Shown here: positions 1 through 48,218 of the stretch, piece after piece | Numbering within the stretch: position 1 is the stretch's first letter | Layout of the letters: each line of letters begins with the position of its first letter | IMG/VR virus record: IMGVR_UViG_3300032342_000015 | Location: 1 to 48,218 of that record | DNA from: a virus | Length of the DNA: 48,218 nucleotides | Strand: one strand, 5' to 3' | Position numbers and translations under genes: made by a program | Notes under the pieces: model-generated | The model's input: only the letters and a program-made list of their open reading frames with translations | What the model was told of the DNA's origin: nothing | Databases searched by the model: none

Positions 1-1663
1 CATCCTCGTCCTTGCCAACGTTGAAGCCGACGCCGGCCTTCGCGCAGTAGCTCGCGTACGCACGCAGGCCACGCTCCCAGGCGCGGGGGCTCGCAAACGG
101 GGCACCTGCGTCGATGGCCGCGCGGGGCGGCGTCATGTCGAGCAGGTCGCTGTTGACGCTGAGGGTCGCGGAAAAGTCGAGGAACTCCTCGTGGAGGCGC
201 GTCTCGGGGTTGCCGACGCTGTCGAAGAACGCGCGAATCTCGTCGAGCGTCGGCATGAAGTCGACGATCTTGATGACGCGGTTGATGCTGGCAGCCGACA
301 TCTCGATGCCACCGGGGCACTCCTCGGGTCGGTTCGCGGCACCGACGACGCAGCTCTCGGGGTGGAGAGGTGTACTGCCCGCATAGTGCTCCAGCAGGAG
401 GCGCATGAGCGGTGCCTGGACGCTCGGCGGGACGCTGGTCAACTCGTCGAGGAACAACAGGCCCGGTGCTTCGACGCAGGCTTGGATCTGCGAGATCAGG
501 GCGCGGCGCAGTACGCCGTCGACGATGTACGGCAGGCCGGCGATGTCGACGGCGTCGCAGTTTCCGGTGACGACACCGAACGGCAACAGGAAACTGCGAT
601 CGTGCTCGACTTCGAGGCACCACACGGCATCCACCTGCTGTAAATCTTCGATCGCGCGCACACGCCAGACCGCATTGTGATGTGCCTGCACCGTATCGAG
701 GTTTTCACTGAGCGAAAACCGTACCGTAGCTGCGGTACGGGCACCGTAGTTGGTTGCCGTACCCGTCATGTCTACCTCGCCCGTAATGTAGAGACCAACG
801 GCAGGGAACACCGTGCGGACGAACTTGATCGAGGCATCACCCGTGACCTGTAGCCGGTGCCAACGAGTGGTGTTGACGTGTCGGTCCTTCCTTGCTTTGG
901 AGGCGTCGGCGTCGACGAACCCGCGTACGAACGCACGGAGGATCGGGAGCGGTGTCGAATCGGGATCCGGAAGGCGCTTGAAGTGCTCCAACGAAGTGAC
1001 GATGATGTCGCCCTCCAAGCCCTTCACGTTAGCTACACGGAAGTCGCCGTCCCGCGTGAAGCGATTCAGGTATGTGACCTTCTTGCCGCACAAGCGCAGG
1101 CGCACGCCACTTTCCTTGCCGTGATTGACGTAGGTTGCGCCATCACCCCACACGAATCCTGCACGCCATGCGTGGCGCTCTTCAAGAGACGCGCGCTCGA
1201 AGTCAAACGTCGAGAACATGGTCGGTGCAGACGCCAACCTGTCGCCAACCTGGAGGTCCGTCGTCTGCGTGCCGTCGGCGAGATGCCAGCGATGATTACG
1301 TGTCGTACGTACCGCCGTTGGCGCGCCCGTGGTACCGCGTTGCAATGTCACGGCGAACACGGACTGTTGCCCGAAGTGTCGAACGATCGCTGCTTGTACC
1401 GCACCGGTATGGGAGATGACGTTGATGCGATCACCGTCGTGGAAGTCAGCGAACCGTCGAACGCCGCGATCCGTGACGAATGCGGTTTCTGCACCGAAGC
1501 AGTTGCTGGCGAGCAGCTCATGGCAGGGCAGGTTGACTTCGAGCGCGACGGACCGAAAAAGTGCGGTCTTACCGACGCCTGGCGGGCCAACGACGAGCGG
1601 GGTGATCTTGGCGTCGACGCAGGCGATCAGGGCCTGCTTGGCTTGGGCAAATGACAATGACAT
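1..1663 (-). CDS. MoxR/CobS-like AAA+ ATPase interrupted by an intein (C-terminus beyond the window)
   Basis: The frame is open from ATG at 1663 to the left edge, so the gene is partial. The N-terminus has a Walker A (GPPGVGKT, residues 26-33). After the intein the host protein resumes with DAVDIAGLPY and then LLFLDELTSVPP (Walker B) and GAANRPEE (sensor 1), the order seen in MoxR/CobS-type AAA+ ATPases. These usually remodel protein targets with a VWA-domain partner; that partner would lie left of the window. The first Cys after the intein completes the motif ASN-CDAVD. A sigma70-like promoter lies upstream at 1718-1746. A GGAG sits 11 bases before the ATG. No competing frame gives recognisable protein. 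The host reading is confident; the exact substrate is unknown. Confidence 0.88.
   Translation of the reverse strand, partial: MSLSFAQAKQALIACVDAKITPLVVGPPGVGKTALFRSVALEVNLPCHELLASNCFGAETAFVTDRGVRRFADFHDGDRINVISHTGAVQAAIVRHFGQQSVFAVTLQRGTTGAPTAVRTTRNHRWHLADGTQTTDLQVGDRLASAPTMFSTFDFERASLEERHAWRAGFVWGDGATYVNHGKESGVRLRLCGKKVTYLNRFTRDGDFRVANVKGLEGDIIVTSLEHFKRLPDPDSTPLPILRAFVRGFVDADASKARKDRHVNTTRWHRLQVTGDASIKFVRTVFPAVGLYITGEVDMTGTATNYGARTAATVRFSLSENLDTVQAHHNAVWRVRAIEDLQQVDAVWCLEVEHDRSFLLPFGVVTGNCDAVDIAGLPYIVDGVLRRALISQIQACVEAPGLLFLDELTSVPPSVQAPLMRLLLEHYAGSTPLHPESCVVGAANRPEECPGGIEMSAASINRVIKIVDFMPTLDEIRAFFDSVGNPETRLHEEFLDFSATLSVNSDLLDMTPPRAAIDAGAPFASPRAWERGLRAYASYCAKAGVGFNVGKDED
560..1501 (-). mobile_element. 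LAGLIDADG intein in the AAA ATPase
   Basis: In-frame 314-residue insertion. It begins with Cys55 (CFGAETAFVTDRG, block A), has a TRNHRWHLADG block B, and ends with VWCLEVEHDRSFLLP and VVTGN followed by Cys. Two dodecapeptide-like motifs mark a homing endonuclease domain: WRAGFVWGDGA and LRAFVRGFVDADAS. The penultimate residue is Gly instead of the usual His, so the protein ends GN rather than HN. The insertion point lies just after the Walker A helix, in the conserved segment leading to DxxDIxGLP. Confidence 0.85.
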
Positions 1664-1717
1664 GGTTCTGATAGCTCCCTAGGGTTTCTCGTGCTCGATC
1701 GTGGCGGCGACCAGTTG

Positions 1718-1746
1718 AGATTAGGATCGCTGCTGGGACTTGTCAA
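1718..1746 (-). promoter_or_regulatory. sigma70-like promoter for the AAA ATPase
   Basis: On the minus strand TTGACA (1746-1741) is separated by exactly 17 bases from TAATCT (1723-1718). Transcription would start near 1711 and give a leader of about 50 bases containing CCCTAGGG before the ATG at 1663. Confidence 0.7.
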
Positions 1747-1771
1747 GAGTGTTATCGCAAGAGCGATCGGC

Positions 1772-2035
1772 CTATTCCGGCTTGACCCAGAACGTACCAT
1801 CAGGCAGCCGAACCGCGGGCTCGAAGCTCGACAGCGCGAGCAGAACGTCGTATGCGTCGGCCCCAAGATAGCGGATGTACTGAGCAGCGATCTCACGGCT
1901 GAACTCGTGCGCGCCAGCTGTGTTCGCGGCGAGGATCGCTGCGCGAACGTTCTCGATGCGTGCGCCGCCAGGCAGGACTTCAGGCACCGACCAGAACTTG
2001 TGATCAGGCTTCGAACACTTCGGTCGGCGTCCCAT
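1772..2035 (-). CDS. hypothetical protein, 87 aa
   Basis: Starts at ATG 2035 (MGRRPKCSKPDHKFW), two bases after the stop of the upstream gene. A longer in-frame extension exists but would overlap that gene entirely. The protein has a basic N-terminus, then an Ala-rich helical middle and an aromatic C-terminus (GTFWVKPE). No family is recognised. It closes a leftward cluster of small genes; the promoter of the AAA ATPase follows it. Confidence 0.65.
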   Translation of the reverse strand: MGRRPKCSKPDHKFWSVPEVLPGGARIENVRAAILAANTAGAHEFSREIAAQYIRYLGADAYDVLLALSSFEPAVRLPDGTFWVKPE

Positions 2036-2037
2036 AG

Positions 2038-2253
2038 CTACCACTCCGGTTTGACGTTGAGGATGGCCCCGACCGTCGCAGGTTCGGGCGGGGAGTTTGT
2101 GTTCTGCTCGTCCACGAGCCGCTTGAGGATGGCCTCGGCGTGGCTCTGATTCTTCGCCGTGATCGTCATCCGCCACGTGCGCGTGAACTCCAGCTCGCAT
2201 GTGAGCGGTACGTTGTTGATCTCGTCGATGAAGTCCTGCGCGTCATTCGCCAC
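2038..2253 (-). CDS. hypothetical protein, 71 aa
   Basis: Starts at GTG 2253, overlapping the end of the preceding gene by 11 bases. The middle reads LEFTRTWRMTITAKNQSHAEAILKRL, here shown only to indicate a beta-strand followed by a helix; this resembles the neighbouring upstream protein (alternating strand, then an A-E-A rich helix), so the two may be small paralogues. Function unknown. Confidence 0.65.
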   Translation of the reverse strand: MANDAQDFIDEINNVPLTCELEFTRTWRMTITAKNQSHAEAILKRLVDEQNTNSPPEPATVGAILNVKPEW

Positions 2254-2512
2254 GGATCACCCTCACCTTCGCGCTCTGGCTGATGACGTCGCCTTCACGC
2301 CAGTAGTTCGAGCCTGCGTTGTCGACTTCGTTCTCGGCCATCTGCTGCGCTTCCTCAGCGGTGCGCGCTTCGATCTCGACAGTCGCGACGTGCTCGATCT
2401 GCCGCTTGATGATGACCGTGTACTTCGACAGCTTCGCTTTGCGGTTAGCCATGGCTACTTGATTTCCTTTGCGCGCCTGTGCCACGCGTGCGCGGGGGAC
2501 GATGCTCGACAT
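2243..2512 (-). CDS. hypothetical protein, 89 aa
   Basis: Two starts are possible: ATG 2512, with AAGGGG seven bases upstream, and ATG 2452, with AAAGGA about ten bases upstream. The second gives the more natural protein start (MANRKAKLSKY). The body holds a strand-helix unit (HVATVEIEARTAEEAQQMAE) similar in pattern to the next gene product. Function unknown; part of the same tightly spaced leftward cluster. Confidence 0.65.
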   Translation of the reverse strand: MSSIVPRARVAQARKGNQVAMANRKAKLSKYTVIIKRQIEHVATVEIEARTAEEAQQMAENEVDNAGSNYWREGDVISQSAKVRVIRGE

Positions 2513-2515
2513 GAC

Positions 2516-2897
2516 CTACCCCTTCTCGTGATCGGTTGAACGCTTCGAGCCACCGACGTCGCCGAACCCGCCGACGACGTGCTCGTGGCCCCAAGCGTCC
2601 TTGACGGTCACGCTGCGGGCCTCGACGACCATCAGGCCGAGATTGTCGGCGGCCCAGACGTAGACCCACTTGCGCGCGACGTGGGGCTCGCCGTCGTGCT
2701 TCGTGGGGCTCGCCGTCGTGCTTCTTGAGGAACTCGGCGACGCACCAGTCGATGCGCGCGCCACGGATCGAGCCGTGCTTGGCGATCGCTTCGGCCGTCT
2801 GACCGGCGAACGCCGTACGCGACAGATACCACAGCTCGATCAGCTCGGTCTGGTCCTTGTCGTCGGGCTCGTAGCCGCCTACTTCACGTGCGCGCAT
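2516..2897 (-). pseudogene. small phage gene frameshifted by a 22-bp tandem duplication
   Basis: From ATG 2897 (MRAREVGGYEPDDKD) the frame is coherent up to LKKHDGEPH. There a 22-bp unit is present twice (2680-2701 and 2702-2723). Since 22 is not a multiple of three, the frame is lost and runs on as Arg-rich nonsense to about 2445. Removing one copy rejoins the frame to VARKWVYVWAADNLG and the natural stop at 2516, giving about 119 residues. AAGGAC lies nine bases before the ATG. Either this copy is broken or the assembly carries a duplication artefact. The function of the restored protein is unknown. Confidence 0.75.
2680..2723. repeat. perfect 22-bp tandem duplication
   Basis: The unit at 2680-2701 is repeated exactly at 2702-2723. 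It lies within a small leftward gene and shifts its frame. Confidence 0.95.
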
Positions 2898-2938
2898 GGT
2901 GGTTTGTCCTTGTAGGTTCAACGTTGTACGCGGTTGCA

Positions 2939-2954
2939 CTATTCAAAGCAAGAG
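2939..2954 (-). promoter_or_regulatory. leader motif CTCTTGCTTTGAAT
   Basis: The minus strand reads CTCTTGCTTTGAAT about 45 bases upstream of ATG 2897. Nearly the same string occurs before both divergent genes at 5646-5839, so it is probably a shared regulatory or leader element. Confidence 0.4.
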
Positions 2955-2961
2955 CGACTTG

Positions 2962-3366
2962 CTACGCGACGTACACCGCCGCGTACCAGCCCGTGCACTC
3001 CTCGACGTGAAACCCCGCCGCGCGGAGCTTGGCCTGCATACCTTCGTACAGCGTGTACGGCGTCGCGCTGGGCTTGCCGGTCTCCTGGTAGATCTCGCAA
3101 TCGAGGTTGTATGCCGCGTCCATCGAGAACGCCGGCCGCAGATCACCGCCGTCGTACACGACGATCAGCTCGGACTTCTTGCCGTACTCCTCGCCACGCG
3201 TGCGCCATGCCGTCGGCGAGTAGAATGCCGTGCAGCCGCCCGTGTGGGTCAGCTCGTGTGCCTTGAGGAACTCAACGATGATCGCGTGGGCCTTCTTACC
3301 CTTCGCGCTGAGGCCTTCGGGCATGTCGAGAGCGGTGTTCGTAGCGGTGACGGTGTTCGTGTTCAT
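2962..3366 (-). CDS. hypothetical protein, 134 aa
   Basis: Starts at ATG 3366 with AAGGAG seven bases upstream. A Thr/Asn-rich N-terminus is followed by a mixed alpha/beta body (AHAIIVEFLKAHEL, ELIVVYDGGDLRPAF, LRAAGFHVEECTGWYAAVY). The C-terminal strand-helix-strand resembles small single-domain phage proteins, but no family is recognised. Confidence 0.7.
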   Translation of the reverse strand: MNTNTVTATNTALDMPEGLSAKGKKAHAIIVEFLKAHELTHTGGCTAFYSPTAWRTRGEEYGKKSELIVVYDGGDLRPAFSMDAAYNLDCEIYQETGKPSATPYTLYEGMQAKLRAAGFHVEECTGWYAAVYVA

Positions 3367-3390
3367 GACAGCTCCTTGATCGTGATCGGG

Positions 3391-3621
3391 TCAGGGGTTC
3401 TTGAGGCGCCGCATCACGGCGCGGTAGACGGTGGGGCAGGTCTTCGCCAGGTGGTCGAGCGTCGCGCGCGCCTGGTCGCGCTTGGACTGTTCCTCGGGCC
3501 GATGGGTCTTGCCGAAGCAGAAGAACTCGATCAGGTCAGACTGCGCGCGGATGATCTTCTGCGCGAGTGGGCGCGACAGCAGCGCGTCGTCGAAGCCGTC
3601 GTTGTAGCGCGACGTCGACAT
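3391..3621 (-). CDS. hypothetical protein, 76 aa
   Basis: The chosen ATG at 3621 overlaps the stop codon of the SNF2 gene by one base (TGATG), so translation is probably coupled. The product (MSTSRYNDGFDDALL at the start) is helical and basic at the C-terminus (YRAVMRRLKNP). No family recognised; it may assist the helicase next to it, which is inference from position only. Confidence 0.6.
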   Translation of the reverse strand: MSTSRYNDGFDDALLSRPLAQKIIRAQSDLIEFFCFGKTHRPEEQSKRDQARATLDHLAKTCPTVYRAVMRRLKNP

Positions 3622-5645
3622 CAGAACGGGCACTCCTCGGTGATTGCGATCTCGACGTCGTTCGTGGGGTCGGCCTTGTCGTTGTCAATCAGCATCGCCG
3701 CGAGCGCCGCGGTCGCCGCTGCGAGTTCCGCCTGCGCTGCCACGATCTTCGCGGTGTCTGCCGCGAGCGCCGCGGTATCGACCGTCGCGACCGTCGACGT
3801 CACGACCTCGGTCGCGCCAGCGCGCGCCGCGTCGATCGACGCCTCGATGATCTCGGTCTTCTCGGCGAGCAGCTCCGCGACGCGCCGGTCGAGCGCGTGA
3901 GCCGCCACGAGGCGGGTGATGACCACGCCGCGCGACTGGCCGATGCGATGGATGCGGTCCTGCGCCTGGCGGTTCAGGCTCGGGGTCCACTCCTCGTCGA
4001 TGAACAGCGAGTTGGACGCGCGGGTCAGGGTGATCGCAACGCCGCCTGCCTTGATGCTGCACGCGACGCCCTTGAGCTTGCCGGCCTGGAACGCATTCTC
4101 GATCTCGGTCTTCTTCTCCGAAGACGTTGCGCCCGTGATCTTCGCCCAGCCGTCGCGCGCCCCGAGGACATCGAGCGGCGCAAGGTGCGCCGAGAACACG
4201 ACGACGGGCTCGCCCGCCGACTCGAACGACTCGACCAGCTCGATCGCCGCGTCGAGCTTCGCGGTCGCGAGGGCCGCACGCGCCGCCGAGATCTGCTCGA
4301 AGCCGGGCGTCGCGTTCGCCGTCGCCGCGACCTTCGCCATCGCCTTCGCGAAGTCGACGCCGTTCGCTTCGAGGAGCGCGAGCGCCTGGTCGCACAGCTT
4401 CTTGGTCGACGCCGACAGGCCGTTGACCTCGATCGTGCGGACGGTCTTCTCGGGCAGCTGCGTGAGGACTTCGGACTTCACGCGGCGCAGCATGATGTTC
4501 TTGAGGCACTCGGCGACCTGCGCCGTCGGCTTGCCCCACTCGACGCCGTAGCGGCCGTCGTTCGCGTTCCACATGCGCTTGAACGCGTCGTAGCCGCCGA
4601 ACACTTCGCGCCCCGCGCCCATCGCCTGGAGCAGCGCCCACAGCTCGGGCGCGTCGTTCAGGATCGGCGTCGCCGTCAGCAGCCACACGCGGCCACCGTT
4701 CGCGCGTGCCGCCTGGGACAGCGCGCGGAACCGCGAGGTGCGCTGCGCGCTCGACGACTTGAGCGCGTGCGCCTCGTCGGCGATGATGACCGTGCCCGCG
4801 GGCGCGGTCGCCAGCTCGACGGGCAGGATCGCGGGGTAGCCCTTCTGCTTCGCCGCCTCGCCGGGGAGGATGTCGTAGTTGATGACGACCATCTCACCCG
4901 CGACCGGCCACCGGAACGACCCGCGGCCCGACAGCGCGACCGGCGTCAGGTCGGGACGGAACCGCGCCGCCTCGCGGACCCACACGCCCTTCGCGACGGC
5001 GGGGCAGATCACGAGGATGCCGGCACCGACGGGCGCCGCGCACAGCGCCTGCACCGTCTTGCCGAGGCCCATGTCGTCGGCGAGCACCGCGGTGGTACGG
5101 GGCGCGATCCACTCGATGCCGACGCCCTGGAAGCCGAACAGCGAGAGGCCGCGCGCACGGAGGGCAGCGTCGATCTGCGCCGCGCGACCCTGCGCCGCGG
5201 TGACCTCGGAAACGGCCTGAGCTGCCCGCGCCTGCATCGAGGCAACCAGCTCGGGCGAGACATCGCAGGTGAAGCCCGCCGCCTGGAGAGCCGCGATCAG
5301 CGCGGGAGCCTTGGACACGTCGCAGATCTGGCCGTTGTCAGCCTTGGAGTAGGACGCGCCCGCGGAGCGGGTGACCGCCAGGTACGTCTCGAACGAGCCG
5401 TTCAGGCGGCTGACGGGCGCGCAGAGCACCCGGCCGCCCGCGAGCACCAGGCGGATGACCAGCGCCAGGACAGCCTTGGCCGCGGTCTGGGCCGGGGACG
5501 TGCCGTGGGCCGCGCAGAGGACGATCCAGCGGCCGTTCAGCTTGGTCGCCTCGCCCGCCTGGGCAGCGACGCGGGTTCCGCAGGTTCCGCAGCTTCCGGG
5601 GTAGTTGTTGCGCATGTCCTTGAGACGGGACCCCCGGTCCGACAT
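3621..5645 (-). CDS. SNF2-family DEAH-box helicase/translocase
   Basis: A 674-residue superfamily 2 ATPase. Visible motifs: a possible zinc site (C19, C22, C44, H47); Walker A DDMGLGKT (190-197); DEAH (290-293); LTATP motif III (323-327); and the SNF2 C-terminal signature QDRIHRIGQ (562-570). This family moves along duplex DNA and strips or remodels proteins; phage members are linked to recombination-dependent replication or repair. The tail after about residue 600 is Ala-rich. Start ATG 5645 lies directly after the repeated leader TTTACTCTCGCTTTG. It is one of two SNF2 helicases in the window, and the two are diverged from each other. Confidence 0.92.
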   Translation of the reverse strand: MSDRGSRLKDMRNNYPGSCGTCGTRVAAQAGEATKLNGRWIVLCAAHGTSPAQTAAKAVLALVIRLVLAGGRVLCAPVSRLNGSFETYLAVTRSAGASYSKADNGQICDVSKAPALIAALQAAGFTCDVSPELVASMQARAAQAVSEVTAAQGRAAQIDAALRARGLSLFGFQGVGIEWIAPRTTAVLADDMGLGKTVQALCAAPVGAGILVICPAVAKGVWVREAARFRPDLTPVALSGRGSFRWPVAGEMVVINYDILPGEAAKQKGYPAILPVELATAPAGTVIIADEAHALKSSSAQRTSRFRALSQAARANGGRVWLLTATPILNDAPELWALLQAMGAGREVFGGYDAFKRMWNANDGRYGVEWGKPTAQVAECLKNIMLRRVKSEVLTQLPEKTVRTIEVNGLSASTKKLCDQALALLEANGVDFAKAMAKVAATANATPGFEQISAARAALATAKLDAAIELVESFESAGEPVVVFSAHLAPLDVLGARDGWAKITGATSSEKKTEIENAFQAGKLKGVACSIKAGGVAITLTRASNSLFIDEEWTPSLNRQAQDRIHRIGQSRGVVITRLVAAHALDRRVAELLAEKTEIIEASIDAARAGATEVVTSTVATVDTAALAADTAKIVAAQAELAAATAALAAMLIDNDKADPTNDVEIAITEECPF

Positions 5646-5868
5646 TCAACAAAGCGAGAGTAAATTGCTAACTAGGCATGAAAACAGGGGTTTTTAGGGT
5701 GAAATTCGGGGTCGTGGGAGGCAGATCCCGGCTGGGATCGACCCACTCCCGGGGTGTTTCTGGGCCGGGCTCCCTCGAACGTATCCTTTGATCCGGTCGA
5801 TCCCATCCGGGATCGACCTTTTTTACTCTCGCTTTGAATGGCGCGCCGCGCGCGCCGTCTGGCCTTTC
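5646..5868. promoter_or_regulatory. divergent regulatory region with inverted leader motifs
   Basis: This gap separates the leftward SNF2 gene from a rightward operon. The string TTTACTCTCGCTTTG occurs on the minus strand just before the SNF2 ATG and on the plus strand at 5822-5836, forming a long-range inverted pair. Between them lie the hairpins described in the terminator entry. No TTGACA-type promoter is obvious. Confidence 0.55.
5795..5824 (+). terminator. intrinsic terminator or attenuator hairpin
   Basis: A perfect 10-bp stem (GGTCGATCCC 5795-5804, loop ATCC, GGGATCGACC 5809-5818) is followed by six T (5819-5824). A second copy of GGGATCGACC at 5734-5743 could pair with 5795-5804 instead and dissolve the terminator. 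It stands just upstream of the rightward operon, where no upstream gene reads in that direction, which favours attenuation over a plain operon end. Confidence 0.65.
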
Positions 5869-6648
5869 ATGATGACTGCTTTGATGACCGCCCCGCTCGC
5901 TTCGATCGATGCGCGCCTCGTGCGGCGCCTGGAGCGCGAGTACAACCGCGCTATCTGCGTCGAGGAGGATGCCCCGACCGAGCGCCAGGCGTATCGCTTG
6001 GCGGCGGTCTCGGAGCGTTGCCTGCGTCGCCTGCAGGCCGCACGCGCGGGGCTGCCGCTCCCCGAGGTCAAGCTGCCGCGCACGGCGCGCAACATGGCCA
6101 AGCAGGGCCTCGCGGCCCTCGCGACGATCGGCCGTGTCATCGCCCGCGCGCTGACCCGCGAGGCGTCCCTGCGTAAGGCGCAGGCCGCTGCTGCGCTCGC
6201 TCGCGTTGCCCGCAAGGCTGCCCGCCTCGTGCGCCAGGCGCTGCGCGCGGCGGTCCGCGCCGTTGCGCGCCGTGCGCTGCTGATCGCTTCTATCTTCGTC
6301 GTCACCGTCACCCCCACCAAGGAGTCTTCGATGAACGTTCCCAAGCTCGCTTCGCGCATCCACGCCGGTCAGGGTCACAACTACTGCCAGATCTCGGTCG
6401 ACGGCTTCGACGGCAACGCCACCGACTCGCCGGACGGCGGGCACGGTCTTTTGATGTACACCGATCGCTCGGTCGGCCTCGCGATGCGCGCGGAGCTGCG
6501 CGGCGATCGCTTCGTGTTCACGGGCGGCCTGTTCGGCGAGCACAGTCTCGCAGCGCAGGGTGAGATCACGGACGCGGCGCGTCTGCTCGCGCACTGGAAC
6601 GGCTACGTCGCCACCAACGTCGAGCGCGCGACTGGCGGTGCGTCGTGA
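5869..6648 (+). CDS. Ala/Arg-rich protein fused in frame to a small domain; internal start likely
   Basis: The frame with strongly GC-rich third codon positions runs from ATG 5869 to the stop at 6648 (259 aa). Residues 1 to about 135 are an almost Pro-free Ala/Arg helix ending in a hydrophobic stretch (RALLIASIFVVTV). A strong Shine-Dalgarno (AAGGAG, 6319-6324) stands seven bases before an in-frame ATG at 6331, which would give a separate 105-residue protein (MNVPKLASRIHAGQG...). That second domain has a compact beta-rich look (NYCQISVDGFDG, HGLLMYTDRSVG). The locus may therefore make a long and a short form, or the upstream half may be a separate product. Family unknown. No good ribosome binding site is visible for 5869. 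Confidence 0.6.
   Translation: MMTALMTAPLASIDARLVRRLEREYNRAICVEEDAPTERQAYRLAAVSERCLRRLQAARAGLPLPEVKLPRTARNMAKQGLAALATIGRVIARALTREASLRKAQAAAALARVARKAARLVRQALRAAVRAVARRALLIASIFVVTVTPTKESSMNVPKLASRIHAGQGHNYCQISVDGFDGNATDSPDGGHGLLMYTDRSVGLAMRAELRGDRFVFTGGLFGEHSLAAQGEITDAARLLAHWNGYVATNVERATGGAS
6319..6333 (+). promoter_or_regulatory. internal ribosome binding site with ATG
   Basis: AAGGAG at 6319-6324, seven bases, then ATG at 6331, inside a longer open frame. It is the best Shine-Dalgarno of this operon and decides the likely start of the C-terminal domain. Confidence 0.7.
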
Positions 6649-6926
6649 AGGTCGCTGTTCCGACGGTCCACCTGAACGGCACAGGCGGCAAGCAACTGCA
6701 AACGCAGTTGCACGCTCAAGCCACGGCGATTCAGGCTGCAATCGACGTGATCGCCAACAACGCACCGCACGGGCGCGACTACTACGTGCAGGACGGTGAC
6801 GCGTACAGCGTCGCGCGGGCACAGCACGACGCGCGTCTCGCAGCACTGCGCAAGATCCTCGAAGAGCTGGCGACGATCCACGACCACGTTACCGATCAAC
6901 TCAACCACACGCAGAGGAGCAAGTAG
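6645..6926 (+). CDS. hypothetical protein, 93 aa
   Basis: Starts with GTG 6645, overlapping the preceding stop by four bases (GTGA). The sequence is largely helical, with Gln/His/Ala-rich segments (LQTQLHAQATAIQAAIDVI; LAALRKILEELATIHDHV) that could form a coiled coil. Function unknown; cotranscribed with its neighbours. Confidence 0.7.
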   Translation: MKVAVPTVHLNGTGGKQLQTQLHAQATAIQAAIDVIANNAPHGRDYYVQDGDAYSVARAQHDARLAALRKILEELATIHDHVTDQLNHTQRSK

Positions 6927-6928
6927 CC

Positions 6929-7123
6929 ATGACCACCAAGGCGTTCACGATCGTTCGCAAGCCGGTCGGCGTCGGCTGCCCGGCATGCCACAAGGCCAAG
7001 CGCCTGCACGGCGTGATGTTCCGGCTCACGCTCTCGCGGCTCGAAGAGGGCCTCGGCCACGAGGGCTTCCAGTGCGACAAGTGTGGCGAGCGCGTCAAGT
7101 ACGTGCCGCAGAAGGAAGGCTAG
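6929..7123 (+). CDS. small zinc-ribbon protein, 64 aa
   Basis: Two CxxC knuckles (CPACHKAKRL and CDKCGERV), 31 residues apart, indicate a zinc ribbon. ATG 6929 follows the previous stop by two bases within the recurring junction TAGCCATG. Likely nucleic-acid or protein binding; exact role unknown. Confidence 0.7.
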   Translation: MTTKAFTIVRKPVGVGCPACHKAKRLHGVMFRLTLSRLEEGLGHEGFQCDKCGERVKYVPQKEG

Positions 7124-7125
7124 CC

Positions 7126-7476
7126 ATGATGATCAAGCGCAAGACCAAAGAGGAGTTCAAGCCGTTCAAGGCGCGTCTACTCGTCTATCCCGATCCCGGT
7201 GCGATGACTGGTCACAACGGCACGCCGAACCCCGCGGCGGCGATGCACCGCTTCGGGATCGGCGAGGGTGAGCTGCACGCGAACACAGCCGACAACGCGA
7301 AGCACGGCGACCAGATCCTGCCCGCGCTGGAGATCACCGTGCCCGGCTTCGGTACGCTCCACGTTTCGCCTGGCGAGCTGCACCAGCTGCTCGTGATGAT
7401 TGAGGAGGTCCAGGCGAAGGCTCGCCACGCGGCGACGTTCGTCGGCCGCGAGTGCGCAGTGTCGGGGACGGTGTAG
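7126..7476 (+). CDS. hypothetical protein, 116 aa
   Basis: Starts at ATG 7126, two bases after the previous stop. Beta-rich middle (LLVYPDPGAMTGHNG; LEITVPGFGTLHVS), then a C-terminal helix (ELHQLLVMIEEVQAKARHAA). No family recognised. Confidence 0.7.
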   Translation: MMIKRKTKEEFKPFKARLLVYPDPGAMTGHNGTPNPAAAMHRFGIGEGELHANTADNAKHGDQILPALEITVPGFGTLHVSPGELHQLLVMIEEVQAKARHAATFVGRECAVSGTV

Positions 7477-7478
7477 CC

Positions 7479-7634
7479 ATGAAGGGCCGCATGAACTGGC
7501 AGCTCGACTGCGCGTACAACGAAGCTCAGAAGCGGACGTTCCACGCGACGGTGCAGTCGCGCCTTCGCATCCTCGCGATCATCGAATTGCGCCTGGAGCC
7601 GAACACGTTCGATGTCCCATGCCTATCCGGTTGA
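7479..7634 (+). CDS. hypothetical protein, 51 aa
   Basis: ATG 7479 follows the previous stop in the TAGCCATG junction. Short protein MKGRMNWQLDCAYNEAQKR..., helical, no recognised domain. It ends inside the promoter that drives the next gene. Confidence 0.55.
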   Translation: MKGRMNWQLDCAYNEAQKRTFHATVQSRLRILAIIELRLEPNTFDVPCLSG

Positions 7635-7659
7635 CACCCATCGCATCCGTGGCTAGTGT
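7631..7659 (+). promoter_or_regulatory. sigma70-like promoter
   Basis: TTGACA (7631-7636), 17-base spacer, TAGTGT (7654-7659). Transcription would begin almost at ATG 7667, giving a leaderless or very short-leader mRNA. Confidence 0.5.
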
Positions 7660-7666
7660 ATAGAGC

Positions 7667-7972
7667 ATGGAGACCTCTCAAATGTCGAATCAAGCACTTA
7701 CGGACTCCGAAAAGATGGCATCGCATCGCGAGCGTGCCGCGCGTGCCAAGCATGTGGTCTTCAAGAAGATCTGCCGCGGGCTCTACATCAGCCACAAGTA
7801 CGGTATGGGCCTCAGCCACGAGAGCGTCTGGAGCAAGTACGACGGACGCAAATGGGTCCTCTCGTGGAGCGAGACGTCCGGTCTCGGACTGTTGACGCCG
7901 AACAAGCGCACCAAGAAGTTCGATACCGCCGCCGAGGCGCGGGCTTACGCGAACGCGTTGGTGGGGGGCTAG
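7667..7972 (+). CDS. hypothetical protein, 101 aa
   Basis: ATG 7667 lies just downstream of a promoter. The protein has a charged helical N-terminus (DSEKMASHRERAARAKHV), then a beta-rich part (GLYISHKYGMG, KWVLSWSETSGLG) and a final helix with AEARAYANALV. An alternative start, ATG 7682, would give MSNQALTD. Function unknown. Confidence 0.65.
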   Translation: METSQMSNQALTDSEKMASHRERAARAKHVVFKKICRGLYISHKYGMGLSHESVWSKYDGRKWVLSWSETSGLGLLTPNKRTKKFDTAAEARAYANALVGG

Positions 7973-7975
7973 CCC

Positions 7976-8329
7976 GTGCCCGTGCGATGGAAACGTTCGG
8001 TCGATGGCTTCGTGGAGTCCCACGACGGTCGCTGGCGGATCACGCCGAACTACTCTAGTTGCGTCACCGCGCAGTCCTTCCGGCTCGTGCGCGACGGAAA
8101 GACCGTGAGCTACAACGCGTCGACTCAGCGCGACGCCAAGGCAGAGGCCGATCGACTCGTCAGGCCCTGCTACTGCAACGGAAGGGGGTGCGACCGTCGC
8201 CATCCCGGGCAGTTGCAGTGCACGAAGTGCCGCGGAACGGCATGGGTGTCTGGCGAGGATCGCAAGGGCGCACCGATCCACTTGTGCGCCGTCTGCAAGG
8301 TCCCAATGCCTCCACCCGAGGCGGATTAA
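7976..8329 (+). CDS. zinc-binding hypothetical protein, 117 aa
   Basis: GTG 7976 preceded by GGGGGG. The N-terminal half is a two-stranded unit (WRITPNYSS, SFRLVRDGKTVSYNAS) that ends in an AKAEADRLV helix. The C-terminal half has several Cys/His pairs (CYCNGRGCDRRH, CTKC, CAVC), suggesting a zinc-bound fold. Role unknown. Confidence 0.65.
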   Translation: MPVRWKRSVDGFVESHDGRWRITPNYSSCVTAQSFRLVRDGKTVSYNASTQRDAKAEADRLVRPCYCNGRGCDRRHPGQLQCTKCRGTAWVSGEDRKGAPIHLCAVCKVPMPPPEAD

Positions 8330-8713
8330 ATGACGAAGCGCTTCTATCGATTCGTCAACGATCACGGTGGCCTGTTTCGGATGACCGAGACCAACTACCG
8401 TCGCTACCTGCTTGCCGGCACTCGGACTGACAAATCCGCCGATCCTGAGGAGTACGGCGTCTGCATCGGGGACGTGCTCACGGTCACCAAGTTCACGACG
8501 ACCGAGTTTTCCGACGAGTACAACCACGAGGCTCGGCGGGTCGACAAGGCGCTCGCGATCGTCTGCCCCAAATGTGGGGCTGATGCCGGGAAAGCGTGCC
8601 TCTCGCTCGACAAGCGCTGGCAAGCTGAGAAGTGCCGGACGCTCGGCATCCTCGACAACGGCTGGCGCAAGACTCCGCACCGAGAGCGCGTACAGATCGC
8701 GAAGGGTCGGTAG
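8330..8713 (+). CDS. phage zinc-finger-domain protein, 127 aa
   Basis: Start ATG 8330 directly follows the previous stop. The C-terminal part CPKCGADAGKAC...HRERV matches the C-x2-C-G-A-x2-G-x2-C...H-x2-R layout of the small phage zinc-binding domain (Phage_zn_bind type) often appended to phage proteins. The N-terminal part (FYRFVNDHGG, VCIGDVLTVTKF) is of unknown family. Confidence 0.65.
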   Translation: MTKRFYRFVNDHGGLFRMTETNYRRYLLAGTRTDKSADPEEYGVCIGDVLTVTKFTTTEFSDEYNHEARRVDKALAIVCPKCGADAGKACLSLDKRWQAEKCRTLGILDNGWRKTPHRERVQIAKGR

Positions 8714-8716
8714 CCT

Positions 8717-9751
8717 ATGTGCATGGCCGACAAGTTTCCCGAGTCGCTCCCCGGCTTTATGAAGATGTTCCCAGACGACGCAGCGTGCGCGAAGTACCTC
8801 GAAGCGATCCGCTGGCGCGACGGCTTCCAGTGCCCGAAGTGCGGCGTCACCGCCGAGCCGTTCCGGTTCTCCGCGCGCCCCGGCGTGCTGCGCTGCAAGG
8901 GCTGCAAGAAGGACACGGCTCTCACCGCCGGCACGATCATGGAGCGGACCCACACGCCGCTCTCGACGTGGTTCTGGGCGGCCTTCCTGATCTCCAGCCA
9001 GACGCCCGGCATGTCCGCTGTGCAGTTGCAGCGCCAGCTCGGCCTGTCGCGCTATGAGACGGCTTTCCAGATCCTCCACAAGCTCCGTGCCGGTATGGCG
9101 ACCACGAGCGGGCCGATCGGCGCTCGGGCACACGTCGAGGTCGACGAGACCTACGTCGGCGGTCGCACGCGCGGCAAGGGACGCGGCGTCACTGATCAGA
9201 TCCGTGTGATCGGCGCGGTCGAGGTAAAGCAGCGCAAGATCGAGAAGATCGACACCGAAGACGACTACCGGCACACCAAGGCGAAGCCCCGGCGCGGCGG
9301 TCGCTACGCGGGCCGGCTGCGCCTTGCGGTCATCCCCGACAAGACCGCGAAGACGTGCGGCGGGTTCATCGCCGCGAACGTCGACACCCTCACGGAGATG
9401 GTCGTCACCGACGGCTCGCAGAGCTACGCGGGGTTGGCACGGCACGGCTACCAGCACCTCGCGTGTCCCGAGCGCGGCGAGCCGGGCGTCACCGAGGACT
9501 ACCTGCCCGTGATCCATCTCGTGTTCAGCAACCTCAAGACGTGGATCAACGGCACGCATCACGGCGTGTCGCCCGATCACCTCCAGGCGTACCTGAACGA
9601 GTTCGTGTTCCGCTTCAACCGGCGCTTCTACCCGTTCAACTCGTTTCGGAGTTTGCTCGGGCTGAGCGTCACGAAGGAGGCTCCCACATATGACGAGCTG
9701 TACGATGGCGATTGGACTCATCCGAGCACTACCGGTGGGAGCGTTGGGTGA
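8717..9751 (+). CDS. IS1595-family (ISXO2-like) transposase
   Basis: A 344-residue transposase. N-terminal zinc ribbon (C39, C42, C60, C63), then the DDE-type core: VDETYVGG (D143), VTDGSQSY (D232) and VFSNLKTWINGTHHGVS (N272), followed by the family-specific HLQAYLNEFVFRFNRR block. All catalytic positions expected for IS1595 are present, so it may be active. It starts three bases after the preceding stop and its neighbour begins 13 bases after its end. I see no terminal inverted repeats or target-site duplications next to it, so it may be a resident gene and not a complete insertion sequence. Confidence 0.9.
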   Translation: MCMADKFPESLPGFMKMFPDDAACAKYLEAIRWRDGFQCPKCGVTAEPFRFSARPGVLRCKGCKKDTALTAGTIMERTHTPLSTWFWAAFLISSQTPGMSAVQLQRQLGLSRYETAFQILHKLRAGMATTSGPIGARAHVEVDETYVGGRTRGKGRGVTDQIRVIGAVEVKQRKIEKIDTEDDYRHTKAKPRRGGRYAGRLRLAVIPDKTAKTCGGFIAANVDTLTEMVVTDGSQSYAGLARHGYQHLACPERGEPGVTEDYLPVIHLVFSNLKTWINGTHHGVSPDHLQAYLNEFVFRFNRRFYPFNSFRSLLGLSVTKEAPTYDELYDGDWTHPSTTGGSVG

Positions 9752-9764
9752 CAACCGGACAGGC

Positions 9765-10013
9765 ATGGATGTCCGCTCCAACAAGGGCGGAATTGCAGTG
9801 TCCGGCGAAATCACGCTGCACCACGATGAGGTCTACGTGCAGGTCTCGCAGCCGTTCAGCGGCGCCGACACGGGCATCCTGATCCGTACGTGCAAGGGTC
9901 GGCGCGACTACACGGGCGGCGTCAACAACTTCGCGGCGCTCACACTCCTCGACGACGTTCCGACGCTCGCCGCGCGTGTACGTGCCGTGATGGGTGCAGA
10001 AGGTCGCCGATGA
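9765..10013 (+). CDS. hypothetical protein, 82 aa
   Basis: ATG 9765 gives MDVRSNKGGIAVSGE; a longer in-frame start would lie inside the transposase. Beta-rich (ITLHHDEVYVQVSQPF, GILIRTCKGRRDY) with a C-terminal helix (LAARVRAVMG). Its stop overlaps the next start (ATGA). Function unknown. Confidence 0.6.
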   Translation: MDVRSNKGGIAVSGEITLHHDEVYVQVSQPFSGADTGILIRTCKGRRDYTGGVNNFAALTLLDDVPTLAARVRAVMGAEGRR

Positions 10014-10315
10014 AGATCCCAATCTCGCGTGCTGCGCTCGCGGCGATGACGCTCGACGAGTACCGCACGCACTATCCCGAGGTCGCGTCCGGGGAAGTCC
10101 TCGAAGCGATGTACGACGACCGCCTCGTCGCGTTCGACGAGCAGGTTGCGATCTCTGTGCAACTGGTCGATGAACTCGCCGACGAGGAAGTCATCGCCGA
10201 CATGGACGAACAGTGCCCGCTGTGCGGTGGCCCGCAGCAAATCCTCGGCAAGCTCGGGCAGCGCGTGCACCTGCGTTGCCGTAACTGCGGCGCCGATACC
10301 AACAGCGCGAGCTAG
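10010..10315 (+). CDS. zinc-ribbon hypothetical protein, 101 aa
   Basis: ATG 10010 overlaps the preceding stop by four bases. Acidic N-terminal helix region (LDEYRTHYPEVASGEVLEAMYD), described by its ends only, is followed by a C-terminal zinc ribbon: CPLCGG...LRCRNCGAD. Its TAG stop shares the tetranucleotide CTAG with the stop of the convergent C39-like gene. Confidence 0.65.
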   Translation: MKIPISRAALAAMTLDEYRTHYPEVASGEVLEAMYDDRLVAFDEQVAISVQLVDELADEEVIADMDEQCPLCGGPQQILGKLGQRVHLRCRNCGADTNSAS

Positions 10316-10911
10316 CGCTTGCGACGGCGGTAGATCACGATGCCGGTGCCTGCAGCGGCCAGCAGCACGACGACGCCCGTGATCGCGTACGCGATGGTCC
10401 GCTTGCGCGTCACTACAGGCGCCACCTCGCCGAACTGCTGACGCTTCTGCGGTGTCATGACGATGACACCGACGCGATCGCGGAACTTCCAGCGCTTGTC
10501 CAGCTCGTGACGCGTCAACGTCCGACGGTTACCCTTGACGTTCGGGTCCATGATCTCGACGAGGCTGGGCTTGACGTCGGTGGCGATGACGAAGTGCCCC
10601 TGGCCAGGCCGGGTGAAGCTCTGGATCGCGAGGATCACGGGCACGTCGCGCGACGTGTACTGCTCCAGCTCGTCGATCGAGTCGAATTGGCGCGTCTGCG
10701 CCCAGTACCCTCGCGCGCGGGCCGCTGCTTCGACCTGATAGCAAGTCGAGCCCGTCTTGGGGTCGACGCCAACCTCGCGGATCAGATCCCGTTCGTCGGC
10801 AGGTTCGTCCCAGTGACCCATCACGGCCTTGAGGGCAGCGGCGCCGCACGAGTACGGCTGGATTTGCTGGTACGGCTCGACGTCGCCGAGGTGGATCGCT
10901 GCTGCGAGCAT
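10312..10911 (-). CDS. C39-like cysteine peptidase with C-terminal membrane anchor
   Basis: Start ATG 10911 gives 199 residues; an upstream start would run into the divergent gene. The Cys motif QPYSCGAAALKAVMGHW (Cys22), His106 in GQGHFVIATDV and Asp122 in MDPNVKG make a papain-like C39 triad. C39 enzymes normally cut double-glycine leaders. The C-terminus has one transmembrane helix (about 172-194) and a short basic tail YRRRKR, so the catalytic domain sits on one face of a membrane. No secretion ATPase is linked. A role in processing virion or host envelope proteins is inference. Confidence 0.75.
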   Translation of the reverse strand: MLAAAIHLGDVEPYQQIQPYSCGAAALKAVMGHWDEPADERDLIREVGVDPKTGSTCYQVEAAARARGYWAQTRQFDSIDELEQYTSRDVPVILAIQSFTRPGQGHFVIATDVKPSLVEIMDPNVKGNRRTLTRHELDKRWKFRDRVGVIVMTPQKRQQFGEVAPVVTRKRTIAYAITGVVVLLAAAGTGIVIYRRRKR

Positions 10912-10962
10912 CGGTTTAGCGTACCGTAATTCGGGCTGCCCTTTGAGTGGTATCCTGCGAGA

Positions 10963-11544
10963 ATGCCGCGCCACGTGTTCACAGCGCCGCAAGCTGACCT
11001 CGACGTCTTCGCTCAGATCGACGGGCCGCTTGTGTACTTGGCGGGTCCGATTCAGGGCTCGGTCAACTGGCAGGCCGAGGCGATCGATATCCTAGGCGAG
11101 CTGGCGCCGGACGTTCATGTCGCGTCTGCGCGTGGGCCTGACTTCCGTGGCGGTGTCGAACGGCACCTGTCGTGGGAGCAGCTGTTCCTCGAACGTGCTG
11201 CGCGTGACGGCGTCATCTTGTTCTGGTGCGCGCGCGAGTCGACACACCGTTGCAACCGTACGCACGCTGCACAGATGCGGTTCGAGCTGGGTGAATGGGT
11301 GGTGAAGGCCAGCGTCGGCCTCGCCAAGGTCACGGTCGGAATCGAGCGCGGCTTCACGGGTGGGCCGTACCTGCAACGCCGGTTCACGCTCTCGTACCCG
11401 AACATCCCGATCTGCCGAACGTTGCGCCAGACCTGTGCCGTCGCTATCGAGACAGCGCGTCGCGAGACGCCGTTGGTTATCTATCCGCGGACGCTCGAAG
11501 AGTTGTTCATGCCGCGGTCGTTTGTCGCGAAGAACAACGGCTAG
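10963..11544 (+). CDS. nucleoside 2-deoxyribosyltransferase-like protein
   Basis: The N-terminal motif VYLAGPIQGSVNWQAEAIDIL is typical of the nucleoside deoxyribosyltransferase 2 family, which exchanges or hydrolyses bases of deoxynucleosides; phage members act in nucleotide salvage or base modification. Further conserved-looking parts: ARGPDFRGGVERHLSWEQ and RDGVILFWCARES. Start ATG 10963 has GCGAGA upstream. The C-terminal third (after about residue 130) is unusual and unassigned. Confidence 0.7.
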   Translation: MPRHVFTAPQADLDVFAQIDGPLVYLAGPIQGSVNWQAEAIDILGELAPDVHVASARGPDFRGGVERHLSWEQLFLERAARDGVILFWCARESTHRCNRTHAAQMRFELGEWVVKASVGLAKVTVGIERGFTGGPYLQRRFTLSYPNIPICRTLRQTCAVAIETARRETPLVIYPRTLEELFMPRSFVAKNNG

Positions 11545-11708
11545 CTGTTAGCCTGACCGTGCCACGTCTTCAGCGTCACTGATCGCCGCACGAACCTCGC
11601 GGCCGAGCGCTGCCTGCTCACCGGGCGACAACCGCTTCCACGGCCAGGGTGCTCATGCATGGCTCGATGGTAACGCAAAACGCGTAGTAACGCGAGCGGC
11701 GATCGCTT

Positions 11709-11724
11709 GATCGCGTACGCGATC
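11709..11724. promoter_or_regulatory. palindrome GATCGCGTACGCGATC
   Basis: Perfect 16-bp palindrome in a gap; one of six GATCG-N6-CGATC sites. Confidence 0.6.
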
Positions 11725-11796
11725 GACCCCTGTGGTTCTACCTCCACGCTGAAATCATCGGTCTCTAAGCGGGCAGTCTCGGCGGTACAGGTGCTT

Positions 11797-11812
11797 GATC
11801 GTACATACGATC
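11797..11812. promoter_or_regulatory. palindrome GATCGTACATACGATC
   Basis: Near-perfect palindrome, with arms extending by one base on each side, about 55 bases before ATG 11867. Followed by AGGTACCGTAG, which may be part of a promoter. Confidence 0.6.
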
Positions 11813-11866
11813 ATAGGTACCGTAGTTGCTTCCTCGTCTACCTTTACGGACCGGCTAGGGGGCAAC

Positions 11867-12219
11867 ATGACACTGAAAGTCCAGCGCGAATCTGCGACTC
11901 CGAACCTGCTCAAGTACAGCGTCACCCTGACGGTGGTGAGTTTACCCTGAGCCGCGAAGACCTGATCCGCGACAGCACGCGTGGACCGCTTCGCACGTAC
12001 GTCGAGCGAGCTGTTCAACTGAAGGATGCGGATGCAGCCTGTCGCTACCTGTTGTGCAGCGCCTCGATGCGAACGCTGGTGACGCCGCGTTCGTTCGCGC
12101 GTGTCGCTGTCGACGCGAGCGCTGAAGGTGCTGCATCGAGCATCGCGTTCAAGATCATGGCCGAACCCAACGCAACGGCTATCGTCGCACTCGAATTCCG
12201 CCACTCGGTCTCGGCGTAA
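11867..12219 (+). pseudogene. small gene with an apparent one-base frameshift
   Basis: From ATG 11867 (AGGGGG six bases upstream) the frame reads MTLKVQRESATPNLLKYSVTL and stops at 11950. The next frame is open without a start and continues as DGGEFTLSREDLIRDS and on to RHSVSA, stopping at 12219. One inserted base near 11930-11936 would join them into a single coherent protein of about 117 residues. The canonical slippery heptamer for programmed -1 shifting is absent at the junction, so a sequence error or a real indel is more likely. Function unknown. Confidence 0.6.
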
Positions 12220-12771
12220 CTAACGCCGTTGATAATGCCGGCCAACGCTGGCAGATGACGCGCGACAGCGTTTGGTCAAGCGACCGATGCCGAAGCCGAT
12301 GCCGGTGAGCACCACGAAGGCACCTGCGCCGACCAGTACAGGATGATCGAGTACGAACTGCGCTGCGGGATGCTTGTCGAGGAAGATCGCGGTATCGAGA
12401 ACAGGCACCAGTTTGCTGATGCCTGAGTCTGTCGACGGCGGCGGCTTGGGTGCACCGGGTACGGGTGGTGGCGCCTTGGCCGCTGCAAGCGCCTTCAACG
12501 TCTTGAGGCGGTTGACGACTTGCGGCAACGCTGGATCCTTGGCGATCCCCATGACCGTGTCCAAGTGCGGGCCAGCCTGGTTGAGGATCCCGACAGCCTT
12601 GGTGAGCAACTCCGGACCCTTCGCGAGGATCGTTTGAATGTCTTCAGCGACACCGCCGAAGCCGGCAGGTGCGTAGAACGGCAACCTGCTCAGCCGGTCT
12701 TGCAGATCAGTTTCGGCTTCAGTCGACCAGACACGAGGCAGGGGTGCAGGTTGATGAGAGGCGAACAACAC
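12220..12771 (-). CDS. membrane-anchored hypothetical protein, 183 aa
   Basis: Soluble helical N-terminal region (DIQTILAKGPELLTKAVGIL), a Pro-rich linker (APPPVPGAPKPPPS), then one transmembrane helix (PVLVGAGAFVVLTGIGFGIG) and a basic tail (RLTKRCRASSASVGRHYQRR). The design of soluble domain, linker, helix, Arg-rich tail is shared with the C39-like protein and the 13924 gene. Convergent with the gene at 11867; the two stop codons abut. Divergent from the lytic transglycosylase, sharing a palindrome in between. Confidence 0.7.
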   Translation of the reverse strand: MLFASHQPAPLPRVWSTEAETDLQDRLSRLPFYAPAGFGGVAEDIQTILAKGPELLTKAVGILNQAGPHLDTVMGIAKDPALPQVVNRLKTLKALAAAKAPPPVPGAPKPPPSTDSGISKLVPVLDTAIFLDKHPAAQFVLDHPVLVGAGAFVVLTGIGFGIGRLTKRCRASSASVGRHYQRR

Positions 12772-12788
12772 GTGGTTAGCCTATCACC

Positions 12789-12804
12789 GATCGTGTGCGC
12801 GATC
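12789..12804. promoter_or_regulatory. palindrome GATCGTGTGCGCGATC
   Basis: Lies between divergent genes at 12771 and 12845. Its reverse complement is identical to the site at 13891-13906. Confidence 0.6.
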
Positions 12805-12844
12805 ACCGCTTTCGGTCCATGCAGCACGTAGTAGGGTCGCGGCC

Positions 12845-13423
12845 ATGACGCTCGAAGCCCTGATCGCCGCCATCATCGCGATGTCATTCAACCTGTCGCC
12901 AGAACAGGCACGCATTCACGTCGAGGCCGCTACAGCTGCAGCCGCTGAATACGCGCTTCCCGTCGAGCTTTTGCTTGGTGTCGCCTACGTCGAGTCACGC
13001 TTCGATGAGCGTGCCTTGAGTCGCGTGGAGTGCGCGTCCAAGGATCCGACTAGCTGCGCACGCAAGACAGGCGTCTGGCCATACGCTACGAAACCGCCGA
13101 AGGCGCGTCCCAGTTGGTATTGCGGGCCGTTGCAAAGCGGAGGCTACGTGCCGTGGGCTGAATGCCAGAAGATGCGCACCGACGTCGCATACGGCTACCG
13201 TGCGGGTGCACAAGAGCTGGTGACGTGGATGAACGACAAGCACTGCCAAAGTCTTGGCGTCGATGACCGACTGCGCTGTGCGCTCGCAGGGCACAGCGCT
13301 GGCAACGCAGGCGTTGCAGCGTACCGGACAGTCAAGTACGCCGACTGGGCGCTCCTTGGGCGTGACCGCGTCGTCAAGTTCGCGAACTACGCTGCACGTA
13401 AGGCTCAGCAGCCTGGCAGCTAG
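12845..13423 (+). CDS. SLT-type lytic transglycosylase (endolysin or tail-lysin)
   Basis: The motif LLLGVAYVESRFD with catalytic Glu50, followed by GPLQ...(103 region), GYRAGAQELVTWM and CALAGHSAGNAG, follows the goose-lysozyme/SLT fold order. Such enzymes cleave the MurNAc-GlcNAc bond of peptidoglycan with anhydro product. Extra Cys pairs (C61, C66, C70 region) suggest disulphides and thus an extracytoplasmic setting. The N-terminal 15 residues (LEALIAAIIAMSF) are hydrophobic and may be a signal-like segment. ATG 12845. Tail-to-tail with the 13420 gene, sharing CTAG as both stops. Confidence 0.75.
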   Translation: MTLEALIAAIIAMSFNLSPEQARIHVEAATAAAAEYALPVELLLGVAYVESRFDERALSRVECASKDPTSCARKTGVWPYATKPPKARPSWYCGPLQSGGYVPWAECQKMRTDVAYGYRAGAQELVTWMNDKHCQSLGVDDRLRCALAGHSAGNAGVAAYRTVKYADWALLGRDRVVKFANYAARKAQQPGS

Positions 13424-13827
13424 TTCTTGGCGATGGCGCAAGACGGATTGTAGGTCGAGGCTTGACCCGGTCCGACGATCGAGTGCGGGTCCCAGAACAG
13501 CACGTTGATCGTGACGGGCGTGTGCCCGGTGACAACGAACACGACCTTGACAGTCCCGTCCGCTGGGTCGACGAACGGCTCACCGTGCGTGACGACCGAC
13601 CACGCTGCGAGCGGCGCCTGCGGGATGACCTGCACGCGCGAAGCAGGAAGGGATCCGTCGGGCGGTCCCGGCGGCGCGATCGTGATGCCGAGGGGCGGCT
13701 CGTTCGGAGACATGCCCGCGAAGCTCTTGTTGACCTGGGTGAGTCCCGTGTCGATCGTCGTGTTGACGCAGTTGGTCAACGTGATGCGTCGCCGATTCCA
13801 AAGAAGTGCGCCTGCCTTCGTACCCAT
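13420..13827 (-). CDS. hypothetical protein, 135 aa, possibly virion-associated
   Basis: Starts ATG 13827. Beta-rich and Pro/Gly-rich, with a strand series (VKVVFVVTGHTPVTINVLFWDPHS) described here by its ends. No family recognised. The lack of transmembrane segments and the beta-sandwich look would fit a structural or adhesin-type phage protein, which is inference. A GATCG palindrome lies 64 bases upstream. Confidence 0.65.
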   Translation of the reverse strand: MGTKAGALLWNRRRITLTNCVNTTIDTGLTQVNKSFAGMSPNEPPLGITIAPPGPPDGSLPASRVQVIPQAPLAAWSVVTHGEPFVDPADGTVKVVFVVTGHTPVTINVLFWDPHSIVGPGQASTYNPSCAIAKN

Positions 13828-13890
13828 GATGTCCTCCTAGACCGTGACCGGAGTCGCGAAAATGCGACGAGGTGACATCAAACTACACCC

Positions 13891-13906
13891 GATCGCGCAC
13901 ACGATC
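13891..13906. promoter_or_regulatory. palindrome GATCGCGCACACGATC
   Basis: Upstream of the leftward gene starting at 13827; the reverse complement equals the 12789 site. Confidence 0.6.
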
Positions 13907-13923
13907 AACGGGTCGTAGTGGCG

Positions 13924-14370
13924 TTACCAGTCCGAGTCCATCGGGTCGGTTGCGCGCTTTGGATCACCTGAACGGCGATACAACCAAACACCGCCGGCTG
14001 CGAGTACGATGCCCGTTGCGAGTGCGCCGCCGAGGATCATCAAGCCCGCCACGAGTGGCGTCTGCTTGGCAAAGAAGTCGGGCGCGTCACCGGGCGCGTC
14101 ACCGAACTGTTGACGTTGGTACGGGATCACTTGCTGCCCGCCATCGGCGACGGTGTAGTAGTTCGGGTCGCAGTAGTTACAGATGGGCCCCCGCGCGGGA
14201 TAGCGCCGTCGGTACATGATGGGCGTGCCGCCGGGACCGAACACCGTGGTGGCCACGCGGGTCGGACCGATGATCGACTGACTTGGCGCGAGCGGCGAGC
14301 CGGCTGGCGGGTACGAGAACGTCGGCATCGCGCTGAGGTCCGGACCTTCGAGTGTGAAGACATGGGGCAT
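13924..14370 (-). CDS. single-pass membrane protein, 148 aa
   Basis: Pro/Gly-rich N-terminal half with a Cys pair (CNYCDPNYY), then a long hydrophobic segment (LVAGLMILGGALATGIVLAAG) ending VWLYRRSGDPKRAT. Shares with the 10312 and 12220 gene products the arrangement of a C-terminal helix with a basic tail. Function unknown; possibly an envelope or virion membrane-interacting protein (inference). Confidence 0.7.
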   Translation of the reverse strand: MPHVFTLEGPDLSAMPTFSYPPAGSPLAPSQSIIGPTRVATTVFGPGGTPIMYRRRYPARGPICNYCDPNYYTVADGGQQVIPYQRQQFGDAPGDAPDFFAKQTPLVAGLMILGGALATGIVLAAGGVWLYRRSGDPKRATDPMDSDW

Positions 14371-14404
14371 TGGGGTCGGCTCCTCGGGTGCTCTAACGTA
14401 CCAT

Positions 14405-14420
14405 GATCGCGGACGCGATC
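14405..14420. promoter_or_regulatory. palindrome GATCGCGGACGCGATC
   Basis: Upstream of the gene starting at 14370, in the 51-base gap between two leftward genes. Confidence 0.6.
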
Positions 14421-14421
14421 G

Positions 14422-15000
14422 TTACTTGCTACGGCTGCCACCGCGCAGCGGCGTATCGAGTGGAAAGTGCTTCGCGAAGCTGCCCACCCAGCGGTCGGGC
14501 TGCGGCTTGCCCTTCTTTGGTGGCACGGGGACGGCGTGACCGTCACGGCGCCAAACCGCACACGCCGCATTGGCCTGCTTGACTGCTTCGGCCGGGGTAG
14601 TCACGTCGACGCGAAAGCCTGCCTGTTTCTCGGTGGTACAGAACCGTAAGAACGGCTGACCCTGATCGAACGCGAGCTGTACGGGGCAGCCCTTGCGCTT
14701 GAGCGCGCCTGCGCACGGCTTGGGGCACTTCTTGATCTTCTTCTTGCCCTTGTCCTTGCCCGACTTGACGATAGTCTCGCCGCAGTTTTTGCCGTCGACA
14801 GCGTCGACGGTCTTGCTCGTCGAACGGTACTCCCGCGCGAGATCCCAACCGCCTTCCCCGCCACGGCGTTCGCCGACGATCGCACAGGCCTTGGCGTCGG
14901 TCTGACCTGTCTTGCCGGGCTTGCCACCAACGACGACGCGCAGACACGGCACGCTGGACGTATCGAGCTTTGCCTTGGGGGTTTTCTTTTCTTTCGCCAC
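14422..15000 (-). CDS. Lys/Cys-rich hypothetical protein, 192 aa
   Basis: Start GTG 15000 is chosen because AAGGAG sits six bases upstream; a longer start at 15057 would overlap the previous gene. The protein is rich in Lys and Cys: VVVGGKPGKTGQTDAKACA, a middle poly-Lys part (GKDKGKKKIKKCPKPC) and KRKGCPVQLAFDQGQPFLR. The Cys spacing suggests a small metal-binding or disulphide-bonded fold, and the charge suggests nucleic-acid contact. No family recognised. Confidence 0.7.
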   Translation of the reverse strand: MAKEKKTPKAKLDTSSVPCLRVVVGGKPGKTGQTDAKACAIVGERRGGEGGWDLAREYRSTSKTVDAVDGKNCGETIVKSGKDKGKKKIKKCPKPCAGALKRKGCPVQLAFDQGQPFLRFCTTEKQAGFRVDVTTPAEAVKQANAACAVWRRDGHAVPVPPKKGKPQPDRWVGSFAKHFPLDTPLRGGSRSK

Positions 15001-15011
15001 GGTGGACTCCT

Positions 15012-17486
15012 TCAGTGCAACGAGTAGTTGACGATCTCGTTCGGGGCGATCCAGCACGCGCGACAGCCTTTGCCGTCAGGTCCACCGAGACCCGGCGGGG
15101 CAACAGCTTTGCGGCACGTGTGGCCCTTGTCGTCCGTCGCGTACGCCTGGCAGTTGTGTACGAGGAGCCCGCCTGCAACGAATTCAGGGTTCTCTCCAGC
15201 GACTTCCAGATCCCATGTGGGAACGTTGAGCCCGTCATTCACGATTCGCCGAACCGCGACAGTCCGCGTACGTGTGCGTTCCGGAACCTGTAACGCAGCG
15301 GCGACTGCGCGCTTTTCATCGTTCAGAATTTGGGCTTCCTGTGCGATGCGAAGCGCGGCAGCACTACGACCGAGAATCGTGATGAGTGTCTTGTGTGGTT
15401 CGCGGTGCACTTCCGAGAACGAGCATCGCGCGCCCAGAGAAGACCACAACAACCCCAGCTCCGTCGCAAGTGCCGGAGAGGTCGTGTACATGCAGACGTC
15501 ACCACCCCCCTCGCGACGCACCTTCACGGACCCGTCTGCGCTGAGGAATCCTGCAAGGAACCCGAGCTGTGCACTGCGTGGTGCTTGTAGAAGTCCCGTG
15601 GGAAGGCGCCGTGCCGATGAACCAACGCCGTGACCGTAACCAAACGCGTGCAGGTACCGTGTGAGTTGTGCACTTGACCAGATGGCACGATGCGCGACCC
15701 GTTCATGATCAACAAGATCGTTCGCAGCCATCACGCGCTCATCGAAGCGCGCACCGTAGCCGATCCACGATTTGATGACGTGGTCGAGCTTTTGGAGATC
15801 CATCAACTTTGCGGCACCAACACCGACTTCAACAGAACCGTCAGCGCGAAAATGTGCATCACCTGCGAAGTAGCCGAGGACGGCCCCGAGATCGCGCGTC
15901 CAGTGTTCAGGGAACGTTGCGACGGTCGATGTGCTACCTGCCCCACGACGATCAAAGGTGCGATCCCATTCCGATACCGCAACAGGTGTTTCGTGTGAAG
16001 CACCTGCATCTTCGGGCATAGCGATCAACTTTGTACCCTCGACGAGTTCGCCTGCTTCAATCCAGTCTTCAGCGCCCGCGAGGCGGTGATCTGGTGTGAC
16101 ACGCAAACGATGCCCGCCAGTTGTTTCGACGACGAGGGTGGCTTTGACACCGCGAGGTTCAGCACGGACGACGTCGCGCCAACCGTCACGTGTCATAACA
16201 CTGTCGCCGATCTTGACGTTCTCGATGTTGACGAGCCCTTGCTGTTGCACGTGAATTCGCGTGCCTTCGGCAACGCAGTTCCACGTGTAGCGCAGGTCGG
16301 GGCCGGTCATCTTCGGCGGGAACCGCTTCGCGCGATCGTAGACGTACTGCTCCAGCTCGGGTTCCATGCCGAGGTTCTGTTCGACTTGCAGAACCGTCGT
16401 CGCACCTGCCCAACCGGGACCGAGATTCTCCGGACCAGCTGCGTTCACTTCGTACGCACTTGGACGGATGATCAGGTTGTTGGCGCTGCGCGCGTGCGGC
16501 GCATTGATCTCGTTGACAAGATCAATGCCCCAGCTCGTGGCCCAGATCCGCGACGGCGCCCAGAACGTGATGTCCGGTAGCCGATCTGCGATCTGCTTCC
16601 ACTGCTTCAGGTACTTTGGGCTGAAGAAATCTCCTGAGTCATGGATGCGGAAGAACCGTCGACCTGTTGGCTCAGGTGGCAGTGGTTGCACCTGTTCGAC
16701 GATCGTGATCTCACCCGTCTCGGGGTTGGTGATGGCCTGCTCCTCTTTGACGGTGCCGCCATTGAGCAGGTAGTCGACGTTGTTGATCGCGTAGACCATC
16801 GTCTCGATGAACGCGGTTGACCGACTACCGTCAGGTGCAGGTACTTCGAAGTCGATCGCCTGACGCGCCCACAGGAAGCGCAGTGTCTGAGCGAACTGGA
16901 CCTGACCTGTCGAGTACTGCCCGCCGGTCGCGTAGCACTGCTCGCAGATCGCCAGCGCGAGATTGACGGGCGTGCTCTGCGGACGCTTGAGGCCGATGTT
17001 GACCAACCGCGCATTCGCGCTGCGATCTCCGGGCGGTGCGATCGACTGTCCCGCGATGGCACCGGGGCATGCACCGCCGATCTGGGGCGCGCCTGCGGGG
17101 ATGCTCCAGCTCGGGGCGTTCATCTTCGATGTCCACGACAGGAGTTTGTACTGTTGGACGTTGGGATCCGTCGCTGGATTCCATGCGGGACCGGGACCGA
17201 TTGGCCGATCGAGAACGAGGTAGACGTTCCTGGTGTCCTTGTCCTTGATGTTGCCAGGGTGCACGGTGAACTGCAGATCCTGCAAGCTCTCGAACACAGC
17301 CTCGCGCACGAAGACCAGCCCAAGCAGGCCGGCATGCGCGTCGGAGAGAACAGCCTGTGGTGCAGGACACGCAGGATGATCTTCACCGAACTCGTCGCCG
17401 CTCAACGAGCCGACGCACATGTCGTAAGCGCGCTCGATCGGCGTGACGTCTTCGGGAACTTCGAGATGTGGAATGATCGCGGCCAT
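15012..17486 (-). CDS. GP88-like phage protein interrupted by an intein
   Basis: Precursor of 824 residues. The host part (1-403 and 779-824) carries RFFRIHDSGDFFSPKYLKQW and ITFWAPSRIWA, the signature of the phage gene-product-88 family (found in actinophages and others; biochemical role unknown), and ends with a Cys cluster (HTCRKAV, GKGCRACW). The CxxC and C-terminal cysteines suggest a metal site that the intein would split. After splicing the host protein is about 449 residues. ATG 17486 is two bases after the neighbour's stop, in the repeated junction TAGTCATGG. Confidence 0.8.
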   Translation of the reverse strand: MAAIIPHLEVPEDVTPIERAYDMCVGSLSGDEFGEDHPACPAPQAVLSDAHAGLLGLVFVREAVFESLQDLQFTVHPGNIKDKDTRNVYLVLDRPIGPGPAWNPATDPNVQQYKLLSWTSKMNAPSWSIPAGAPQIGGACPGAIAGQSIAPPGDRSANARLVNIGLKRPQSTPVNLALAICEQCYATGGQYSTGQVQFAQTLRFLWARQAIDFEVPAPDGSRSTAFIETMVYAINNVDYLLNGGTVKEEQAITNPETGEITIVEQVQPLPPEPTGRRFFRIHDSGDFFSPKYLKQWKQIADRLPDITFWAPSRIWATSWGIDLVNEINAPHARSANNLIIRPSAYEVNAAGPENLGPGWAGATTVLQVEQNLGMEPELEQYVYDRAKRFPPKMTGPDLRYTWNCVAEGTRIHVQQQGLVNIENVKIGDSVMTRDGWRDVVRAEPRGVKATLVVETTGGHRLRVTPDHRLAGAEDWIEAGELVEGTKLIAMPEDAGASHETPVAVSEWDRTFDRRGAGSTSTVATFPEHWTRDLGAVLGYFAGDAHFRADGSVEVGVGAAKLMDLQKLDHVIKSWIGYGARFDERVMAANDLVDHERVAHRAIWSSAQLTRYLHAFGYGHGVGSSARRLPTGLLQAPRSAQLGFLAGFLSADGSVKVRREGGGDVCMYTTSPALATELGLLWSSLGARCSFSEVHREPHKTLITILGRSAAALRIAQEAQILNDEKRAVAAALQVPERTRTRTVAVRRIVNDGLNVPTWDLEVAGENPEFVAGGLLVHNCQAYATDDKGHTCRKAVAPPGLGGPDGKGCRACWIAPNEIVNYSLH
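15153..16277 (-). mobile_element. LAGLIDADG intein in the GP88-like gene
   Basis: 375 residues, precursor positions 404-778. Starts CVAEGTRIHVQQQG, has the block B-like TGGHRLRVTPDHRL, two dodecapeptide motifs (LGAVLGYFAGDAHF and LGFLAGFLSADGSV), and ends with TWDLEVAGENPEFVAGG, LLVHN, then Cys779. All splice-essential residues (Cys1, block B His, terminal HN, Cys+1) are present, so it should be active. Confidence 0.88.
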
Positions 17487-17488
17487 GA

Positions 17489-17749
17489 CTAGCGTCTTCC
17501 CTTCGAGCTAGCGCACGCCTTTTCGATCATGCGCCAACCTTTGGCTGTCGGTTGGTAACGTTCCGGTCCCGGTCCACCTGTTGCCGTCCAACCGATGAGT
17601 TTGTTGCGCTTGAGCCACGACAGCATCGTCTTCCGATCCTTGATCTGCACGTATTCACGCAGCTCACTGGCCGTGAACGAACGGTTGTGTGCCACCGTGC
17701 CGATCTTGCAGATCGACGTGACGGAAGGCTTGTAGCGACCTTTCGCCAT
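17489..17749 (-). CDS. winged-helix-like DNA-binding protein, 86 aa
   Basis: Short protein with a helix-turn-helix pattern (FTASELREYVQIKDRKTMLSW then LKRNKLIGW) and a wing-like GPGPERYQPTAKG, ending in the basic CASSKGRR. It may be a transcriptional regulator of the small-gene array. ATG 17749 follows TAG by two bases; codons AAG AGG AGT at the end of the previous gene supply its Shine-Dalgarno. Confidence 0.6.
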   Translation of the reverse strand: MAKGRYKPSVTSICKIGTVAHNRSFTASELREYVQIKDRKTMLSWLKRNKLIGWTATGGPGPERYQPTAKGWRMIEKACASSKGRR

Positions 17750-17751
17750 GA

Positions 17752-18246
17752 CTAGCGACTCCTCTTGCGGCGGCGGCGCCCGATCGCAGCTCCGGCGTCA
17801 TCGCGCACGCAGTGCATCGTGAACTCGTACGCTGCATCCTTGATCGCCGTTGCGGGCTTGTAAGCCTTGCCGCCAGCGTGCGTGCTCGCGTCGTACCGCC
17901 CGATCGCTTGCTGCATCTCGGCGTAGGACATCTGCGCAGCCGTACAGCGACCGTTGCGCGCCTTGTTGACAGTGTTCGCCGCGGCGTACTCGATGTCGCG
18001 CGATGCCCGTGAAGCCTCGGTGGTGTGTGTAGCTGCAGAGCTGCCGAGGCCGCTCCGCTTGGCGCTGACCTTGACGATGTTGCGCTCGTCAGCGATGCCC
18101 GGTGTCCCGTGCTTGCCACCCATGTTGAGCACCCAGCCACCGTGGCTGGAGCGCATCACGGCGCGCCCGGTGCGCTCCTTGCCGAACCGATCGACGATGG
18201 TGACACGGTCCCCAGGACGAACGTCGTTGATTGACTTGCGCGCCAT
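17752..18246 (-). CDS. basic-tailed hypothetical protein, 164 aa
   Basis: Start ATG 18246. N-terminal KOW/SH3-like strand (INDVRPGDRVTIVDRFGKE) followed by helical segments and a strongly basic end GRRRRKRSR. The R-rich end is encoded by CGC codons plus AAG AGG, the latter forming the ribosome site of the next gene. Likely nucleic-acid binding (inference). Confidence 0.65.
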   Translation of the reverse strand: MARKSINDVRPGDRVTIVDRFGKERTGRAVMRSSHGGWVLNMGGKHGTPGIADERNIVKVSAKRSGLGSSAATHTTEASRASRDIEYAAANTVNKARNGRCTAAQMSYAEMQQAIGRYDASTHAGGKAYKPATAIKDAAYEFTMHCVRDDAGAAIGRRRRKRSR

Positions 18247-18248
18247 GA

Positions 18249-18530
18249 CTAGCGCTTTCCCTTCCGACGGCAGCGCTTGCCACGACAGCGCTTGCCAAGG
18301 CCGCCAGTGCTCCAACACTCGTTGCGATTGCACTCGGCGACGACCTTCTGCATGCCCGGCAGCCCGTGCGTGACCTTGCAGATCGCGTTCGGGAACTGCT
18401 TCGAGCACTTGTGGCCTGCAGCGAGCGCGGCACTTTCTGAGTTATGGAAGCTGCGCTTCCAGTGCGCGGGACCGCTGACGACGAAGCGATCGGATGAGCC
18501 GAGGGACTTCTTGCGACGACGCTTAGCCAT
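18249..18530 (-). CDS. Cys- and basic-rich hypothetical protein, 93 aa
   Basis: Starts MAKRRRKKSLG at ATG 18530 and ends KRCRGKRCRRKGKR, so both ends are basic. Internal cysteines (C42, C51, C67, C72) may bind metal. Follows its neighbour by a TGATCATG junction. Function unknown. Confidence 0.65.
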   Translation of the reverse strand: MAKRRRKKSLGSSDRFVVSGPAHWKRSFHNSESAALAAGHKCSKQFPNAICKVTHGLPGMQKVVAECNRNECWSTGGLGKRCRGKRCRRKGKR

Positions 18531-18532
18531 GA

Positions 18533-18769
18533 TCAGCGGTTCCTCTTCTTGGTGCTGTTACGACGACGCTTACGTCGTCCAAAGCTCGTGGGACACGCCG
18601 TGGGCGTGACAGGTGTCTCGACATCGTGCAGCGGCATCGGCCGCTTGCCACCGGGGATCAGGATCGTGTGGTGTGCATCGACTTTTCGACGGGTCGCGCG
18701 TTTCGCGCCGGCATCGAACGCGAAGCACGCGCCAACAGGCAGGTCTTCGAATGCGGGACGGCGCGCCAT
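18533..18769 (-). CDS. basic-tailed hypothetical protein, 78 aa
   Basis: ATG 18769 (MARRPAFEDLPVG). The core contains FEDLPVGACFAF and a short strand set, then a Pro-rich link and the tail GRRKRRRNSTKKRNR. No family recognised. Confidence 0.65.
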   Translation of the reverse strand: MARRPAFEDLPVGACFAFDAGAKRATRRKVDAHHTILIPGGKRPMPLHDVETPVTPTACPTSFGRRKRRRNSTKKRNR

Positions 18770-18771
18770 GG

Positions 18772-19023
18772 CTAGCGCTGCCTCTTCGCGCGCAGCTGAC
18801 ACGAGCTGGCGCGAAGCCGCCAGTCCTTCTTGTACTTGCGCATCAGCGCCGCACGCATGTTGTGCTCGGCGCCGGCACAGCCATGCTGCTTCTCAGCGTT
18901 GACGTCGACGTAGAGATGCTCGGTGCCTGTGGTCGGCACACGGAGCCCGGCGCGCCGTAGCTTACGCCCCCACTCGACGACGTTGACGGGTCCGACCCAG
19001 ACTTTCAGTCGATACGTCGCCAT
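18772..19023 (-). CDS. basic-tailed hypothetical protein, 83 aa
   Basis: ATG 19023. N-terminal beta-alpha-beta (YRLKVWVGPVNVVEWGRKL then EHLYVDVNAEKQHG) resembles a small ferredoxin-like fold, followed by a helix and the end SSCQLRAKRQR. Function unknown. Confidence 0.65.
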   Translation of the reverse strand: MATYRLKVWVGPVNVVEWGRKLRRAGLRVPTTGTEHLYVDVNAEKQHGCAGAEHNMRAALMRKYKKDWRLRASSCQLRAKRQR

Positions 19024-19275
19024 CTAGCGCCTACGCCGACGTCCCAAGCCCGTGTTCGGGCAGCTGCACCGACCGGCGATGAAGGTTTCTGCGTCTTTCC
19101 GGCCCAGTGCCGTATAGATGCCGTTGCCAGGACCGAAATAGTCCTGCTTGTGCCGTGTGGGACCGTCGTAGAATCGATAGCGCGTGACGCCGTCACCAGG
19201 CGCGTACGTCGCGACGGACAGGCCACACCGATCAGCCTCGGCAGCAAGCGATGAAGTTTTGCGTTTGGCGGCCAT
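19024..19275 (-). CDS. basic-tailed hypothetical protein, 83 aa
   Basis: ATG 19275. Begins MAAKRKTSS, has a strand-rich middle (YAPGDGVTRYRFYDGP, AETFIAGRCSCPNTG) and ends GLGRRRRR. Stop and next ATG share bases (TAGATGG). Function unknown. Confidence 0.65.
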   Translation of the reverse strand: MAAKRKTSSLAAEADRCGLSVATYAPGDGVTRYRFYDGPTRHKQDYFGPGNGIYTALGRKDAETFIAGRCSCPNTGLGRRRRR

Positions 19276-19306
19276 GCGCGGTTCCTTTGATCACTGGAGT
19301 AGGAAG

Positions 19307-19347
19307 CACAAAGGCCACGTACGACGCTATCGCACGTGGCCTCTGTG
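19307..19347. other. strong inverted repeat in a leftward gap
   Basis: Two 14-base arms (19307-19320 and 19334-19347) pair with one mismatch around a 13-base loop. No T-run follows on either strand. It separates the 19370 gene from the polybasic-tail operon and could be an mRNA processing or stability site or a factor-aided terminator. Confidence 0.6.
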
Positions 19348-19369
19348 TAGGACTAGCGCCGAGGAGCGC

Positions 19370-19603
19370 TTAGCGCTTCTTCGCGCGGATCGCGCAGCTC
19401 TTGCGACCCTTGGCCCAGCGGTAGCCCTTCTTGAGCCGACCGTTGGCCTTCACGCCGGCAGCGCTGCAGCCGGTTGCCCGGCCACCGAGCCCGCGGGCCT
19501 TGCGACGACGGCGACCCACGAGGGTGGGCAGCTGGCCCATGTGCTTGCGGCGGCGACGACGCTTACCGAGACCGTCGCCCAGAGTTGGGGTTTCCATGTT
19601 CAT
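19370..19603 (-). CDS. highly basic small protein, 77 aa
   Basis: ATG 19603 (MNMETPTLGDGLG); a second ATG at 19597 is possible. About a third of the residues are Arg or Lys (GKRRRRRKHMG, GRRRRKARGLGG, IRAKKR end). The GxGxR and Gly-rich turns resemble small nucleoid-binding or virion-packed basic proteins, but no family is recognised. It starts the leftward run of basic-tailed genes. Confidence 0.65.
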   Translation of the reverse strand: MNMETPTLGDGLGKRRRRRKHMGQLPTLVGRRRRKARGLGGRATGCSAAGVKANGRLKKGYRWAKGRKSCAIRAKKR

Positions 19604-19698
19604 TCTTCTTTCTGGAGGTTGATCCCTCAAGTCGGCGACGCCTTCTCGACGGGTGTTTCGCTCAAGAAGATCCCACGAGCGATCGCCGACGTCAAGAT

Positions 19699-19714
19699 GA
19701 TCGCTGCCGCGATC
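19699..19714. promoter_or_regulatory. palindrome GATCGCTGCCGCGATC
   Basis: Between the divergent genes at 19603 and 19776; weakest of the six GATCG-N6-CGATC sites. Confidence 0.5.
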
Positions 19715-19775
19715 GTCGTCATGTTGCCATGCACCTAACAACCACGATTGAAGCTACACTCGCAGCCTTCCAACA

Positions 19776-20489
19776 ATGCCAGCCCTCAAACCACGCGAAA
19801 ATCCGCGCAAGGTGTTCAAGCACCGGCACCGCGAACGTGGTCCCAGTCGGCTGTTCACGTTCGATGATCTTGCAGCCGCTGCGACCGAGGCACCCGCAAC
19901 CACGCGTTCAAAGCTCCGTACGACTACCGATGCTCGCACGGCCGCGCTGTACATCACCGAGGCATTGACGCGCCGATCACAGAAGCTCACTGATGACGAA
20001 GCTGTCCAAGTCCTCAAGGGGCAGGCGACATTGAAGGAGTGGCGAGGGCGCTGGCCGCGGTTCGATTTGTACCGCTGCGGTTACCCGAGCTGTCCAGCCA
20101 CGATGATGGAACCGGGGCTCTGCGCACTTCACGGTGGAACGCTTCAACCGTTCGCCAAGATCGTCGATGACCACTTCATGATCCTGACTGGCCGTGAGTA
20201 CACGCCGCTCTGCCGCGTGATCTTCGGTGTCATCGGCTCGGGCGCAGTTGAACACGTAGATAAAAACCCGTGGAACAACCATCCGGACAACCTGATCGTG
20301 CCTGTAGATGGTCACGTACGTTCATCGCGTCGTAACCGTTGGTCGTACGGATACCGCGAGCTGGCGACGCTGTTCGATCTGTCTGAAGACAGTACCCGGC
20401 AAGTGGTGTCGCGAGGAATCGTCAACCCAGCATCGCTCGACAGTGTGACGAGCTTCTGGTGGCTGCGGCAGGACCGTCGACGACTGTGA
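19776..20489 (+). CDS. HNH-type homing endonuclease-like protein with HTH
   Basis: The segment VEHVDKNPWNNHPDNLIVPV followed by GHVRSS matches the HNH_3 pattern (H-x-D-x2-x2-NN-x2-NL). The C-terminal part (YRELATLFDLSEDSTRQVVSRG) looks like a helix-turn-helix that reads DNA, as in phage free-standing HNH nucleases. Two CxxC-like positions (CGYPSC) may bind zinc. Single gene on the plus strand between two leftward blocks, as expected of a mobile gene. Confidence 0.7.
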   Translation: MPALKPRENPRKVFKHRHRERGPSRLFTFDDLAAAATEAPATTRSKLRTTTDARTAALYITEALTRRSQKLTDDEAVQVLKGQATLKEWRGRWPRFDLYRCGYPSCPATMMEPGLCALHGGTLQPFAKIVDDHFMILTGREYTPLCRVIFGVIGSGAVEHVDKNPWNNHPDNLIVPVDGHVRSSRRNRWSYGYRELATLFDLSEDSTRQVVSRGIVNPASLDSVTSFWWLRQDRRRL

Positions 20490-20493
20490 GCCG

Positions 20494-20766
20494 TTAGAGC
20501 GGTGTCCGCAGTCGACCGTGACACGCCGGACACACACGAATGGCGCGACCGCCACGCTGGATGTACGTGCCTTTTTGTGTCGGCAGCAGGCAGCCACAAC
20601 CCATGCACAAGATCTTCTCGACTCCGTGACGGTGCGCCATCTCCCAGGAGATGTGCCACATGCCCGTCAATGACGCTGCGACGAGAGCGTCACGCAGGGT
20701 CTTGAGCGTGGTGCCGTCGGCAAAGACGTGGTTATCGTCACGGATGATCACGCGCGGCATGCTCAT
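20494..20766 (-). CDS. zinc-ribbon hypothetical protein, 90 aa
   Basis: ATG 20766 overlaps the stop of the methylase by four bases. N-terminal strand-turn-strand (PRVIIRDDNHVFADGTTLK) then a zinc ribbon: CMGCGCLLPT...VCPACHGR. Probably cotranslated with the methylase. Function unknown. Confidence 0.65.
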   Translation of the reverse strand: MSMPRVIIRDDNHVFADGTTLKTLRDALVAASLTGMWHISWEMAHRHGVEKILCMGCGCLLPTQKGTYIQRGGRAIRVCPACHGRLRTPL

Positions 20767-21665
20767 GGCGTCCTCAGGAGGTTTGCATCTGACGTGATCA
20801 GAACTGCGGGCCGCAACCCGCGACGCGCGGCAGTGGCGCCGACGACGTGGCGTTCGCTGATTGGCGTGACACGCGCCCAGGCGTATAGCTCACGAACGCG
20901 CTCGTGATCGCTGTTCGAGGCAATGATGATGGCACCGCGGTTGTGTGCTTCGGTGAGTGCCGCCGCGAGCGCGAAGTGGTCGTCCTCGGTGAACCCGCCG
21001 GCTGTGTAGCCGCTGAACGTGTCGTAGTACGGCGAATCGGCGTAGACAACGTCGCCGGTCTGCGCCGTTGCGATCGTCTCGCGAAAATCAGCCACACGGA
21101 GGTCTGCGCGCTTGAGCGCTTGTGAGACGGCCGCGAGTGCGTCCTCATCCGGCAAGCTCGCGCGCGAGCGGTCACCGCCGTGCGGAACGTTGAACTTGCC
21201 GTCACCGTTCTCACGATAGAGGCCGTTGAAGCCAAACTTGTTAAGGTAGAGGAACCGCGCAGCCGCAAACACGACGCTGGGAGGCTCCGATGCACGGACC
21301 TTCAGGTAGCTTTCCTTGTCAGTGCCGCGATCGACGAGTGTTTGCAGTGCCCACGCGACGGCCGCAGGCGTCTTCCGGATCGCCTGGTACATGTTGATCA
21401 GCGGCTTGCAAATGTCGCTGAGCAGCATGTTTGACAGCCCGAGGTCGAGCGCGATGGCTGCACCACCCAAGAACGGTTCGATGTACCAACCCCCAGTGAC
21501 GGCAAGCCGTTCATAGATGATCGGCGCCAGCATCGGAACGAGCCAACGCTTGGAGCCAACCCACTTGAGCGGCGGCGTACAGTGGGCACGTGGCGGCGCC
21601 AGCGGCTCGGTGCCGGGCACGACCACCTGTCGCGGGTCGGGCTTCGATTCTTGAACGGTCATCAT
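20763..21665 (-). CDS. D12-class DNA adenine N6-methyltransferase (Dam-like)
   Basis: 300 residues. Motifs in family order: PLKWVGSKR (32-40), SAM-binding EPFLGGAA (63-70), NKFGFNGLYREN (142-153) and the catalytic motif IV, here DSPY (210-213) instead of the usual DPPY. The target is likely GATC or a related adenine site, as for Dam, but this cannot be read from sequence. Phages use such enzymes against host restriction. Starts at ATG 21665 behind AGGGGAG in a CTAGGGG leader. Confidence 0.9.
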   Translation of the reverse strand: MMTVQESKPDPRQVVVPGTEPLAPPRAHCTPPLKWVGSKRWLVPMLAPIIYERLAVTGGWYIEPFLGGAAIALDLGLSNMLLSDICKPLINMYQAIRKTPAAVAWALQTLVDRGTDKESYLKVRASEPPSVVFAAARFLYLNKFGFNGLYRENGDGKFNVPHGGDRSRASLPDEDALAAVSQALKRADLRVADFRETIATAQTGDVVYADSPYYDTFSGYTAGGFTEDDHFALAAALTEAHNRGAIIIASNSDHERVRELYAWARVTPISERHVVGATAARRGLRPAVLITSDANLLRTP

Positions 21666-21674
21666 GTAACTCCC

Positions 21675-21821
21675 CTAGAGTTTCGCGAACAGGTACAGCG
21701 CAAGCACGAGCACCAGCGTCGACAACAGCCAGCGCATTACGCGCGGTGAACGATGATTAGGTGCAGCGACGCTGCGTTCGAGCAGGCTATGCCACAGCCG
21801 ATCACGTGTACCGCGGCTCAT
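21675..21821 (-). CDS. small single-pass membrane protein, 48 aa
   Basis: ATG 21821 lies two bases after the previous stop. A basic N-terminal half (MSRGTRDRLWHSL...) is followed by a clear transmembrane helix (WLLSTLVLVLALYLFAKL) at the extreme C-terminus: a tail-anchored design. Function unknown; small phage membrane proteins often interfere with host processes (inference). Confidence 0.6.
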   Translation of the reverse strand: MSRGTRDRLWHSLLERSVAAPNHRSPRVMRWLLSTLVLVLALYLFAKL

Positions 21822-21823
21822 GC

Positions 21824-22105
21824 TCACGTCTTGGTGCTTTCATAGTCGGTGCCGAGACGTAGCTCGTCACGTAGATCGAGGTAGTAGGCGATCGCGGCAT
21901 TGGCGTCGTCGAATAGCTCTTCGGACGTCATCTGCATGGTGTTGTCGTAGCGCGCGACGCGGAACCGGCCATCTTCAAGACCGTCGATACAGAGGTCCGC
22001 AAACAGCTCGATGCCGAAGCCGGCTGGGTGTGTGAGAACGATAGCGAACGCTGCCATGAGCTGTTCGGCTTGTGCGCGTTCAGCGATGGCATCTGTAGAA
22101 GTCAT
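21824..22105 (-). CDS. hypothetical protein, 93 aa
   Basis: Chosen start ATG 22105 overlaps the dTMP kinase stop (ATGA). Helical N-terminus (DAIAERAQAEQLMAAFA), mixed middle (RFRVARYDNTMQMTSEELF) and end (LDLRDELRLGTDYEST). No family recognised. Confidence 0.65.
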   Translation of the reverse strand: MTSTDAIAERAQAEQLMAAFAIVLTHPAGFGIELFADLCIDGLEDGRFRVARYDNTMQMTSEELFDDANAAIAYYLDLRDELRLGTDYESTKT

Positions 22106-22722
22106 GTCGTAGGTTCGCCTGGAAGGCCCAGGTCTTTCCACATCCAGCGCAGGGTTACGTCGAGTGGCTTGGTGCCGTCGAGGGTCACGCTAGACGCGAA
22201 CCGTACCTGTAGCTCACGGTAGGCTGCGCACTGCGCCTCGACCTGTTCGACCTGATCCGGTTCGTAGAGCGTGTTGCGTTCACCGCCACGAGCGGTACGC
22301 CGCTCCAGTGAGACTCTCGCGGGCACGTCGACCAGGTAGATTCGATCGGGGACGATGAAATTCGCAGGGCGCGTGACGGCGCTAACGCGCTCCACGCCGT
22401 GGATCTTGCCTTGATAGACGAGTCCCGAAACCATCGTGTGCCGGTCGCAGATGACCCAGTCGCCTTCAGAGACGTGCCGCCGGATCTGCGGCTCCATGTC
22501 TTTGCCCTCGGCAACGAACAGCCACATCATGGCCTCGGGGCTGATTGTCGTACGCTTTTCGAAGACATCGCGGATGAGGTTGCCAACGGCGGATTCACGC
22601 CCGGGGAAGGCAAGCGCACGGACAGGTTTGTTCAGGTTCTGGAGCGCCTTGACGAGCATCACGGCGAGCGTGGACTTGCCACTGCCGTCGGGGCCTTCGA
22701 GGACGACATACTGGCCTCTCAC
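22102..22722 (-). CDS. tmk: thymidylate kinase
   Basis: 206 residues. Walker A GPDGSGKST (10-18), FPGRES (39-44), catalytic CDRH (92-95, usually DRY/DRF/DRH) and the LID-like RRTARGGERN. It converts dTMP to dTDP with ATP, feeding dTTP synthesis. GTG 22722 overlaps a tiny upstream ORF. Fits the RNR encoded further upstream. Confidence 0.88.
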   Translation of the reverse strand: MRGQYVVLEGPDGSGKSTLAVMLVKALQNLNKPVRALAFPGRESAVGNLIRDVFEKRTTISPEAMMWLFVAEGKDMEPQIRRHVSEGDWVICDRHTMVSGLVYQGKIHGVERVSAVTRPANFIVPDRIYLVDVPARVSLERRTARGGERNTLYEPDQVEQVEAQCAAYRELQVRFASSVTLDGTKPLDVTLRWMWKDLGLPGEPTT

Positions 22723-22751
22723 TTCGTGCTCTCGATCTTCAGCATAGTCAT
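22719..22751 (-). CDS. 10-residue bridging peptide
   Basis: MTMLKIESTK; its ATG has AAGGAA three bases upstream, and its TGA overlaps the GTG of the dTMP kinase. It may carry ribosomes across the gap after the DinG-like gene. A translation test would be needed to confirm expression. Confidence 0.35.
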   Translation of the reverse strand: MTMLKIESTK

Positions 22752-22760
22752 GTTCCTTGG

Positions 22761-24746
22761 TTACGGTCGCGCGGGTCGCGCGTTGAGGAACTTACCGGCA
22801 TCGGCGAGATCCTGCGAGAACCCTTTGAACGGCAAGCTCGCCAGGAACGCGCGGCCATAGCGCCGGGCTTTGATCCGCTGATCGAGCAACACGAACACGC
22901 CATGGTCGTTGACGCTACGAATGAGCCGCCCAGCGCCTTGTGCGAGTGCGATCGCTGCACGAGGTACGTAGAAGTCGTCGTAGAACGAGTCCGGGTGCTT
23001 GGCCTTCATCATGTCGACGAAGGGGTCATCGAACGAGTCGAACGGCAGCTTGTCGATGACGAGGCAGGACAGCGATTCGCCCGAGACGTCGAGCCCCATC
23101 CAGAAGCTCTTGGTCGCGAGTAGCACGCTGTCGGTCTGCTCGCGGAACATCTGCGCGAGCAACTTGTTGGGAGCGTCGCCCTGGACCAGCAGCGGGTAGT
23201 CGATCTTGTCCCGCAGCTGACCTGCGATGTAGTTGAGCCGCCGCCACGACGTGAACAACGCCAGCGTACGGCCGCGACAGTCCCGCACGAGGGTCTCCAG
23301 CGCGATCGCTGCAGCACGGTCGAAGTCGTCTTCGAACTCACGCGTCGGGAAGGGGATCCCAAGTGGGATCACGAACCGCGCCTGCTTGGCGTAGTCGAAC
23401 GGGCTTGCAACCCTAAGTGTCATGGTCTTGGCTGTCATCACCGGGTCCACGAGACCTAGCTCGCCGCGGATGAAGTCGAACGTGCCGCCAGACGTCAGCG
23501 TCGCCGACACGCACACGATCGCGGGGTACTGCGTGAACACGAGCTTTTTGAGCTGATCCCCGACGTGATAGGGCGCGGCACAGAGCTTCACCGTCGCACC
23601 TGTGATGCGTGCCGCGTCCATCGGCTTGTCGAGCCAGTATGCGGTCGTGTCGTCGACCTGGCCGACGAACGCGAGCAGGTCGCGCTTCAGTTCGATGGCC
23701 CGCTCGTTGATCTTCGTCCGCGTCATGCACACGGCACAGATCTCGCCGTCGAGACAGCCGCCGCAGTCTCCCTTTGCGGCCGTAGCAGTCTCGTCGAGGA
23801 CTTCGCAAAGGTCATCGACGTCGATGAACCCCGGGTCTTGAATCCGCCCTCCACGGGTACCCGCAGCATACGTCGCGATCTTCTCGAACAGCGGCGCGAC
23901 GGTTGCGCGCAGCTGCTTGGCCAGCTCGGGCTCCCCGAGCTTTTCGCTGACAGCCGTCGCGAGACGACGAACCGCCCACTCGGTGACTTCCCGTCCGAAG
24001 CATCGCCGGCCGATGGCAGCCGCCTCGTGGGCTTCGTCGAGGATGACATACCCGAACTTCTGCCACATCGGGTCTTTACTGTAGAGGAGCTTCGAGTAGA
24101 ACAGATCGTAGTTCGCGATCACGACGTGCGCGTAGAGCGCGTCCTGCGCAGCTTTTTCGGCGTGACAGGTCTCGTAGTTGGGGCAGGCGCCGTGATCGCA
24201 GTTCTCACCTGCAACCGAGACGATCCGCCAGGCCTTGTCGGAGATACCGACGGGTGCGTCGTTGCGATCGCCAGAGCATGGAACAGCTGCAGCCCATGCA
24301 CTGATCGCCTCACCTTCATTCGCGATGTCCTTCGGCCAGCTAAGCCCGCCGCCGTCGTAGAGCGCCAGCTCACGCTGGCAGAGGTAGTTCGCGCGGCCCT
24401 TGAGCAGCTTGAACCGGAAACCGCCTGGGATCAGCGGCTGCAACGCTTCAGCGAGCAGGGGCAGGTCCTTCTCGGCGAGCTGATCCTGCAATGCCTTGTT
24501 GGCCGTGACGATCAACGCCGGCTTGCCGGTCTTGAGTGCATGCAAGATCGCCGGGACCGCGTACGCCAGCGACTTGCCGACGCCAGTCGGGCCTTCAGCG
24601 AGCAGAATCCCGCCGCGCTCGAACGTGTCGTTCACGTCGTGTGCAAGCTTCACCTGGCCCTCACGGCGAGCGTAGTTGGGGACGATGCCGGCTAGCGCCC
24701 CGGTGAAGTCCTCGAAGATGCGGTCGATCTGATCAATGCTGCTCAT
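22761..24746 (-). CDS. DinG/XPD-like DNA helicase
   Basis: 661 residues. Walker A GPTGVGKS (52-59), four cysteines for a 4Fe-4S cluster (C123, C183, C188, C194), DEAH (237-240), SATL and the motif VI QGAGRLIRS (from 603). DinG-type helicases unwind 5'-3', with preference for forks and R-loops. Start ATG 24746 with AGGGGA upstream in CTAGGGG. Likely part of the replication-recombination set. Confidence 0.9.
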   Translation of the reverse strand: MSSIDQIDRIFEDFTGALAGIVPNYARREGQVKLAHDVNDTFERGGILLAEGPTGVGKSLAYAVPAILHALKTGKPALIVTANKALQDQLAEKDLPLLAEALQPLIPGGFRFKLLKGRANYLCQRELALYDGGGLSWPKDIANEGEAISAWAAAVPCSGDRNDAPVGISDKAWRIVSVAGENCDHGACPNYETCHAEKAAQDALYAHVVIANYDLFYSKLLYSKDPMWQKFGYVILDEAHEAAAIGRRCFGREVTEWAVRRLATAVSEKLGEPELAKQLRATVAPLFEKIATYAAGTRGGRIQDPGFIDVDDLCEVLDETATAAKGDCGGCLDGEICAVCMTRTKINERAIELKRDLLAFVGQVDDTTAYWLDKPMDAARITGATVKLCAAPYHVGDQLKKLVFTQYPAIVCVSATLTSGGTFDFIRGELGLVDPVMTAKTMTLRVASPFDYAKQARFVIPLGIPFPTREFEDDFDRAAAIALETLVRDCRGRTLALFTSWRRLNYIAGQLRDKIDYPLLVQGDAPNKLLAQMFREQTDSVLLATKSFWMGLDVSGESLSCLVIDKLPFDSFDDPFVDMMKAKHPDSFYDDFYVPRAAIALAQGAGRLIRSVNDHGVFVLLDQRIKARRYGRAFLASLPFKGFSQDLADAGKFLNARPARP

Positions 24747-24777
24747 GTCATTCCCCTAGAATTCAAAATCGCTGTGG

Positions 24778-25317
24778 TCATCGTGCTTGCAGAGCAAAAA
24801 AGTGTGACGGCTTGAACGTTTCCATTGGACACAACGAACCGCGTCGAACGGCCCACGCAGGCACGTCCAACGTCTCGTCCCACCACTTGTCACGGATCAC
24901 GAACGTGCCCCAACACCATCCCGCCAACACCACGATGGGCAGCTTGTGTAACGAGACGAGCACGTACGGGTAGTCACCCATGTGCGCGTGTTTTTTTGGG
25001 ATGATCAACTTGTGCGTGGCCTTACGCACCGACTTGATCTGGATCGATCCGACATCGCCCTCCCCACGGCGTAGAGCCCATTCCTCGCGCGTCCACAACC
25101 GGCCAGTCCACGGCAGCTTGTAGTGCTTCATGAAGGCAAGCTCGGCGATCGCGCCCTGAATGTCGATGTCGACGGGTTGGCGGTGCGGATCGATGATGCC
25201 GTCGCTGTACGCGCCGTTAGCATCGGAACGACAACGCCCAATTTCTTCTGCGCCGGCCAGCTCACGAATGGTCAAGGGCACGTCGATGAAGTGCTGAAAG
25301 GAATGACGTTGGCGCAT
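24778..25317 (-). CDS. PD-(D/E)XK-like nuclease candidate, 179 aa
   Basis: Start ATG 25317 overlaps the PolA stop by one base. Core: IQGAIAELAFMKHY (conserved Glu helix), then GEGDVGSIQIKSV (D...QxK), then strands (YPYVLVSLHKLPIVVLA). This is the order of a PD-(D/E)XK fold with Glu replaced by Gln. Very similar in layout to the 41792 gene product. A structure-specific or repair nuclease is the best guess. Confidence 0.55.
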   Translation of the reverse strand: MRQRHSFQHFIDVPLTIRELAGAEEIGRCRSDANGAYSDGIIDPHRQPVDIDIQGAIAELAFMKHYKLPWTGRLWTREEWALRRGEGDVGSIQIKSVRKATHKLIIPKKHAHMGDYPYVLVSLHKLPIVVLAGWCWGTFVIRDKWWDETLDVPAWAVRRGSLCPMETFKPSHFFALQAR

Positions 25318-27923
25318 CAGTTGACCTCGGCCCAAGATTTTCCAGCACGCGCGTCGACGGGAAAATTCACCGTCACGCCTTCGTAGGTCACATCGCGCGT
25401 AAAAGACGTGATCACCAACTGCTTGACCAGATCCTGGTCGTCTTCGTCGCACTCGAACACAACGGCATCGTGGATCTGCAGGATCGGGAACGCGTCCTCG
25501 GGCAACCGCGGCATGATGTCCATCAAGCCCAGGTTGATGATGTCCGCGCCTGTGCTCTGCACGGGGAAGTTGACGACCTCGGACAGCTCGAATTGCTTGA
25601 GCGGGAAGCAACGACGACGCCCCAGGATCGCACTGCGGACCTCGCCGGCCGTGTCGGCCACGCGCATCATGCGCTGGTGCCACGCGGTGACGCCGCCCAT
25701 CTTGGTCTTCATCATCGCGACCATCTTGCCGATCATGCCGATGGTGACGTTCGGGTAGTCGCGGACGACGGCCTTCCACAGCGTGTCGACGGCGCCGCCG
25801 TAGAACGCGCCGTACTCGGGCCGCTTGATCATGTCGCGTAGGACTTTCCGTTCGTCAACAGGCTTCTGATCGAAGTCAGGCCAGACGATGCGGGCGAACT
25901 CGCTGTGGATGTCGCGCTTGTTCGCGAAGATGTCGAGCAGGAACGGGTCAGCCGAGAGCAACGCGATGATCCGCGCTTCGAGCTGTGCTGCATCGAAGGC
26001 CACGAGCGCGCGCCCGTGCGGTGCGATGACCTGGGTGCGCAGGTTCGGTCGGCCTTTTTTCTTGTCAGCTTTGGGCCAATTTTGACTTCCCGGCGACTCC
26101 GAGCCCCAGCGGCCAGTGATCTTGTGAACGCTCCAGCGCGGATGGCAGCGACTGTTCTCGTCACAGAACCCGTAGATGACCTTGCCGTTCGCATACTCGC
26201 GCGTGAACATGCGCTCGACGAACGTCGACAGCAGCTTGGCGTTCTCACGGTACGTGAGCAGCGCCCGGACCTCGGGGTGGTGCACGAAGCTTTCTAGGAT
26301 GTCCTTCTTCGTCGAGATCCGACCGCTCGACGTCTGCAAGCTCAACGGCACACCGCAGGCCTTCAAGAACGCAACGATATGATCACCGGAGTCGATCATG
26401 AACTTGAACGGCTTCTTGCCACTGTCCATTTCGGCGATGCGTTTATCGATACGTTCGTCTTGATCGAGCGGGTCCTGCTTGCGGCAGCGCCGCGACTGTT
26501 CGAACGCGAGACGCTCCTTGAAGATTGGATTGATGGCGGGCTCGAAGACCTTGTTGATCAGCTCACTGCGTGATCGGTCAACGTTGGTACGGAAGCCAAC
26601 CCGGAGGTGTTCGTTGACGTCCTTGTCGATGGGTACGCCTCGGACGTGCATGATCGCGGCGGCCTTTGCCATGGCGCGGTCGACTTCATAAGTCTTCTCG
26701 GAATTCGTCCGCTTGATGACGATCGTCAGCGGCGCCTCGACGCGCGCCGTCGCGAGCGTATCGCGGGCGTTGTACTTGAGCAGGTCGATCAGGTCACCCT
26801 GGCCGTGCCGGTGCTCGGCCTTCCACGGTGAGATCGCGTAGAACTGTGTCGTCACGCGCTGCAAGTCGTGAGGCAAGCCGGGGAACGCGCTGTGATGCAG
26901 GAGCAGGGTATCTTCCTGCGGGCCCTGGACCGTGAAGCCGTGCCGGTTCAGGACCGGGACGTCGTAGAGACCATTGTGGAACGTCTTCGTGATCGTAGGA
27001 TCAGCGAGGATCGCGCCGATGAGACGGCGTGCGCGCGGCGTCAGGATAGCCCACGCGACGCTGATCGCGCGGTCAACAGTTGCGAGGCCAATTGCGCTGA
27101 GTTTGGCGTGGGCGGCTTGCAGCGCGGAGTGCTGCTTGGGGTCATCGACGTACGTCTCGGTGTCACACGCGAACGCGCGCTTGATGCGAGCTTCGCGGAC
27201 GAAATCCTCGACGAGCTTTTCGGCCCGAACGGAATCTTCCGTCTCGAACTCGATGTCGTCGGTGAATTTGATGTCGGCGCCGCGTGCGAGGAGGTTGATC
27301 TTCTTCAGGTCGTAGAGCAACGACCAAAAGCCGAGGTCGCTCGTGTGTGCACCACCGCCCTTGCCACTGCCGCCACGCAAAATCGCTGCGGGGTGTGTCG
27401 TCGGAATGACGGACCGGAGCGTCCCGGACCCGTCGACGTCGACTTCGTAGTGCGCGCCGGCCATCTGCGTGATCGAGAATTTCTCGCCGCAGAAACCTTG
27501 TGCCGCGATCGAGCCCAACGCTGCAACAGGTCGGTTAGGGAACTGCGCCAGCTCCTGTTTGAGGCGTGGCGCGCAGCTCTGGCGTGCTTGCCGCTTCTCT
27601 AGCTCGGTTGAACCGCTCGGTGGCTGGCACAAGGTCGCGTTGGTCATCCAGAGCGACTCACGCTTGACGCCGATGCGTGCGAGCGCCTCGTTGACCATGC
27701 GGCCCGTCTGTCCGACAAACGGACGCTGCTGAACGGTCTCGTTCTGACCAGGACCTTCGCCGACGATAATCCAGATCGCGCGCTCAGAGCCTTCGCCAGT
27801 CACCGGCTGCTTCGGCTTGCCCATGTATGAGAACGGGCAGTCGAAACAGTTGGCGCCAGCCGTGGACCCGCGGATGATCAGCGGCGGCTCGTCGTCGATC
27901 GCAGCTTCAGCGACGACTGTCAT
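25317..27923 (-). CDS. fusion of family 4 uracil-DNA glycosylase with family A DNA polymerase
   Basis: 868 residues. N-terminal UDG4-type domain: cysteines C26, C29, C99, C117 for a 4Fe-4S cluster, GEGPG (55-59), PFVGQTG (68-74), and HPAAILR (177-183). It is followed by a 3'-5' exonuclease (DTETYVD 254-260, HNGLYD 316-321, YNARD 384-388) and a family A polymerase: motif A DAAQLEAR (644-651), motif B RDMIKRPEYGAFYGG (696-710) and motif C IHDA (817-820). Motif C normally reads HDE; here Glu is Ala. Metal-binding Asp in A and C is kept. The fusion would couple uracil removal to synthesis. GGAG six bases before ATG 27923. Confidence 0.9.
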   Translation of the reverse strand: MTVVAEAAIDDEPPLIIRGSTAGANCFDCPFSYMGKPKQPVTGEGSERAIWIIVGEGPGQNETVQQRPFVGQTGRMVNEALARIGVKRESLWMTNATLCQPPSGSTELEKRQARQSCAPRLKQELAQFPNRPVAALGSIAAQGFCGEKFSITQMAGAHYEVDVDGSGTLRSVIPTTHPAAILRGGSGKGGGAHTSDLGFWSLLYDLKKINLLARGADIKFTDDIEFETEDSVRAEKLVEDFVREARIKRAFACDTETYVDDPKQHSALQAAHAKLSAIGLATVDRAISVAWAILTPRARRLIGAILADPTITKTFHNGLYDVPVLNRHGFTVQGPQEDTLLLHHSAFPGLPHDLQRVTTQFYAISPWKAEHRHGQGDLIDLLKYNARDTLATARVEAPLTIVIKRTNSEKTYEVDRAMAKAAAIMHVRGVPIDKDVNEHLRVGFRTNVDRSRSELINKVFEPAINPIFKERLAFEQSRRCRKQDPLDQDERIDKRIAEMDSGKKPFKFMIDSGDHIVAFLKACGVPLSLQTSSGRISTKKDILESFVHHPEVRALLTYRENAKLLSTFVERMFTREYANGKVIYGFCDENSRCHPRWSVHKITGRWGSESPGSQNWPKADKKKGRPNLRTQVIAPHGRALVAFDAAQLEARIIALLSADPFLLDIFANKRDIHSEFARIVWPDFDQKPVDERKVLRDMIKRPEYGAFYGGAVDTLWKAVVRDYPNVTIGMIGKMVAMMKTKMGGVTAWHQRMMRVADTAGEVRSAILGRRRCFPLKQFELSEVVNFPVQSTGADIINLGLMDIMPRLPEDAFPILQIHDAVVFECDEDDQDLVKQLVITSFTRDVTYEGVTVNFPVDARAGKSWAEVN

Positions 27924-27945
27924 GCATCTCCAGCTCTCGGGTCAT
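27907..27945 (-). CDS. 12-residue bridging peptide
   Basis: MTRELEMHDSRR; AGGGAGG about eight bases upstream. Its stop lies 12 bases inside the PolA gene, so the two translations overlap. Confidence 0.35.
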   Translation of the reverse strand: MTRELEMHDSRR

Positions 27946-28013
27946 GTGGCTCGCCTCCCTAAAGACGAGTGATACAGCTAGCTCTCGGTGAACGACAAAT
28001 CAGCTCAATCAGC

Positions 28014-30425
28014 TCAGCACTTCGAGTGTCCACAGTTCGTACACAGCCCGCAGCGCTGCTGGTAGATGAACGTCGCCTTGCCGCATGCCGGGCACAGATC
28101 GCTCAGCGACTTCGACTTGGGCCGAACGTGACCATTCGAAGCGGCGTTGACGGTGCTAGCACTGACGATAGGTGCCGCAGGCGCGTGCATGGGCATCGGT
28201 GCATGCGTAGCTGGAGGCGCGTCGACGACATAGTTGAAGCTGTCGTTGATACCCAAGTGCGATAGCAACATCTTGGCGATCGCGTCGGGCGCGGACACGA
28301 CACGCTCCATGCCGACGGCCCAGACGTCGCCACCGCCGATGTTGCTGAGCTGCCGCGCGACTTCTTCGAGGCGCGCCTGGGGCGAGAACGGCGACGGCAG
28401 CGCGAGCGTGTAGCTGACCACACGACCGAACGCTTCAGCCCACGCCATGACCTCGGAGCCTGACTTGCCGACGCGTACGAACAGCTCGAACGGGTCGCCG
28501 TCGCTGGGGTGATGGTTGATCGTCATGTGGACGCTGCCGTACGGTGTCGAACGGCTCAGCGTGACGCCTGCGCGCCGGCCGTCGGCGGGTACACGGCGCT
28601 TGGTAGTCGCGGCAACGGGTGCAGTTGCGACGGGGGCGACCACGGTGGGCACGTCGTTGGGCTTGACGGCAACGCCGGCCGTGAGTACTTGCCCCGAACG
28701 GCAGCCGTCGCGGTAGACGGTGATGCCCTTGCACCCCTTCGTCCACGCCAACATGTACGCGCGCTCGATGTCGGCCTCGGTCGCGTCATTCCTGACGTTA
28801 ATCGTCTTCGAAATACCGTCTTCAGTGTGGACCTGAAAGATCGACTGCATCCCAACGTGATCTTCCATGCTCAACTCGTTGGCAACGGCAAACACCGCGC
28901 GCCAATGATCGGGGACGCTAGGCGCGTCAGCCAGCGATCCTGTCTGGCGCACGGTCTCGGCGAGCTGATCAGACCAGAAGCCTTCGCGCTTGGCGATCTT
29001 CTCGACGAGCGGGTTAACTTCGAGCATCGTCATACCTGCTTGATCACGTGTCATCGACAGACCGTACAACGGCTCGATGCCGCTACTGCAGCCAGCGATG
29101 ATGCTGATCGTGCCGGTTGGTGCGATGACCGTTACCGTTGAGTGACGACGCGGCTTGTGGCCTTGCTTGGCCCACTTCGAGACTGGCCAGTGATGAAACG
29201 GTCCACGCTCCTCGGCGAGCTTCTCGCTGGCATCGATGGCCCATGTGTTGACGAGCTTCATCACGTGGCTGCCCAGCTCACGCGCTTCCGGTGAGCCGTA
29301 CGCGATGCCCAACTGAATCAGCAAATCCGCCCAACCCATGACGCCGAGGCCGATCTTGCGGCACTTCGACGTGACGTCGTGGATCTCTGGGATCGGGTAC
29401 TTGTTGACCGTCAACATGTTGTCGAGGAAGCGGACACTGTGCTGGACGGTTTTCTGTAGCCGGTCAAAGTCAATCGAGCCGTGGCGCATCACGACGTTGC
29501 CGTACTTGTGTGCGTTGCCGGCAGCTTCTTTCTCAACGAAGAACTCGGCGAGATTGACCGACCCGAGACAGCAGGCGTCATACGGACGCAGAGCCACTTC
29601 TGCGCAAGGGTTCGGTGCTTCGATCGGCCCGAGCGCTTCGGACAGTGCATCGGCGGCGTTCACGCGATCGATGAACCACAAGCCGGGGTCGCCGATCTTG
29701 TGCGCGCAGCGGACGATCTCAGCCCAGACCGTCGGGGCGTGAAGCTGCGCGACGACGTTGCCCGAGACCGGGTGGATCAAGTCGAAGTCTTTGCCAGCTT
29801 CGAGCGCGAGCATGAAGGCATCGGTGATCGCCACCGACACGTTGAAGTTCTGCATCTTGTTCGCGTCGCCCTGCTTGAGGGCGATGAACTTCATGATGTT
29901 CGGGTGATCGATGCGCAGGATGCCCATGTTCGCGCCGCGCCGAACACCGCCCTGTTTGATCCGCTCGGTCGCGAAGTCGAAAACTTCCATGAACGAGATC
30001 GGACCGGACGCGACACCCGACGTCGTCGAGACGAAGTCACCCTCGGGCCGTAGCCGGCTGAAGCTGAAGCCTGTACCGCCGCCAGTCTTCTGCACGAGCG
30101 CCATGTTGCGGATCGCGCTGAAGATCCCGTCCATCGAATCGGGCACCGGCAACACGAAGCACGCGCTGAGCTGGCCGGTACCGTCAGGTCGACCTGCGTT
30201 GACGAGACACGGCGTGTTCGGCTCGAACTCACGTGCGGCCATCATCCGGTAGAAGATCGCCGCCCACTTCTCGCGCTCGCCAGGTACTTCAGCTGTTGCG
30301 AGAAAATCAGCAACGCGCTTGAACAGACCTTTGGGTGTCTCGATGACTTCTTGGTGAGCGTTGCGAATGAGGTACCGCTTGGCGAGTACACTCTGGGAAA
30401 TCTCAGTCAGCACTGGCTCGATCAT
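28014..30425 (-). CDS. nrdJ: adenosylcobalamin-dependent (class II) ribonucleotide reductase
   Basis: 803 residues from ATG 30425; an upstream start is possible. Motifs: SACFVLPVPDS, GGTGFSFSRLRP, the class-defining NPCAEVAL and APTGTISIIAG, and a C-terminal cysteine tail CPACG...CGLCTNCGHSKC that re-reduces the active site. It makes dNTPs from NTPs without oxygen dependence but needs B12. No cobalamin riboswitch is visible before it. With the dTMP kinase and NDT-like proteins it forms the dNTP supply of the phage. Confidence 0.93.
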   Translation of the reverse strand: MIEPVLTEISQSVLAKRYLIRNAHQEVIETPKGLFKRVADFLATAEVPGEREKWAAIFYRMMAAREFEPNTPCLVNAGRPDGTGQLSACFVLPVPDSMDGIFSAIRNMALVQKTGGGTGFSFSRLRPEGDFVSTTSGVASGPISFMEVFDFATERIKQGGVRRGANMGILRIDHPNIMKFIALKQGDANKMQNFNVSVAITDAFMLALEAGKDFDLIHPVSGNVVAQLHAPTVWAEIVRCAHKIGDPGLWFIDRVNAADALSEALGPIEAPNPCAEVALRPYDACCLGSVNLAEFFVEKEAAGNAHKYGNVVMRHGSIDFDRLQKTVQHSVRFLDNMLTVNKYPIPEIHDVTSKCRKIGLGVMGWADLLIQLGIAYGSPEARELGSHVMKLVNTWAIDASEKLAEERGPFHHWPVSKWAKQGHKPRRHSTVTVIAPTGTISIIAGCSSGIEPLYGLSMTRDQAGMTMLEVNPLVEKIAKREGFWSDQLAETVRQTGSLADAPSVPDHWRAVFAVANELSMEDHVGMQSIFQVHTEDGISKTINVRNDATEADIERAYMLAWTKGCKGITVYRDGCRSGQVLTAGVAVKPNDVPTVVAPVATAPVAATTKRRVPADGRRAGVTLSRSTPYGSVHMTINHHPSDGDPFELFVRVGKSGSEVMAWAEAFGRVVSYTLALPSPFSPQARLEEVARQLSNIGGGDVWAVGMERVVSAPDAIAKMLLSHLGINDSFNYVVDAPPATHAPMPMHAPAAPIVSASTVNAASNGHVRPKSKSLSDLCPACGKATFIYQQRCGLCTNCGHSKC

Positions 30426-30501
30426 TGGTGTTGTCCGCTCCGTACACAGGGTTTGAACGTCGACGATCGATATGGGTCGCGGTAGCAGGTAGCTGACCCG
30501 C

Positions 30502-30560
30502 CCGCGTGCACGTTGCACGCGGTGTTGAGCGAACAACCGCGACTAGCGCTTACGCGCTAG
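30502..30560. other. two hairpins between SSB-like and RNR genes
   Basis: Inverted repeats CCGCGTGCA/TGCACGCGG (30502-30522, loop CGT) and CTAGCGC/GCGCTAG (30543-30560, loop TTAC). No T-run follows. Could stop or process the leftward transcript before the RNR gene. Confidence 0.55.
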
Positions 30561-30564
30561 GTCG

Positions 30565-31131
30565 TTAGCTGCGCGCCGGGGGACGGCCATTCGCGGGCGG
30601 CGCGGGGCGGCGCGGGCCACCCTGCGGAGCCGTGACCGGCGCCGTGGCCACTGGTGCAGCCAGCTTCGGTGCCGTCGCGACAGCGCCGATACCCTCGTAC
30701 GCACGCTCACCGTTCCACTTCGTGAACTCCTTCGTGGTCGGCAGACCCGACTTCGCGTCGATGTCATCGAACGTGTCGATGATGACGTCGGCGGTGAAGT
30801 ACAGGCCCACGAGCGACTCGCGCGCGAAGCCGCCCTTCTCGTCGAGCACAGCGCCCGACGCTTCGATGAGCGCCTTCATGCGACGACGAGCGAACTCGTC
30901 ATCGGAGATGACGTACGAACCCGTGAGGGTGCGTCCCTTCATCTCACTGCCGTCGGTCGCGACCTTCGCGGTGACACGCAGCGTCCGATTGCCCTTCTTG
31001 GACTGATCGAAGACTGCCTTGTCGATCTCGAAGTCGTACGTTCCCGGCTCGATGCGCTGAGAACGGCCATCGTGCGCCGTGATGGAGGGATCGCCCAGAT
31101 TCATGCTGATGTAGTCGACAAAATCGGCCAT
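30565..31131 (-). CDS. DUF669/SSB-like single-stranded DNA-binding candidate
   Basis: 188 residues. Core: GTYDFEIDKAVFDQSKKGNR, then LRVTAKVATDGSEMKGRTL, the pattern of phage DUF669-type proteins, which replace SSB near recombination genes. The C-terminus is Pro/Ala-rich and flexible (APVATAPVTAPQGGPRRPA). ATG 31131 follows AGAGAGAG. Lies directly downstream of the Sak4-like and exonuclease genes. Confidence 0.65.
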   Translation of the reverse strand: MADFVDYISMNLGDPSITAHDGRSQRIEPGTYDFEIDKAVFDQSKKGNRTLRVTAKVATDGSEMKGRTLTGSYVISDDEFARRRMKALIEASGAVLDEKGGFARESLVGLYFTADVIIDTFDDIDAKSGLPTTKEFTKWNGERAYEGIGAVATAPKLAAPVATAPVTAPQGGPRRPAPPANGRPPARS

Positions 31132-31182
31132 GGTAGCTCTCTCTTTCGTGGTTGCAGTTTCAGTGACTCGAACAGACTCTCG

Positions 31183-32058
31183 TTACCTGGGCGTGCTCCG
31201 TCCAGGTTGAGACGGGGTTGACGACGCAGACGGACTTGAAGGTCTGCCTTTGCCGTTCGCTGCGGGGGGCGCAGCCGCTGCCGCAGCAGCTTCCGCGACG
31301 GTGGGCAAGATGCCCAACGCCTCGGCCATCGTGCGGTACGTGCAATCGGGGACGAACAGCTCCTGGCCGTCCTCGTTGACCTGCACGTACCCGAGCGGAT
31401 CAGACAAGCGACCTTCATCGCGTCCACCCGCTTGGTAGTTCTGGTACTTCTTCGTCCGGATTTCCCACTGGAGCGCAGTGTTCGGCTGCGCCTGGAAGCT
31501 GCGGTGATAGAAGACGTAGTCGCAGCCTGCCTGGAACTTCGCCGCGTTCTGACCCGAGAGCATCGGACCGCCGACAGGCGTGTCTTCGCCTGGGGGTTTC
31601 TCCAGCGCGAGCCAGACGACGTTGCTGCCGAGCAGATGAATGACCTCGCGGAGGTTCTTCAGATGCTGACCGAGCTTCTGGTAGAGCTGGCGCGCGTCAG
31701 CACGATGTCCTGCGGTTGCATCGAGCGTGTTGAAGAACAGGTCCGCGTAGAACGTGATCGAGTCGACGACGACAGTCTGAACTTCGCCGCGCTTGACGAG
31801 CGGCTCTGCGTCGTGCACAGCCTGCATCATGTCGGCGGCTTTGTCGATCGACCATACGATCGGTGCGCGTCCCACCTCGAACAAGGCGTTGCGGTCCATG
31901 TTCCCGAGCGTTGTCCAGCCTGACTCGGTGGCGTCGGATAGGAATAGCGGCCTGGGCCACGTGCCTGCGAAGCGCGTCTTGCCCGCGCGGGACATGCCGT
32001 AAGACAGCGCGGTGACACGCTGGATTTTGCCGGGCTTGCTGACGTCGATAACCCTCAT
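31183..32058 (-). CDS. Sak4-like RecA-fold ATPase (AAA_24)
   Basis: 291 residues. Walker A-like YGMSRAGKTRFAGT (loop with GKT), VVVDSITFYADLF (Walker B) and a core of RecA type without the RecA N-domain, as in phage Sak4 single-strand annealing proteins. The tail (from about 250) is Ala/Pro/Ser-rich. Likely binds ssDNA with the neighbouring SSB-like protein in recombination. Starts at ATG 32058 behind AAGGAG. Confidence 0.8.
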   Translation of the reverse strand: MRVIDVSKPGKIQRVTALSYGMSRAGKTRFAGTWPRPLFLSDATESGWTTLGNMDRNALFEVGRAPIVWSIDKAADMMQAVHDAEPLVKRGEVQTVVVDSITFYADLFFNTLDATAGHRADARQLYQKLGQHLKNLREVIHLLGSNVVWLALEKPPGEDTPVGGPMLSGQNAAKFQAGCDYVFYHRSFQAQPNTALQWEIRTKKYQNYQAGGRDEGRLSDPLGYVQVNEDGQELFVPDCTYRTMAEALGILPTVAEAAAAAAAPPAANGKGRPSSPSASSTPSQPGRSTPR

Positions 32059-32068
32059 GCGTTGCTCC

Positions 32069-33199
32069 TTAGCTCTCTTCGGTTGTCGTTACGTTGTCAT
32101 CTGACGCCGTAGCAGCGCGAGACGTTTGCCCGATCGCAGCACCATCCGCAAGGCCCTCTTGCGATTCAGTCGCGGCCGCGATCGTCGGTTTGGTTTGCGG
32201 TGCCCACTCACGCTTGCGAATAGGCACGAGTTTCTGATTCTCGGCGCAGTGATCAAAAAAACTGCACATGCCGAACTTGGTCACGCAGTTCGCGCGAGCT
32301 TTCGGCCACACGCCGGTCGCGGCGTACATCTGCTGCAGCGCGGACCACATCTTGAGGTCCTCCATGTGCTGCTGGACGTGCCATCTCTGCGCGGGAACGA
32401 TCGTCCGATGGAACTGGACGGTCTTCTGCTTGCCGACGATGTTGACGATGGTGCCGCGGAGCTTGCCGTACTTCTTGTCGAGCTTGGCACGCTTCCAGAT
32501 CATGATCTGGCCGAGAATTTCACCGTCGTTCCGCCAGCCGTCGAGGACGTCTGCGGTGAACCGCGCAGCCGACTTGTGCTCGACGATGTACACGCCGGGC
32601 ACGACGCCTGGAGCGGCCTCGTGAACCTCGGCGATCAAGTCGAAACGGCACGTGTTGCCGTCGGGATCCTGAGCCCACTGTTCCATCGCGATCGGCGTGA
32701 GGTAGTCATTCTCGTACTTGTTCGCGTAGGCGTCGTACAGTCGCCAGGCTTCGAGGATCGCAACAGCATCACCGCCGCCGTCCATCATCGCATCACGGGC
32801 GACCTGCGGCGTGAGCGTCAAGTTCTCGTTGAGCATCCACAGATAGTGGAGCGCGAGGTACGTGTGGAACGCGGACCCAGTTTCGAGCGCGCGTGCTGGC
32901 GCTCCACGATGACCATCGAGATAGCTGAGCTTGAACAGGTACGGGCAGCGCTGGAACGTCGCATGGCTGCTCCAGCCGCGTCCTGAGGCGCCACCCATGC
33001 GCTCCATGCCGTGAGCGTCGAAGGTCGTCAACAAGATGTCATCGAGCCGCTTGACGGTCGAATCCATGAACATGCTGATGCGGTTGGGATCGAGCGGCGG
33101 TGGGACGATCATGTTCGGACCCTTGTTGGGGTCGAGGTCATCAGCGTCGGTCAGCTCACGCGTGCCGTTGCCGTTGGTGCCGTTGGGTGCTTTGGTCAT
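32069..33199 (-). CDS. Cas4/RecB-like PD-(D/E)XK exonuclease
   Basis: 376 residues from ATG 33199 (overlap ATGA with the SNF2 stop). Motifs: WSSHATFQRCPYLFKL, ALETGSAFHTYLAL (His), TCRFDLIAEV (Asp), YIVEHKSAARF (E-x-K), and a C-terminal Cys set (C-V-T-K-F-G-M-C-SFFDHC) that with the first CPY cysteine may hold an iron-sulphur cluster as in Cas4. This nuclease would process DNA ends for the Sak4 pathway. Confidence 0.8.
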   Translation of the reverse strand: MTKAPNGTNGNGTRELTDADDLDPNKGPNMIVPPPLDPNRISMFMDSTVKRLDDILLTTFDAHGMERMGGASGRGWSSHATFQRCPYLFKLSYLDGHRGAPARALETGSAFHTYLALHYLWMLNENLTLTPQVARDAMMDGGGDAVAILEAWRLYDAYANKYENDYLTPIAMEQWAQDPDGNTCRFDLIAEVHEAAPGVVPGVYIVEHKSAARFTADVLDGWRNDGEILGQIMIWKRAKLDKKYGKLRGTIVNIVGKQKTVQFHRTIVPAQRWHVQQHMEDLKMWSALQQMYAATGVWPKARANCVTKFGMCSFFDHCAENQKLVPIRKREWAPQTKPTIAAATESQEGLADGAAIGQTSRAATASDDNVTTTEES

Positions 33200-34980
33200 T
33201 CCGACTCCATGTCGAGGGTCCACATTGTTCCGTGATAGTCGTTGTCGCCTTCATCCTCGTCGGGATGATCGGTAAGTACGGCGTTCGCGAGTGCTGCGAA
33301 GTCATCGGCAGTTCCCAGCCCGCCACCAACACCCGTGAAGCCGCTGGCGATGACCTCGATCGCGCTCTCAGCCGCTGGGATCCCGAGACGCAATGCGAAG
33401 TCACACTTGGTCTGCAACGCTTCGAGGATCTTCCGTTCAATCTCGTGATCGATGATCACGTACGTTGCGGCGATCGGTTGCTTGCCGTTGAACGGCCGCA
33501 TCTCGGCCTGCGCAACGATCGACGGGGTGTAGTCCAGCTCCGCGAAGATCTCCTGCCGCGCAGCGCTCAGATCGATCCCAACCTGACCGACGGACAGTGT
33601 GATGCAAAGCGGCGCTGCAGGATGCGCACGCCACCGATCGAAGATCTCACCGCGAATGTCAGGGTTGGTGCTGCCCGTGACGACGAAGCCGGGAAAGCCC
33701 TGCTTCGCAAGGGCCTCTTCGATCTTGATCGCGATGTCGCGGTGCCAGGTCCAGACGATGACACGTTCACCGCCGTCGAGGACACGCTTGGCGACGTCGA
33801 TAGCGCCGTCTAGCTTGAGCTGCGCGAGCAGGCGCCGGAAGCGCGCCATCGCGCCGATGGCGGTGCTGCGTACCGCGTGGTCACGGACGCGTTCGGCTTC
33901 CTTCTCGACCTTGAACGACTGGCGTTCGGTGATCTGAACGACCTCGACCGTGCGCTCGATGACGGGCACTTCACCGAGCACGCTCTGCCAGGTGCGGCGC
34001 AGCATGATCTCTTGCATGCGCACGCGGAATTCTTCTTCGTTCGAGGCGCCGTCAGCAACGAACCCATGTGGACCCATGCGGCCGTTCGCGTAGCGGCTCG
34101 CGTACTCGAAGTACTTGCCCCACGCGCCGGGGCTGAGGCACGACAACGTCGTGAACAAGCCAGCGGGTTTGTTCCACAGCGGTGTGCCGGTCGCGCCGAT
34201 GACGCGTTCGGCTTGCGCTGCGAGGAACATGGCGGCCTTGCTGCGCCGTGAGCTTTTGTTCGAGAGGAGATGGATCTCGTCGAAGACCAGCGTGCCGACG
34301 CGGCGGTTGCCAAAGTTCTTCCAGCCGGCAAGGATGTCGTAGTTCATGAACACGAGCTGCGCGTTCTTGAGTGCGCTCTCGTCGAAGAACTCGCCTTCGA
34401 GCAGGTCGTAGTTGCGCTCCCGCTTGCGCTTGGGCGCCTTCTTCGGGTCGACGTACGCGACGTACTTGCCTTGCAGCACGGTCGGCCGAACGTCCGGCCA
34501 CCGTCGACGAAACCACCCGAGCCAGACCTCGCGGGTCGCGAGCGGCGCGACGACAATCAGTGGACCATCGTTCGGATCGTGCGACGAGACAATTTGGCTC
34601 GTTTTCCCTAACCGCATTTGATCCGCAAGCAAAATGCCACGGCGTGCGCGGATGAACTCACGGCCGGTATGCTGATAGTCCCGGAGTTTCCAACCGTTGG
34701 GCTCCGTCGTCGTGTCGAAGGCGTCGCGATCGCTGTTGCGATCACTTTCCAGTCCCATCCGCGATCCTTGCTGGGACAAAAAAAGCTCGACCTCGGGATG
34801 GAGCTTCGCAAGCAACGGCAGATGGGAGCGGTGCACCAGCGGTCCGAACCGCGGGTCGAGTTGCACCGACGGGGCAGGCGAAACCTCCGGCGTCCATGCC
34901 GGAGGGATCGCGTACCAATCGCGTCGTTTTGGGTGTGGCGTTAGGGCTAGCTCAGCCCGTGGCGCCGTCATCGCTCTCAT
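33196..34980 (-). CDS. second SNF2-like helicase/ATPase
   Basis: 594 residues. Walker A DQMRLGKT, Walker B DEIH, GATGTPLWN, and C-terminal LSVGQVGIDLSAARQ with PSIVAQAEMRPFNGKQ, where QRIHRIGQ would be expected. Start ATG 34980 with AGGGG in a CTAGGGG leader. First gene of the leftward replication arm, under the promoter at 35021-35049. Confidence 0.87.
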   Translation of the reverse strand: MRAMTAPRAELALTPHPKRRDWYAIPPAWTPEVSPAPSVQLDPRFGPLVHRSHLPLLAKLHPEVELFLSQQGSRMGLESDRNSDRDAFDTTTEPNGWKLRDYQHTGREFIRARRGILLADQMRLGKTSQIVSSHDPNDGPLIVVAPLATREVWLGWFRRRWPDVRPTVLQGKYVAYVDPKKAPKRKRERNYDLLEGEFFDESALKNAQLVFMNYDILAGWKNFGNRRVGTLVFDEIHLLSNKSSRRSKAAMFLAAQAERVIGATGTPLWNKPAGLFTTLSCLSPGAWGKYFEYASRYANGRMGPHGFVADGASNEEEFRVRMQEIMLRRTWQSVLGEVPVIERTVEVVQITERQSFKVEKEAERVRDHAVRSTAIGAMARFRRLLAQLKLDGAIDVAKRVLDGGERVIVWTWHRDIAIKIEEALAKQGFPGFVVTGSTNPDIRGEIFDRWRAHPAAPLCITLSVGQVGIDLSAARQEIFAELDYTPSIVAQAEMRPFNGKQPIAATYVIIDHEIERKILEALQTKCDFALRLGIPAAESAIEVIASGFTGVGGGLGTADDFAALANAVLTDHPDEDEGDNDYHGTMWTLDMESE

Positions 34981-35020
34981 TTTCAGCCCCTAGAAACAGA
35001 AACCGCTCAGCTCGATTCGC

Positions 35021-35049
35021 ACGCTAAGTGGGCCAACACGACCTGTCAA
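35021..35049 (-). promoter_or_regulatory. sigma70-like promoter for the leftward arm
   Basis: On the minus strand TTGACA (35049-35044), 17-base spacer, TAGCGT (35026-35021). Confidence 0.6.
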
Positions 35050-35099
35050 GTTTGTTCACGTTCGATCACGTAACTGCGTGGAGCGATCCCGGGAGCGCT

Positions 35100-35190
35100 G
35101 GAAAAATTTTCCACAGAAGTTTTTCACAGTCTGTGGACAGCTTGTGAATTGCGATCGTGACCCGCGTGATCGTCGAGTATTCCTCGACGA
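35100..35190. other. candidate replication origin
   Basis: AT-rich for this sequence and placed between divergent replication arms. DnaA-box-like sites: TTTTCCACA (35107-35115, one mismatch from TTATCCACA), TTTTTCACA (35120-35128, two mismatches), and TGTGGACAG (35132-35140, reverse, two mismatches). An 8-bp hairpin with a TATTC loop (35170-35190) follows. Confidence 0.45.
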
Positions 35191-35227
35191 GAGATCCCGT
35201 TTTGGCGTGCCCGCGCCGTTCCAAATC

Positions 35228-35256
35228 TTGACGCATGAATTTCGAACGTGTATCAG
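35228..35256 (+). promoter_or_regulatory. sigma70-like promoter for the rightward arm
   Basis: TTGACG (35228-35233), 17-base spacer, TATCAG (35251-35256). A start near 35263 leaves ATG 35269 in the transcript but excludes GTG 35248. Confidence 0.55.
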
Positions 35257-35268
35257 CAACAGACCCGC

Positions 35269-35475
35269 ATGAGTTCCGTGAGTCGCACCAAGCGCATCAG
35301 CGACTTGCTGACCGCTGAGCAAGCTGCAACGTTTCTGGACGTGTCCGTGGCAACCATCTGGCGCTGGCGCAGCTCCGGGATGTTGACCGGCAAACGCGTC
35401 CTCGGCCGGACCGTATTCGAACGCGCTGAAGTGGCAGCCGCGCTCCGGAAGCGACAGCAACTGGCGGCGGGTTAG
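35269..35475 (+). CDS. excisionase-like HTH DNA-binding protein
   Basis: 68 residues from ATG 35269. The pattern LLTAEQAATFLDVSVATIWRW is a winged HTH of the HTH_17/Xis-MerR type, and WRSSGMLTGKRVLGRTVFER is its wing. First gene of the rightward arm, next to the putative origin, so it could regulate the promoters or bind the origin (inference). Confidence 0.7.
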   Translation: MSSVSRTKRISDLLTAEQAATFLDVSVATIWRWRSSGMLTGKRVLGRTVFERAEVAAALRKRQQLAAG

Positions 35476-35483
35476 GGTAGGGG

Positions 35484-38240
35484 ATGGCGTCCAACAACAA
35501 CATCATCCCGTTCCCGGGTACCAACGCCAGCACGCCAAGCGCCGCAAACACGTCAGGTACGGCCGGTTCACCGGGAGGGGCGCCCAGCGCTAGCATCAAT
35601 GCCGGCGTTCCAGGTGGCGGTAGTGGCGGTGGTGGCGGTAGTGGCGGCAGCGATCCGCACGCCTTCACCCGCCAGCAAGTCTGGGTGATCCGCTATCACA
35701 AGAAGTACAACGACGATCAGAAGCGCCGGATCCTGCACAACTTCATCGCGACGCAGGAGAACCGCAAGACAGTCCACGGTGCGTTCCTACGGACGCCTGA
35801 CAAACGCGCCTATCTACTGGAGGGTCGCGCTTGCAAGCTCTATCGCATCGACGAGCGCGATCCGGAGTTCTGCGGGTACATGTTGCAGGCTTACGGGCTC
35901 AACTCTACCGAGCAGCTCACGAAGCACCTGATCGCGTCGCTCAAGAACTTGACGATCGCAGAAGGACTGCATCGTGAAGTGCGCCGATTCTCGTTCTGGG
36001 ATCGCGGTGGGCGGAAGCTCTACATCTCGCGGTACGACGGCACCTGCTACGAGATCGACGGCGATGAGATCACGATCCGCGCAAACGGCTACGGTCCAGC
36101 GGTGTTCCTCGACGACGACGGCGGCTACAACTGCGACGTTCCGCAAAAGACTGGCCCCGAGGTCGGCAACCACCACGAGCTGTTCAAGCGCCTGATCGAC
36201 GACTTACAATACGTCCCGACGCGTGAGGGCGGCATGTCACCTGACATCCAGAAGACCTGCCTGGGGATCTGGATGTTCGCGGTGGCATTCCCGGACCTGA
36301 TGCCGACGAAGCCGCTACTGTTAGTAGAAGGTGAGATGGGATCTGGCAAATGCCTAGGTCGTGGCACGCCCGTGCTCATGTTTGACGGGACCGTCAAGCC
36401 CGTCGAAGACGTCGTCGTCGGCGAGCAGCTCATGGGCCCGGACTCGAAGCCCCGGCAAGTCAACAGCGTCACGCGTGGACGTGGCAAGCTCTTCCGCGTC
36501 ACGCCCGTGAAGGGTGACTCGTGGGTGTGCAACGAGGATCACATCCTTGTGGTAGGCACCCACCACCGTGAGGGCTACCGCGTCGAGGAAATCACGGTAC
36601 GTGACTACCTCGCGCATCACGACACGTATCGCGCCAAGACGAAGCAACTGCGCACGGGCGTCGAGTTTCCGTCGCAGAAAGTTCCCGTCGAACCGTACTT
36701 GCTAGGCCTGTGGCTAGGTGACGGCACCAAGACCGGGCCACAGATCACCAACTGCGAGCCCGAGATCCATGCGTACTGTACGACTGTTGCGCCACGTTAT
36801 GGCCTCACGGCGAAGATCGTCGAGACGCCGCGCAACAACAGCTACACGATTTCGTTGACAGGTAAACAGACGGGTGGTCGCACCCCCAACGTTCTGTGGC
36901 AGTACCTCGCGACCTGCGTCGTCGACGATGAGAAGCGGATCCCGGCGCTGTACCTAACGAACGATCGCCACAAGCGCCTGGAGCTGCTCGCTGGGCTGCT
37001 CGACACTGACGGTTACCTGGAGCACGGTTTTTACGAGATCACCACCAAGTACGAAGGCCTCGCAGAAGACCTGTTGTATTTGGCGCGGAGCCTCGGCTTC
37101 GCTGCGTACTGCAGCAAGAAAACCGCGACGATCAAGTCGCTTAACTTTGAGGGTTTGTACTACCGCGTGACGATCTCGGGTCACGTCAATCAGATTCCCT
37201 GCAAGGTTCCGCGACGACAAACTGCACCGCGACAGCAGATCAAGGATGTCCTGCACACCGGGTTCACGATCGAACCCGAACCCGAACGTATGGGCAACTA
37301 CTACGGGTTCACCATCGACGGTGACGGACGGTTCCTCCTCGGGGACTTCACGATCACGCACAACACGTTCGCGTTGCAGCGCATCGCGATGACCCTGCAC
37401 GGCAAGTACACACCGTTGACCGTCCCCAAGAAAGAGGACCCAGACTTCGGCGTGAAGATCCTGCGGTCGCCAATCGCGATCATCGACGACGTCAACGATC
37501 CCGTCGAGTGGCTACGCGACACGCTGTGCACGTACGTCACGGGCGGCAAGTGGTCGCGCCGCAAGCTATTCAGCGACGACACCGAGCACGTGATCAAGCC
37601 CGAGGCGTTCCTCGCGATCACGACGAACAACCCACAGACGTTCCGCCAAGGTCAGGTTGCTGACCGCTGCTTGATCCTGCGCCTCGAACGTCGTGCCCAG
37701 AAGTCGGGCTACACGCCGGCCAACCAGTTGTTCGAGCAGGCAACCTATTGGCGCCCGGAGCTGCAAGGCGAATGGCTCTACTGGCTCAACGAGATTGTCT
37801 GCGAGCTGCGTCGACCGCAGCCAATGACGACGTCGAAGTACCGTATGGCTGACTTTGCTCACCTGGCGCACCTGATCGGTCGCGTGCTGAACCAGCCTGC
37901 AGGGCCGCCCGGTGATTGGACACCCGAGGCGATCGAGGAAATGCTCGGAGCGATGCAGGCCGAGCGCGATTCGCTGGTGACCGAGGGCGATCCCATGATC
38001 GAACTCATCGACAAGTGGCTTGAGATCACGACGAACGTTGGCCGCGAGATGCGCATCGCAGACTTTCACCGCGAGTTGGCGGCGATTGCGAAGGCGCAGA
38101 ACAACGCGATGTTCTTCAAGTCTCCGAAGGGATTGGCAGCACGGCTCCGCGAAGCTGGCGGGGCCTTGGCACATCACTTCGAGATCGAACGGCGACAAGG
38201 TCCGGGCAACACGATGCTGTACACGTTCCGACGCACGTAG
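35484..38240 (+). CDS. P-loop replicative helicase/primase-type ATPase split by an intein
   Basis: 918-residue precursor. N-terminal region is Gly/Ser-rich, followed by a domain with LLLVEGEMGSGK. The intein interrupts the Walker A lysine-threonine pair (K289, T628). After it: IAIIDDV (664-670, Walker B), TTNNP (713-717, sensor 1) and ADRCLILRL (726 on, arginine-finger region). This order fits phage superfamily 3-like or P4-type helicases. After splicing it is about 580 residues. ATG 35484, after the HTH gene. Works with the Prim-Pol further down. Confidence 0.85.
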   Translation: MASNNNIIPFPGTNASTPSAANTSGTAGSPGGAPSASINAGVPGGGSGGGGGSGGSDPHAFTRQQVWVIRYHKKYNDDQKRRILHNFIATQENRKTVHGAFLRTPDKRAYLLEGRACKLYRIDERDPEFCGYMLQAYGLNSTEQLTKHLIASLKNLTIAEGLHREVRRFSFWDRGGRKLYISRYDGTCYEIDGDEITIRANGYGPAVFLDDDGGYNCDVPQKTGPEVGNHHELFKRLIDDLQYVPTREGGMSPDIQKTCLGIWMFAVAFPDLMPTKPLLLVEGEMGSGKCLGRGTPVLMFDGTVKPVEDVVVGEQLMGPDSKPRQVNSVTRGRGKLFRVTPVKGDSWVCNEDHILVVGTHHREGYRVEEITVRDYLAHHDTYRAKTKQLRTGVEFPSQKVPVEPYLLGLWLGDGTKTGPQITNCEPEIHAYCTTVAPRYGLTAKIVETPRNNSYTISLTGKQTGGRTPNVLWQYLATCVVDDEKRIPALYLTNDRHKRLELLAGLLDTDGYLEHGFYEITTKYEGLAEDLLYLARSLGFAAYCSKKTATIKSLNFEGLYYRVTISGHVNQIPCKVPRRQTAPRQQIKDVLHTGFTIEPEPERMGNYYGFTIDGDGRFLLGDFTITHNTFALQRIAMTLHGKYTPLTVPKKEDPDFGVKILRSPIAIIDDVNDPVEWLRDTLCTYVTGGKWSRRKLFSDDTEHVIKPEAFLAITTNNPQTFRQGQVADRCLILRLERRAQKSGYTPANQLFEQATYWRPELQGEWLYWLNEIVCELRRPQPMTTSKYRMADFAHLAHLIGRVLNQPAGPPGDWTPEAIEEMLGAMQAERDSLVTEGDPMIELIDKWLEITTNVGREMRIADFHRELAAIAKAQNNAMFFKSPKGLAARLREAGGALAHHFEIERRQGPGNTMLYTFRRT
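36351..37364 (+). mobile_element. LAGLIDADG intein in the helicase P-loop
   Basis: 338 residues, precursor positions 290-627. Starts CLGRGTPVLMFDG; block B-like region contains VCNEDHILVVG; dodecapeptides LLGLWLGDGTK and LLAGLLDTDGYL; ends FTIDGDGRFLLGDF, then TITHN and Thr. All splice residues are intact. The Walker A is unusable unless it splices. Confidence 0.9.
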
Positions 38241-38268
38241 ATTTTTCTTTCTCTAGGGGAGCGACAAC

Positions 38269-38529
38269 ATGAGCAATCTAGTGACGTGCCAACCGGGCTG
38301 GTTGGCGGTGTTCGAATCAATCGACTACGCCGAAGGCTTCTTCACAGAGCCTGTCGCGTGCTGGTTGTGGGTACCCGGCGACAATGTCCATCCGATCTGC
38401 GCCCTTGGCGGCGATGTCTGTGATGCGACGGTCGTCGAGAACTACATCGGCGTCGTCGGCCCTGGCGGTGACGTCAAGCAGCTCTTCGAGGCGCAGGCGG
38501 AACGTGCTGCGCAGGTCGCAAAGCCATGA
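38269..38529 (+). CDS. hypothetical protein, 86 aa
   Basis: ATG 38269 with AGGGGAG in CTAGGGG. Beta-rich (PGWLAVFESIDYAEGFF, ACWLWVPGDN) with a C-terminal helix (QLFEAQAERAAQVAK). Function unknown. Confidence 0.65.
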   Translation: MSNLVTCQPGWLAVFESIDYAEGFFTEPVACWLWVPGDNVHPICALGGDVCDATVVENYIGVVGPGGDVKQLFEAQAERAAQVAKP

Positions 38530-38630
38530 CCCGGATGCCGTGGCTACGTGACGTCGCGCTCTGGATCGTGACGGCGTTGATCCCTGCGCTTGAACAGGAA
38601 GCTGCCAAGCGCGCAAGGCAGGCGCAGTAG
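38526..38630 (+). CDS. 34-residue membrane-associated peptide
   Basis: ATG 38526 overlaps the previous stop (ATGA); its TAG overlaps the next GTG by one base. MTRMPWLRDVALWIVTALIP is amphipathic or membrane-spanning, followed by a charged helix. Function unknown. Confidence 0.5.
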   Translation: MTRMPWLRDVALWIVTALIPALEQEAAKRARQAQ

Positions 38631-38962
38631 TGGCGATCATCGACACCACCGTCGTCAACATGCGGACCAACCCGTACGACGTCGCGATCGATCGGTCGGG
38701 ACCGTTCGGGAACCCGTACCACCGTGATCAGACCAACGATCGCAGTGCCGTGCTGGCGCTGTACCGGATCTACTTCTACAAGCGCGTCGAGCAGGATGCA
38801 GAGTTCAAGCGCCGTGTGCTGGACCTGCGGGGCAAGCGCTTGGGCTGTTGGTGTACTGGTCCGTGTCACGGAATGATCATCGTCGAGTACATCGAGAACT
38901 ACTACGCGGCGCGCGACGCCGTGAAGCCGATGAACTTTTCAACGACACGGAGCTTCAAGTGA
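38630..38962 (+). CDS. DUF4326-like protein
   Basis: 110 residues. VVNMRTNPYDVAIDRSGPFG, GNPYH and RGKRLGCWCTGPCHGM are the hallmark pieces of DUF4326, a small phage and bacterial family of unknown function. GTG 38630 overlaps the previous stop. Confidence 0.85.
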   Translation: MAIIDTTVVNMRTNPYDVAIDRSGPFGNPYHRDQTNDRSAVLALYRIYFYKRVEQDAEFKRRVLDLRGKRLGCWCTGPCHGMIIVEYIENYYAARDAVKPMNFSTTRSFK

Positions 38963-39504
38963 TGACACCCACAACCGCAATTGCATCCACGGCCGAGCTG
39001 CTTACCCTACGACGCGCTATCGAACGCGTGCTCGATCCCCACAGTGAATGGGAAGCGTCGGGCCGTCTGATTTACTGTACGCCGATTCACGGTGCCTACG
39101 GTCACACCGCCTTTTGGGCGATCGTCCTCGAAGGTTCACCGCCGAAGGTGACGGTACTCGTGCATTCCGGTTGGAATGATCAAGTGCCGCATGCGGATTA
39201 CGGATACGGCCCGATGCCAATCCTCATCGACTGTCACGGCAAGAGCAAAAAGCTGACGGCGCGACGCGTCCAACCCTTGAACGATCTGTTGACAGCCCTC
39301 AACGCGCGGATGTCGCCCGATTCGATGGACCGCTCCTATCTCGGGCGCACCACACTGCTCGAAGAACCTCGCGCGTTCATTTTCGAACTCGACGGCGCCG
39401 GCCGCGTTCGTGAACATGACGCGCTTGAAGACCACGAGCCGCGCGCGCGGGACCGCCAAGGCGCCGTCTCCCGCTGGAGCAAGTACGTCGAGGAACGCTC
39501 GTGA
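38962..39504 (+). CDS. hypothetical protein, 180 aa
   Basis: ATG 38962 overlaps the previous stop by one base. Mixed alpha/beta: LRRAIERVLDPHSEWE, WAIVLEGSPPKVTVLVH, IDCHGKSKKLTARRV. Function unknown. Confidence 0.65.
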   Translation: MTPTTAIASTAELLTLRRAIERVLDPHSEWEASGRLIYCTPIHGAYGHTAFWAIVLEGSPPKVTVLVHSGWNDQVPHADYGYGPMPILIDCHGKSKKLTARRVQPLNDLLTALNARMSPDSMDRSYLGRTTLLEEPRAFIFELDGAGRVREHDALEDHEPRARDRQGAVSRWSKYVEERS

Positions 39505-39917
39505 AGAAGTGGACCGACCTGGATGCGCTCGACATGGCCGCTCCCATCGTCCCGATCGTCGCGTCCCCGCCGGTCCCACACGCGATGCACCTCATTATGC
39601 CGAACCAGATCCACGGGGCTCGCGATCGTCCGCTCGATCGACAAGCGTGGCCCGTGTGCCGCGTCGATGCGCCTGCCAACGGAACCACGCGCGATCCGTC
39701 GGCCGTGACCTGTCCGGACTGCAAGCGCGGCGGGCTCGTCGCGTGGGTTAACCACAAGATCCCGAGCGTCACGGCCGAGCTACCCCAGGGGCTCAGGCTG
39801 GCGCAACATGACGGATGGCACGGTCGGGTGGCGGATGCGCTCTATGCCGCGTTCTGCCAGCAGTGGGTCGCGATCGCGTGGGCGATGCTCGTCGGGCGCG
39901 AGGGCCCCGTCACGTGA
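39501..39917 (+). CDS. hypothetical protein, 138 aa
   Basis: GTG 39501 overlaps by four bases. Contains CPDCKRGG zinc-knuckle-like region, preceded by an HLIMPNQIHGARDRP segment and followed by AALYAAFCQQWVAIAWAMLVG-like helix. Function unknown. Confidence 0.6.
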   Translation: MKKWTDLDALDMAAPIVPIVASPPVPHAMHLIMPNQIHGARDRPLDRQAWPVCRVDAPANGTTRDPSAVTCPDCKRGGLVAWVNHKIPSVTAELPQGLRLAQHDGWHGRVADALYAAFCQQWVAIAWAMLVGREGPVT

Positions 39918-40225
39918 CCGCTGCGCGAAAGTGGGAGACCAAGGTCGAGGAGCCGGCGATGTCACGATCGCTGAGATCACGCCGTCCTCGAACTGAGGTC
40001 CGTATGAACGTGACACCCCGGACGCATCATCTTCGAACAACTCCAAAAGGGGACGCCGTGAAGCTCCGCATCGTCGATGACCTGAACCCCGAAGACCTGG
40101 CCATGCTGCAGGCGCTGTACTCGCGTAGCGCTGAGAGCGTCGATGTTCACTTGGAGAAAGTGAAGAGCACAGGTTCAGGCAAGTTCATGGAGAAGTACTA
40201 CGTCGGGTCACCGTGCAAAAATTAG
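39914..40225 (+). pseudogene. N-terminal fragment of a ThyX-like flavin-dependent thymidylate synthase
   Basis: GTG 39914 overlaps the prior stop; ATG 40004 with GAGG upstream is the more likely start. The segment MLQALYSRSAESVDVHLEKV, then GSGKFMEKYYVG, resembles the N-terminal part of ThyX (YSRS...S...HL...F...YVGYGH). The frame then gives SPCKN and a stop exactly where the catalytic GH(R/K)SI motif should follow. Full ThyX has about 220-300 residues, so this is a remnant. No downstream piece occurs in the window. Confidence 0.55.
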
Positions 40226-40254
40226 CGCTGCACTTCAGCAGCGCAGGAAAATTG

Positions 40255-41364
40255 ATGAGTAGCAATTCACTCGCAGACGCAGCTGTTACATACGCCCGTC
40301 GGGGATGGCGTGTAATTCCGTTGCATCACGTCCGCGAGTACGGGGAAACGCCCATCTGCGGCTGTTGGAAGCGTGAAGGCTGCCATACACCGGGCAAACA
40401 CCCGATGATTAACAACTGGCGCGAGACTGCATCAACAGACATCGAGTTGGTCGCGACGTGGTGGCGCGTGTGGCCGCGTGCAAACGTAGGACTACTCATG
40501 GGTGGCATAGCAGGGTTGGTCTGTCTCGACATCGACGGTGAAGTCGGCCGCGAGAGCCTCGCAACGTTCGAACAGCTGTACGGGGCGTTGCCGCTAACAC
40601 TCAGCCAAACGACCGGACGCGCTGAAGGTGGCGAGCACCGGATCTTTCAAGTCGATCCACTTCACGTGGACCGGATTCGGAACCGTGTCCGTGCCGCACC
40701 TGGATTAGACTTCAGATCGGAAGGTGGGCTTATTGTTGTCGATCCTTCTACACATCCGTCGGGCGCGACATACCGTTGGGTGGACACGACCGTGCCCGTT
40801 GCTGAAATGCCTACGGCACTGTTCAAGCTCGCGACGTCAGCACGTGCACGTCAGAAAGTAGCGGCGAGCGCAGAGCGTCCCGAAGAAGCCGTGCTGGAGC
40901 GTGACGGTCATCCACTCACGAAGCGCATACGTCTCGCGAAGGTGGCGCTCCTCAAGGAAGCCGACCCAGCGATTCAGGGTCGAAACGGCTCGACATCGTG
41001 CCTACGTGCCACGTGTCTGCTGATCCGTGGTTACTGCCTGACACCTGACGCAGCGTTCGAGTTGCTGTGGCACGTCTACAACCCGATGTGCATCCCGTCG
41101 TGGTCTGAGAACGAGCTGATGCACAAGATCGAGTCGGCTGAGTACAACGTCTCCGACGCGTCATACCCCTGGCGTTACAAGATCCCGGCGCCGGACATGT
41201 CGCCGGCAGGACGCATGGTCGAGGCGCTCTACCAGCAGTGCTATCGCGAGCTGCAAGATCCTACAGAGGCGCTGTGGAAAGCGCAGACGGTGTCGCCCAC
41301 GGATTGGGCTGACGCGACTGAAGTGAAACCGAAACGTGGGCGCACGCCCAAAAAGTGTGGATAA
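40255..41364 (+). CDS. bifunctional primase-polymerase (Prim-Pol, DUF3987/PF09250 type)
   Basis: 369 residues from ATG 40255, with AGGAAA before it. Motifs: IPLHHVREYGETPICGCWKR, GCHTPGKHP, LMGGIAGLVCLDIDG (LDID 91-94, metal-binding), SEGGLIVVDPSTHPSG (155-170). Prim-Pol enzymes prime DNA synthesis for a cognate helicase, here the 35484 gene product. An alternative start GTG 40213 lies in the ThyX fragment. Confidence 0.85.
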   Translation: MSSNSLADAAVTYARRGWRVIPLHHVREYGETPICGCWKREGCHTPGKHPMINNWRETASTDIELVATWWRVWPRANVGLLMGGIAGLVCLDIDGEVGRESLATFEQLYGALPLTLSQTTGRAEGGEHRIFQVDPLHVDRIRNRVRAAPGLDFRSEGGLIVVDPSTHPSGATYRWVDTTVPVAEMPTALFKLATSARARQKVAASAERPEEAVLERDGHPLTKRIRLAKVALLKEADPAIQGRNGSTSCLRATCLLIRGYCLTPDAAFELLWHVYNPMCIPSWSENELMHKIESAEYNVSDASYPWRYKIPAPDMSPAGRMVEALYQQCYRELQDPTEALWKAQTVSPTDWADATEVKPKRGRTPKKCG

Positions 41365-41367
41365 CAA

Positions 41368-41763
41368 ATGCAGATTGAACCTCAGATGCGTGTGATTTAC
41401 TTGGCCCATCCCCTCGGGGCGACGACGAAAGAGGGCGTCGCCGCCAACATCGCGAAGGCGAAGCGCTGGGTGCGTTGGATTTACGATCACTTTCCGAACG
41501 TCGCCGTGATCGCGGACTGGCTGATCACTTGCGAGGTCTTCGATGATCTCAACCCCGAACACCGTGCGCACGGCATGAAGATGAACGGCTTCGTACTGGT
41601 CCGCTGCGATGAGTTTTGGATGGTCGGTGGCCGCGTCTCGACCGGCATGGCACACGAGCTGGAGTCAGCTATGGAGCACGGCTTGCGCATTTACGACCTG
41701 ACGTGGCTTGGTGAGGAACCTCCCGTCGAAGTCCCCGAGCGCGTCATGGAGCTGTGCGCATGA
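41368..41763 (+). CDS. nucleoside 2-deoxyribosyltransferase-like (DUF4406-type) protein
   Basis: 131 residues. VIYLAHPLGATTKEGVAAN and GMKMNGFVLVRCDEFWMVGG, GMAHELESAM, follow the NDT/DUF4406 Rossmann-like layout of YLAGP/YLAHP enzymes. A second NDT-type gene (10963) is present. Starts ATG 41368. Confidence 0.65.
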   Translation: MQIEPQMRVIYLAHPLGATTKEGVAANIAKAKRWVRWIYDHFPNVAVIADWLITCEVFDDLNPEHRAHGMKMNGFVLVRCDEFWMVGGRVSTGMAHELESAMEHGLRIYDLTWLGEEPPVEVPERVMELCA

Positions 41764-41795
41764 TCTACACCGAGCTGAGATCGATCCTGCCGTGA
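41760..41795 (+). CDS. 11-residue bridging peptide
   Basis: MIYTELRSILP; ATG overlaps the previous stop (ATGA), its TGA overlaps the next GTG. Third bridging peptide of this kind in the window. Confidence 0.35.
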   Translation: MIYTELRSILP

Positions 41796-42340
41796 AGCTC
41801 CCAAGCGACTTGATCGTTGCACTGACGTCCGAAGAGATTGCCGATATTCGCCGTGTAGCTCACGAACGTCCCGGTTTCCTTCCAAACTTGTACAACAAAA
41901 CACGACGTGACCTGACACGCAGTCAAATCGAAACGGATCGCATCGGCCTCACAGGCGAGTACGCCGTCGCGAAGCTGTTTGGATTAAGTCTCGATGCGTG
42001 CGGCCTACGCTTGAAGGGGCTGCAGTTGGACGGAGGCCACGACATGATGTTGCCAGACGGCAAGACGGTACAGATCAAAGCCATCGAAGTTCATACAAAC
42101 CCGAATCGTCCCTACTGGTATTCGTTGGAGGGTACTGACCCGATGGAGTTCACTGCAGACGTTGGCATCATGGCCTACGTTCTTCATCGCACACCAGGTC
42201 AGGTGAAGATCCCCGGGTTCATCACACGTGAGCGTTTCATCACCGAACATGTCCTTGCCAACCTCGGAACGGGTTTACGGGCTGCTGTGGCAACCTGCCG
42301 TTTCGACCCGATTGAACTGCTCTTGAAAGGGCAACCGTGA
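41792..42340 (+). CDS. PD-(D/E)XK-like nuclease candidate, 182 aa
   Basis: GTG 41792. Core: GLTGEYAVAKLFGL (conserved Glu), GGHDMMLPDGKTVQIKAI (D...QxK), then VGIMAYVLHRTPGQVK, as in the 24778 gene product. Helical N-terminus with a basic region (NLYNKTRRDLTRSQ). Confidence 0.55.
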   Translation: MKLPSDLIVALTSEEIADIRRVAHERPGFLPNLYNKTRRDLTRSQIETDRIGLTGEYAVAKLFGLSLDACGLRLKGLQLDGGHDMMLPDGKTVQIKAIEVHTNPNRPYWYSLEGTDPMEFTADVGIMAYVLHRTPGQVKIPGFITRERFITEHVLANLGTGLRAAVATCRFDPIELLLKGQP

Positions 42341-42654
42341 AGCACGCAGCTCGCATGAAACACGCCCGGTGCCGGCCACCGAAGGCTCACACCAAGACGC
42401 TGCGACTCCGTGAAGACGGTCGCTGGGTCAACGACAACGGCGATCCCGGCCTCGCGTTCATCCGTGCCGCAGACGAAACGGGCGACGCAGCAACCATCTG
42501 GGCCGCGAACTGCAAGTGCACGTGCTACCTGGACTGCCCCGTCTCGACGGCGTTCGCGCGCGCAACGGCGCTGGGGTTCAGCAGCGCATCGGTGATCGGC
42601 GTGCGCGCGTCGCCGCGCAAGCGTGTCGTGCGTCGGAGGCGGGCAAAGAAGTGA
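42337..42654 (+). CDS. basic-tailed hypothetical protein, 105 aa
   Basis: GTG 42337 overlaps by four bases. Contains a cluster CKCTCYLDC and ends SPRKRVVRRRRAKK, echoing the basic-tailed array at 17.5-19.6 kb. Function unknown. Confidence 0.65.
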   Translation: MKHAARMKHARCRPPKAHTKTLRLREDGRWVNDNGDPGLAFIRAADETGDAATIWAANCKCTCYLDCPVSTAFARATALGFSSASVIGVRASPRKRVVRRRRAKK

Positions 42655-42992
42655 GCGGCGAGCTTCGCTTCAGCTGGCTTTGTCCCGACGGCTCCATCAA
42701 GAACTGGTGGTCTGGCGGCGAGATGCTGCGAGACGGCAAACGTTTCGTCCACAACGAGTGGGGCAAGTTCGCGGTGGCGGTGGACCTCGATCAGCGTGAA
42801 GCACAGATTCTGTTCAATCACCCCTCAGAGCGCCACGTGATCAAGTTCATGGAGATCGCCGACGAGAACTCGCGGCTTGCCGTCGAAGCAGCCTGTGAAG
42901 CTCGTGCGGCCGCGTTCACGGCCGAGTTGCTCATGCGCGTAATCGGCCGCGATGACATGGCTGACATGATGACGACGAGGATGGCGCGATGA
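42651..42992 (+). CDS. hypothetical protein, 113 aa
   Basis: GTG 42651, GTGA overlap. Beta-rich N-terminal part (LRFSWLCPDG, GKFAVAVDLDQRE) and an Ala-rich helix (RLAVEAACEARAAAFTAEL). Function unknown. Confidence 0.65.
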   Translation: MSGELRFSWLCPDGSIKNWWSGGEMLRDGKRFVHNEWGKFAVAVDLDQREAQILFNHPSERHVIKFMEIADENSRLAVEAACEARAAAFTAELLMRVIGRDDMADMMTTRMAR

Positions 42993-43174
42993 CGATTTCA
43001 ACGTCGGCAACTTGCCCGTGTTGCGGCGAGTACAACACGACCTCGGGCGGTTGCTTGAAATGCACGTGGCAGCGCACGTTCTGTATGTGTGGTGCCCTGC
43101 TCGCGTGCGGCTGCGGTCGAACGTTCGAGCACGTGCGCTGCCCGAACGTGATCCTCGTGAGGACGTCACCATGA
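42989..43174 (+). CDS. Cys-rich zinc-ribbon-like protein, 61 aa
   Basis: ATG 42989, ATGA overlap. CPCCGEYN, GGCLKC, CMCGALLACGCG give several possible zinc ligands. Unknown role. Confidence 0.6.
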   Translation: MTISTSATCPCCGEYNTTSGGCLKCTWQRTFCMCGALLACGCGRTFEHVRCPNVILVRTSP

Positions 43175-43893
43175 TCGTTGCAGCTTGGCTTTACGTGCTC
43201 ATTGACCCGCGTGGCGGTGCGATTCGGTACGTCGGATGGACTACGCGGACATTGGAAAGACGTCTCACGGAGCACTGTTGCCCCAACGACAGCGACAAGT
43301 CGTACCGCGCCAACTGGATCAGGAAACTGAAACGGTTAGGTCTGCGACCGACTATCCAGGCGATCAACCGCGTTTCGACTGGTGCCGCGCCCGAAATGGA
43401 AGTTCGCTTGATTGCCCGCTACCGTGCGGCGGGTTGTATGTTAACGAACACGACAAACGGCGGCGAAGGCACAACGGGCTTCAAACATCCGTCGGGGACC
43501 TTTGATCATTCGCGCTGGCCGGAAGTGGTTGCTGCGTACCGTCGGCTGAAAAGTGTTCGGCGCGTCGCTGGTGCAACACGCATTAGCAAGACCGGCGTCG
43601 CGTACATCCTGAACGCTTCCGGCGAGCCACTGTTCGGCCGCGCCCGTAACGGTGCTGAGAATTCCTGCCGGAAGTCGATCGTCGCAGGTTCACCACGCGC
43701 CTTGGTCCGCGACTTCAACGTCATGCATCGACTATATGAAGTGGAGCGCCTCTCGATTCCGGCAGTTGCACGCGCGTTGGGCGTCTCGCGGACCACGGTG
43801 ATCACTGGCCTTCGTCAGTGCGGGATTCAGATGCGTACCAAGAGCGAAGCAGCACGTGGAAGACCGTGGTTGCTGCAACGGAGACAGTCATGA
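43171..43893 (+). CDS. GIY-YIG endonuclease
   Basis: 240 residues from ATG 43171 (ATGA overlap). N-terminal WLYVLIDPRGGAIRYVGWTT, then LERRLTEH, gives the GIY-YIG nuclease signature. The C-terminal half has an HTH-like LSIPAVARALGVSRTTVITG that may bind DNA. Free-standing homing endonuclease layout. Confidence 0.75.
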   Translation: MIVAAWLYVLIDPRGGAIRYVGWTTRTLERRLTEHCCPNDSDKSYRANWIRKLKRLGLRPTIQAINRVSTGAAPEMEVRLIARYRAAGCMLTNTTNGGEGTTGFKHPSGTFDHSRWPEVVAAYRRLKSVRRVAGATRISKTGVAYILNASGEPLFGRARNGAENSCRKSIVAGSPRALVRDFNVMHRLYEVERLSIPAVARALGVSRTTVITGLRQCGIQMRTKSEAARGRPWLLQRRQS

Positions 43894-44414
43894 TCGTAGC
43901 CATCACGGGGCATCGTCCTGAAAAACTCGGAACAGCCCAGTTCTCGGGCTACGCGCCAGAGAACCCGCTACGGGCTTGGGTCAAGGCCAGGCTGCGCGAA
44001 CAGCTGCGTCTGCGTAAGCCGTTCAAACCGTTCTACGCGATTAGCGGTATGGCGCTCGGAGTCGATCAGGACTTCTGTGAAATCTGCATCGAGCTGGGCG
44101 TCCCATTCATCGCAGCAGTACCGTTCATCGGCCAGGAACGGCAGTGGCCCCTGCAGTCACGTGAGCGCTACCGCGAGCTGTTGGCGCAGGCGTACGACAT
44201 CGAGATCGTCTGTCCGGGCGGCTACGAGCGCTGGAAGATGCTTGCCAGGAATGAATGGCTCTGCGAGCATTCGAACGTCTTGTTGGCAGTGTTTGACGGG
44301 TCACCTGGCGGCACAGCATCGACGGTCCTGTGCGCGCACCGCCTCGGACGTGAGGTCATTCGCATCAACCCGAACGAGTTCCGTGGCGCCCTCATGACTG
44401 GAGCAGCATCATGA
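43890..44414 (+). CDS. SLOG/YpsA (DUF1273)-like protein
   Basis: 174 residues. MIVAITGHRPEKLG, then YAISGMALGVDQDFCEICIEL and NVLLAVFDGSPGGTASTV, match the YpsA/DUF1273 Rossmann-like family. Some SLOG members bind nucleotides or sense NAD-like ligands in defence; a role here is unproved. ATGA overlap. Confidence 0.75.
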   Translation: MIVAITGHRPEKLGTAQFSGYAPENPLRAWVKARLREQLRLRKPFKPFYAISGMALGVDQDFCEICIELGVPFIAAVPFIGQERQWPLQSRERYRELLAQAYDIEIVCPGGYERWKMLARNEWLCEHSNVLLAVFDGSPGGTASTVLCAHRLGREVIRINPNEFRGALMTGAAS

Positions 44415-44635
44415 GAAAGACCGCGAAACAGAAACGCCGTGAAGCGCTGTTCACGTGGGTGCGCGACCAGTACACCAACCTCGACGCCCCCCAGATGACG
44501 GGTGCAATGAGCTGTGAGGCATTGCCGAACGATCAAACGCCGTTCCATTTTTGGAAGGCCATCGTTGAGTTTCGACGCTTGCGAACTGACGCCCGCGTAG
44601 CCGCCTGTCGAGTGTACTTACGGAACCGATCATGA
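44411..44635 (+). CDS. hypothetical protein, 74 aa
   Basis: ATG 44411, ATGA overlap. Basic N-terminus (MRKTAKQKRREALFTWVR). No family recognised. Confidence 0.6.
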   Translation: MRKTAKQKRREALFTWVRDQYTNLDAPQMTGAMSCEALPNDQTPFHFWKAIVEFRRLRTDARVAACRVYLRNRS

Positions 44636-45003
44636 CTTTGAAACAACCGACGCGTGTTCGTTTGGAGCTGCCCGACGGCGGTGGCGTAATCATCGAAGAT
44701 GTCTGTGCGCTCTGTCATGAGAGCGTCGACAGCATTCGCTGCCCTATTTGCCAGCGCCTGTTCTGCGCCGAGCTTTGCTACGGCGTGCACCTGAACGCGC
44801 GCGACGAACTTGATACAGAGGAAGCCATCGATGCATTCTTGCACTCGCCACTCGGCCGCAAGCTCGTCGAGGAAGCGTTCCGTGACGTCGAGGTCGATTG
44901 GAAACACGCCCGCGAGTGCAACAACTGCAACCACGAGCTTCACCTGGGTCTTGTAGACGCGCTCACGCAAGCAGCGATACTGACTGTCGAGAAGACGTCA
45001 TGA
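44632..45003 (+). CDS. zinc-finger protein, 123 aa
   Basis: CALCHESVDSIRCPICQRLF, then CAELCYGVH, looks like a RING/B-box-type or double zinc knuckle fold (C...C...CxxC). A later CNNCNH pair may bind a further ion. ATGA overlap on both ends. Function unknown. Confidence 0.6.
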   Translation: MTLKQPTRVRLELPDGGGVIIEDVCALCHESVDSIRCPICQRLFCAELCYGVHLNARDELDTEEAIDAFLHSPLGRKLVEEAFRDVEVDWKHARECNNCNHELHLGLVDALTQAAILTVEKTS

Positions 45004-45716
45004 GGGTCGCGCGAGCGGGACAAAGCCTCGATGATCGTCGGCGCGTCGTCGTCGACCTGCTCAAGTTCATCCACGACTTCAACCAGCTCGACACGACGCT
45101 GTTGATCGCGAAGGTCTACGACAGTGACATGAAGTTCGTCGAGGCGGCCGAAGCGGTACTCCAATCAGCCGTCGGTCCGTCGCGGTCGATCGAAGCGCTG
45201 CGCGACTTCGCCGTGCAGGCGCTGACCGGCGAGAAGCCGTTGCCCGTGCGCGAGATGGATCGGATCCGACCGCAGCATCGCGTGACGCCGTTCTCGGTGC
45301 CGTACGAGCTGCTGCGCGCGATCGTGCCGCACCGCGGCCAGTTCGATCCGCACCGACTACGATCGCTCAACAAGACCGACATGCTGGAGCTGCCGTCGAC
45401 GCGCCCTGAATGGACACACGCGGTCTCGCAAGATCAGTGGTGGCTCGTCACGACGATCTGGGTGCGCGCGGTGCCGTACCGACCCGCGTTACAGCGGGTC
45501 AGGTTGGACATCCGCGACCAAGGTAGTCAGCGCATCTTGCATGAAGGCCCGTTGGGCGTGTTGCTCGAAGAGCCGATGCCGTGCTTCTGGCCTTTCCCGC
45601 CCAACTCGTACTTGCGTTTGTTGTTTCGGGGCTACGACGAGCAGACGCCGTCGGAGTGTCGTGATCCAACGACGCTGTTGATGGCGATCGAGGGCTGGAG
45701 CTACCACCTAGGGTGA
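45000..45716 (+). CDS. hypothetical protein, 238 aa
   Basis: ATG 45000. Helical N-terminus (RRVVVDLLKFIHDFNQLD), beta-rich middle and C-terminus (WLVTTIWVRAVPYRPAL, LRLLFRGYDE). No family recognised. Confidence 0.65.
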   Translation: MRVARAGQSLDDRRRVVVDLLKFIHDFNQLDTTLLIAKVYDSDMKFVEAAEAVLQSAVGPSRSIEALRDFAVQALTGEKPLPVREMDRIRPQHRVTPFSVPYELLRAIVPHRGQFDPHRLRSLNKTDMLELPSTRPEWTHAVSQDQWWLVTTIWVRAVPYRPALQRVRLDIRDQGSQRILHEGPLGVLLEEPMPCFWPFPPNSYLRLLFRGYDEQTPSECRDPTTLLMAIEGWSYHLG

Positions 45717-45719
45717 ACC

Positions 45720-46253
45720 ATGGATACCGCCGACGACGACGAGATCGAGCACGTGCACACGGCCTTTACCGGCCATGACCTTGAAGCTGCGAAGTCCTTC
45801 GTGCAGACGAACCTGCGCGAAGGCGTGACCTGTCCGGCATGCGGACAGCTCTGCAAGCTCTACAAACGGCCCATCAACGGCACGATGGCCCTCGCGCTCG
45901 TGCTGATCTATCAGCACTTCAAGCTCAACCCGCACCATACGTGGCTGCACGTCGCGGCGTTCCTCGTCAAGGTCAAGCGCGACTCGACAATCGCGGGCGG
46001 CGATGTCGTCAAGTTGCGTTATTGGGGCTTGCTCGAACGCGCCAAGGGTGAACGCAGCGACGGTAGCGATCGCGTCGGGCGCTACCGCATCACCGAGGTC
46101 GGTCGACAGTTCGTCGAGGGCAAGATCGCGGTTCCGAAGTACGTCTACCTCTACAACCAGCGACTGTTCCGGCTCTCGGAAGAGATGACGACGGTGCAGC
46201 AGGCGCTGGGTTCGAAGTTCAACTACGGTGCGCTGATGGGGACGACGACATGA
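45720..46253 (+). CDS. hypothetical protein with zinc knuckle and winged helix
   Basis: 177 residues. GVTCPACGQLCKLYKRPING then a helical segment (MALALVLIYQHF, WLHVAAFLVKV) and strand (KLRYWGLLERAKGE, YRITEVGRQFV), a wHTH-like plan. CxxC at 38-41 plus C44 may bind zinc. Likely DNA binding. Confidence 0.65.
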   Translation: MDTADDDEIEHVHTAFTGHDLEAAKSFVQTNLREGVTCPACGQLCKLYKRPINGTMALALVLIYQHFKLNPHHTWLHVAAFLVKVKRDSTIAGGDVVKLRYWGLLERAKGERSDGSDRVGRYRITEVGRQFVEGKIAVPKYVYLYNQRLFRLSEEMTTVQQALGSKFNYGALMGTTT

Positions 46254-46714
46254 AGTCCACTGAGGTTTTCCAGGTTGCCGTTGAACGTGCACATCGACAA
46301 GAAGAAGCGTTCGCAGCCTTCTTGCGCAATTGCGGGCTGAGCGCGCAAGCAAAGTCTCGCGGGTTTCGCACTTCGATGGACGCTATCAGCGACTACGCGC
46401 ACGACATCGACCTCGACGTCGAAGGGTACCGTTGTCAGTACAAGCACCGGCACACGTGGCTGAGCGTGTTCCAACACTTCGGCTCTCGGCCGTTCGTTGA
46501 TGAAGTGATCAAAGCTGATCGCACGCCGGTCGACTTCTACATTCTACGCTTTGACGACGGCACCATCGTGATGCCGTACGAACCGGCCCGTTGGGGTGTA
46601 GAGCGGAAGTACGATAGCAAGGACAAAGCTCAGAAGGACTTCTACACCTGCGATCCGACGGAGGGCGTTCCGCTCTCGCTGTGGATCGAGTCATTTCTGG
46701 ATACGGCGTCGTGA
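46250..46714 (+). CDS. PD-(D/E)XK-like candidate, 154 aa
   Basis: ATG 46250 (ATGA overlap). HDIDLDVEGYRCQYKHRHTW gives D...QxK, and FYILRFDDGTIVMP a following strand. It may be the third QxK nuclease-like protein, but an early Glu is not clear. Confidence 0.45.
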   Translation: MKSTEVFQVAVERAHRQEEAFAAFLRNCGLSAQAKSRGFRTSMDAISDYAHDIDLDVEGYRCQYKHRHTWLSVFQHFGSRPFVDEVIKADRTPVDFYILRFDDGTIVMPYEPARWGVERKYDSKDKAQKDFYTCDPTEGVPLSLWIESFLDTAS

Positions 46715-46777
46715 CCCAGCGTTGCGTTTCTGTATGAATTGACGCACACTTCATGCGTGCCCAAGAACCATCGCGTC

Positions 46778-46981
46778 ATGCAACAGGACGCGCGACTCAC
46801 GATCCGATTGCCCGGCAAATTGCGTGAGGCGCTTGGGCGGTGGGCTCAAGCTGAGCAACGCTCGGTGAGCGCACAGGTGCTCAAAGTCCTCGACGACGCT
46901 GCAACGAGCGACGCGGCAGTCAAGTCCATCAAGACGTACCGACAACGTCGTGGACGGCTCACACCCAAGAAAGCACGATGA
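46778..46981 (+). CDS. ribbon-helix-helix DNA-binding protein
   Basis: 67 residues from ATG 46778. ARLTIRLPGKLREALGRWAQ then AEQRSVSAQVLKVLDDA is the Arc/CopG RHH pattern (beta-strand, helix, helix). Likely a dimeric repressor; targets unknown. Basic tail (RQRRGRLTPKKAR). Confidence 0.75.
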   Translation: MQQDARLTIRLPGKLREALGRWAQAEQRSVSAQVLKVLDDAATSDAAVKSIKTYRQRRGRLTPKKAR

Positions 46982-47089
46982 AGGAAATGCATGTTGCTAC
47001 TTGATCGAATTTTGCGCAGAAGCAACAGCACCTTTTGCCGTTGTTAGCGGATGCCGATGGGGCCGACGTGAACACTGCACAAATCACTC

Positions 47090-47118
47090 TTGACTTGTCG
47101 CACAGTACCTGAAAAGAT
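47090..47118 (+). promoter_or_regulatory. weak sigma70-like promoter
   Basis: TTGACT (47090-47095), 17-base spacer, AAAGAT (47113-47118). GAGGA lies close after it, before ATG 47129. The preceding 46982-47089 holds no other signal I can see. Confidence 0.4.
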
Positions 47119-47128
47119 CCGAGGATAC

Positions 47129-48218
47129 ATGGCGATTATTTCTGCAGCGACCGTCGAAAGAGTTTTCAGTGATCTCCATGATCCAAAAAAGCTCGCCGCG
47201 TTCGCCGATCGCTTGAAACGTACGCAAGAACCGTTTCGCGCTCTCATCACTGTTATGACCCAACGCTGCGGTGAGGATGTTGCGGCAGTAGCAATGCTTG
47301 TAGCTTCATTGGGGTGGGCTGCTATCGATCCAGATGTAACCCGTACCATCAGTGCTAAAACACTACGTAACGCACTAGAGAAAGTCGATCAGCTCATCGT
47401 CGAGCACAAACTTGCACGTCCGACCGATGCCACAACACTGGCACGGGTAGCGGACGTTCTCATTTCCGCGCAGCCGCACTTAGCAACAATGATTGCCGTG
47501 TGGATCTGGCATTACAGTGAACGCGGACACGTTGACGTGACTGTGTGCGCGGAAGTCCTACGAGAAGTTGCAGCGGTCATACGTGCGTTGGAGATGGAAG
47601 GTCTCGCGATTCCCCGCGTCAAACGCAAGATTAGTTATGAAGCTGTCGATGGTATCTACGAGACGTTCGCCAACGATCCGTCGCAGTTTCAGCCTTTCAG
47701 CATCCGACTACTCCAACAACGGCCCGAGCTGGAAGACTATCTGCAACGATCTATCTCAAAGTGGACGTCCGGCACCCGCGTCACTGGGACGTTGCTGGCC
47801 ATCGCTACTTTGTGGCGTTATTTCGACGAGGCATTGATCATCGACGTCACCGCGACCGAAATTGAATCGACGTATGCACGTCTTGATGCGACGTATGCAC
47901 GTCTTGATGTGTTACGGCACCAATCCGATCATCCAACCGCGGCACAGATCTTTCCCGAGGCACCGGAACTAGCGCGTGTGATCAACGACTGGATCCACAA
48001 TGAAGTGTCTGTGGGGCTGCTCTCAGGTGACTACGCACCTGACGCACTCATGGCGCTACTGACAATCGCTAAGTTGCTGTACGACAAAACGGCTGGAATG
48101 GTCACGTACCGGGAAGCTAACGAAGTCATCGATGAACTTGATCGCGATCCGACGAAGCGTGAAATCTGCTTCCGGCGACTGATCGACGGAAAGCCCGGAC
48201 TTCATTTGCATCTTCAAA
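47129..48218 (+). CDS. alpha-helical repeat protein, C-terminus beyond the window
   Basis: Open from ATG 47129 (GAGGA upstream) past the right edge, at least 363 residues. Rich in helices with repeating blocks: QPHLATMIAVWIWHYSERG, RPELEDYLQRSISKWTSG, APELARVINDWIHNEVS, each followed by L-rich helices. Noticeably lower GC and different codon usage than the genes before it. No enzyme motif seen. May be a structural or partner-binding protein. Confidence 0.75.
   Translation, partial: MAIISAATVERVFSDLHDPKKLAAFADRLKRTQEPFRALITVMTQRCGEDVAAVAMLVASLGWAAIDPDVTRTISAKTLRNALEKVDQLIVEHKLARPTDATTLARVADVLISAQPHLATMIAVWIWHYSERGHVDVTVCAEVLREVAAVIRALEMEGLAIPRVKRKISYEAVDGIYETFANDPSQFQPFSIRLLQQRPELEDYLQRSISKWTSGTRVTGTLLAIATLWRYFDEALIIDVTATEIESTYARLDATYARLDVLRHQSDHPTAAQIFPEAPELARVINDWIHNEVSVGLLSGDYAPDALMALLTIAKLLYDKTAGMVTYREANEVIDELDRDPTKREICFRRLIDGKPGLHLHLQ
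47868..47909. repeat. perfect in-frame 21-bp tandem repeat
   Basis: Two exact 21-bp units (47868-47888, 47889-47909) encode STYARLD-A-TYARLD. The gene stays in frame, so it may vary copy number without loss of function. Confidence 0.9.

What the first reader, a model, noticed from the sequence alone, without database searches (positions are those of the whole stretch)
17489..19603. Array of tiny leftward genes with polybasic C-termini and a repeated junction
Seven consecutive genes end in Lys/Arg tails and most join by TAG-TC-ATG-GC. The tail codons AAG AGG form the Shine-Dalgarno of the next gene, but the CGC-coded Arg runs go beyond this need. The genes may form a set of small nucleic-acid-binding or virion-packaged proteins. 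Similar tails appear at 42654 and in the C39-like and TM proteins.
Basis: partly seen in the sequence, partly recalled or inferred. Interest (0 to 1): 0.7.

Follow-up and report, generated by a model that had tools for sequence, protein, structure and literature searches.

The report
Arginine-tailed small protein array in phages
A group of large, apparently undescribed phages carries a row of tiny, fast-changing genes whose otherwise unrelated proteins share an arginine/lysine-rich tail kept by selection, probably a general tether to DNA or RNA, while the tail's own DNA also holds the start signal for the next gene.

Summary
Seven leftward genes (17489-19603) end in Lys/Arg-rich tails: summed net charge of the last 12 residues is +41, against 14.8 +/- 4.5 by permutation. 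The exact TAG-TC-ATG-GC join occurs in three of seven; three are variants and g1 has none. The window is a fragment of an apparently undescribed group of large phages (one relative is 221 kb). Nine related contigs were recovered. Six have syntenic arrays; three have arrays with mostly different bodies but the same kind of tail. In this group 9.4% of genes (149/1585) have a strongly basic C-terminus, against 0.9% (3/332) in six control phage regions.

Ribosome-site need does not explain the tails. They are as common on genes without a coupled neighbour (9.0%) as on coupled ones (10.0%). Tail codons differing by one base keep Lys/Arg in 216/232 comparisons (33% expected). Bodies differ (winged-helix, Sm/SH3-like barrel, helical bundle) and are recombined; unrelated genes share one junction sequence.

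Best reading: a modular set of fast-evolving small proteins with a selected polybasic nucleic-acid-binding tail whose DNA doubles as coupling signal. Virion packaging is untested. The C39/TM example belongs to a separate class (membrane anchor plus arginines).

The parts
19370..19603 (-). g1, 77 aa, Arg/Lys-rich throughout (GDGLGKRRRRRKHMG...LVGRRRRK), tail ...CAIRAKKR; no coupled gene follows
   Evidence: homologues in 6 relatives, all ending basic
19024..19275 (-). g2, 83 aa, tail GLGRRRRR
   Evidence: homologues in G001 and G006
18772..19023 (-). g3, 83 aa, tail RAKRQR
   Evidence: homologues in G001, G002/G003, G004, G008
18533..18769 (-). g4, 78 aa, tail FGRRKRRRNSTKKRNR
   Evidence: six genomes with the same kind of tail
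18249..18530 (-). g5, 93 aa, basic N-terminal arm MAKRRRKKSLGSS and tail GLGKRCRGKRCRRKGKR
17752..18246 (-). g6, 164 aa: small beta-barrel (N) fused to helical bundle (C), tail GRRRRKRSR; the two domains are separate or differently fused in relatives
17489..17749 (-). g7, 86 aa, winged-helix-like, short tail SSKGRR
17741..17766 (-). junction g6/g7: AAGAGGAGTCGCTAGTCATGG (tail codons, ribosome site, stop, start); the same 20-mer ends unrelated genes in G001, G009 and G010
15012..17486 (-). g8, conserved gene after the array (phrog_1392; short matches to hypothetical proteins of mycobacteriophages), used as anchor to find syntenic arrays; carries an intein
20763..21665 (-). Dam-like DNA methyltransferase upstream of the array, conserved flank

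Best explanation
A cassette array of small, mostly globular proteins, each with a selected Lys/Arg-rich C-terminal tail (some also with a basic N-terminal arm). Shown: the array, the tails, their conservation by charge with codon turnover, their enrichment across the phage group, domain shuffling, and the shared junction. Inferred: the tails are general electrostatic tethers that hold the different domains on phage or host nucleic acid (DNA, possibly RNA) during infection. Because the tail codons also contain the ribosome-binding site of the next gene, each cassette carries its tail and the coupling signal together, so recombination at the common tail-stop-start sequence can swap cassettes without breaking the operon (inferred). 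Fast turnover of the bodies suggests host-directed or counter-defence roles (inferred).
For: Group-wide enrichment 149/1585 vs 3/332 in controls, p = 6e-10, and against permutation. Tails equally common without a coupled neighbour. One-base codon differences keep Lys/Arg in 216/232. Tails conserved in six syntenic arrays and present on different bodies in G004, G006, G007 and a MAG contig. No TM segment in any array protein. g7 winged-helix-like; g6 N-domain weakly Sm/Hfq-like and its tail low-confidence in the model. Same 20-mer junction at unrelated genes; g6 domains separate or swapped in relatives. Array genes diverge faster and vary in presence more than the flanking genes.
Against: No binding data. 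g3 and g7 have weak tails in the window. The fold matches are weak (best E 0.007 for g7, 0.02 for g6). Basic tails could bind any acidic partner (membrane lipids, ribosomes, acidic phage proteins). G004's homologue of the g6 C-domain lacks a strong tail.
Confidence: 0.5

Rival explanations
1. The tails are a packaging tag: the small proteins travel in the capsid with the DNA and are injected early, like the T-even internal proteins, a diverse set of defence-countering proteins sharing only a targeting sequence.
For: Same architecture: many different, fast-evolving small bodies with one common terminal tag. T-even internal proteins are described this way (PMC3012670). Basic tails would fit DNA-bound packaging.
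Against: No virion data. The T4 signal is a conserved sequence directing entry into the scaffolding core, not a charge tail. The array sits near methylase and replication genes, not head genes.
Confidence: 0.2
2. By-product of Shine-Dalgarno need: in tightly coupled genes the ribosome site of the next gene must lie in the last codons, and AAG/AGG/GGA codons give Lys and Arg.
For: AAGAGG or similar is in the tail codons of g3-g7 and most joins are coupled.
Against: Tails equally frequent on uncoupled genes (9.0% vs 10.0%); control phages with coupled genes lack them (2.1%); CGN codons upstream of the ribosome site; Lys/Arg kept despite codon change; g1 tail kept in seven genomes with no coupled gene in the aligned cases.
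Confidence: 0.08
3. The tails bind ribosomes or RNA and serve takeover of translation or RNA metabolism.
For: Arg-dominated tails; Sm/Hfq-like barrel in g6.
Against: Fold match weak; g7 looks like a DNA-binding fold; no RNA-binding family matched.
Confidence: 0.12
4. The tails bind acidic membrane lipids or set membrane topology.
For: True in kind for 22 of 149 basic-tailed proteins in the group, including the window's C39-like protein.
Against: No array protein of the window has a hydrophobic segment (highest 19-residue mean hydropathy 0.54); 127 of the 149 lack one.
Confidence: 0.06

Closest known systems
T-even phage internal proteins (IPI etc.) with capsid targeting sequence (PMC3012670)
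   Same: Diverse, fast-evolving small phage proteins sharing only a terminal targeting peptide
   Different: Here the shared element is C-terminal, defined by charge rather than sequence, shows no sign of being a cleaved leader, and occurs on about 9% of genes including larger proteins; virion location unknown
Translational coupling of tightly packed genes with the ribosome site inside the upstream gene (PMC12548453)
   Same: Stop and start lie 0-2 bases apart with a Shine-Dalgarno-like site in the tail codons
   Different: The protein tail is selected in its own right and is present where no coupling exists
Small DNA/RNA-binding proteins with disordered basic tails (general knowledge: histone-like and ribosomal proteins)
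   Same: Globular body plus disordered Lys/Arg tail
   Different: Many unrelated bodies in one operon share the same kind of tail and are shuffled; no sequence family matched
MarR-type / Sso10a-like winged-helix proteins (g7 only)
   Same: Predicted helix order and fold
   Different: No sequence-family match above cut-off
[quoted passage not shown]
   Same: A way to concentrate chosen phage proteins with phage DNA
   Different: The known determinant is a surface patch, not a terminal signal; no shell gene was looked for here

Membership tests
T-even internal proteins | Conserved terminal targeting peptide shared by diverse bodies | tested here: inconclusive
   A shared terminal feature exists but it is C-terminal and conserved by charge; the T4 CTS itself was not searched for
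T-even internal proteins | Packaged in the capsid and injected | not testable with these tools
   No virion proteomics available
Shine-Dalgarno/coupling by-product | Tail confined to genes whose end must carry the next gene's ribosome site | tested here: not met
   10.0% of coupled and 9.0% of uncoupled genes have the tail
Membrane-anchored proteins with Arg-rich end (positive-inside) | Hydrophobic segment before the arginines | tested here: not met
   No array protein of the window has one; the C39-like protein 10312-10911 does
Winged-helix DNA-binding proteins (g7) | Winged-helix fold | tested here: inconclusive
   AlphaFold2 pLDDT 78; Foldseek best E 0.007, TM 0.6-0.75 to MarR/Sso10a-type proteins
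Sm/Hfq-like proteins (g6 N-domain) | Sm fold and ring assembly | tested here: inconclusive
   Foldseek best E 0.02, TM about 0.45 to the target; assembly not tested
Nucleus-forming phages (Chimalliviridae) | Chimallin shell protein | not tested
   No search for it was run

The most novel reading that the evidence does not exclude
The basic C-terminus is a transferable delivery tag: these phages attach it by recombination to many unrelated, rapidly evolving effector domains, so that a set of counter-defence proteins travels with the genome (packaged and injected, or concentrated on replicating phage DNA). It would be a C-terminal, charge-based counterpart of the T4 capsid targeting sequence.
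Probability: 0.15. Interest if true: 0.85.

Novelty: new variant of a known kind. Interest (0 to 1): 0.55.

Why it matters
About one gene in ten in this phage group carries the same kind of tail on unrelated bodies, and selection keeps the charge while the codons change. That points to a general addressing or tethering principle for phage small proteins that one tail-GFP fusion could test, and it gives a simple sequence handle for finding fast-evolving phage proteins that homology searches miss. It also suggests how protein tail, ribosome site and recombination seam can share the same 20 bases, so that gene cassettes can be exchanged without loss of expression.

Tried and rejected
Sequence families: no Pfam match above cut-off and no PHROG match better than E 0.01 to any of the seven array proteins; none in the PDB by profile for g1, g3, g4. 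Isolate relatives: none for g3, g5, g6 in 50,697 phage records. Cellular genomes: no g8 relative; a DNA polymerase alignment found one MAG contig. Alignment scans with the g6 C-domain and g4 added no new phage. A scan for the tail GRRRRKARR found nothing, but the pattern had one Arg codon too few for the known copies, so it says nothing. Of ten hits of a junction pattern only L051 and L053 led to relatives. Shine-Dalgarno by-product as sole cause: rejected. Membrane anchoring: rejected for the array. Chance or high-G+C artefact: rejected by permutation and by control phages of 49-64% G+C. Literature: no paper on such tails found in the held library.

Full report
What was checked. The seven genes are tightly packed open frames on the minus strand with clear homologues. 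Every one ends in a CGC Arg codon. The summed net charge of the last 12 residues is +41, against 14.8 +/- 4.5 when each protein is permuted, and no permutation reached it. The effect is carried by g2, g4, g5 and g6; g1 is basic throughout, and g3 and g7 have short tails. The join TAG-TC-ATG-GC is exact after g5, g6 and g7, nearly so after g3 and g4, shortened after g2, and absent after g1, so 'most' is generous.

What the window is. No isolate phage resembles the array proteins tested. Metagenomic virus contigs gave nine related records: G001 (sister, 31 kb), G002 and G003 (one phage type: 79 kb and 221 kb), G004 (41 kb), G006 (138 kb), G007 (97 kb), G008 (91 kb), G009 (196 kb) and G010 (65 kb). 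The gene coordinates of G002 run across both ends of G003, so G003 looks close to a complete 221-kb genome. The window is therefore most likely a fragment of a similarly large phage. A 9.8-kb contig binned in an Actinomycetes MAG carries a 39%-identical DNA polymerase and a row of basic-tailed genes; this is a weak host hint only.

Conservation. The array lies before the conserved gene g8 in the window, G001, G002/G003, G008, G009 and G010, with the Dam-like methylase upstream where the sequence was read. Tails are kept in each family: g4 ends FGRR(K/R)... KR(S/N)R-like in six genomes, the g6 C-domain ends GRRRRRKARR-like in four of five, and g1 ends basic in seven. G004, G006 and G007 have arrays with mostly different bodies and again basic tails, some repeated on different proteins: GGAQLGRARRRRRR twice in G004, and GLGYVYQGTxQRSWKASRRKGR-type on several proteins in G007.

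Not chance, and not just the ribosome site. In nine records with the duplicate phage left out, 149 of 1585 called genes have a net charge of at least +5 in the last 12 residues, against 3 of 332 in six control phage regions called the same way (Fisher p = 6e-10). Permutation predicts about 1-4%. Genes with a same-strand neighbour within 12 bases have such tails in 10.0% of cases, genes with none within 30 bases in 9.0%; in the first four control regions the figures are 2.1% and 0.8%. Where aligned tail codons differ by one base, Lys/Arg is kept in 216 of 232 ordered comparisons, with 33% expected for random changes; for two- and three-base differences 70/97 and 148/174, with 8% expected. These comparisons are not independent and alignment favours matching basic residues, so I rely on the direction and the one-base figure. 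The simple gene caller includes some false genes, in the controls too.

Two classes. In 22 of the 149, a membrane segment lies near the arginines, among them the window's C39-like protein and an M23 peptidase of G003. Membrane topology can explain these. The other 127, including the array proteins, have no such segment.

Modularity. g6 of the window is two domains. The first is fused to a different second domain in G003 and stands alone elsewhere; the second is a separate gene in G001, G003, G004 and G010. The linkers resemble the tails (basic residues next to GLG). A Gly within three residues before the first triple-basic run is found in 56 of 126 tails, with 21% expected. The exact 20-base string AGAGGAGTCGCTAGTCATGG ends g6 in the window, an unrelated gene in G001, and g4 in G009 and G010. 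Between the window and G001, five of the seven array genes are 53-84% identical while g8 is 98% and the methylase 93%; G009 and G010 keep recognisable matches to only two and four of the seven. Cassette exchange at a shared seam would give this; recombination itself is inferred.

Folds. AlphaFold2 gives g7 a winged-helix-like model (pLDDT 78) whose best PDB matches are MarR-type and other DNA-binding proteins, E 0.007 at best. g6 is modelled as a small five-stranded barrel, weakly like Sm/Hfq, plus a high-confidence helical bundle and a low-confidence tail. The bodies differ; the tail is what they share.

Mechanism. An Arg-dominated, probably disordered terminal tail conserved by charge rather than sequence, on bodies of different fold, is most simply an electrostatic tether to nucleic acid. 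I give this 0.5. [quoted passage not shown] Ribosome or RNA binding and membrane binding are less likely. The Shine-Dalgarno explanation is true of the DNA but does not account for the protein.

Verdict. Its function is inferred, not shown.

Noticed in passing
window 15153-16277 (-), inside g8 15012-17486: An intein of about 375 residues with LAGLIDADG-like stretches interrupts g8 (between ...YTWN and CQAY...); G001 and G002/G003 have g8 uninterrupted.
   Followed up: partly
window 10312-10911 (-); G003 genes at 8708, 62201-66957, 94828, 159726-162019, 173649: A class of proteins starting ML(A/T/Y)....G and often ending in a membrane segment plus RRRR; the window member is C39-peptidase-like, one G003 member is an M23 peptidase. 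The shared N-terminus may be a signal of its own.
   Followed up: no
L053:2298-2450, 2454-2693, 3485-3751 (G007): Three different small proteins end in nearly the same 22 residues, GLGYVYQGTxQRSWKASRRKGR, the clearest case of a swapped C-terminal tag.
   Followed up: partly
window 19776-20489 (+): A plus-strand gene with an HNH-like motif (HVDKNPWNNHPDNL) lies against the direction of its neighbours just upstream of the array; it is conserved at 87% in G001 and 71% in G003.
   Followed up: no
window 42337-42654 (+): 105-aa gene with conserved HxxCRPP...WxxNC core and a basic tail in the window, G008 and G009; G003 has RRPRAGRTLL instead.
   Followed up: yes
G003: L027:9645-14957 and L029:2285-2678: tRNA genes including five tRNA-Leu in a row, tRNA-Arg(acg) and tRNA-Lys(ttt).
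   Followed up: no
L098 (JAKOVA010000047.1), 9834 bases: Contig binned in an Actinomycetes MAG holds a relative's DNA polymerase and several basic-tailed genes; possible host hint.
   Followed up: partly
L006:2157-2912 and near-identical L007, L008: The barrel domain of g6 (GGWVLNMGG.HGTPGIAD) also occurs at the end of a protein in the structural gene cluster of unrelated AT-richer phage contigs.
   Followed up: no
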